Positions 1-36,236 of a stretch of 36,236 bases of DNA are shown in pieces. The translations under genes were made by a program, and so were the position numbers. The notes under the pieces are model-generated. The model did not search any database, was not told where the DNA came from, and was given only the letters and a program-made list of their open reading frames with translations. Source of the stretch: Microbacterium sp. (GTDB lineage Bacteria; Actinomycetota; Actinomycetes; Actinomycetales; Microbacteriaceae); NCBI GenBank assembly GCA_031178475.1, contig JAPSIX010000003.1, positions 1-36,236 on the forward strand. Reading direction: 5' to 3'. Each line of letters begins with the position of its first letter. Position 1 is the first letter of the stretch.

Positions 1-26
1 TTCGGCACAGTCAATCGCGTGCTCAT
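1..26 (-). CDS. Start of a second aldehyde dehydrogenase-like gene (partial)
   Basis: Only the first eight codons and part of a ninth lie in the window, reading MSTRLTVP. The ATG overlaps the TGA of the preceding aldehyde dehydrogenase by three bases (ATGA), and an AAGGAGA ribosome binding site stands at a normal distance inside the 3' end of that gene, so a translated gene clearly begins here. From memory, in related actinobacteria deoC is followed by two aldehyde dehydrogenases, the second with a similar N-terminus, which is why I suggest that identity. The residues seen are too few to prove it. Confidence 0.45.
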
Positions 27-1528
27 GCGGAGATCTCCTTCTTGCCGAACCGCTTCTCGTTTCGCTTCGCCCGTTCCACCACCGAGTGGGATGCCGCGCT
101 CCTCAGATACGCGGTGAGCCCATGCCGACCACCCTCGCGACCGTAACCGGACTCCTTGTACCCGCCGAACGGGCTCGCCGGATCGAACCGGTTGAAGGTG
201 TTGGCCCACACGACACCGGCGCGCAGCCGGTCGGCGACGGCGAGGATGCGCGACCCCTTGTCAGACCAGATTCCGGCCGACAGTCCGTACGGGGTGTTGT
301 TGGCCTTCGCGATCGCCTCGGCGGGAGTACGGAAGGTCAGCACCGATAGCACCGGGCCGAACACCTCGTCGCGGGCGATCCGGTGCGAGGCCTCGACACC
401 GGTGAAGATGGTCGGGGCGAACCAGAAGCCCTTCTCGGGAATCGCGCAGTCGGCCGTCCAGCGCTCGGCGCCCTCGGCCTCGCCGATGTCGCTCAGTTCG
501 CGGATGCGCTCGAGTTGTGCGGCAGAGTTGATCGCGCCGATGTCGGTGTTCTTGTCCAGCGGGTCGCCAAGCCGCAGAGTCGACAGGCGGTGCTTGAGCC
601 GATCGATCACCTCGTCATGGATCGATTCCTGCACGAGCAGCCGACTGCCGGCGCAGCAGACGTGCCCCTGATTGAAGAAGATGCCGTTGACGATCCCCTC
701 GATGGCCTGGTCGATCGGCGCATCGTCGAAGACGATGTTCGCGGCCTTGCCACCGAGCTCGAGTGTCACCTTCTTGTGCGTACCCGCGACCGCCTTCGCG
801 ATGTCGCGGCCGACGCCGGTGGAGCCGGTGAAGGCCACCTTGTCGACATCCGGATGCCGCACGATCGCGGATCCGGTGCCACCGGCGCCCGTGACGATGT
901 TGACGACACCCGGGGGCAGGTCCGCCTGCTGCAGGATCTCGGCGAAGATCAGCGCCGAGAGGGGTGTCGTCTCAGCCGGCTTGAGCACGACGGTGTTGCC
1001 GGCGGCGAGAGCAGGAGCGAGCTTCCACGCGAGCATGAGCAGCGGGAAGTTCCACGGGATGACCTGACCAGCCACGCCCAGCGCACGCGGGTTCGCCCCG
1101 AGGCCGGCGTAGTCGAGCTTGTCCGCCCAGCCGGCGTAGTAGAAGAACCACGACGCCACAAGCGGCACATCGACATCACGACTCTCCTTGATGGGCTTGC
1201 CGTTGTCGAGGCTCTCGGCCACGGCCAGCTCGCGGGCGCGCTCCTGCACGAGGCGAGCGATGCGGAACAGGTACTTACCGCGGTCGCGGCCGCTCATCTT
1301 CGACCACACCTTGTCGTGCGCGCGGCGCGCGGCCGCGACGGCACGGTCGACGTCCTCATCGCTGGCCGAAGCGATCTCGGCGATGGGGCTCTCGTCAGCC
1401 GGTGAGATGGTGCGGAAGCTCGGTCCCGTGCCGTCGACGAACTCGCCGTCGATGAACAGCCCGTAGCTGTCGCGCAGGTTGAGGATCGCCTTCGACTCGG
1501 GGGCCGGAGCGTATTCCAGGAATGACAT
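23..1528 (-). CDS. NAD(P)+-dependent aldehyde dehydrogenase
   Basis: This is a full-length 501-residue member of the aldehyde dehydrogenase superfamily, which oxidises aldehydes to carboxylic acids in the cytoplasm. Visible motifs are the cofactor-site PWNFP, the KPAE loop, FTGSTGVG of the Rossmann fold, the general-base segment ELGGK, the nucleophile segment GHVCCAGSR and the late EVFGPV motif. I start it at MSFLEYAP because GAAAGGA lies upstream; an in-frame start 12 codons earlier lacks such a site. It follows deoC in the same operon, so its likely substrate is acetaldehyde released by deoxyribose-phosphate aldolase; that is inference from context. The gene runs directly into another start codon at position 26. 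Confidence 0.93.
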   Translation of the reverse strand: MSFLEYAPAPESKAILNLRDSYGLFIDGEFVDGTGPSFRTISPADESPIAEIASASDEDVDRAVAAARRAHDKVWSKMSGRDRGKYLFRIARLVQERARELAVAESLDNGKPIKESRDVDVPLVASWFFYYAGWADKLDYAGLGANPRALGVAGQVIPWNFPLLMLAWKLAPALAAGNTVVLKPAETTPLSALIFAEILQQADLPPGVVNIVTGAGGTGSAIVRHPDVDKVAFTGSTGVGRDIAKAVAGTHKKVTLELGGKAANIVFDDAPIDQAIEGIVNGIFFNQGHVCCAGSRLLVQESIHDEVIDRLKHRLSTLRLGDPLDKNTDIGAINSAAQLERIRELSDIGEAEGAERWTADCAIPEKGFWFAPTIFTGVEASHRIARDEVFGPVLSVLTFRTPAEAIAKANNTPYGLSAGIWSDKGSRILAVADRLRAGVVWANTFNRFDPASPFGGYKESGYGREGGRHGLTAYLRSAASHSVVERAKRNEKRFGKKEISA

Positions 1529-1540
1529 GTTTATCGTTGT

Positions 1541-1588
1541 CCTTTCGCCGCTTCGCGGCGGCAAACTGGTTGCTGAGCTTGTCGAAGC
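1541..1588. repeat. Small hairpin plus REP-like intergenic element
   Basis: The gap between deoC and the aldehyde dehydrogenase holds a perfect hairpin, CGCCGC-TTC-GCGGCG (1546-1560). Next to it, at 1568-1588, reads GGTTGCTGAGC followed by TTGTCGAAGC. The second part resembles a short dispersed intergenic sequence (GCTTCGACAAGCTCAGCAACC and variants) that I associate with Microbacteriaceae genomes. It begins two bases after the deoC stop codon. Only one copy is visible in this window, so the repeat assignment rests on recall. Confidence 0.45.
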
Positions 1589-1589
1589 A

Positions 1590-2591
1590 TTAGTCGATCG
1601 TCAGGTAGTCGGCGCCGGAGTAATGTCCGGTCGTGATCTTCTGCCGCTGCAGCAGCACGTCGTTGAGCAGGCTGGATGCGCCGAACCGGAACAGGTGCGG
1701 CTGAAGCCATTCCTCCCCTGCCGTCTCGGCGACCGTCACGAGGTATTTGATGGCGTCCTTCGACGATCGGATGCCGCCGGCGGGCTTCACACCGATCTTC
1801 TCCCCCGTCGCCCGGTGCCAGTCGCGCACCGTCTCGAGCATGAGCAGCGTCGTCGGCAGGGTCGCAGCCGGCTGCACTTTGCCTGTCGAGGTCTTGATGA
1901 AGTCGCCTCCCGCGAGGATCGACAGCCACGAGGCGCGCTTGATGTTGTCGTAGGTGTTCAGCTCACCGGTTTCCATGATGACCTTGAGCGACGCGTACGT
2001 GCCGTCCTCGCGGCGGCACGCCTCCTTGACCCGAGCGATCTGGTCGAACACGAACCCGTAGCGCCCCTCCAGGAAGGCGCCGCGGTCGATGACCATGTCG
2101 ATCTCGTCGGCGCCGGCAGCGACGGCATCCGCAGTGTCGGCCAATTTGATGTCCAGCGAGGAGCGCCCTGACGGGAACGCCGTGGCGACGGCTGCAACCG
2201 AGATGAGCCCGTCGTCGGGATCGCCGTGCATGGTCCCGAGCGCCTCCACGGCGTGGCCGACCATGTCGCCGTACACGCAGACCGCCGCGACCCGCGGACA
2301 GGCGGGGTCCGACGCATCCGGTGTCTTCGCCTTCGAGACCAGCGAGCGGACCTTGCCCGCGGTGTCCGCGCCTTCAAGGGTGGTGAGGTCGATCAGAGAA
2401 ATGATCTTGTCGAGCGCCCACGCCTTCGAGCTGGTCTTGATCGATCGGGTGCCGAGCGCTGCGGCGCGCTGCTCCAGCCCCACGGCATCCACTCCGGGCA
2501 GGCCGTGCAGGAACCGGCGCAGGGTCGCGTCGTCGGGCTCACCGCCCAGCACGTCCAGCACGCCTCGGCGTGTGAGTTCCTTGGTCGTCAT
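1590..2591 (-). CDS. deoC: Deoxyribose-phosphate aldolase
   Basis: The enzyme cleaves 2-deoxyribose 5-phosphate into glyceraldehyde 3-phosphate and acetaldehyde, the key step of deoxynucleoside catabolism. The 333-residue protein is of the longer class, with about 60 extra N-terminal residues compared with the E. coli enzyme. The Schiff-base lysine is in FIKTSTGK (Lys233), the second catalytic lysine in GVKPAGGIR (Lys269), and the acidic residue in EIDMVID (Asp165). The start is fixed by a GGAGGAACG Shine-Dalgarno just before ATG and by the ATGA overlap with the upstream regulator. The products feed the glycolytic enzymes and the following aldehyde dehydrogenase. Confidence 0.96.
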   Translation of the reverse strand: MTTKELTRRGVLDVLGGEPDDATLRRFLHGLPGVDAVGLEQRAAALGTRSIKTSSKAWALDKIISLIDLTTLEGADTAGKVRSLVSKAKTPDASDPACPRVAAVCVYGDMVGHAVEALGTMHGDPDDGLISVAAVATAFPSGRSSLDIKLADTADAVAAGADEIDMVIDRGAFLEGRYGFVFDQIARVKEACRREDGTYASLKVIMETGELNTYDNIKRASWLSILAGGDFIKTSTGKVQPAATLPTTLLMLETVRDWHRATGEKIGVKPAGGIRSSKDAIKYLVTVAETAGEEWLQPHLFRFGASSLLNDVLLQRQKITTGHYSGADYLTID

Positions 2592-3523
2592 CGTTCCTCC
2601 AGCAGTGCTCGGGCGGTGTTCTCGTCGGTGATGATCACGGTGCACAGGCCGTTGCTGACGACTGTACGCGCGATGTCGTGCTTGGCGTCCCCCGCGGTGA
2701 CGAAGATCGCGCGACGCGCGCCGCGGAGGCGGTCAAGACCGACTCCGACGGTGCGCTCGTCGAGTGCGGGATCGACCACGTTGCCATCCCCGTCGACGTA
2801 GCGGCCGAGCAGGTCGCCCACCGCGCCACGACGAGCCAGCTCGGCGACGTCCTCCTCGGCGAGGTAGCCGTGCTCGACGTGAGCCGACGTGCGGTCCGCG
2901 GGCCCTGCGGAGAAGAGGAAGGCGTCGGCGTTCGCCGCCTGATCGAGGATGCCGGCGACGGTGCGATCGGATTCGATCGCCCGCTTGGTCTCGACCCGCT
3001 CGAGGATCGCGGGGCTGGGAAGCAGCACAACCTGGCCTGATGCCCGCTGGGCGATCGTGGCGGCCAGGCTCGCAGCTCCCCCGGAACGGCGGTTCAGGCT
3101 CACTCCTCCGTTGGCCTGCACGACGGTGACGCCGTTCGCCCAGCCGTCGGGCAGCGCCTCGGCGACCGCTGTGAGCGTGCGGCCCCAGCTGACGGCGAGC
3201 GTGCGCGGCACCGGACGGAGCGCGGCGAGGTGGTCGGCGGCGGCCTGAGCGACCCGGTCCAGTTCGGTGCCGGGCTCGTCCGGCGCGGGCACGACCACGG
3301 CATCCGCGAGCCCGAACCGAACGGCGAGCTCGCGTTCGAGACCGAGTCGTCGCGCCCGAGGGTGCACGATCTCGATGCGCACGATGCCGCGTTCACGCGC
3401 CTGGGTCAGCAGGCGCCCGGCCTTCCAGCGCGAGATCTTCAGGAGGGCGCCGATCTCGTCCTGCGTCTTGCCCTCGTCGTAGTACAGCTCTGCCACCCGC
3501 ACCGAGAGCAGTTCGTCATCCAC
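2588..3523 (-). CDS. SorC/DeoR-type sugar-binding transcriptional regulator
   Basis: A 311-residue regulator of the SorC family, to which Bacillus DeoR belongs. The N-terminus has a helix-turn-helix (about residues 6-50, with VAELYYDEGKTQDEIGALL), followed by a sugar-phosphate-binding domain of the NagB/RpiA-like fold (about 60-311, with SWGRTL and the late VVSNGLCTVIITDE). It very likely senses deoxyribose 5-phosphate and represses this operon; that is inferred from its place as first gene before deoC with a four-base overlap. I chose the GTG at 3521-3523 because AAGGAGG lies five bases upstream; longer in-frame starts lack a site. Confidence 0.9.
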   Translation of the reverse strand: MDDELLSVRVAELYYDEGKTQDEIGALLKISRWKAGRLLTQARERGIVRIEIVHPRARRLGLERELAVRFGLADAVVVPAPDEPGTELDRVAQAAADHLAALRPVPRTLAVSWGRTLTAVAEALPDGWANGVTVVQANGGVSLNRRSGGAASLAATIAQRASGQVVLLPSPAILERVETKRAIESDRTVAGILDQAANADAFLFSAGPADRTSAHVEHGYLAEEDVAELARRGAVGDLLGRYVDGDGNVVDPALDERTVGVGLDRLRGARRAIFVTAGDAKHDIARTVVSNGLCTVIITDENTARALLEER

Positions 3524-3544
3524 GGCATCCTCCTTCCGCACTCC

Positions 3545-3550
3545 AGCGTA
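3545..3550 (-). promoter_or_regulatory. Candidate -10 box of the deo operon
   Basis: Read on the minus strand, TACGCT lies about 22 bases upstream of the regulator's GTG start, which would give a leader of about 15 bases that includes the ribosome binding site. I see no good -35 hexamer at 17 bases. Confidence 0.4.
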
Positions 3551-3594
3551 GAAGGATCCCGCCACAAGCGCACGGCCATGCGCATATGAGCAGT

Positions 3595-3632
3595 GGATGC
3601 CGGATGCTGTGCACATCCGCTGTCCGGCATCC
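3595..3632. repeat. Inverted repeat upstream of the deo operon
   Basis: GGATGCCGGA (3595-3604) and TCCGGCATCC (3623-3632) form a perfect 10-base inverted repeat with an 18-base spacer. It lies about 55-95 bases upstream of the predicted start of deo transcription. It could be an operator for the SorC-type regulator or a hairpin; the GGATGCC word is over-used in this genome, which weakens the operator reading. Confidence 0.4.
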
Positions 3633-3649
3633 GAACCGCCTGCAGACGC

Positions 3650-3686
3650 AGCGACGCCCCCTCCCTGTCCGGAAGGGGGCGTCGCT
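3650..3686 (-). terminator. Hairpin terminator after clpP2
   Basis: A perfect 13-bp stem, AGCGACGCCCCCT with AGGGGGCGTCGCT, and an 11-base loop begin eight bases after the clpP2 stop. There is no U-tract, as is usual in high-GC actinobacteria. It separates the clp genes from the deo operon. Confidence 0.8.
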
Positions 3687-3693
3687 GAGCGTG

Positions 3694-4335
3694 TCAGACT
3701 CGCTTGCGGCTCGTGAGCACCTGATCGACGATGCCGTATGCACGCGCGTCCTCAGCCGAGAGGATCTTGTCGCGGTCGATGTCGCGGTTGACCTCCTCAG
3801 CGGACTTGTGCGTGTGCTTGGCCAGAGTCTCCTCCAGCCAAGTGCGCATACGCAGGATCTCGGCCGCCTGAATCTCGATGTCCGAGGCCTGTCCGTGACC
3901 GGCTTCACCCATCGCCGGCTGGTGGATCAGCACTCGGGCGTTCGGAAGCGCCAGTCGCTTGCCGGGGGTGCCTGCGGCGAGCAGCACTGCCGCGGCCGAT
4001 GCGGCCTGGCCGAGCACGACGGTCTGGATCTGCGGCGCCACGTACTGCATGGTGTCGTAGATCGCCGTCATGGCGGTGAAGGATCCGCCGGGCGAGTTGA
4101 TGTACATCGTGATGTCGCGCTCGGAGTCCTGGCTCTCGAGCACGAGCAGCTGCGCCATCACGTCGTCCGCCGACGCGTCGTCGACCTGCACGCCGAGGAA
4201 GATCACGCGGTCTTCGAACAGCTTGTTGTAGGGGTCCTGGCGCTTGAAGCCGTAGGCCGTGCGCTCCTCGAACTGCGGGAGGATGTAGCGGCTCGAGGGC
4301 AGGTTTCCGGCAGCGCGGAAGGTGGGTGTGTACAT
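3694..4335 (-). CDS. clpP2: ATP-dependent Clp protease proteolytic subunit 2
   Basis: A 213-residue serine peptidase subunit of the Clp protease. With ClpP1 it forms the mixed tetradecamer used by actinobacteria, working with ClpX or ClpC ATPases. The catalytic triad is visible: Ser113 in GQAASAAA, His138 in LIHQP and Asp189 in DIDRDK. The N-terminus ends its propeptide-like segment before the [13 protein letters not shown] motif. A GGAAGAG site precedes the ATG, and only 15 bases separate it from clpP1, so the two are co-transcribed. A strong hairpin follows, so clpX is not in the operon here. Confidence 0.96.
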
Positions 4336-4350
4336 GGTTCTCTTCCTGCC

Positions 4351-4941
4351 TTACTTGTCCGCGCCGGTTCCGCCGCCACCGGCGACGTCGCTGGCGTGCT
4401 CGCGGATGTGGTCCACGAATCCGTACTCCAGCGCCTCGTCGGCAGTGAACCAGCGGTCGCGATCGCCGTCGGCGTTGATCTGCTCCACACTCTTGCCAGT
4501 CTGGGCCGCGGTGATCTCGGCGAGGCGCTTCTTCATCGAGAGGATCAGCTGCGCCTGCGTCTGGATGTCGCTGGCCGTTCCGCCGAACCCGCCGTGCGGC
4601 TGGTGCAGCAGCACCCGCGCGTTGGGCGTGATGTAGCGCTTGCCCTTGGTGCCGCTGGTCAGAAGAAGCTGGCCCATTGAGGCGGCCATGCCGATCCCGA
4701 CGGTGACGATGTCGTTCGGCACGAACTGCATGGTGTCGTAGATCGCCATGCCGGCCGTGATCGAGCCACCGGGAGAGTTGATGTAGAGGTAGATGTCCTT
4801 CTCGGCGTCCTCGGCGGCGAGAAGGAGGATCTTGGCGCAGATCTCGTTCGCGTTGTCATCCCGCACCTCAGAGCCCAGCCAGATGATTCGGTCCTTCAGC
4901 AGCCTGTCGAAGACGCTTGTCGCGACCAGGGGTTCAGCCAT
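4351..4941 (-). CDS. clpP1: ATP-dependent Clp protease proteolytic subunit 1
   Basis: A 196-residue Clp protease subunit with triad Ser88 (GMAASMGQ), His113 (LLHQPHGG) and Asp162 (GDRDRWF). The [17 protein letters not shown] segment shapes the substrate cleft. It is the first of the clpP1-clpP2 pair and has an AGGAGCTG ribosome binding site. Its C-terminal tail is glycine-rich ([11 protein letters not shown]). It lies 81 bases downstream of a small TPR gene. In actinobacteria the pair is usually essential and induced by ClgR; I do not see a convincing ClgR palindrome. Confidence 0.96.
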
Positions 4942-4973
4942 GTCAGCTCCTGTTTCCGTGTTTCGGTGATTCG

Positions 4974-4979
4974 AATCTA
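4974..4979 (-). promoter_or_regulatory. Candidate -10 box of clpP1-clpP2
   Basis: TAGATT on the minus strand lies about 33 bases before the clpP1 start, giving a leader of roughly 25 bases that contains the ribosome binding site. No recognisable -35 box is seen. Confidence 0.4.
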
Positions 4980-5022
4980 CCGGCGGCGCCCGGCGCGGCC
5001 GGTCGTGTTCGCCGTCGGCATA

Positions 5023-5499
5023 TCAGCGTGGCGGGCACATCTCCTGCGCATAGCCGTTCACCGAGCGGCTGTAACGGGGCAGGTGCGGGGCGAGGGTCTG
5101 CAGCGCAATCGACGCGGCGGCGAGCGGGTCGCCCGCCGTGGCAAGCGACAAAGCGTAGAACGCGGATGCCGCATCGGCCAGTGGCCCACCTCGCTCGCGC
5201 TCCGCGCGGAGCAGGTCGAGGCTTTCGGCGACTCGGCCGAGGTTGCGCAGCGTGCTCGCCAGCTGAATGACGGCCTGCGCGCGGGTGTCCTCGGGCAGCC
5301 CGAGCGCGAGCGCCTCGCGGTACAGCGGCTCTGCCTGCTGCTCGAGTCCGGCCGAGTCGCGCGCGCCGGCCCGTTCGAACAGCGCAATCGCTTCGTCGCC
5401 GCTCTCTGCGGCGAGGACGTCGATCTTGTGCACGCGCTCGGCGTCACTCAGGGATGCGTCCGCCCAGATCGCGTCGACGCGAGCCTGCCAGTTCTCCAT
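5023..5499 (-). CDS. Small tetratricopeptide-repeat protein
   Basis: A 158-residue soluble protein that matches, from its sequence pattern, the short TPR_5-type family. The middle (about residues 35-120) has helical hairpins with TPR-like spacing, for example LEQQAEPLYREALALGLP and AQAVIQLASTLRNLGRVAES. There is no signal peptide or membrane segment. The start is well supported by GGAGGTGAG directly before the ATG; a longer in-frame opening is the shadow of the trigger factor gene. It sits between tig and clpP1 on the same strand, which suggests but does not prove a role in protein quality control. TPR proteins usually bind partner proteins. Confidence 0.8.
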   Translation of the reverse strand: MENWQARVDAIWADASLSDAERVHKIDVLAAESGDEAIALFERAGARDSAGLEQQAEPLYREALALGLPEDTRAQAVIQLASTLRNLGRVAESLDLLRAERERGGPLADAASAFYALSLATAGDPLAAASIALQTLAPHLPRYSRSVNGYAQEMCPPR

Positions 5500-5516
5500 C
5501 TCACCTCCAGAGACGA

Positions 5517-5548
5517 GGAAAGGCGGATGCCGCAGCACCCGCCTTTCC
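5517..5548 (-). terminator. Hairpin between tig and the TPR gene
   Basis: GGAAAGGCGG (5517-5526) pairs perfectly with CCGCCTTTCC (5539-5548) around a 12-base loop, 15 bases after the tig stop. It is a terminator or an attenuator that lowers expression of the TPR gene. Confidence 0.6.
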
Positions 5549-5563
5549 GTCGATGATCTGCGA

Positions 5564-6985
5564 TCACTCGGCCTTGTCGGCGTCGTCCTTCTTCTTGGTC
5601 TTCTTCTTCGCAGCCGGCTTCTCCTCGGCGGGAGCGTCCTCGGCGGGAGCGTCCTCGGCCGGGACGTCCTCAGCGGGGGCGTCGGTGCCGGCATCCGCTG
5701 CCTCGTCGTCGTCACCGATGACCGGCGACAGGTCGACGGGGTTGCCGTTGGTGTCGACGACCTTCACCTTGCCGAGTGCGACGGCGAGAGCCTTGTTGCG
5801 CGCGACCTCGCCGACAAGCGCGGGGAGCTGACCGGCGCCCTGCAGCGCCTCGACGAACTCCTGGGGAGCCATGCCGTACTGGGCTGCGGACTGGATGAGG
5901 TACTCGCTGAGTTCCTCCTGCGAGACCTGCACGTTCGCGTCCTCGGCGATCGTGTCGAGCAGCACCTGCGTGCGGAACTGCTTCTCGCTCGCCTCGGTGA
6001 CCTCGGCGCGGTGCTCGTCGTCCTCGAGGCGCCCCTCGCCCTCAAGGTGATTGTGCACCTCGTCTTCGATGAGCTTCGGCGGAACCGGGATCTCGATCTT
6101 CTCGAGCAGCGCCTCGATCAGCTTGTCGCGCGCAGCGGAACCCTGCGTGAAGACGCTCTGCTGCGCGACCCGCTCGGCGAGGCTGGCACGCAGCTCGTCG
6201 ATCGTGTCGAACTCGCTGGCCATCTGCGCGAAGTCGTCATCTGCCTCGGGCAGCTCGCGCTCCTTGACGGCCTTGACGGTGACAGCGACCTCAGCCTCCT
6301 CGCCGGCGTGGTCGCCGCCGACGAGCTTGGAGCGGAACGTGGTCTGCTCACCGGCGGTGAGCGAGTCGATCGCCTCGTCGATGCCCTCGAGCAGCTCGCC
6401 CGAGCCGACCTCGTAGGACACGCCGTCTGCGCGGTCGATCTCGTTGCCATCGATCGAGGCGGTCAGGTCGAGCTCGACGAAGTCGCCCTTGGCGGCGGGA
6501 CGGTCAACCGGGATCAGGGTGCCGAAGCGAGCGCGCAGGCGATCGAGCTCCTCGTCGATCGCGGCCTCGTCGGTCTCGACGGCGTCGACGGTGAGGGTGA
6601 TGTCGGACAGATCGGGAAGTTCGACCTCGGGGCGCACATCGACCTCGATGTCGACGAGCAGGTCACCCGAGAAATCCTTCTCGCTCGGCCACTGGGTGAT
6701 GTCGGCGGAGGGGCGGCCGACCATGCGCACCTTGTGCTCTGCTGCGGCCTCGCGGAAGAACCCGTCGAGTCCCTCGTTCACGGCGTGCTCGATGACCGCA
6801 CCGCGACCGATCCGCTGGTCGATGATCGGAGCCGGAACCTTGCCCTTGCGGAAGCCGGGGATCTGCACGTCCTGAGCGATGTGCTCGTACGCGTGCTCGA
6901 TGCTGGGCTTGAGGTCTTCCGGGGTGACCGTGATGCTGAGCTTCACCCGAGTCGGGGACAGCTTCTCGACGGTGCTGTTGGCCAT
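5564..6985 (-). CDS. tig: Trigger factor (ribosome-bound chaperone and prolyl isomerase)
   Basis: A 473-residue protein with the trigger factor order: N-terminal ribosome-docking domain (about 1-150) containing [12 protein letters not shown]-type prolyl isomerase domain (about 160-245, starting near [12 protein letters not shown]), and a helical SurA-like chaperone domain to about residue 420. It binds nascent chains at the ribosome exit tunnel. The C-terminal tail is unusual: acidic PAEDA repeats followed by a lysine-rich AAKKKTKKK stretch. The start MANSTVEKL is supported by AAGGAGA about ten bases upstream. It lies 59 bases downstream of tRNA-Pro, with no clear promoter between them. Confidence 0.96.
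5622..5681. repeat. Four tandem 15-bp units in the tig 3' end
   Basis: Four consecutive 15-base units of the form TCCTCGGCGGGAGCG occur; the first two are identical, the third and fourth differ at two or three positions. They encode PAEDA-like repeats in the trigger factor tail. Copy number may vary between strains. Confidence 0.85.
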
Positions 6986-7044
6986 ACTGGTCTGTTCTCC
7001 TTGTGGTTTCCGCGCAGCGGCGCGGTCGTGAAGTCTGGGGGTCA

Positions 7045-7121
7045 TGGTCGGGGCGACAGGATTTGAACCTGCGACCTCCCGCTCCCAAAGCGGGCGCTCT
7101 ACCAAGCTGAGCTACGCCCCG
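7045..7121 (-). tRNA. tRNA-Pro (anticodon TGG)
   Basis: A complete cloverleaf is visible: the acceptor stem CGGGGCG pairs with CGCCCCG, the D arm contains AGCTCAGCTTGGTAGAGC, the anticodon stem CCCGC/GCGGG encloses TTTGGGA with anticodon TGG, and the T arm has GGTTCAAATCC. The 3' CCA is encoded. It reads CCA proline codons and, by wobble, others. It is transcribed towards tig. Confidence 0.96.
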
Positions 7122-7154
7122 GTTGAACCCGCGCGCACGGGAACGGCCTCCACG

Positions 7155-7183
7155 AGTCTAACGGACAGCAGGGCCTTCGCTGT
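7155..7183 (-). promoter_or_regulatory. Predicted promoter of tRNA-Pro
   Basis: On the minus strand the -10 is TAGACT (7155-7160). The -35 region reads GACAGC or ACAGCG, depending on an 18- or 17-base spacer. Transcription would start about 27 bases before the mature tRNA. Its -35 is the mirror image of the -35 of the divergent tRNA-Gly promoter. Confidence 0.5.
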
Positions 7184-7193
7184 CCGCTATGCT
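7165..7193 (+). promoter_or_regulatory. Predicted promoter of tRNA-Gly
   Basis: The -10 is TATGCT (7188-7193) and the -35 ACAGCA, or GACAGC with an 18-base spacer. Transcription would start near 7200, leaving a leader of about 30 bases. It overlaps the divergent tRNA-Pro promoter over the -35 region. Confidence 0.5.
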
Positions 7194-7229
7194 TTACAGG
7201 TCGGTCTGTTCGACTGAGACGACCGATGC

Positions 7230-7303
7230 GGGGCTGTAGCTTAATGGTAAAGCCTTAGTCTTCCAAACTAATGACGCGGGTTCGATTCCCGTCAGCCCCT
7301 CCA
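7230..7303 (+). tRNA. tRNA-Gly (anticodon TCC)
   Basis: The acceptor stem GGGGCTG pairs with CAGCCCC, the D arm has AGCTTAATGGTAAAGC, the anticodon stem TTAGT/ACTAA encloses CTTCCAA with anticodon TCC, and the T arm is CGGGTTCGATTCCCG. CCA is encoded at 7301-7303. It reads GGA and, by wobble, GGG glycine codons. It is the only plus-strand gene in the first 23 kb. Confidence 0.96.
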
Positions 7304-7309
7304 ACTGTT

Positions 7310-7342
7310 GAAGGCCTTCACCGTCCGGTGGAGGCCTTCTTT
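7310..7342 (+). terminator. Terminator of tRNA-Gly
   Basis: GAAGGCCT (7310-7317) pairs with AGGCCTTC (7332-7339), with a nested CACCG/CGGTG stem, followed by TTT. It begins seven bases after the tRNA. Confidence 0.75.
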
Positions 7343-7400
7343 CGCCACATCCCGCTCCGACGCACGGCTCTGCGGACGGGTTTCGCACTTTCCGCGCACG

Positions 7401-7435
7401 CAAGAACCCCGAGGCGCGATGCCCCGGGGTTCTTG
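7401..7435 (-). terminator. Terminator after rbpA
   Basis: CAAGAACCCCG (7401-7411) pairs perfectly with CGGGGTTCTTG (7425-7435). It lies 12 bases after the rbpA stop codon and can also stop plus-strand transcripts from tRNA-Gly. Confidence 0.8.
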
Positions 7436-7447
7436 CGATGAGAGCGC

Positions 7448-7804
7448 TCAGCTCTGGCCGCGGCGCTCGCGCAGCTGTGTGAGCGCGTCCTGGAGAAGCT
7501 GCTCGGCTTCCTCCTCGGTACGGCGCTCCTTCACGTAGGCGAGGTGCGTCTTGTACGGCTCGGCCTTCGCGAGGGCAGGAGGGTTGTCCTTGTCGCGCCC
7601 AGCCGGCAGACCACTGTGCGGGTGGTCGATGATGTCCGGGATCTCCTCCTCAGGCAGACCGGCGGCGAAGTAGCGCACGGTCTCGTTGCCGAGCCCGTCC
7701 CAGTACGACACGGCGATGCGGTCGGCGTGATAGCCGTGGTCCTGCTCGCCCATCGGACCGGAACCCACACGGGTTCCGCGGATCGCGTTGCCTCCGGTAG
7801 CCAT
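7448..7804 (-). CDS. rbpA: RNA polymerase-binding protein RbpA
   Basis: A 118-residue actinobacteria-specific transcription factor that binds the group 1 sigma factor and RNA polymerase and stabilises the open promoter complex. The N-terminal GGNAIRGTRVGSGPMGE motif and the central domain with HHADRIAVSY-like sequence (YHADRIAVSYWD) are characteristic, followed by the sigma-interacting C-terminal helix rich in Glu and Arg. The family's central zinc cysteines are replaced here, as in some RbpA proteins. Its start overlaps the secG stop by one base (TGATG) and follows AGGTGATC, so it is coupled to secG. Confidence 0.93.
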   Translation of the reverse strand: MATGGNAIRGTRVGSGPMGEQDHGYHADRIAVSYWDGLGNETVRYFAAGLPEEEIPDIIDHPHSGLPAGRDKDNPPALAKAEPYKTHLAYVKERRTEEEAEQLLQDALTQLRERRGQS

Positions 7805-8052
7805 CAGATCACCTGGAATTTCGTGATGAGCCCGAGGGCGACGATCGACACGAACCATACGAGCGCCAGCACGACCGTGAACCGGTTGAGGTTGCGCTCG
7901 GCCAGGCCGGAAGAGCCGACCGCTGCCGACATGCCACCCCCGAACATGTCGGAGAGGCCGCCACCGCGGCCCTTGTGGAGAAGGATGAGGAGCGTCAGCA
8001 GCACGCTGCTGATACCCAGCAGAACCTGCAGAACGAACTCGAGAACCTGCAC
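7804..8052 (-). CDS. secG: Preprotein translocase subunit SecG
   Basis: An 82-residue membrane protein of the SecYEG translocon. It has the two expected membrane helices (about residues 3-25 and 58-80) joined by the glycine-rich loop HKGRGGGLSDMFGGG, which is typical of SecG. I start it at the GTG giving MQVLEFVLQ, preceded by AAAGG; the longer in-frame form adds an Arg-rich piece unlike SecG. It is followed by rbpA with a one-base overlap and has its own predicted promoter after tpiA. Confidence 0.93.
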   Translation of the reverse strand: MQVLEFVLQVLLGISSVLLTLLILLHKGRGGGLSDMFGGGMSAAVGSSGLAERNLNRFTVVLALVWFVSIVALGLITKFQVI

Positions 8053-8069
8053 GAGAAGAAGCCTTTCAC

Positions 8070-8089
8070 GGTGGACCGAGCGGTCCACC
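8070..8089 (-). promoter_or_regulatory. Hairpin at the 5' end of the secG-rbpA mRNA
   Basis: GGTGGACCG and CGGTCCACC flank two bases, forming a perfect stem. It begins about three bases after the transcription start expected from the TATAAT at 8099-8104, so it would cap the mRNA 5' end or act as an operator. Confidence 0.5.
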
Positions 8090-8098
8090 TGACGGTCA

Positions 8099-8104
8099 AT
8101 TATA
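8099..8104 (-). promoter_or_regulatory. Consensus -10 box of secG-rbpA
   Basis: A perfect TATAAT on the minus strand, rare in this GC-rich sequence, with a transcription start expected near 8092, about 40 bases before secG. The -35 region (GGCGGC) is not recognisable. Confidence 0.6.
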
Positions 8105-8108
8105 GGAC

Positions 8109-8128
8109 GGGCGGCGGATCAGCCGCCC
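8109..8128 (-). terminator. Terminator after tpiA
   Basis: GGGCGGC pairs with GCCGCCC around six bases, nine bases after the tpiA stop codon and just upstream of the secG -10 box. Confidence 0.6.
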
Positions 8129-8136
8129 CGCCACGC

Positions 8137-8928
8137 TCAGACGCCGACGTGCTTCTCGAAGCGGACGATCGCTGCGAACTCGTCGACGACGAGGCTCGCC
8201 CCGCCCACAAGTGCGCCGTCGACGTCCGGCTCGCGCATGAAGCTGGCGATGTTCCCCGACTTCACGGACCCGCCGTAGAGCACACGCGTCCGGGCCGCAG
8301 CATCCTCGTCAAGGGCGCTCGCGAGCACCTTGCGCAGGGCTGCGCAGACGTCCTGCGCCTGCGACGGGGTCGCGGCCTGGCCGGATCCGATCGCCCAGAC
8401 CGGCTCGTAGGCCACGACGACGTCCGACGACGCCGACACTCCGTCGAGCGCCTTCGCGAGCTGGTCGGCGGGAACGGCGCTCGCACCGAATCGCTCGAGG
8501 TCCTCGGCGGTCTCACCGATGCAGATCACCGGAACGAGTCCGCTGCGGATCGCTGCCTTGACCTTCGCGTTCACGATCTCGTCGCTCTCGGCGTGGTACT
8601 CCCGGCGCTCGGAGTGGCCGATGAGGACGTACTTCACGCCGAGCTTCGTGAGGAACGCGCCGGATACCTCGCCGGTGTAGGCGCCGGAGTCGTGCGCGGA
8701 CAGGTCCTGGGCGCCGAGGGCGAACGGAATCTTGTCCGCGTCGATCAGCGTCTGCACACTGCGGATGTCGGTGAACGGAGGGAACACCGCCACCTCGACG
8801 GAGTCGCCCTCGTGCCCGGCATCCTTCAGCGTCCAGTGCAGCTTCTGCACCGTCGCGACCGCCTGCAGGTGGTCGAGGTTCATCTTCCAGTTGCCCGCGA
8901 TCAGCGGGGTCCGGGTCGTCACTGCCAT
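8137..8928 (-). CDS. tpiA: Triose-phosphate isomerase
   Basis: A 263-residue TIM-barrel enzyme that interconverts dihydroxyacetone phosphate and glyceraldehyde 3-phosphate. Active-site residues are visible: Lys15 in AGNWKMN, His105 in IGHSERR and Glu175 in AYEPVWAIGSG. Loop 6 (WAIGSG) and the phosphate-binding LYGGSVK and GALVGGASL motifs are intact. The ATG is preceded by GGAGG, and the first ten bases overlap the pgk 3' end. It is the last gene of gap-pgk-tpiA. Confidence 0.97.
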   Translation of the reverse strand: MAVTTRTPLIAGNWKMNLDHLQAVATVQKLHWTLKDAGHEGDSVEVAVFPPFTDIRSVQTLIDADKIPFALGAQDLSAHDSGAYTGEVSGAFLTKLGVKYVLIGHSERREYHAESDEIVNAKVKAAIRSGLVPVICIGETAEDLERFGASAVPADQLAKALDGVSASSDVVVAYEPVWAIGSGQAATPSQAQDVCAALRKVLASALDEDAAARTRVLYGGSVKSGNIASFMREPDVDGALVGGASLVVDEFAAIVRFEKHVGV

Positions 8929-10133
8929 CCGAGGACCTCCAGTCCAGGTAGCTTCTTGCCCTCGAGGAACTCGAGGCTGGCCCCACCGCCTGTGGAGATG
9001 TGGCCGAACTGCTCGTCGTCGAAGCCGAGCTGACGCACAGCGGCGGCGGAGTCGCCACCGCCGACCACGGCCAGCCCGTCGACCTCGGTCAGCGCCTGCG
9101 CGACAGCCTTGGTTCCGGCGGCGAAGGCGGGGAACTCGAAGACGCCCATCGGGCCGTTCCAGAAAACCGTCTTGGACGCGCGGATCGCCTCGGCGAAACG
9201 CTTCGCCGTCTCCGGACCGACGTCGAGACCGATGCCCGACGCCCCGAACGCGGTCTGCTCGATGGCATCCGCGGCGGCGACCTCGTGCTCAGCATCCGCG
9301 GCGAAGCCCGATGCGACGACGACATCCGTCGGCAGCACGATCTCGACGCCGCGCTCCTTCGCTTCGGCGATGTAGCCGCGCACCGTGTCGAGCTGGTCTT
9401 CCTCGAGAAGGCTGGATGCCACGGCGTGGCCCTCCGCGGCGAGGAAGGTGAACAGCATCCCGCCACCGACCAGCAGACGGTTCACGCGCGGCAGCAGGTG
9501 CGCGATCACGCCGAGCTTGTCGCTGACCTTCGAGCCGCCGAGCACCACCGTGTAGGGGCGCTCGGGCTTCTCGGTGAGCCGGTCGAGCACGTCCAGCTCG
9601 GTCGCGATCAGCAGCCCGGCGGCCGAGGGCCGCGCCTCGGCGAGTTCATACACGCTCGCCTGCTTGCGGTGCACCACACCGAATCCGTCCGACACCATGG
9701 CGTCGGCGAACTCGGCAAGCTGCGCGGCGAACGCCTCGCGCTCACCGGCATCCTTCGCCGTCTCGCCTGGATTGAAGCGCAGGTTCTCGAGCACGACGAC
9801 GCCGCCGTCCTCCAGTGCTGCGACCGCCTCACGCGCCGACGTCCCGACCGTGTCGCGCGCGAACGCGACCGGCTTGCCGAGCAGCTCTGACAGCCGCTGC
9901 GCCACGGGGGCCAGGCTGTACTGCGGGTCGGGAGCGCCGTCGGGGCGTCCCAGGTGCGAGCACACGATCACTCGTGCGCCGGCGTTGATGAGGGTGTTCA
10001 GAGTCGGCAGCGAGGCGCGAACGCGGCCATCGTCCGTGATGACGCCGTCCCGCAGGGGGACGTTCAGGTCACAACGGACGATGACGCGCTTGCCTTCAAG
10101 CGACCCCAGCGTGTCGAGGGTGCGCAGTGTCAT
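8919..10133 (-). CDS. pgk: Phosphoglycerate kinase
   Basis: A 404-residue two-domain kinase that transfers phosphate from 1,3-bisphosphoglycerate to ADP. N-domain substrate motifs RCDLNVPL and SHLGRP and the C-domain nucleotide motifs VVLGGSKVSDKL, WNGPMGVFE, GGGDSAAA and STGGGASLEFLEG are all present. The start codon lies four bases after the gap stop, with no strong Shine-Dalgarno, so translation is probably coupled to gap. The 3' end overlaps tpiA by ten bases. Confidence 0.97.
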   Translation of the reverse strand: MTLRTLDTLGSLEGKRVIVRCDLNVPLRDGVITDDGRVRASLPTLNTLINAGARVIVCSHLGRPDGAPDPQYSLAPVAQRLSELLGKPVAFARDTVGTSAREAVAALEDGGVVVLENLRFNPGETAKDAGEREAFAAQLAEFADAMVSDGFGVVHRKQASVYELAEARPSAAGLLIATELDVLDRLTEKPERPYTVVLGGSKVSDKLGVIAHLLPRVNRLLVGGGMLFTFLAAEGHAVASSLLEEDQLDTVRGYIAEAKERGVEIVLPTDVVVASGFAADAEHEVAAADAIEQTAFGASGIGLDVGPETAKRFAEAIRASKTVFWNGPMGVFEFPAFAAGTKAVAQALTEVDGLAVVGGGDSAAAVRQLGFDDEQFGHISTGGGASLEFLEGKKLPGLEVLGWQ

Positions 10134-10137
10134 CTGA

Positions 10138-11878
<1,741 letters not shown>

Positions 11879-12023
11879 GTCGATTTCATCCAATCCGCGC
11901 CGCGCCGCGGCGCTTGCCGATTCCCTGCACCGCCGAAGTGCGTCGCAGGGCAGACGTTTCACATCCTACTGACGCCAACGCGACCCGGCAGGGGAACCTT
12001 CCCCGATGGCGAACACTCAGGCG

Positions 12024-13016
12024 CTAGTCGTCCAGTCCGGCGGGCACGGCGGCCTCCGTGCCGGGGATGCCCTGCTGCTGCGCGCGCTTGTCGGCCATCG
12101 CGAGCAGCCGGCGGATGCGACCGGCGACGGCGTCTTTCGTCAGCGGCGGGTCGGCGTGGTGGCCGAGTTCGTCGAGGCTCGCGTCTCGGTGGGCCAAGCG
12201 CAGGTCGCCCGCCATGCGCAGGTGATCGGGCACCTGGTCCCCGAGGATCTCCAAAGCGCGCTCCACCCGGGCGCAGGCGGCGACGGCGGCCTGCGCCGAC
12301 CGGCGCAGATTCGCGTCGTCGAAGTTCACCAGCCGGTTCACGCCGGCGCGCACCTCGCGGCGCTGGCGGAGCTCCTCCCAGGCGGCAGCGGTGCGGCGGG
12401 CGCCCATCGCGTTGAGCACCCCGCGGATCGCTTCGCCTTCGCGGACGACGACACGCGGCATCCCTCGGACTTCCCTCGCCTTGGCCGTCACACCGAGGCG
12501 GTGCGCGGCGCCGACGAGAGCCATGGCCGCCTCTCCCGACGGGCAGACGACCTCGAGCATCGCTGAGCGGCCTGGTTCACTGAGCGAGCCGGATGCCAGG
12601 AACGCACCGCGCCAGATCCCTGCGAGCTCATCCGGGGAGCCGGTGGTGAGGCGGTTGGGCAACCCGCGCACGGCGCGGCGACGGGCGTCGAGCAAGCCGG
12701 TCTGGCGCGCGAGGGTCTCCCCGGCCCCGATCACTCGCACGGCCCAGCGAGCGCCGTCGCCGGCACCGCTGGACTGCGCGCTGCTGGACTTCACCTGAGC
12801 GATCTCGGGGCGCACACCGTAGATCTCGGCGAGGTCGCGCGCGACGCGGCGAGCCAGCGTCTCGGCATCCACCTCAGCCTCGACGGCCACGCGGCCGGCG
12901 ATGGAGTGCAGCCCACCGGCGAAGCGGAGAATGGTCGTCACCTCCGCGACGCGCACGGTCGGAGGCGCGTTGCGAATGCTGACCAGTTCTGCTTTGACGT
13001 CGGTGGTTAGTGCCAC
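12024..13016 (-). CDS. whiA: DNA-binding protein WhiA
   Basis: A 330-residue protein of the WhiA family, known for controlling sporulation septation in Streptomyces and cell division more widely. The N-terminal half is a degenerate LAGLIDADG homing-endonuclease fold (for example [13 protein letters not shown]), the C-terminal part a helix-turn-helix with [18 protein letters not shown]. The GTG start is preceded by AGGGAG. It follows rapZ; the YvcK gene that often lies between them is absent here. Confidence 0.95.
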
Positions 13017-13032
13017 GAGACTCCCTCACTCT

Positions 13033-13065
13033 GCGCGCCGGTTCGCGGCGCAAGGGAATAGCCTA
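13033..13065 (-). promoter_or_regulatory. Candidate whiA promoter and leader hairpin
   Basis: TAGGCT (13060-13065, minus strand) is a -10-like box giving a leader of about 37 bases. A GCGCCG/CGGCGC hairpin follows within the leader. No clear -35 is seen. Confidence 0.35.
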
Positions 13066-13106
13066 CAAGGCCGACGACCGCGCGACGTGCGCGATCTGAA
13101 GCCCGG

Positions 13107-13979
13107 TCATTCCCGGCCCAGGTCGCGGTGGCGCACGTTGACCGCCACCCCGGGCACGTCGGCGAGACGCCGCGCCAGCTCCTCGGCTGTCGCCACCGAG
13201 CGGTGTTTGCCGCCGGTGCATCCGATCGCGACCGTCGAATGGCTCTTGTTCTCGCGCTGGTACCCCTCGAGTACCGGTCGCAGCGCGGTCGCGTACGCGT
13301 CGAGGAACTCGCCCGCGCCGGTTCGGGAGAGGACGTAGTCACGCACTTCCGCGTCCTGACCGGTGTGGTTGCGCAGTTCCTCCCTCCAGAACGGGTTCGG
13401 CAGGAATCGCATGTCGGCGACCAGGTCGACGTCGGTGGGGAGCCCGTACTTGAACCCGAAGCTGAGGATGGTCAGGCGATGCCGCGCTGCACCCTCCTCG
13501 GAGAAGAGTTCCGATACCTGCGTCGCCAGCTGGTGGATGTTCAGCGTCGACGTGTCGATGAGCACGTCGGCCGCTTCGCGCACCGGCCCCAGCCGGGATC
13601 TCTCACGACGGATGCCGTCCAGCAGCGTCCCGTCGCCCTGCAGCGGGTGCGGTCGGCGCACGGATTCGAAACGCCGGACGAGCACGTCGTCCGAGGCGTC
13701 GAGGAAAAGGACCTTCACCCCGCCGCGGGAGCGGAGCAGACGAGCCACGCCGGGGAAGTCATCGAAGAGGCCGCGTCCGCGAACGTCGACCACGGCGGCC
13801 ACCTTCGGCAGGCTCCCGCCGCCCATGTCGGTGAGGTCGAGCAGGGGACGGAGGATCTGCGGTGGAAGGTTGTCGACGACGTACCAGCCCAGATCCTCGA
13901 GGGCGTTCGCGGCGGTGGTCCGGCCCGCTCCCGACATTCCGGTCACGATCAGGAATTCGCCCTTGGCGGCGGCCGTCAT
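13107..13979 (-). CDS. rapZ: RNase adapter protein RapZ / YvcJ-type nucleotide-binding protein
   Basis: A 290-residue P-loop protein. The Walker A motif GMSGAGRTT lies at residues 14-22; the middle has the conserved SFGFKYGLP, and the C-terminus the IGCTGGKHRS signature. E. coli RapZ binds the small RNA GlmZ; in Gram-positive bacteria the YvcJ form binds and hydrolyses nucleotides and its role is less clear. GGAAGGGAG precedes the ATG. It lies 27 bases after uvrC, probably in the same transcript. Confidence 0.94.
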   Translation of the reverse strand: MTAAAKGEFLIVTGMSGAGRTTAANALEDLGWYVVDNLPPQILRPLLDLTDMGGGSLPKVAAVVDVRGRGLFDDFPGVARLLRSRGGVKVLFLDASDDVLVRRFESVRRPHPLQGDGTLLDGIRRERSRLGPVREAADVLIDTSTLNIHQLATQVSELFSEEGAARHRLTILSFGFKYGLPTDVDLVADMRFLPNPFWREELRNHTGQDAEVRDYVLSRTGAGEFLDAYATALRPVLEGYQRENKSHSTVAIGCTGGKHRSVATAEELARRLADVPGVAVNVRHRDLGRE

Positions 13980-14006
13980 CGTGGTCTCCCTTCCTGAACG
14001 TCCAGC

Positions 14007-15937
14007 CTAGCCACTCGCGGTGACCGGCTGAGCCACCAGACGGCCGTGGATGGTCGCCGCGAGGACCGGACCGATGCCGTTGACCTCGGTGATCTGCTCG
14101 GGTGTCGCGGCTCTCAGCGCGGCCACGGAACCGAAGTGCTTCAGCAGCGCCTTGATCCGCGCTTCGCCGAGACCGGGGATCTCGCTGAGCACGGTCGCGA
14201 TGTCACGCCTGCGGCGCTTGCGCTGGTGCGTGATCGCGAAGCGGTGCGCCTCGTCGCGCAGCCTCTGCACGAGGTACAGCGCTTCGCTCGTGCGCGGGAG
14301 GATCACGGGGTAGTCGTCGTCGGGCACCCAGATCTCCTCGAGACGCTTCGCGATGCCGCACAGCGCGATCTCAGGGTGGCCGCTGTCTCGCAGAGCGCGT
14401 GCGGCCGCCTGCACCTGCGGTTGCCCGCCATCGACGATGAGCAGCTGTGGCCGGTACGCGAACCGGGGCTTGCTGCGGCGCGTGCCCTCCACGGGCTCGT
14501 CACCCGTGACGTCCACGGTTCCCGCCTCGAAATCGTTCGTCGCGGCGCGCAGCGGGTCGGTGTCGAGGTGCGAGAGCCGGCGCCTGAGCACCTGATACAT
14601 CGAGTCGGTGTCGTCCGTGGTCTCGCCGATGTTGAACGACCGGTACTGGTCCTTGCGCGGCAGACCGTCTTCGAACACCACCATCGAGGCGACGACGTTG
14701 GTCCCGCCGAGGTGCGAGATGTCGAAGCATTCGATGCGCAGCGGCGCCTCGTCCATGCCGATCGCCTCCTGCAGGTCAGTGAGGGCCTGCGTGCGCGAGA
14801 CGTAGTCGCTGGTGCGGCGCATCTTGTGCCGCAGAAGCGCCTGCTGGGCGTTGAGGGTGGCGGTGCGCATGAGTTCGGCTCGCTGGCCGCGCTGCGCGAC
14901 GGCGATCTCGACCTTGCGGCCGCGGCGCTCCCGCAGCCACTGCTCCAGTTCACGGGCGTCCTCCGGCAGGCTGGGAACGAGCACCCTGCGCGGCACGTCG
15001 GGGGCGTCACCGTAGGCCTGCTGCAGCACCTGATCGACCAGCTCGGGGCCGGAGATGTCGAGCTCCTTGTCGAGGGTCAGCGCCCGCACGCCGCGCACGC
15101 GCCCGCCGCGGATGACGAAGTGCTGCACGGCCGCCGACAGCTCGTCTTCGGCGATGCCGAACAGGTCGGCATCCTCATCCGCGGGAAGCACCAGCGCGCT
15201 CTTGCCGAGCACAGCCTCGATCGCGCCCAGCTTGTCGCGGTACTTCGCTGCGGCCTCGTAATCCATGGCCGCCGACGCCGCCAGCATCCGCTTGGTGAGG
15301 TCGCGGGTGAACCGTTCGTCGCCACCCGCCATGAACGCGATGAAGTCGTCGACCATCGCTCGGTGCTCGGCGATCGTGACCGTCATCGAGCACGGACCGC
15401 CGCACTTGCCGATCTGACCGGGAAAGCAGGGTCGGCCGGTCTGCATGGCCCGCTTGTAACTGGCGTCGCTGCAGGTGCGGATCGGGAATGCCTTCACCAT
15501 CAGATCGATGGTCTCGTGCACGGCCCACACCTTCGGGTAGGGGCCGAAGTACCGGGCGCCGGGGATCTTTCTGTTGCGCGTCACCATCACGCGGGGCGCC
15601 TCGTCGGCGAGGGTGATCGCCATGAACGGGTAGGACTTGTCGTCGCGGTAGCGCACGTTGAACGGCGGATCGTATTCCTTGATCCACATGTACTCGAGCT
15701 GCAGAGAGTCGACGTCGGTGGCGACGACCGTCCATTCCACGGATGCCGCAGTGGTGACCATACGGCGGGTGCGCTCGTGCAGGGTGTGCAGCGGAGCGAA
15801 GTAGTTCGACAGCCGTTGGCGGAGGTTCTTCGCCTTGCCGACGTACAGCACCCGCCCGTTCGCGTCGCGAAAGCGATAGACGCCGGGGTCGGTCGGGATC
15901 TCGCCCACCCGCGGCTTGTAGGGCAGTACGTCCGCCA

Positions 15938-15938
<1 letters not shown>
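14007..15938 (-). CDS. uvrC: UvrABC system protein C (excision nuclease)
   Basis: A 643-residue nuclease that makes both incisions in nucleotide excision repair. Domains in order: GIY-YIG nuclease (about 15-95, with PGVYRF and [11 protein letters not shown]), a cysteine cluster (Cys156, 171, 179, 183) matching the Fe-S ligand pattern of UvrC, the UVR helix pair that binds UvrB (about 205-240), the RNase H-like nuclease with [12 protein letters not shown], and two helix-hairpin-helix units near the C-terminus ([23 protein letters not shown]). AAGGCGG precedes the start, which overlaps the uvrA stop by one base (TGATG). The open frame continues far upstream but that part is antisense to nothing real: it is a shadow of uvrA. 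Confidence 0.97.
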
Positions 15939-18841
<2,903 letters not shown>

Positions 18842-18847
18842 CCGTCA

Positions 18848-18853
18848 AGTCTA
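18848..18853 (-). promoter_or_regulatory. -10 box of a leaderless uvrA transcript
   Basis: TAGACT ends exactly six bases before the GTG start codon, so transcription would begin at or next to the GTG. No convincing -35 box is present. Confidence 0.6.
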
Positions 18854-18887
18854 TGAGCGGCCACCGACACTGGCTCTGTGAGCGCTT

Positions 18888-19430
18888 TCAGCGGGGCCCG
18901 GATTCGCTCATGGCGAAGGCGTCGGTACGGTGGCGGGCGAGCATCCCCCGCAGCAGCACGGCCAGAGCGAGCGTCGCTGCTGCCCCGGCCATCGCAGCGA
19001 GGGAGACGGTCGGAGCCGCACCCGACGCCAGGAGCGCGACGGCCAGCGCCGCCTGCGAGATGCTCTGCACGACCGCGAAGCGCACCGTCGTCGGCCGCAG
19101 TGCGGCCAGCGCGATCCTGTCGAGCGGGCCGGCGGCGAGCGACAGCGTACCGAGCACATGCAGCAGGTGGACGGTGAAGACCGCGGTGGCCGCGCGTGCG
19201 GCATCCGGTTCGCGGATGATGAGAAGCAGGACCAGGGCTCCGCTCGCCAGCCATGCCCCTCCGGTCCGGGGCAGGGCGGCGCCCAGGGCGGCGAGCGCGG
19301 GCGTGGCGACGAGCCAGAACGGGGATGCACCGAGCAGAAGCGCGGCGCAGAGCGCAGCGAGCACGCCGATCGCCCCGAACACCAGGCCGGGCACGGCGGG
19401 TCCGATCGACAGCCGAGCATTCCGCGTCAC
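18888..19430 (-). CDS. Membrane protein of unknown function in the MoxR operon
   Basis: I do not recognise this 180-residue protein. It has about five hydrophobic segments (for example VPGLVFGAIGVLAALCAALLL and WLASGALVLLLII), separated by short Arg-containing turns, and a charged C-terminal tail. The GTG start at 19430 is preceded by GGGAGGTG and overlaps the stop of the DUF58 gene by four bases (GTGA), so it is the fifth and last gene of the operon. Its place suggests that it works with the MoxR/DUF58 proteins at the membrane. Confidence 0.8.
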   Translation of the reverse strand: MTRNARLSIGPAVPGLVFGAIGVLAALCAALLLGASPFWLVATPALAALGAALPRTGGAWLASGALVLLLIIREPDAARAATAVFTVHLLHVLGTLSLAAGPLDRIALAALRPTTVRFAVVQSISQAALAVALLASGAAPTVSLAAMAGAAATLALAVLLRGMLARHRTDAFAMSESGPR

Positions 19431-20722
19431 CGTCGCACACCTCCCGCCCGCTGCGCCGGCGTGGACCGGGCCGATACTGCGAGGTGCGACGCGGCATGCG
19501 CATCCCATCGCACCGTGTCGATGCCCGCGGCCGCCAGCTCTCGGAACATGTCCTGGCGCTCAGCGAGCAGCACCCGCAGGGCGAGCGCCTTCTCCGCCGC
19601 CAGGCGGGTGCGGTCGAGTTCGGGGAGGATGTCGACGGCGATGACCCGATGCCCGCTCGCGCGCCAGCGCACGGCGAGTTCGGCCGCGGCACCGTCGAAG
19701 AAGGTGGAGAGCACGTAGATGAGCGATCCGTGCGGCACGACCGGCGTGCGGCGGTACCGGGAGTCGTCTCCGGCGCGGCCACACGCCGAGATCTCGGCGA
19801 CGAGCCTGGCGAGGTGACGCGGGCCGGTGCCTCCCCGCACGGACCGTCCGTCATGCGCGAGGGTGTGGAACGACACGCGGTCACCGTCGGCGATCGTCGC
19901 TTCCGCGAGGGAACGGGCTGCGGCTCTCCCCTGGTCGAGGGATGTCACACCACACCGTTCGCGATCGTCGGTTCCCCACGTCGCCACGACGGCGCCGAGG
20001 TCATCGACGGTGTCCATGACGATGACCACCGACGCGTCGCTGAGCGCGTTCGTGCGCCGCACGAACAGCTCGCCCGGTCGGCGCGCGGCCCGCGCTGTGG
20101 CCCGCCAGTCGACGCGACGCAGCTCGTCGCCCGGCGCGAACGGGTGCACATCGCGGAAGTCGCCGCCCGAGCCGGGTCTGGCGCCCTCGTGGGATCCGTG
20201 CAGACCGGTGAGTCGAGGTGCGAGCGGCAACGCAGAGAGGGGTGTGCGGACAGGATGCACAGTGCGGGTGATGCCGGTCGGCGCCAGGCGTACTCCGAGC
20301 ATGCCGGCGTCGGCGGCGAGTGTTCTCGCGGCGATCTGCACGGCGCGGACCGGTCCGGAATGCAGGGCACGCGTGGCGGCGGTGATTCCGGCGGTGCCTG
20401 GCAGGAGGACCCGTGTGCGTGTGCGTTCGGATTGCGTGATGAGCATCTCGATCAACTCCGCGTCCGAGCGGACGCGGATCTCGTCGCTGAGCCAGCCCTG
20501 CTGCTCGTCGGGGCGCGCCACGATGCTCGCTGTCGGCTCGGACGGGGCCGGCACGGTGAGGGCGATGACGACCCAGAGTGCCAGCGGCAGCCCCACTGCG
20601 ATGACGTCGGGGCGGGATGCCACCATGCCGACGGCCGCGGTGACGACGGCGCCCACCGCGGCGAACGCCACCGCAGGGCTGACCCGCCACGCACGCGCGC
20701 GAGAGGTGGAACCGGCCGTCAT
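19427..20722 (-). CDS. DUF58-domain membrane protein
   Basis: A 431-residue protein with two N-terminal membrane helices (about residues 15-32 and 39-58) and a cytoplasmic DUF58 domain, recognised by GGDFRDVHPFAPGDELRRVDW and the following Arg-rich RATARAARR. The part after it (about 250-400) resembles a von Willebrand A fold (VVIVMDTVDD). DUF58 proteins are regularly encoded beside MoxR AAA+ ATPases and are thought to be their partners or substrates. The ATG lies one base after the moxR stop with no clear ribosome binding site, implying coupling. Confidence 0.9.
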   Translation of the reverse strand: MTAGSTSRARAWRVSPAVAFAAVGAVVTAAVGMVASRPDVIAVGLPLALWVVIALTVPAPSEPTASIVARPDEQQGWLSDEIRVRSDAELIEMLITQSERTRTRVLLPGTAGITAATRALHSGPVRAVQIAARTLAADAGMLGVRLAPTGITRTVHPVRTPLSALPLAPRLTGLHGSHEGARPGSGGDFRDVHPFAPGDELRRVDWRATARAARRPGELFVRRTNALSDASVVIVMDTVDDLGAVVATWGTDDRERCGVTSLDQGRAAARSLAEATIADGDRVSFHTLAHDGRSVRGGTGPRHLARLVAEISACGRAGDDSRYRRTPVVPHGSLIYVLSTFFDGAAAELAVRWRASGHRVIAVDILPELDRTRLAAEKALALRVLLAERQDMFRELAAAGIDTVRWDAHAASHLAVSARSTPAQRAGGVRR

Positions 20723-20723
20723 G

Positions 20724-21689
20724 TCATGCTCGCGCGGCGGCGACCGTGGGCGGCACCGCGACCACGGACACGAGAGACGACACGATGTGCGCGGGGTCGA
20801 CGCCCTGCGCCCACGCCTGCGGCGTGAGGGTGAGCCGGTGGGCCAGCACGGGCACGGCGATGCGTTTGATGTCGTCCGGGCGCACGTATTCGCGGCCGTC
20901 GAGGGCCGCGAGCGCACGGCCGAGCAGCACGAGCGACTGCGACCCGCGCGGCGAGGCCCCCACCGCGACACCCTGCGCCGAGCGGGTTGCGGCGGCCAGC
21001 TCGACGCAGTAGCGGGCGATATCCGGATCGACGTGGATGCGTTCGATCGCCGCCTGAAGGTCGAGCAGCTCGGCCTCGGCGATGACGGGCTCGACATGGG
21101 TCCCCTCCCGCTGCCTGCGGACCCGGCCAAGCAGGATGCCGGTCTCGGCGTCCCGATCGGGATAGCCGAGCGAGAGCCGCACCATGAAGCGGTCGAGCTG
21201 TGCTTCGGGCAGGGTGTACGTGCCCTCGTTCTCGATCGGGTTCGCCGTCGCGATCACGTGAAACGGGGCCTGGAGCGGGAAGCTGTTCCCCTCGACCGTC
21301 ACCTGCCGTTCTGCCATCGCCTCGAGCATCGCCGACTGGGTCTTGGGCGTCGTGCGGTTGATCTCGTCGGCGAGCAGCAGGCCGGTGAAGATCGGGCCCG
21401 GCCGGAAGACGAACTCGCCGGTGTCCGGAGCGTACACATACGAACCGGTGACGTCTCCCGGGAGCATGTCCGGCGTGCACTGCAGGCGCCGGAACGACAG
21501 TCCAAGGGCCGCAGCGAGGCTGCGCGCCGCGAGTGTCTTGCCGAGCCCCGGAACGTCCTCGAACAGCACGTGACCGCCGGCGAGGATGGTGGCGAGGGCG
21601 ATCTCGATCGGGCCGTGCATCCCCACCACCGCGGTTGCGACAGCGTCGCGAATGCGGTGACCGGTCTCGGCGATCTCAGTGACTTTCAT
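20724..21689 (-). CDS. MoxR-family AAA+ ATPase
   Basis: A 321-residue ATPase of the MoxR family, chaperone-like enzymes that activate or assemble protein complexes, often with von Willebrand A proteins. Walker A is EDVPGLGKT (residues 45-52), Walker B LLADEINR (105-112), and the sensor region ATANPIENEGTYTLPEAQLDRF, with the lid domain in the C-terminal third. GAGGGGAA precedes the ATG, which overlaps the stop of the preceding membrane gene by four bases. Confidence 0.95.
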   Translation of the reverse strand: MKVTEIAETGHRIRDAVATAVVGMHGPIEIALATILAGGHVLFEDVPGLGKTLAARSLAAALGLSFRRLQCTPDMLPGDVTGSYVYAPDTGEFVFRPGPIFTGLLLADEINRTTPKTQSAMLEAMAERQVTVEGNSFPLQAPFHVIATANPIENEGTYTLPEAQLDRFMVRLSLGYPDRDAETGILLGRVRRQREGTHVEPVIAEAELLDLQAAIERIHVDPDIARYCVELAAATRSAQGVAVGASPRGSQSLVLLGRALAALDGREYVRPDDIKRIAVPVLAHRLTLTPQAWAQGVDPAHIVSSLVSVVAVPPTVAAARA

Positions 21690-22195
21690 CGGTTCCCCTC
21701 GTTGCGGCTGTGCTGTTCGTGGACGGAGGGTTGCGGCGCGCGGATGCCGTGCTGCAGTCGCTCTGCGGCGTCGAGCGCCGCCTCGATGTCGTGCGGAGAG
21801 GTACGGGGTCCGTTCAGCCGGGCCCAGAGTCCGGGCCCGAGGAGGGCTTCGACCTCCGGAGCGTCTTCGTCGGCATCCGGATCCAGTCCGACGTGCTGGA
21901 GTCGCCTGCGCAGGATCGCGACCACCCTGCGGGTCACGATCGCCCCCACCGTGCCGGCCTTGAGGTTGATCGCCCATCCGAGGCGGGACACGTCCGATCC
22001 CTTGTGCTGCAGCGGAGCCTCGTCGTGAGGTGCGTCGTCCTGCGCGCTGTCCGGGGCGGCCTGCCCTACGACGACCACGGCGATCGCCGCGGCCACTGCA
22101 CCCCAAGCCCACGCGAACTCCGCCTGCACACCGAGCAGCAGCAGCACGATGGCTGAGCCGGCGCCGATCGCGGCGAGGCCTGCGAGGCGCTTCAC
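21686..22195 (-). CDS. Small membrane protein of the MoxR operon
   Basis: A 169-residue protein with two N-terminal membrane helices (about 4-22 and 27-44) followed by a cytoplasmic part containing INLKAGTVGAIVTRRVVAILRRRL and an acidic, proline-containing middle. I do not recognise a named domain. Two GTG starts are possible; I prefer the second (22193-22195) because GAGGAGG is then seven bases upstream and the junction becomes a GTGA overlap like the others in this operon. Confidence 0.8.
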   Translation of the reverse strand: MKRLAGLAAIGAGSAIVLLLLGVQAEFAWAWGAVAAAIAVVVVGQAAPDSAQDDAPHDEAPLQHKGSDVSRLGWAINLKAGTVGAIVTRRVVAILRRRLQHVGLDPDADEDAPEVEALLGPGLWARLNGPRTSPHDIEAALDAAERLQHGIRAPQPSVHEQHSRNEGNR

Positions 22196-22944
22196 CGCCA
22201 CCCCTCCTCGATCACGTCGAGCGCGTGTGCCGCGGCGGTCCTGTCCTGCTCCGTGCCGACCCGACCACCGAAGCGGACGGACTCGTAGAGCCGCAGCAGG
22301 TCACGGGTCGCCTCCTCGATGCCGGGGCGCCGCAGAAGGATGCGCAGCGTGAACTCCGCCGGCGTCTCGCTGGCCGCGCGCGGGATGCCGGCATCGGCGG
22401 CCGTCTCCTCGAGGCCGACCCATGCTGCGACGATGGCGTCGCCCGGGTCGGCGCGCTCGCGCACGACGACCCGCGCGGCCGCGATGCCGCGCCGGACGAT
22501 CGGGGCGTCGGGTGCGGCTGCGACGCCTGCCGCCGTGGCCTCGGCGACGTCCACGTCGGCTCCGTCACGTCGGCTGAGCGGCCGATCGCGCCACTGCTGG
22601 ATCAGCGCGCGCACCGCCATCGTGATCAGCAGAGCCGCCGCGCCGGCGACCAGCGCGAGCAGGAGGACCAGCACGATGATCCCCCAGAACGACGTCTCCG
22701 GCTCGGGCGGCGGGGTCGGAGGGGTGGTCGGCGGGGTGGGCTCAGGTCCGGCCGTCCGGTCCGGGAGGTCGACCTCGATGAACGGCGGGTGGAAGCTCGG
22801 CAGACCCTGCATCGATGCGGTGAACATCACGATGAGGAACAGCACCGTCACCGCTCCGAGCAGCATCGGCCGCGAGCGCAGCAGCGACGGATTGCCGGAG
22901 TCCGGCCTCGTGCGCCGCGCGGCGGTCACGGGGTCGGCAGGCAT
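22192..22944 (-). CDS. DUF4129-domain membrane protein
   Basis: A 250-residue protein and first gene of the operon. It has a membrane helix at about 27-45, an extracellular proline-rich linker (PTPPTTPPTPPPEPE), a second helix at about 86-112 and a cytoplasmic C-terminal domain with AWVGLEETAADAGIPR and LLRLYESVRFGG, which is the DUF4129 pattern. This domain is found at the C-terminus of transglutaminase-like membrane proteins next to MoxR/DUF58, but no transglutaminase is present here. A TATGGT box lies six bases before the ATG, suggesting a leaderless operon mRNA. Confidence 0.88.
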   Translation of the reverse strand: MPADPVTAARRTRPDSGNPSLLRSRPMLLGAVTVLFLIVMFTASMQGLPSFHPPFIEVDLPDRTAGPEPTPPTTPPTPPPEPETSFWGIIVLVLLLALVAGAAALLITMAVRALIQQWRDRPLSRRDGADVDVAEATAAGVAAAPDAPIVRRGIAAARVVVRERADPGDAIVAAWVGLEETAADAGIPRAASETPAEFTLRILLRRPGIEEATRDLLRLYESVRFGGRVGTEQDRTAAAHALDVIEEGWR

Positions 22945-22950
22945 GCTGCC

Positions 22951-22956
22951 ACCATA
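22951..22956 (-). promoter_or_regulatory. -10 box of the DUF4129-MoxR operon
   Basis: TATGGT on the minus strand, six bases (GGCAGC) before the ATG. No clear -35. Confidence 0.55.
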
Positions 22957-22995
22957 CGGGAGGCCCGACGGCTGCCGAGTGGTGCCGACCGGGAC

Positions 22996-23004
22996 TGTGG
23001 ATAG
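22996..23004. promoter_or_regulatory. DnaA-box-like 9-mer between divergent genes
   Basis: TGTGGATAG, or CTATCCACA on the minus strand, matches the TTATCCACA consensus at eight of nine positions. It lies in the short region between two divergent promoters. Confidence 0.3.
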
Positions 23005-23044
23005 CCGACCTGCTGGCGTCGGACCCCGGCCCTCGGCGTCGACG

Positions 23045-23050
23045 TAGAGT
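23045..23050 (+). promoter_or_regulatory. -10 box of a leaderless transcript
   Basis: TAGAGT lies seven bases before the GTG at 23058. It overlaps an earlier in-frame GTG at 23049, which supports using the later start. Confidence 0.5.
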
Positions 23051-23057
23051 GAGAGAT

Positions 23058-23303
23058 GTGACCCGCGACCCGAACCGTCCCCCGCTGCGCACCCGGATTC
23101 GGGAGGCCGGTGGTCTGTATGCCTGGTTCAATTCGCGTCTCATCCGGTACGCCGGCCCCGCGTCGGTGGGCCCCTACGAGAAGACGCCTCCGTTGACCGC
23201 CGAGGAGCGCTCAGAGCGCGCTTGCCCGCTGTGCGGCAAGCCCATGAACCAGCATGAGATCGACCGTTCCGGCCCTAAGCCGCTCATGCACTGCCCACGC
23301 TGA
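23058..23303 (+). CDS. Small zinc-ribbon-like protein
   Basis: An 81-residue basic protein. The C-terminal third contains CPLCGKPMNQHEID and ends in HCPR, so Cys-x2-Cys plus a later His/Cys could bind zinc. The N-terminal part has REAGGLYAWFNSRLIRYAGPA. I recall similar short hypothetical proteins in related actinobacteria but know no function. An in-frame GTG at 23049 would add three residues; the TAGAGT box favours 23058. Confidence 0.75.
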   Translation: MTRDPNRPPLRTRIREAGGLYAWFNSRLIRYAGPASVGPYEKTPPLTAEERSERACPLCGKPMNQHEIDRSGPKPLMHCPR

Positions 23304-23335
23304 CGGCGCGACTTGCACGCGTCGCTGGTGACGCC

Positions 23336-23358
23336 CCGGGCACCTCAGGCGTGCCCGG
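23336..23358. terminator. Possible hairpin between convergent genes
   Basis: CCGGGCA (23336-23342) pairs with TGCCCGG (23352-23358). It overlaps the last codons of uvrB and lies about 35 bases after the small zinc-ribbon gene, so it may end one or both transcripts. Confidence 0.35.
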
Positions 23359-25423
23359 CACGCTCCATCGCCCGCAGTTCCTTCTTGAGGTCCTGCACCT
23401 CGTCGCGCAGCCGGGCGGCGAGTTCGAACTTCAGCTCGGATGCCGCGGCCAGCATCTGATCGGAGAGATCGGCGATTGTCTCCTCGAGCTGCATGGCGCC
23501 CTCAGCGGCGATGCCGTCTCGGCGCAGATTCGGCGTCGGCGACTTGCCCTTGCCGCTCTTCCCGGCCTTGCCGCGGCTGGCGCGCATCTCGGCAGTGTCG
23601 GCCGCCTCGCGTGCCAGCACTTCGGTGATGTCGGCGATCCGCTTGCGCAGCGGCTGCGGGTCAACCCCGTGCGCCTTGTTGTAGGCGATCTGCTTCTCTC
23701 GACGCCGCTCGGTCTCCTCGATCGCTTTCCGCATCGAATCGGTCATGTTGTCGGCGTACATGTGCACCTGGCCGGACACGTTGCGCGCCGCACGGCCGAT
23801 CGTCTGGATCAGGGAGGTGCCCGAGCGCAGGAACCCCTCCTTGTCGGCATCCAGAATCGCGACCAGCGACACTTCGGGCAGGTCGAGTCCCTCACGCAGC
23901 AGGTTGATGCCGACGAGCACGTCGTACACCCCCGCGCGCAGCTCGGTGAGCAGCTCGACACGGCGGAGTGTGTCGACGTCGGAGTGCAGGTATCGCACGC
24001 GGACGCCATGCTCGCTGAGGAAGTCGGTCAGTTCCTCCGCCATCTTCTTGGTCAGGGTCGTGACGAGCACCCGCTCGTCACGCTGGACGCGCAGACGGAT
24101 CTCCTCGAGCAGATCGTCGATCTGTCCCTTCGAGGGCTTGACGACGATCTCGGGGTCGACGAGACCGGTCGGACGGATGATCTGCTCGACGACGCCGTCG
24201 GCGATGCCCATCTCGTACTTGCCCGGTGTGGCCGAGAGGTACACGGTCTGGCCGATGCGGTTCTTGAACTCGTCCCAGCGCAGCGGCCGGTTGTCCATGG
24301 CGCTGGGCAGGCGGAAGCCGTGCTCGACGAGGGTGCGCTTGCGTGAGGCATCCCCTTCGTACATGGCGCCGATCTGCGGGACCGTCACGTGCGACTCGTC
24401 GATGACCATCAGGAAGTCGTCCGGGAAGAAGTCCAGCAGGGTGTGGGGCGGTTCACCCGCCTGACGGCCGTCCATGTGCCGCGAGTAGTTCTCGATCCCC
24501 GAGCAGAACCCGAGCTGCTGCAGCATCTCGATGTCGAAGGTGGTGCGCATGCGAAGCCGCTGGGCTTCGAGAAGCTTGCCCTGGCGTTCCAGCTCAGCAA
24601 GTCGTTCGGCGAGCTCGTGCTCGATGGTGCCGATCGCGCGCTGGATGACGTCGGTTCCGGCGACGTAGTGGGATGCCGGGAAGATCGGCACCGAGTCGAG
24701 CTTGGCGATCACTTCTCCGGTGAGGGGATGCAGGGAGTACAGCGCCTCGATCTCGTCGCCGAACAGCTCGATGCGGATCGCGTGCTCTTCGTACACCGGG
24801 ATGATCTCGATCGTGTCGCCGCGGACGCGGAAGTTGCCGCGTGAGAAGTCGACGTCGTTGCGGTTGTACTGCATCGCGATGAACTGTCGGATGAGAGCAT
24901 CACGGTCGTAGCGCTCGCCGACCTGGAGTGCCACCATCGCGCGCAGGTACTCCTCCGGCGCGCCGAGACCGTAGATGCACGAGACCGTCGACACGACGAC
25001 CACGTCGCGACGCGACAGCAGCGAGTTCGTGGTGGAGTGCCTGAGCCGCTCGACCTCTGCGTTGATCGAGGAGTCCTTCTCGATGAAGGTGTCGGTCTGC
25101 GGGACGTACGCCTCGGGCTGGTAGTAGTCGTAATACGACACGAAGTACTCGACGGCGTTGTGCGGCATGAGCTCACGGAACTCGTTCGCCAGCTGCGCCG
25201 CCAGGGTCTTGTTGTGCGCGAGCACGAGCGTCGGCCGCTGCACCTGCTCGATGAGCCACGCGGTGGTCGCGGATTTTCCCGTGCCGGTGGCGCCCAGCAG
25301 CACGACATCCGTCTCGCCCGCGTTGATGCGCGCGGCGAGCTCGGCGATCGCCTGCGGCTGGTCGCCGGCGGGAGAGTACTCGCTGACGACCTCGAAGGGG
25401 CGGACGCTGCGCGTAGGTTGCAT
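23345..25423 (-). CDS. uvrB: UvrABC system protein B (repair helicase)
   Basis: A 692-residue helicase-like protein that receives DNA from UvrA, verifies damage and recruits UvrC. Walker [12 protein letters not shown] is near residues 44-54, the damage-probing beta-hairpin is [20 protein letters not shown], the DEAD-box equivalent is VIDESH, helicase motif VI is QTIGRAARN, and the C-terminal UVR domain (about 645-685) is present. A TAGGCT box lies six bases before the ATG; the GGAGGG in between is too close to act as a Shine-Dalgarno, so the transcript is probably leaderless. It is separate from uvrA-uvrC. Confidence 0.97.
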
Positions 25424-25429
25424 CCCTCC

Positions 25430-25435
25430 AGCCTA
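25430..25435 (-). promoter_or_regulatory. -10 box of a leaderless uvrB transcript
   Basis: TAGGCT on the minus strand, six bases before ATG. No LexA-type palindrome is seen in the divergent region with the DUF4126 gene. Confidence 0.55.
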
Positions 25436-25479
25436 AGAGGGGGTTCGGACATTGAGGGCGGCTACGCGATGCGGCGGCT

Positions 25480-25485
25480 TAGAGT
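25480..25485 (+). promoter_or_regulatory. -10 box of the DUF4126 gene
   Basis: TAGAGT is followed by six bases and the GTG start codon, implying a leaderless mRNA. Confidence 0.55.
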
Positions 25486-25491
25486 GGTGCG

Positions 25492-26103
25492 GTGATCGAG
25501 TTCCTCATCGGATCCAGTCTGGCCGCCTCGGCCGGGCTGAACGCGTGGATGCCGCTGTTCCTGCTCGGCCTCGCGGATCGTCTGATCCCTGGCGTGCAGC
25601 TGCCGGCGGGCTGGTCATGGCTGTCGGGCGATATCGCCCTGTGGATCCTCGGCGCGCTGCTCGTGCTCGAGATCGTGGCCGACAAGATCCCCGCGCTCGA
25701 CTCGGTCAACGACGTCGTGCAGAGCCTTCTCCGACCCGCAGCCGGCGGCATCGCCTTCGGTGCGGGCTCGGGCGCGCAGACCCTGGCGGTGAGCGACCCG
25801 AGTTCGTTCTTCACCGACAACCAGTGGGTGCCGGTGGTGGTCGGAATCGGGATCGCCCTGGTCGTGCACACGGTTAAGGCGACGACCCGAGTCGCGGCGA
25901 ACGCGACGACCGGTGGCCTCGCCGCCCCGGTTCTCAGCACCGTGGAGGACGGCGCGTCGTTCGCGCTGGCAGCGGCCGCCATCATCGTGCCGATCGTGGC
26001 CGCCGTTCTGCTGGTGGGGCTGATCGTCGCCGCAGTCGTCGCCGGGCGTCGCCTGGCGAGACGGCGGCGAGAGCGGAATGCCGCTCAGGGCGCGAGCGCC
26101 TAG
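25492..26103 (+). CDS. DUF4126 family membrane protein
   Basis: A 203-residue integral membrane protein with about five membrane segments. The N-terminal SAGLNAWMPLFLLGLADRL and the middle KIPALDSVNDVVQSLLRPAAGG are typical of the DUF4126 family, whose role is unknown. The C-terminus is a short Arg-rich cytoplasmic tail (GRRLARRRRERN). It converges on coaE with only three bases between the stops and is divergent from uvrB. Confidence 0.88.
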   Translation: MIEFLIGSSLAASAGLNAWMPLFLLGLADRLIPGVQLPAGWSWLSGDIALWILGALLVLEIVADKIPALDSVNDVVQSLLRPAAGGIAFGAGSGAQTLAVSDPSSFFTDNQWVPVVVGIGIALVVHTVKATTRVAANATTGGLAAPVLSTVEDGASFALAAAAIIVPIVAAVLLVGLIVAAVVAGRRLARRRRERNAAQGASA

Positions 26104-26106
26104 CGG

Positions 26107-26706
26107 TCAACCTTTACGGAGCCGTTCCCACAGGGCATCCGTCTGCGCGTGGGTCTCGTCGAGTGAGCCTCCGGTGTCGATCACCACGTCGGCGACCGCG
26201 CGACGCTCGTCGTCGGAGACCTGCGCATCGATCCGCTCGCGCGCGGAGCGCTCGTCGAGGCCGCGCAGCTCGACAAGCCGGCGGCGCCGCACCTCGGCGG
26301 GTGCGTGGGCGACCACGATGAGATCCCACGGGTCGTCGACGCGCGCTTCGACCAACAGGGGCACGTCGTAGACGACCACTGCCGACGGGTCGTCATCGAT
26401 GGCCGCCTCGAAACGTCGCTGGGACTCTGCGCGCACGGCGGGGTGCACGATGGCGTTCAGCCGCGCGAGCTGTTCGGGGTCGCCGAACACTCTGCTCCCG
26501 AGTGCCGCCCTGTCCAGCGCACCGTCCGGCGTGATCACCTCGGTGCCGAAGACCTCGGCGATGCGCTGCAGCACCGCCGAACCCGGCTGCTGCACGTCAC
26601 GCACGATCTGGTCGGCATCGACGACGACCGCTCCGTGCTCGGCGAGTCGTCGTGCGATCGTGGACTTTCCCGACGCTATCCCGCCGGTAAGTGCGATGAG
26701 GGGCAT
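26107..26706 (-). CDS. coaE: Dephospho-CoA kinase
   Basis: A 199-residue kinase that phosphorylates the 3'-hydroxyl of dephospho-CoA, the last step of coenzyme A synthesis. The P-loop GGIASGKST is at residues 8-16, followed by VVDADQIVRD and the lid-associated YDVPLLVE. The start is fixed by MPLIALTGG, the family N-terminus; upstream codons are a frame extension. A CAGGAT box lies six bases before the ATG. In many actinobacteria rpsA precedes coaE directly; here about 5.4 kb of other genes intervene. Confidence 0.95.
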   Translation of the reverse strand: MPLIALTGGIASGKSTIARRLAEHGAVVVDADQIVRDVQQPGSAVLQRIAEVFGTEVITPDGALDRAALGSRVFGDPEQLARLNAIVHPAVRAESQRRFEAAIDDDPSAVVVYDVPLLVEARVDDPWDLIVVAHAPAEVRRRRLVELRGLDERSARERIDAQVSDDERRAVADVVIDTGGSLDETHAQTDALWERLRKG

Positions 26707-26712
26707 ATCACC

Positions 26713-26718
26713 ATCCTG
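26713..26718 (-). promoter_or_regulatory. Possible -10 box of coaE
   Basis: CAGGAT on the minus strand, six bases before the ATG. The first base departs from TANNNT, so this is weaker than the others; GGTGAT between them could also serve as a poor ribosome binding site. Confidence 0.4.
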
Positions 26719-26793
26719 GCACGCGGTCGGCAGGCATTCGGAGATGCGGAGGGGCCATCGCCTTCTCGAAGCCTGACCAGAACGCGCGTGGCG

Positions 26794-26821
26794 CTTGAGC
26801 CTCCCTTGAGGATCGCCTGAG
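26794..26821 (+). promoter_or_regulatory. Three 11-bp-phased direct repeats, probable OmpR-type regulator site
   Basis: CTTGAG at 26794, CTTGAG at 26805 and CCTGAG at 26816 are spaced exactly 11 bases apart, one helical turn. A further weaker CCTGAC starts at 26772, exactly two periods upstream. OmpR/PhoB-family regulators bind tandem half-sites with this period. The repeats cover the -35 region of the promoter whose -10 is at 26832, and the -35 hexamer itself is poor, as expected for an activated promoter. The response regulator encoded at 28463-29221 is the obvious candidate. Confidence 0.65.
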
Positions 26822-26831
26822 GGTCGCTTTC

Positions 26832-26837
26832 TACGCT
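26832..26837 (+). promoter_or_regulatory. -10 box of the TasA-like operon
   Basis: TACGCT, with transcription expected to begin near 26844, just before a large hairpin. The last direct repeat ends ten bases upstream. Confidence 0.5.
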
Positions 26838-26845
26838 GGAGGCAA

Positions 26846-26893
26846 CGTTCGGCAGGACACACCCGAGGGAGTCGGCTCCCGTCCTGCCGAACG
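26846..26893 (+). promoter_or_regulatory. Large hairpin at the mRNA 5' end of the TasA-like operon
   Basis: CGTTCGGCAGGAC (26846-26858) pairs perfectly over 13 bases with GTCCTGCCGAACG (26881-26893). An inner GGGAG/CTCCC stem with loop TCGG (26867-26880) is nested inside. The structure begins within a few bases of the predicted transcription start and leaves the ribosome binding site (AAAGG) free. It may stabilise the mRNA or be regulatory. Confidence 0.7.
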
Positions 26894-26918
26894 ACCTCCC
26901 CACCCTGAAAGGCATGAC

Positions 26919-27491
26919 ATGAACAGCCCGCACACCCGGCCGGAGCCCGGGAGAGTCGACCCCAGTGCCGCCGATGAGCGCGACCGCCACAGCCGTCGTC
27001 GGCCCGTGCTCGCCTTCGCGCTCGCCACAGTCGCTCTCGGCGGCGTCGGCGCGGCGATCACCACCGCGGCATGGACCGACGACGTCTTCTTCTCCGGACA
27101 TGCCGGAGCCGCCGTCTTCACCCTCAAAGGCTCGCTGGACGGCACCACCTTCACCACGTCGAACGACGTGAACGAGATCAACCTCAGCATCCCGTCCGAT
27201 CGGCTCTCGAACCTTCTCCCCGGTCAGACGCGCACGATCGATCTGTGGGTCACGAACGCCGGTTCGGTGAACGCCGCACTGGTCGGGTCAGCGTCCTTCC
27301 GGGAGTCGACGTTCGCCACCGACCCGACCGTCGCCCTCACTGACCTCGCGGCAACCCTGACGCCGGTGTCCACGAGCGGCGCCACCGACAAGTTCCAGCT
27401 GACGCTCACGACCCCGCTCGACTGGAGTGTGCTGAACCAGACCGGCTCCGGGCAGATCGTCGTGACGATCACCGGCACCGCGACCGCCTGA
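26919..27491 (+). CDS. TasA/camelysin-like secreted protein with SipW-type signal peptide
   Basis: A 190-residue secreted protein. The N-terminus is long and basic (RDRHSRRR), followed by a hydrophobic segment (about 30-50) and AAWTDDVFFSGHAGAAVF, the pattern of SipW-dependent signal peptides; cleavage is expected around residues 46-51. The mature part is a Thr/Ser-rich beta protein with LPGQTRTIDLWVTNAGSV, like the TasA/CalY family that forms fibres or surface-bound proteins in Bacillus. AAAGG lies six bases before the ATG. It is followed by its probable signal peptidase. Fibre formation here is inference. Confidence 0.82.
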   Translation: MNSPHTRPEPGRVDPSAADERDRHSRRRPVLAFALATVALGGVGAAITTAAWTDDVFFSGHAGAAVFTLKGSLDGTTFTTSNDVNEINLSIPSDRLSNLLPGQTRTIDLWVTNAGSVNAALVGSASFRESTFATDPTVALTDLAATLTPVSTSGATDKFQLTLTTPLDWSVLNQTGSGQIVVTITGTATA

Positions 27492-27538
27492 CGTCGCAGG
27501 ACGATGGGACGCCGCCGAAGCGCCGAGAGGAGATCGCT

Positions 27539-28087
27539 GTGTTGATCCTGCGCCGCGCCGCGCTCAGCGCGCTCTGGTTGCTCGCCGCCGTCGGAGTGCT
27601 CTGCGGACTGATGTGGTGCGCGACCGCCGCCGGTCTCCTGAAGCCGCTGATCGTCGTCTCCGGCTCGATGGAGCCCGAGATCATGACCGGCGACCTGCTG
27701 ATCGACGTCAAGGTCGACACCGGGTCGCTGCAACCCGGCGATGTGGTGAGCCTGAGATCCGATCTCACCCAGGACATCGTCACGCATCGCATCGTAAGCA
27801 TCCGCCAGGTGAGCGACGACGAGTATCGCATCGCCATGAAAGGAGATGTGAACGATGCCTCAGACCCCCTCGACTACGTCGTGGGTGAGACGGTGTGGCA
27901 GCCGACGGCGCGACTGGCTGGGTGGGGACGCATCCTTCAGCGCATCGCGACGCCCGCCGTGGCCGTTCCCCTGGTGGTGGGCATGCTGGGCCTCGTCGGC
28001 CTGGCGACTCTGATTCCTGCCCCGGTGCGACGCCACCGGGGCACGGCCGACGACGCGGCGGAGCCGAAGCAGGACGCGCTCTCGTGA
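27539..28087 (+). CDS. Signal peptidase I, SipW/Sec11 type
   Basis: A 182-residue membrane protease. Membrane helices lie at about 8-30 and 137-160. The nucleophile is Ser43 in VSGSMEPEI; the second catalytic residue is His83 in VTHRIV rather than the lysine of ordinary bacterial signal peptidases, with Asp103 or Asp106 in KGDVNDASDP. This Ser-His form is the archaeal/ER-like class to which Bacillus SipW belongs. AGAGGAGA precedes the GTG start. It lies 47 bases after the TasA-like gene and overlaps the next gene by four bases, so it very likely processes both neighbours. Confidence 0.9.
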   Translation: MLILRRAALSALWLLAAVGVLCGLMWCATAAGLLKPLIVVSGSMEPEIMTGDLLIDVKVDTGSLQPGDVVSLRSDLTQDIVTHRIVSIRQVSDDEYRIAMKGDVNDASDPLDYVVGETVWQPTARLAGWGRILQRIATPAVAVPLVVGMLGLVGLATLIPAPVRRHRGTADDAAEPKQDALS

Positions 28088-28350
28088 GCGCGCGCTTCGA
28101 CTCCGCCGCTGTCGTCCCCTCCGTGGCGGCGGCCCTCGCGGTCGGCACCCTGCTCCTCGGGGCGGCCGCCATCCGGTCGACGCATGCCGGCTGGAACGAC
28201 TCGGTTCTGATCGGCGCGCACGCGACGGCCGCGGTGTGGAGCGTCCTCGCGCTCGCGGGCCTCAGCGAGTCGCCGACCGGCAGCGACCAGGACACGGTGT
28301 CAATGGACGAAACCGCGTCGCTAGACAGGACGGTGTCCGCGGATGAATGA
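28084..28350 (+). CDS. 88-residue stub paralogue of the TasA-like protein
   Basis: The start GTG overlaps the signal peptidase stop (GTGA). After a hydrophobic segment (about 10-31) comes GWNDSVLIGAHATAAVWSV, which aligns with AWTDDVFFSGHAGAAVFTL of the upstream secreted protein: W, D, V, HA and AAV are shared. The beta-rich body of that protein is missing and replaced by a short acidic Ser/Thr tail (SMDETASLDRTVSADE). It could be a minor secreted or anchoring subunit, a regulatory peptide, or a decayed copy. Conserved overlaps on both sides argue that it is translated. The name is my inference. Confidence 0.65.
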   Translation: MSARFDSAAVVPSVAAALAVGTLLLGAAAIRSTHAGWNDSVLIGAHATAAVWSVLALAGLSESPTGSDQDTVSMDETASLDRTVSADE

Positions 28351-28395
28351 GAGCGCCGTCACAGGACGCCCCGGCGAGTCATTCCTGAGGCGGTT

Positions 28396-28412
28396 CCGCG
28401 ATATCATCGCGG
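28396..28412 (+). promoter_or_regulatory. Inverted repeat over a -10 box before the response regulator
   Basis: CCGCGAT-ATC-ATCGCGG is a perfect 7-base inverted repeat with a three-base centre. TATCAT within it (28402-28407) fits a -10 box, giving a leader of about 50 bases to the ATG at 28463. A protein bound here would block this promoter. It lies inside the longer open frame that precedes the regulator. Confidence 0.45.
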
Positions 28413-28462
28413 ATACCGTCGATTCGAGCGGGCACGGCGCGAGGTCTGCAGGGAGTGTGTCG

Positions 28463-29221
28463 ATGGCGGGTCCCCATTCCGCGGTCGTCGTCGAGGACGA
28501 TCGCGACATCCGCATCCTCATCTCAGAGATTCTGGAGCAGGCCGGATTCACCGTGCACGCGGCGGCCTCCGGTCTCGAGGGAATCAAGTTGGTCACCGAG
28601 CACCAGCCGGTCGTCACCACCCTGGACGTCAGCATGCCGGGGATGGACGGCTTCGAGACCGCCAAGCGTATCCGTGCCGTGAGCGGCACCTACATCGTCA
28701 TGCTGACCGCACGCGCGGACGAGATCGACACATTGCAGGGTCTGCAGTCGGGGGCCGACGATTACATCACCAAGCCGTTCCGTCCCCGCGAGTTGCGGGC
28801 CAGGGTGGAAGCGATGCTGCGGAGGCCGCGAGCAGTGGCGGCGGGTCAGCCGCAGGCACCATCGTCCGCGATCCAGACCGCAGCCCTGGATCACGAGGCG
28901 AATGGCTGGCTCTCCCATCGAGGTCTTCGGCTGCACAGGGACATGCGAGTGACGTCGGTGGGCGACATGGAACTCGAACTGACCCGCAGTGAGTTCGACA
29001 TCCTCTACGAGATCATGTACGCCGGTCGACGGGTCGTCAGCAAGCGCGAGCTCGTCCTCGCTCTGCGGGGCGACGAGGGCCATGACTATGTCAGCGAGCA
29101 CGACACCAGGACGATCGAAGTGCACGTCGCGAACCTGCGGCGCAAACTGGGCGAATCCGCTGCCGACCCGCAATGGATCGAGACCCTCCGCGGCGTCGGT
29201 TACCGCCTCACCGCGTCCTGA
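28463..29221 (+). CDS. OmpR/PhoB-family response regulator
   Basis: A 252-residue two-component regulator. The receiver domain (about 6-122) has the acidic pocket Glu11-Asp12-Asp13, phosphorylated Asp55 in TLDVSMPGMDG, Thr82 and Lys104 (ITKPF). After a linker the winged-helix DNA-binding domain (about 155-250) contains LTRSEFDILYEI and RTIEVHVANLRRKLG. I start it at MAGPHSAV, with AGGGAG upstream; an earlier in-frame ATG at 28343 overlaps the preceding gene and would add 40 residues unlike a receiver domain. Its partner is probably the kinase at 30382-32013, and its target the repeats at 26794-26821. Confidence 0.9.
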   Translation: MAGPHSAVVVEDDRDIRILISEILEQAGFTVHAAASGLEGIKLVTEHQPVVTTLDVSMPGMDGFETAKRIRAVSGTYIVMLTARADEIDTLQGLQSGADDYITKPFRPRELRARVEAMLRRPRAVAAGQPQAPSSAIQTAALDHEANGWLSHRGLRLHRDMRVTSVGDMELELTRSEFDILYEIMYAGRRVVSKRELVLALRGDEGHDYVSEHDTRTIEVHVANLRRKLGESAADPQWIETLRGVGYRLTAS

Positions 29222-29224
29222 ACG

Positions 29225-30385
29225 TCAGTGCGCCTCCGCGATCACGACCGATGTGTCGGAGCTGGCCGCGGACGCCGCCGCCGCAGCTCGTGCGGCGTTC
29301 ATGAGCGCGGCGCCATCGTACCCCGCCGAACTGGTCAGGGCGACGCCGACCCCCATCATCGGGATCACCACGCTGCCGGCATCGGCGAAGTCATCGAGCA
29401 GTTGGCGATGCACCAGGCTTGCCGTGCGTCGGGCATCTCCCACCGAGGTCGCTGGGAAACACACCATGACGGTGAACGGGCCGTCGTCCCCTGCAAATGA
29501 AAAGGTGGGCGAGTATCGGCGAACGCCTGCCCGCCATTGAGCGGTCAGTTCCTCCTGCTCGGCCCGTCCGAACGCTGAGCGGATCTGTGCCATGTCCTCG
29601 ATGGTCAGCGCGAGCACTGCGACCAGTTCCGAGCGCTTCCGCGCGCTCTTGACCGTTCCGGTCAGGATGCGTTCGAAGGAGCTACCGCTGAGCACGCCGT
29701 CGTGCGCCATCGACAGGGACCCGGTGTGTTCTTCGCGCTCGAGCTGCCCCGCACGCAGGGTAGACACTGTGACGACGGAGACGATAGTCATGACGGTCGT
29801 GAGGATGCCGGTCGCGTGCGAGCCGAGCCACGTGGAGAACACTTGGCCGCTCGGGCCTTCGCCGATGAAGAGCACCGCCCGAGCGATATAGAAGGCGGCC
29901 GCCGCGGCGAGCACAATCGTCAGGCTCATCGAGATCGGCACCTTGCCCATCGGCGCGGTGCGGGATTCCATCGCGCCGAACACGCCGAACGCGGCCGTGC
30001 CGAGAAACATCACTGTTGCGCCCGCCCAGTCGCCCCCATCGGGCCCGCCGAGCAAGACCGCTGCCGCCGCCACGAGGGCGCTCGCCGCCACACAGGAGGC
30101 GGGAAGCAAACCGCCACGGCCGTTGTACACGCGGCATCCGAGCCAGAGCAGCCCGGCTGATGCGACGAGGGCGCCGTTGCCCACCGCGATCGCGACCCAC
30201 GGGTCGGGAAGCACAGTCCAGATCAGGTACGACAGCGTCGTCAGCATGCCACCCAGAAAGGCGAGCGCCCAAACCCGACCTGCGCCGTGGTCTCTGCGCA
30301 GGAGCGTCTCGAGCAGGAAGACGATTCCGCTGGTGAAGACGACGAGCGCCGTCATGAGAGTAAGGGTGAACAGATCGAGCGTCAC
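29225..30385 (-). CDS. Seven-helix membrane protein with degenerate GGDEF-like domain
   Basis: A 386-residue protein. About seven membrane helices fill residues 8-210. The cytoplasmic part (about 235-375) looks like a GGDEF domain by layout: an N-terminal SSFERILTGTVKSARK, a central motif FAGDDGPFTVMV where GGDEF should be (299-304 reads GDDGPF), and a final GVGVAL followed by DGAALMNAARAAAAA like the end of the fold. Without the intact motif it is unlikely to make cyclic di-GMP and may only bind a ligand or the kinase. The GTG start overlaps the kinase stop (GTGA) after GAGGAGGAG. It converges on the response regulator with three bases between. Confidence 0.7.
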   Translation of the reverse strand: MTLDLFTLTLMTALVVFTSGIVFLLETLLRRDHGAGRVWALAFLGGMLTTLSYLIWTVLPDPWVAIAVGNGALVASAGLLWLGCRVYNGRGGLLPASCVAASALVAAAAVLLGGPDGGDWAGATVMFLGTAAFGVFGAMESRTAPMGKVPISMSLTIVLAAAAAFYIARAVLFIGEGPSGQVFSTWLGSHATGILTTVMTIVSVVTVSTLRAGQLEREEHTGSLSMAHDGVLSGSSFERILTGTVKSARKRSELVAVLALTIEDMAQIRSAFGRAEQEELTAQWRAGVRRYSPTFSFAGDDGPFTVMVCFPATSVGDARRTASLVHRQLLDDFADAGSVVIPMMGVGVALTSSAGYDGAALMNAARAAAAASAASSDTSVVIAEAH

Positions 30386-32013
30386 CGCGCTCCTCCTCGT
30401 GGGTCGTGCGCGGGAAGGCGGACGATGAAAGTGGTGCCCTCGCCGAAGACGCTCCGCACGGTGATCTCGCCGCCGTGGGAGCGGACGATGTCCTTGCTGA
30501 TGGCGAGTCCGAGGCCGCTGCCGTGGGTCGAGGTGTTGCGCACGGTCTCGGAGCGGAAGAAGCGCTGAAAGAGGCTGGGCTGCTCCTGCTCCGAGATCCC
30601 CGGACCGTCGTCGCGGACGACGATCCAGGCGTGCGGGCCGTCCTGTGCCGTGCCAACTTCGACATGCCCGCTGTCGAAGTTGTACTTGATGGCGTTCGCA
30701 AGGAGGTTGTCGACGACCTGGCGGATCCGCTGGGGATCGGCATGGGCGATAGCGCGCTCGATACCTACGGCGTCGATCGATATCCGCCGTTCGCGCGCGT
30801 AGGGTTCCACGGCTTCCACAGCCCCGCGGACCACCGGCGCGAGGTCCACGGTCTCAGGATGGATCGACAGATCAACGCCCTTCTGCGACCCCGCCGCGAC
30901 GGCGAGGATGTCGGCGATCAGATCGAGCAGTCGCTGCGCGTTGCGTTCGGCGACCTCGAGGCTGCGCCGCGTGGAATCAGGGACGGCAGGATCCTCCATC
31001 GCGAGTTCCACATAGCCGATCACCGAGGTGAGGGGCGTTCGCAGCTCATGTGAGACCGAGGCGAGCAAGTCATCCCGTGCGCGCAGCGCCAGCTCTTCCG
31101 CGGTGACATCCCTCGTGACGATGAGCGTCCCGGCGTCGCGGACGTCCGGGGCGGTGATGCGCCGCGCTGTGGAGCGCAGTGCGCGGCGCGCTTCTCCCGG
31201 TTCGCCGTACCAGGCGAGCTCGTTCTCGAACAGCTCGCCGCGTCGCGCCCGCGCGAGCGGAAGCGACCCCGGGTCGCGCGGAGTGATTCCGTCTGCAGCG
31301 TAGGCGGTCTTTGTCGGCGCGGCGGCCTTCTGTAGGCGGGCATGCGCATCGTTCGCGACCACCATGTCACCGTCCGCGCTGAGCCGGATCACCCCGAAGT
31401 CCACCGCGTCGAGTACATCGCTGACCAGATCCTCCTGCCGCCGGGCACGTGCCATCGACTGCTGCAGATGACGGGACTGCTTGTCGAGGACCAATCGCTG
31501 TGCGGTCGCTCGCCGGGCGCCGAGGTAGGACATGGCTGACAGGGCAGCCAGCAGCAGAGGAAGCAGGAAGACTTGGGGGCCGGTGACGTTGGCGGGGTTC
31601 ATGAAGATGGCGAGCGTGAAGATCAGGCACATGAGAACGACGGCCCACGCCGCCCCCAGCATCCCGAACACCGACGCGATCCACATGGCGGGAAACGTCC
31701 AGATCAAACCAAGCAGTGCACTCGGGGCCGCATCCCGCAGCACCGCGACGGCGAACACGTCGAGAACGGGTATGAGCAGCATCGTCCACGGTTGGAGGCG
31801 CCCCCATGGGAGCGACACTGCCATGCCAGTTCCCAGGAACACGATGGCGGTTCCGATGACGAGCTTCGACCCGTCGCCCACCATGTCGAACATGAGGACG
31901 AGCGCCACTGCCAGGATCACCACCGCCCCGAACAGCAGCTGATTGAGAAGGATCGAACGTCCACGGGAACGATCGGCGGCACGCGCGCGACGTAGGGCCG
32001 TGGATGTGGGCAT
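30382..32013 (-). CDS. Membrane sensor histidine kinase
   Basis: A 543-residue kinase. Six membrane helices lie at about 22-165, with very short loops, so the signal is probably sensed within the membrane. A coiled segment (about 170-200) leads into a PAS-like domain (about 200-305). The HisKA domain has phospho-accepting His322 in SVSHELRTPLTSVIGY; the ATPase domain has the N box with Asn440 (LLANAIKYN), RDDGPGI and GSGLGLAISK. It is transcribed with the degenerate GGDEF gene. A TAGCGT box lies six bases before the ATG, suggesting a leaderless mRNA. Confidence 0.93.
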   Translation of the reverse strand: MPTSTALRRARAADRSRGRSILLNQLLFGAVVILAVALVLMFDMVGDGSKLVIGTAIVFLGTGMAVSLPWGRLQPWTMLLIPVLDVFAVAVLRDAAPSALLGLIWTFPAMWIASVFGMLGAAWAVVLMCLIFTLAIFMNPANVTGPQVFLLPLLLAALSAMSYLGARRATAQRLVLDKQSRHLQQSMARARRQEDLVSDVLDAVDFGVIRLSADGDMVVANDAHARLQKAAAPTKTAYAADGITPRDPGSLPLARARRGELFENELAWYGEPGEARRALRSTARRITAPDVRDAGTLIVTRDVTAEELALRARDDLLASVSHELRTPLTSVIGYVELAMEDPAVPDSTRRSLEVAERNAQRLLDLIADILAVAAGSQKGVDLSIHPETVDLAPVVRGAVEAVEPYARERRISIDAVGIERAIAHADPQRIRQVVDNLLANAIKYNFDSGHVEVGTAQDGPHAWIVVRDDGPGISEQEQPSLFQRFFRSETVRNTSTHGSGLGLAISKDIVRSHGGEITVRSVFGEGTTFIVRLPAHDPRGGAR

Positions 32014-32019
32014 GAGGGC

Positions 32020-32025
32020 ACGCTA
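32020..32025 (-). promoter_or_regulatory. -10 box of the sensor kinase operon
   Basis: TAGCGT on the minus strand, six bases (GCCCTC) before the ATG. Confidence 0.5.
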
Positions 32026-32091
32026 TCGGCGGGGAACCATCCGGTAAGGCCATATGACGCCTGACCGTGTCGTGGGGCATCCGGAGACGCG

Positions 32092-32134
32092 GAACGGGCC
32101 GCCACCCGCCCGAAGGCGAGGTGACGGCCCGTTC
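32092..32134 (-). terminator. Terminator after rpsA
   Basis: GAACGGGCCG (32092-32101) pairs with CGGCCCGTTC (32125-32134), and the stem continues inward after one mismatch with CACC/GGTG. It starts 11 bases after the rpsA stop codon. Confidence 0.8.
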
Positions 32135-32145
32135 TGACGGTGCGC

Positions 32146-33600
32146 TTACGCGTTGCCGCCCGAGAGCTTCTCGCGCAGAGCGGCGAGAGCCTCGTCGTCG
32201 GCGAGCGTACCGGCACCGGTGGTGTCGGTGGAGAAGGTCTGGCCACCGAAGTCCTCGGTAGCGGTGGTCTCGGCCTCTGCGGCCTTGAGCACCTGAGCCT
32301 TGTGCGCTTCCCAGCGGGCCTGGGCAGCGGCGTACTCCTGCTCCCATGCCTCGCGCTGAGCCTCGAAGCCTTCCTTCCAGGCACCCGTCTCGGGGTCGAA
32401 GCCCTCGGGGTACTTGTACTCGCCGTTCTCGTCGTACTCGGCGAGCATGCCGTACAGGGCCGGGTCGAACTCGGTGCCGTGGGGGTCGACCGACTCGTTC
32501 GCCTGCTTCAGCGACAGCGAGATGCGGCGACGCTCGAGGTCGATGTCGATGACCTTGACGAAGACCTCTTCGCCCACCGACACGACCTGCTCGGCCAGCT
32601 CGACGTGCTTGCTGGAGAGCTCGGAGATGTGGACGAGGCCCTCGATGCCGTCTGCGACGCGCACGAACGCACCGAACGGAACGAGCTTGGTGACCTTACC
32701 CGGGGTGACCTGGCCGATGGCGTGGGTGCGGGCGAAGACCTGCCACGGGTCCTCCTGCGTCGCCTTCAGCGACAGGGAGACGCGCTCGCGGTCGAGGTCC
32801 ACCTCGAGAATCTCGACGGTGACCTCCTGGCCGACCTCGACGACCTCGGATGCGTGCTCGATGTGCTTCCAGGACAGCTCGGAGACGTGCACGAGGCCGT
32901 CCACGCCGCCCAGGTCGACGAAGGCGCCGAAGTTGACGATCGAGGACACGACGCCCTTGCGGACCTGACCCTTGTGCAGGTTGTTCAGGAACGTGGTGCG
33001 CGACTCGGACTGCGTCTGCTCGAGCAGGGCGCGGCGGCTGAGAACCACGTTGTTGCGGTTCTTGTCCAGCTCGAGGATCTTCGCCTCGAGCTCCTGACCC
33101 AGGTACGGCGTGAGGTCGCGGACGCGGCGCAGCTCGATGAGCGACGCGGGGAGGAAGCCACGGAGGCCGATGTCGACGATGAGACCGCCCTTGACGACCT
33201 CGATGACGGTGCCGGTGACGACGCCGTCGTTCTCCTTGATCTTCTCGACGTCGCCCCAGGCACGCTCGTACTGGGCGCGCTTCTTGGAGAGGATCAGACG
33301 GCCTTCCTTGTCCTCCTTCTGGAGAACGAGGGCCTCGACCTTGTCGCCGACGGCGACGACCTCGTTGGGGTCGACGTCGTGCTTGATGGAAAGCTCGCGG
33401 GAGGGGATAACACCCTCGGTCTTGTAGCCGACGTCGAGCAGAACCTCATCGCGGTCGATCTTGACGATCGTCCCCTCGATGATGTCGCCGTCGTTGAAGA
33501 ACTTCAGGGTCTTCTCGACCGCGGCCAGGAAGTCCTCAGCAGAGCCGATGTCGTTGATCGCGACCTGCTTGGTGGCCGGGGCGGTCGTTGCGCTAGTCAT
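32146..33600 (-). CDS. rpsA: 30S ribosomal protein S1
   Basis: A 484-residue RNA-binding protein with four S1 domains, at about residues 36-105, 122-190, 207-276 and 293-362, as usual in actinobacteria (E. coli has six). Typical signatures are GVIPSRELS, GFLPASLIELR, FGAFVDLGGVDGLVHVSELSW and FGAFVRVADGIEGLVHISELS. The C-terminal 120 residues are acidic and disordered, rich in Glu, Ala and aromatic residues (EYKYPEGFDPE). S1 helps mRNA bind the ribosome, which is notable in a genome with many leaderless mRNAs. AAGGA stands 12 bases before the ATG, at the far end of normal spacing. Confidence 0.97.
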   Translation of the reverse strand: MTSATTAPATKQVAINDIGSAEDFLAAVEKTLKFFNDGDIIEGTIVKIDRDEVLLDVGYKTEGVIPSRELSIKHDVDPNEVVAVGDKVEALVLQKEDKEGRLILSKKRAQYERAWGDVEKIKENDGVVTGTVIEVVKGGLIVDIGLRGFLPASLIELRRVRDLTPYLGQELEAKILELDKNRNNVVLSRRALLEQTQSESRTTFLNNLHKGQVRKGVVSSIVNFGAFVDLGGVDGLVHVSELSWKHIEHASEVVEVGQEVTVEILEVDLDRERVSLSLKATQEDPWQVFARTHAIGQVTPGKVTKLVPFGAFVRVADGIEGLVHISELSSKHVELAEQVVSVGEEVFVKVIDIDLERRRISLSLKQANESVDPHGTEFDPALYGMLAEYDENGEYKYPEGFDPETGAWKEGFEAQREAWEQEYAAAQARWEAHKAQVLKAAEAETTATEDFGGQTFSTDTTGAGTLADDEALAALREKLSGGNA

Positions 33601-33731
33601 GTAGTGGGTTGTCCTTGTAGATGGATAATCGGGCCTCAGACGCCGGCAGAGCCGGACATGCGCCGTGAGGCAGGTGGATGGGATTGCGGTGACACGAGGG
33701 CAGGCGAAACACCTTCCACGAGTGACACTTC

Positions 33732-33737
33732 AGGCTA
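33732..33737 (-). promoter_or_regulatory. Candidate -10 box of rpsA
   Basis: TAGCCT on the minus strand would give a leader of about 125 bases, long for this window. The leader contains a CCGGC/GCCGG hairpin at 33643-33655. No clear -35. Confidence 0.35.
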
Positions 33738-33772
33738 TCAGAGACAAGCCAGGGCACACAGTCCGCATTCCT

Positions 33773-33781
33773 TGTGGATAA
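33773..33781. promoter_or_regulatory. Perfect DnaA-box 9-mer between rpsA and the lipoprotein gene
   Basis: TGTGGATAA, that is TTATCCACA on the minus strand, equals the classic DnaA box. It is in the 220-base divergent region that carries the rpsA and lipoprotein promoters. Confidence 0.45.
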
Positions 33782-33808
33782 CTTCTGCGAGAAGGCCGCG
33801 CATCCGGT

Positions 33809-33814
33809 TACGGT
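33809..33814 (+). promoter_or_regulatory. -10 box of the lipoprotein gene
   Basis: TACGGT is followed by six bases and the GTG start, implying a leaderless mRNA for the lipoprotein/PKD pair. Confidence 0.55.
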
Positions 33815-33820
33815 GTCCGG

Positions 33821-34372
33821 GTGACGATCTCGACCGCTCCTCTGCGCCTTCTCACAGCCGCTCTGGCCGGAGCGATGACGCTCTCGCTCCTTGCCGCGTG
33901 CACTCCGGAGCCAGAGCCGAAGCCGACGAAGACCGCGTTGTTCGCGTCAGAGGAAGAGGCGTTCGCGGCGGCGGAGGAGACGTATCAGGAGTACCTCAAC
34001 GCGTTGAACCGGGTGGATCTGAGCGACCCAGAGACGTTCGAGGAGGTCTATGAGTGGACGTCTGGTGACGCCAGCGCGGCAATTCGTGAAACGCTGACCG
34101 CAATGCGCGCCCAGAACCTGCGTATGACGGGTGAGACCGTTATGGCCGCATCGACCCTTCTGTCTTCGGATATTGAAACCGCGGAGGTGGAGCTACACGT
34201 CTGCGCGGACGTGAGCAATACGGATGTACTCGACGCTGAAGGCGAGTCAGTGATCCCGGCCGACCGCGCAAGCGTGCAGTCCCTGCGAGTTACGTTTGCC
34301 GTTGGCGACACAAAATCCGGGCTTCTCATCACAGACACCACGGGTGATGGAGAGCGTACATGCTCGTCGTAG
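33821..34372 (+). CDS. Lipoprotein of unknown function
   Basis: A 183-residue exported protein. The signal peptide (residues 1-26) ends in the lipobox LLAAC with Cys27 as the lipidated residue, followed by a Pro/Glu/Lys linker (TPEPEPKPTK). The mature part begins with an acidic helix EEEAFAAAEETYQEYLNALN and ends in a beta-rich region with two cysteines (VCAD and RTCSS) that may form a disulfide. From about 33900 to 34370 the DNA is visibly richer in A+T than its neighbours and uses codons such as AAT, ATA-free GTT and TCT more, a possible sign of transfer. The next gene overlaps it by 13 bases. Confidence 0.85.
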   Translation: MTISTAPLRLLTAALAGAMTLSLLAACTPEPEPKPTKTALFASEEEAFAAAEETYQEYLNALNRVDLSDPETFEEVYEWTSGDASAAIRETLTAMRAQNLRMTGETVMAASTLLSSDIETAEVELHVCADVSNTDVLDAEGESVIPADRASVQSLRVTFAVGDTKSGLLITDTTGDGERTCSS

Positions 34373-35211
34373 CCACGCTACTGCTGTTGAGCGGGGCAGC
34401 CCCTCCCCCTGGTGCGTGTCCGCTTCCCACACTTGGCTGTCAGACGTCGACCGGCAACAACGGTTCTGCCGTTGACGTCACCGGGAAGATCATCGAGCCC
34501 GGTTCCCGCGGTTCCGGAGGAGGAGGCAACTCGGGCGACCAGGGACACGGCGGCAACAGCCACGGCGGCGGAAACGTCGACATCGTCTTCACGCCCCAGC
34601 CGTGGACTCCGGCGAGATTCGCGGAATGCATCGATAACTGGGACAGCTACATGCACTGCTTCAACGCGATCGCCAAGGGTGAGGACGCCGCTCCCGAGGA
34701 AGCAGCGGACGACTCCACGCCGGCGATCCCCGCGGTCACGATCACCGACCTCGCCAGCTTCGCTCCTCCCGCAACCGCGCTCACCGGCGAGCCGAGCAAC
34801 CTCGGCGTCGCCGGGCTGCCCACGAACTTCGTCGCCACAGCATCCGCCGTAACTCAACAGGGCGAGCTGTTCGGCTACCCGATCAGCGTGCGGTTCACCC
34901 CGGCATCCTTCACCTTCCACTACGGCGACGGCACGACAGCGACACGAACCCACGGCGGCAGCAGTTGGGCCGACCTCGGGCAGGCGCAGTTCACACCGAC
35001 CGACACGAGCCATACCTACGCCGAGCGCGGCGAGTACGTCGCGCGGGTCGACGTCGCCTACACCGCCGAGATCGACCTCGGCGTCGGATGGTTCCCGGTC
35101 GCCGGTCAGCTCACCACGACCGGACCGGCCCAGAACATTCGCATCTTCGAAGCCCACACCGCTCTCGTCGCGCACACGTGCGCGGAACGTCCCTCCTCTC
35201 CTGGTTGCTGA
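34360..35211 (+). CDS. Secreted protein with PKD-like domain
   Basis: A 283-residue exported protein. The N-terminus is a short hydrophobic stretch (VVATLLLLSGAA) without a basic start, so the signal peptide is atypical. A Gly/Asn/His-rich linker follows (GGGGNSGDQGHGGNSHGGG). The C-terminal half has a PKD-type beta-sandwich signature: FTFHYGDGT, then HTYAERGEYVARVDV. PKD domains usually bind proteins or polysaccharides at the cell surface. GGAGAG lies five bases before the ATG. The overlap with the lipoprotein gene implies joint expression and perhaps a surface complex. Confidence 0.8.
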   Translation: MLVVATLLLLSGAAPPPGACPLPTLGCQTSTGNNGSAVDVTGKIIEPGSRGSGGGGNSGDQGHGGNSHGGGNVDIVFTPQPWTPARFAECIDNWDSYMHCFNAIAKGEDAAPEEAADDSTPAIPAVTITDLASFAPPATALTGEPSNLGVAGLPTNFVATASAVTQQGELFGYPISVRFTPASFTFHYGDGTTATRTHGGSSWADLGQAQFTPTDTSHTYAERGEYVARVDVAYTAEIDLGVGWFPVAGQLTTTGPAQNIRIFEAHTALVAHTCAERPSSPGC

Positions 35212-35231
35212 GTCCTCAGAGCCGCGCATGC

Positions 35232-35237
35232 CAGGAT
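35232..35237 (+). promoter_or_regulatory. Possible -10 box of the exonuclease gene
   Basis: CAGGAT is followed by six bases and the GTG start, the same geometry as the other leaderless candidates but with C in place of the first T. Confidence 0.4.
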
Positions 35238-35243
35238 GAGTCC

Positions 35244-36191
35244 GTGACCGACCGCCTGATGCTGCTCGACACCGCCTCGCTCTACTTCCGCGCCTTCTAC
35301 GGCGTACCCGACAAGGTGAAGGCGCCGAACGGCATGTCCGTGAACGCGGTGCGCGGCCTGCTCGACATCGTCGCCAAACTCGTGACGACGTACCACCCCA
35401 CGCATCTCATCGCCTGCTGGGACGACGACTGGCGCCCCCAGTGGCGCGTCGACCTCATCCCCAGCTACAAGGCCCACCGCGTCGTCGAAACAGTGCCCGA
35501 AGGCACCGACGTCGAAGAGGTGCCCGACCCGCTTGAGCAGCAGGTCCCGCTCATCCGGGAAGCGCTCGGCGCGCTCGGCATCCCGATCATCGGGGTGCCC
35601 GAGCATGAGGCCGACGACGTCATCGGCACCCTCGCCACCCACGCCAGCGCGCCCGTCGACATCGTCACCGGCGACCGAGACCTGTTCCAGCTCGTCGACG
35701 ACGCGCGCGGCGTGCGCGTCATCTATACCGCACGGGGCATGAGCAACCTCGAGCTCGTCACCGACGCGACCGTTGTGACCAAGTACGGCGTGCTCCCTGA
35801 GCAGTACGCAGACTTCGCCACCATGCGCGGCGACGCGTCAGACGGGCTTCCCGGCGTGAAGGGCGTCGGCGAGAAGAGTGCGGCCGCCCTGCTCAAGACA
35901 TACGGCGATCTCGACGGCATCCGCACCGCCGCCGCCGAAGGGCAGCTGTCTGCCGCCGTCACCACTCGATTCGCCGAGGCATCCGCGTACCTCGACGTGG
36001 CACCGACCGTCGTGCGCGTCGCAACCGACCTCGACATCGAAGCTCCCCCCACCCCCTTACGTCCGCTCGACGAGACGCAGGCGGATGCCGCCGCGGCGCT
36101 GGCCGAGCAGTGGAACCTCGGCTCCGCGATGGACCGGGCCATCGCCGCACTCGACGCCAACCCCCGACCCGACGCGACCCCGATCAGCTAG
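35244..36191 (+). CDS. Stand-alone 5'-3' exonuclease (flap nuclease)
   Basis: A 315-residue nuclease related to the N-terminal domain of DNA polymerase I but without a polymerase. Metal-binding acids are visible: Asp9 (LLDTASLYFRAFYG), Asp60 region (ACWDDDWRP), Glu122, Asp124 and Asp125 (EHEADDVIG), and Asp144 and Asp146 (TGDRDLFQL). SYKAHR is the basic arch segment, and DGLPGVKGVGEKSAAALL is the helix-3-turn-helix DNA-binding motif. It should remove flaps or RNA primers. It resembles the separate exonuclease of Mycobacterium (Rv2090). The GTG start follows a CAGGAT box six bases upstream; longer in-frame starts overlap the previous gene. Confidence 0.93.
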   Translation: MTDRLMLLDTASLYFRAFYGVPDKVKAPNGMSVNAVRGLLDIVAKLVTTYHPTHLIACWDDDWRPQWRVDLIPSYKAHRVVETVPEGTDVEEVPDPLEQQVPLIREALGALGIPIIGVPEHEADDVIGTLATHASAPVDIVTGDRDLFQLVDDARGVRVIYTARGMSNLELVTDATVVTKYGVLPEQYADFATMRGDASDGLPGVKGVGEKSAAALLKTYGDLDGIRTAAAEGQLSAAVTTRFAEASAYLDVAPTVVRVATDLDIEAPPTPLRPLDETQADAAAALAEQWNLGSAMDRAIAALDANPRPDATPIS

Positions 36192-36236
36192 CCGCCCAGG
36201 CGCGCAAGCGATCCAGCCCCCACGTCGTCACGATTC
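36184..36236 (-). CDS. Possible 3' end of a minus-strand gene
   Basis: The frame ending at TGA (36184-36186, minus strand) is open to the window edge and reads TTWGLDRLRAWAAS at its C-terminus, with G or C at 14 of 16 third positions. That fits a gene convergent with the exonuclease, overlapping it by eight bases. With 17 codons the call is weak. Confidence 0.3.
   Translation of the reverse strand, partial: IVTTWGLDRLRAWAAS

Follow-up and report, generated by a model that had tools for sequence, protein, structure and literature searches.

Gene content of the locus

The window, by which we mean the whole stretch of 36,236 nucleotides that was analysed, comes from a Microbacterium-like MAG that is 77% complete. 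Between coaE and rpsA, at 26772-32013, it carries six genes: a tasA-like gene, sipW, a short stub, the gene of an OmpR-type response regulator (RR), a degenerate-GGDEF gene and a histidine kinase (HK) gene. This gene content, proposed in an initial annotation of the sequence, is borne out by the open reading frames, Pfam, TIGR02228 and a GGDEF profile. The first four genes are co-directional on the plus strand, and the GGDEF and HK genes point towards them from the minus strand. Intergenic stretches of 212 bp (coaE-tasA) and 132 bp (HK-rpsA) border the block, over which G+C is even. Joints of three bases or overlaps, as described initially, are found at four of the five internal positions (sipW-stub, overlap of 4 bp; stub-RR, overlap of 8; RR-GGDEF, gap of 3; GGDEF-HK, overlap of 4), but not between tasA and sipW, which lie 47 bp apart. 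Gene starts may be wrong, because the calls come from a simple ORF picker.

The tasA-like gene (26919..27491, plus strand) encodes a secreted protein of 190 aa with a SipW-type signal (AAWTD). The protein matches no Pfam or NCBIfam model, including PF12389 (TasA/camelysin), TIGR04088 and TIGR04089; when it was aligned with 15 homologues, two of which, from unlinked loci, are 27-30% identical, three of the 16 members matched TIGR04088 (best E 0.011) and one TIGR04089 (E 0.43). The family profile gave a weak pilin match alone in the PDB (8qqj, E 0.017). Residues 63-190 of the structure model form a beta-sandwich, and pLDDT is below 50 at residues 16-56 and 59-61 of the N-terminal part. Fold comparison placed the TasA fibre 8aur at rank 7, a weak match (E 0.031, prob 0.80, TMq 0.30), and VIA returned MSP/PapD-like and other beta-sandwiches with Z up to 7.7; the absence of TasA from the 50 VIA rows listed carries no weight as proof. 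The name 'TasA-like' is owed to the signal peptide and to a beta-sandwich of a general kind, not to any family model or strong fold match, and TasA homology, judged from sequence and model, is unproven. A regex screen of Firmicutes SipW loci for TasA-type neighbours yielded one weak candidate (L006).

The second gene (27539..28087, plus strand) encodes a SipW/ER-type Ser-His signal peptidase of 182 aa, in agreement with its first assignment: TIGR02228 is matched at 64.7 bits (cut-off 51.85), and Ser43 (SGSM) and His83 (VTHR), presumably the catalytic pair, are invariant in all 15 aligned sequences. The peptidase stays below the Bacillus SipW equivalog NF046067 (48.8 bits, cut-off 190). The following stub of 88 aa (28084..28350, plus strand) does exist, but rather than the paralogue initially suggested it is a truncated second SipW-signal protein. 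Its tblastn matches adjoin sipW in L050, L055, L056 and L063, within larger genes; the full protein has 160-211 aa in relatives, and in L049, L051, L054 and L057 the last 4 bp of its gene are shared with the start of RR. A role as a separate functional paralogue was rejected, since relatives have larger genes in the same slot. The sortase-type gene of some relatives is missing here and, with the second substrate truncated as well, the export output of this strain is reduced.

The last plus-strand gene (28343..29221) encodes the OmpR-type RR, with receiver (Response_reg, 9.1e-30) and winged helix (Trans_reg_C, 9.7e-19); its best NCBIfam model is MtrA (167.7 bits, under the cut-off of 300). The receiver carries the motif LDVSMPG, whose Asp we take to be the phospho-acceptor, and the protein is extended at its N-terminus, where relatives show a similar motif. 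The HK (30382..32013, minus strand) has Pfam HisKA and HATPase_c domains, a weak PAS match, six hydrophobic segments and the H, N and G boxes, as judged from motifs and hydropathy. These domains confirm the regulator and kinase of the initial annotation, and its degenerate GGDEF membrane protein is likewise supported. This protein (29225..30385, minus strand) has six long predicted helices and a Pfam GGDEF match of only 11.8 bits, but the profile of 16 homologues matches solved GGDEF domains (3ezu, E 3.6e-7), and the structure model, which agrees with this fold, places the domain behind the six helices. By eye, the GG(D/E)EF signature is missing in all 16 aligned homologues. Of the family's 85 genus groups that were sampled, 32 contain relatives of the protein, some as partial matches or without the kinase.

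A conserved operator-like site

Upstream of tasA lies a predicted RR operator, CTTGAG-N5-CTTGAG-N5-CCTGAG (26794..26821, plus strand), with an 11-bp period and 18/18 consensus letters. A predicted -10 element, TACGCT (26832..26837, plus strand), follows exactly 10 bases past the third repeat, a conserved spacing, so that the composite site (three CYTGAG at 11 bp, N10, TANNNT) spans 26794-26837. None of 300 shuffles (first-order Markov samples) reached the three-repeat score, and the three-repeat part is the only match in the assembly at up to two mismatches (reversed-pattern control, 0). Folding energy predicts a strong hairpin with a 13-bp stem inside the putative 5' leader of tasA (26838..26899, plus strand); the region 26830-26930 folds at -43.8 kcal/mol (z -4.43, reached by 0/200 shuffles, window sequence alone).

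The composite site stands before every tasA gene tested from an operon of this kind (16 of 16) and before 12 of the 14 full-length RR genes tested without tasA (misses: L098, L139). It occurs at none of seven receiver-only RRs and neither of two tasA genes in unlinked loci, which amounts to 28/30 against 0/9 (Fisher p 2.6e-7). For this count, equally good gaps were resolved in favour of 10 bases, the RR window was set to 450 bp after 400 bp had missed L075 and L081, and L004, L059 and L060 (near-duplicates or a mis-called start), as well as L099 and L100, were omitted; loci for the repeat tests and trees were chosen by hand. Outside the count, L004 has a three-repeat score of 17/18. Repeats are poor in L002 (13/18) and likewise in L058, and none of the kinase upstream regions tested was significant for repeats.

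A genus-wide scan of 198 genomes for the three repeats with at most one mismatch gave 67 matching places, which merge into 53 sites and come from 42 genomes, compared with eight places for the reversed pattern; 12 of the 53 merged sites have no recognised target. Within 700 bp of coaE there are 28 sites, of which 27 belong to GGDEF-gene genomes (p 1.3e-7; coaE was listed for 150 genomes). In relatives, three-repeat sites whose spacing differs are also found upstream of some type IV pilin operons and of a GT2 glycosyltransferase gene. Significant sites were present in 17 of 39 pilin upstreams from GGDEF-gene genomes, the other 22 being without one, versus 0 of 10 from the remaining genomes (p 0.009, with the threshold of p<=0.01 chosen on viewing the results). 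The test covered 49 of the 60 pilin genomes, L235 (86 bases) was omitted, and significance was taken from first-order Markov samples rather than exact shuffles. At four pilin promoters a TTGACA-like -35 stands downstream of the repeats, at a distance of about N10. The GT2 sites come from six other genera (scan without shuffle control), and the N10-TANNNT part is found at 0/7 of them. In L189, a three-repeat site is directed away from the secreted-protein gene.

Distribution and history of the locus

Of the 198 genomes searched, 17 have, among the matches listed, a sipW relative that counts as near (E <= 1.5e-30, the next best match being at 4.2e-19), and in 14 of these tasA-sipW is followed by a co-directional RR. 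The layout is thus kept in 13 other genomes, again among the matches listed, with proteins about 35-64% identical to those of the window, and at such divergence the shared gene order is not due to chance. A near sipW relative and the GGDEF gene co-occur (16/17 versus 92/181 genomes, p 5e-4), as the initial annotation had expected of the six genes, but they are separable. Export genes and regulator belong together, but the block is not strictly self-contained: of 108 genomes with the GGDEF gene (three with weak matches only, G031, G035 and G071, left out), 92 have no near sipW relative, and tasA-sipW lacks a neighbouring RR in 3 of 17. We therefore rejected the idea that the two-component system is linked to export alone. 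Nor is the pairing of export and regulator strict, because G148 has tasA-sipW and the site with neither RR nor HK adjoining; it has no GGDEF match at E <= 1e-5, and another part of the genome carries a paralogous RR-HK-GGDEF-like set (RR 55%). Such paralogous sets were also found in G025 and G013. L002 has RR and HK, yet the GGDEF gene is missing from its 20.5 kb.

Among the 121 genomes (of 198) with both positions listed, the coaE-rpsA gap is below 400 bp in 28, the GGDEF gene lies within the interval in 50, and 27 have intervals of 6.76-6.85 kb without it; two of the latter that were read (L084, L085) contain transport and metabolism genes. In another genus (L139), SipW-like, RR, GGDEF and HK genes occupy the same interval, and L157, also from another genus, has an alternate-type signal peptide/SipW set adjoining an HK-GGDEF pair. 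On the rpsA+coaE tree the control module needs 4 changes and tasA at least 8; the window's two nearest rows (L095, L096) lack the module, as do L084, L085 and L086. The tasA-bearing HK+GGDEF sequences do not form one clade (p 5e-37, quick tree, omitting L052, which is from the same genome as L103). Repeats at 26600-32250 are short or diverged; none frames the block, and no long border repeats were found. No transposase was recognised among the block's ORFs, a family search that covered part of them. From these sequence comparisons the control module looks old at coaE-rpsA and repeatedly lost.

Discussion

We found that the tasA-like gene, sipW, the truncated second substrate and the RR form, by sequence, one co-directional unit behind the composite site. 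One promoter seems to serve both the export block and the RR gene, whose product probably controls this same promoter, and the block is likely to be an operon for surface-fibre export under an autoregulated two-component system of its own, with the regulator carried within the operon. The membrane HK would phosphorylate the RR; the GGDEF-like membrane protein, whose gene overlaps the HK gene, could act as co-sensor, partner or nucleotide-binding brake. The RR could bind the repeats as an OmpR/PhoB-type activator that replaces the -35 element, and would thereby raise its own level together with those of the tasA-like protein and SipW; activation is preferred to repression because of the site spacing. 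SipW would then cleave its substrates, which may stay or assemble at the cell surface.

The two halves might instead be functionally independent neighbours, with the HK-GGDEF-RR module as the old occupant of a variable spot between housekeeping genes and tasA-sipW as a passenger there. Each half is indeed found without the other, and the interval ranges from short gaps to longer stretches without the GGDEF gene; the 4-bp overlaps that join the RR to the end of the tasA unit in several relatives, and the operator-like site before both cargo and solo RR genes, make this unlikely. We consider it a little less probable still that another OmpR-family regulator binds the repeats and that HK-GGDEF-RR is merely one of its targets. 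G148, with its site but no local RR, and the paralogous sets there and in G025 and G013 would fit such an arrangement, but the site goes with full-length and not receiver-only RRs, and all but one of the coaE-side sites are in GGDEF-gene genomes.

A recent mobile insertion of the block between coaE and rpsA, the explanation offered in the initial annotation, appears least probable of all. The nearest rows without the module and the many changes of tasA on the rpsA+coaE tree could be read in its favour. The module itself needs only 4 changes, however, its GGDEF gene lies in the interval in 50 of 121 genomes, and the module occupies the same spot in another genus; the tasA-bearing sequences are not one clade on the HK+GGDEF tree, G+C is even, no repeat at 26600-32250 frames the block, and no transposase was recognised among its ORFs, part of which were searched against families. 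Insertion was therefore rejected as the main reading on interval counts, trees and repeat search.

For the autoregulated export operon, the sites elsewhere suggest a wider setting. Regulators of this family probably act in relatives on some type IV pilin operons and on the gene of a GT2 glycosyltransferase as well, and tasA-sipW would therefore be one output of a surface switch. Since such sequences precede pilus and sugar-polymer genes, this may be an undescribed control of surface structures. As a tentative extension, somewhat short of even chances in our judgement, Microbacteriaceae could possess an undescribed HK/six-helix degenerate-GGDEF/RR switch on three CYTGAG repeats at 11 bp that co-ordinates a GT2 polysaccharide enzyme with type IV pili and with fibre proteins exported by SipW; in those strains whose fibre operon lies between the RR promoter and the RR gene, it would be an autocatalytic surface-fibre switch. 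SipW/TasA-type fibres have been worked out in Bacillus, under SinR, and in the open literature searched we found nothing on the control of SipW-type sets, or on fibre formation, in actinobacteria. The predicted operator offers a handle on this control and allows candidate surface genes to be listed family-wide from sequence, and a possible function can be proposed for the orphan membrane protein with its degenerate GGDEF domain.

The locus shares with B. subtilis tapA-sipW-tasA and B. cereus sipW-tasA/calY a Ser-His peptidase beside one or two small SipW-signal secreted proteins. PMC9674648 and PMC13082335 place the Bacillus operons under SinR, whereas here an OmpR-type RR ends the operon, the main protein matches no TasA/camelysin model, and relatives may have an LPXTG-type gene. 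'Alternate-type signal peptide' proteins (TIGR04089/TIGR04088) are also SipW-dependent substrates beside a SipW gene, but the window protein matches neither model. With the operators of PhoB, OmpR and ArcA the site shares tandem direct repeats at 11 bp centre-to-centre, three to five of which are described for ArcA in PMC3798270; it differs in its unit, CYTGAG x3, and in the 10 bases, invariant at tasA and RR promoters, that separate the repeats from a -10-like hexamer. The membrane protein, finally, resembles YfiN/TpbB-type proteins, in which a membrane part likewise precedes the GGDEF domain (TMt of the domain to TpbB, 0.82-0.86), but has six long helices, lacks the GGDEF signature in the 16 aligned sequences, and is encoded by a gene that overlaps its kinase gene.

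Gene block and protein identities

All six genes that the initial annotation had placed in the coaE-rpsA interval are present in the window. This is contig C154, from an assembly of metagenome type (2.19 Mb, 320 contigs, 77% complete) that its nearest named relatives would place in Microbacterium. Between coaE (26107-26706, minus strand) and rpsA (32146-33600, minus) lie plus-strand ORFs for a TasA-like secreted protein (tasA; 190 aa, 26919-27491), a signal peptidase (sipW; 182 aa, 27539-28087), an 88-aa stub (28084-28350) and, last, a regulator of OmpR type (RR; 28343-29221), and minus-strand ORFs for a membrane protein with a GGDEF-like domain (29225-30385) and for a kinase (HK; 30382-32013). 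The tight joints ascribed to the block are found from sipW onward: sipW-stub and stub-RR overlap by 4 and 8 bases, RR and the GGDEF gene are 3 bases apart, and the GGDEF gene overlaps HK by 4. tasA and sipW are 47 bp apart.

The peptidase passes TIGR02228 (64.7 vs cut-off 51.85 bits) and misses the Bacillus SipW equivalog model (48.8 vs 190 bits); its SGSM and VTHR motifs, which we take to be the Ser-His catalytic pair, are invariant across 15 aligned sequences. Pfam assigns receiver and winged-helix domains to RR, and HisKA, HATPase and a weak PAS match to HK, which has six hydrophobic segments. The GGDEF protein matches Pfam weakly and lacks the GGDEF signature in 16/16 aligned sequences; the profile of these 16 matches solved GGDEF domains, and the predicted structure combines six long helices with a GGDEF domain. 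The secreted protein carries a SipW-type signal (AAWTD) followed by a beta-sandwich body, meets none of the TasA or camelysin family models and has weak fold matches. We call it TasA-like for its setting, without assigning it to the TasA family.

In relatives, the slot ahead of RR is taken by a second protein with a SipW signal (160-211 aa in complete calls); four loci (L049, L050, L051, L057) encode an additional 178-196-aa protein with an LPXTG-type end. Of the two scanned against models, that of L050 exceeds both cut-offs (LPXTG_anchor 19.9 vs 15.9; LAVTG model 27.1 vs 27) and that of L049 is slightly under the LAVTG cut-off (25.3 vs 27). The window stub retains the signal region with a short tail, and an LPXTG-type gene is lacking; the window operon is a reduced form of a larger one.

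Operator-like site and candidate targets

Ahead of tasA, positions 26794-26821 read CTTGAG-N5-CTTGAG-N5-CCTGAG, followed after 10 bases by TACGCT. This site scores 18/18, a value reached in 0/300 shuffles, and is the sole three-repeat match in the assembly at up to 2 mismatches. The composite site (repeats, N10, TANNNT) occurs once in the window and never in 20 shuffles. It is found in 16/16 tasA promoters of this operon type, with poor repeats (13/18) in L002 and L058, and in 12/14 full-length RR promoters; it occurs at 0/7 receiver-only RRs and 0/2 unlinked tasA genes, and none of the kinase genes tested has a significant site upstream. Receiver-only RR forms (117-126 aa) accompany the same kinase and GGDEF protein, lacking the operator, in L082, L087, L089, L090, L091, L093 and L177; in these strains RR may have switched its output from binding DNA to contacting proteins.

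Across the genus, 67 places match with at most one mismatch (reversed-pattern control, 8) and merge into 53 sites in 42/198 genomes, 28 of them within 700 bp of coaE. The 25 outside the coaE side comprise three tasA promoters (G090, G097, G144), the two sites of G006 and G196, and the 20 that were inspected. Of these 20, four stand before pilin operons (L180, L181, L185, L192; N_methyl in 4/4) and continue with N10 or N11 and TTGACA; three stand before genes for large secreted proteins (L179, L182, L183), two before small genes (L184, L186), one before RR (L195), one before a GT2 gene (L188) and one before a lipoprotein gene adjoining GT2 (L198). Two with N10-TANNNT run into a contig end (L191, L193), and for six no target is evident (L187, L189, L190, L194, L196, L197). 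Pilin upstreams carry a site at p<=0.01 in 17/39 cases from GGDEF-gene genomes vs 0/10 from others (p 0.009), and HK-GGDEF-RR adjoins type IV pilus genes in two Microbacterium genomes (L171, L172; confirmed in L171 by T2SSE and T2SSF).

A scan of 39 loci, mostly from other genera (648 kb), gave ten sites. Seven of them, spread over six genera, lie upstream of a GT2 gene; two of these overlap, and N10-TANNNT follows none of the seven. A further two precede RR, and one a gene ahead of RR. HK-GGDEF occurs with a GT2 glycosyltransferase in other genera (L140, L143, L145, L146, L149, L151, L155 and others), several such loci also encoding a lipoprotein and a small protein resembling HPt (in L146 it matches PF01627 at E 0.086, short of the cut-off); a phosphorelay to polysaccharide synthesis is possible there. 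In solo-module loci a small protein adjoins the kinase (L074:1926-2276; similar genes in L073, L075, L076, L078, L081, L093, L094), that of L074 lying slightly above the T5orf172 cut-off (20.7 vs 20 bits) and below that of MUG113.

The predicted tasA leader (26838-26899) contains a very stable hairpin (z -4.43). A conserved 49-nt hairpin, with its loop near CGUGGGGRCG, lies in the leader between operator and solo RR gene (L073:1043-1091, L075:6232-6280, L076:6125-6173, L077:6065-6113, L078:7070-7118, L079:1073-1121, L080:7058-7106, L081:1104-1152). With both-side changes at 12/20 pairs in these eight sequences, it is a candidate structured RNA; an Rfam gathering search (L073, L077, L078, L080, L074, window) returned two window tRNAs and nothing else.

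Distribution and history

Among 198 genus genomes, 122 have sipW matches at E<=1e-5, and 17 including the window's are set apart at E <= 1.5e-30 (next best 4.2e-19). These near relatives keep the order tasA-sipW-RR-GGDEF-HK in 14/17 genomes; G097 has an extra RR-like gene between coaE and tasA, HK and rpsA appear broken in G090, G148 has tasA-sipW-second substrate with no adjoining RR or HK, and tasA-sipW of G093 and G025 is located elsewhere. The GGDEF gene is commoner (111/198 at E<=1e-5; by profile at E<=1e-15, 72/249 family genomes and 32/85 genera), with strong matches in 16/17 sipW genomes vs 92/181 others (p 5e-4). Over ten full-layout loci, RR, GGDEF and HK distances are strongly inter-correlated (Mantel r 0.85-0.90), and tasA and sipW distances follow them more weakly (0.39-0.63).

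Both coaE and rpsA are listed for 121 genomes, in 117 of them on the same contig. Of the 121, 28 have a gap <400 bp, 50 a GGDEF gene inside the interval, nine a near sipW relative (8 of 9 with the GGDEF gene) and 27 an interval of 6.76-6.85 kb lacking the GGDEF gene. Two of these 27 (L084, L085) contain ABC-transporter, acs-like and met-like genes, a block that in G148 (L097) stands behind tasA-sipW. In L108 (G010) the interval holds a distant SipW-like gene (34%), in a genome with no GGDEF match. The interval of L139 (genus g50) holds a poor SipW-like gene, RR, GGDEF and HK; the SipW-like gene (6597-7103, before RR) has STSAM in place of SGSM and scores 26.5 bits with TIGR02228, below cut-off, and its product is perhaps inactive.

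The block had been taken for an insertion between coaE and rpsA, a reading that the interval comparison, the trees, the even G+C throughout the block and a repeat search that found no framing repeats do not support. The rpsA+coaE tree (44 loci) requires 4 changes for the HK-GGDEF-RR module and 8 for tasA; in the HK+GGDEF tree (36 loci) tasA-bearing rows form no clade (p 5e-37), with 7 changes. The reading we favour is a module long resident at this spot and lost in some lineages, and a tasA operon that either was ancestral, with frequent loss, or was exchanged on several occasions. A late gain of the block in the window lineage would also explain why the window's nearest rows on the rpsA+coaE tree lack both module and tasA.

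Proposed mechanism

Sequence comparison establishes the layout and a conserved operator-like site before RR's own gene and other surface genes. The kinase would perceive a signal and the operon would be activated, with the GGDEF protein as putative partner, and SipW cleavage would be followed by surface assembly. Against this scheme stand L002, which lacks the GGDEF gene, and G148, which lacks a local system, though a paralogous one is present. None of the titles and abstract openings found in the open-access literature describes control of this kind for a SipW operon in an actinobacterium. The predicted three-repeat, 11-bp site resembles those of known regulators: ArcA sites are described with between two and five repeats spaced at 11 bp, and the same paper mentions OmpR and PhoB promoters with multiple repeats (PMC3798270).
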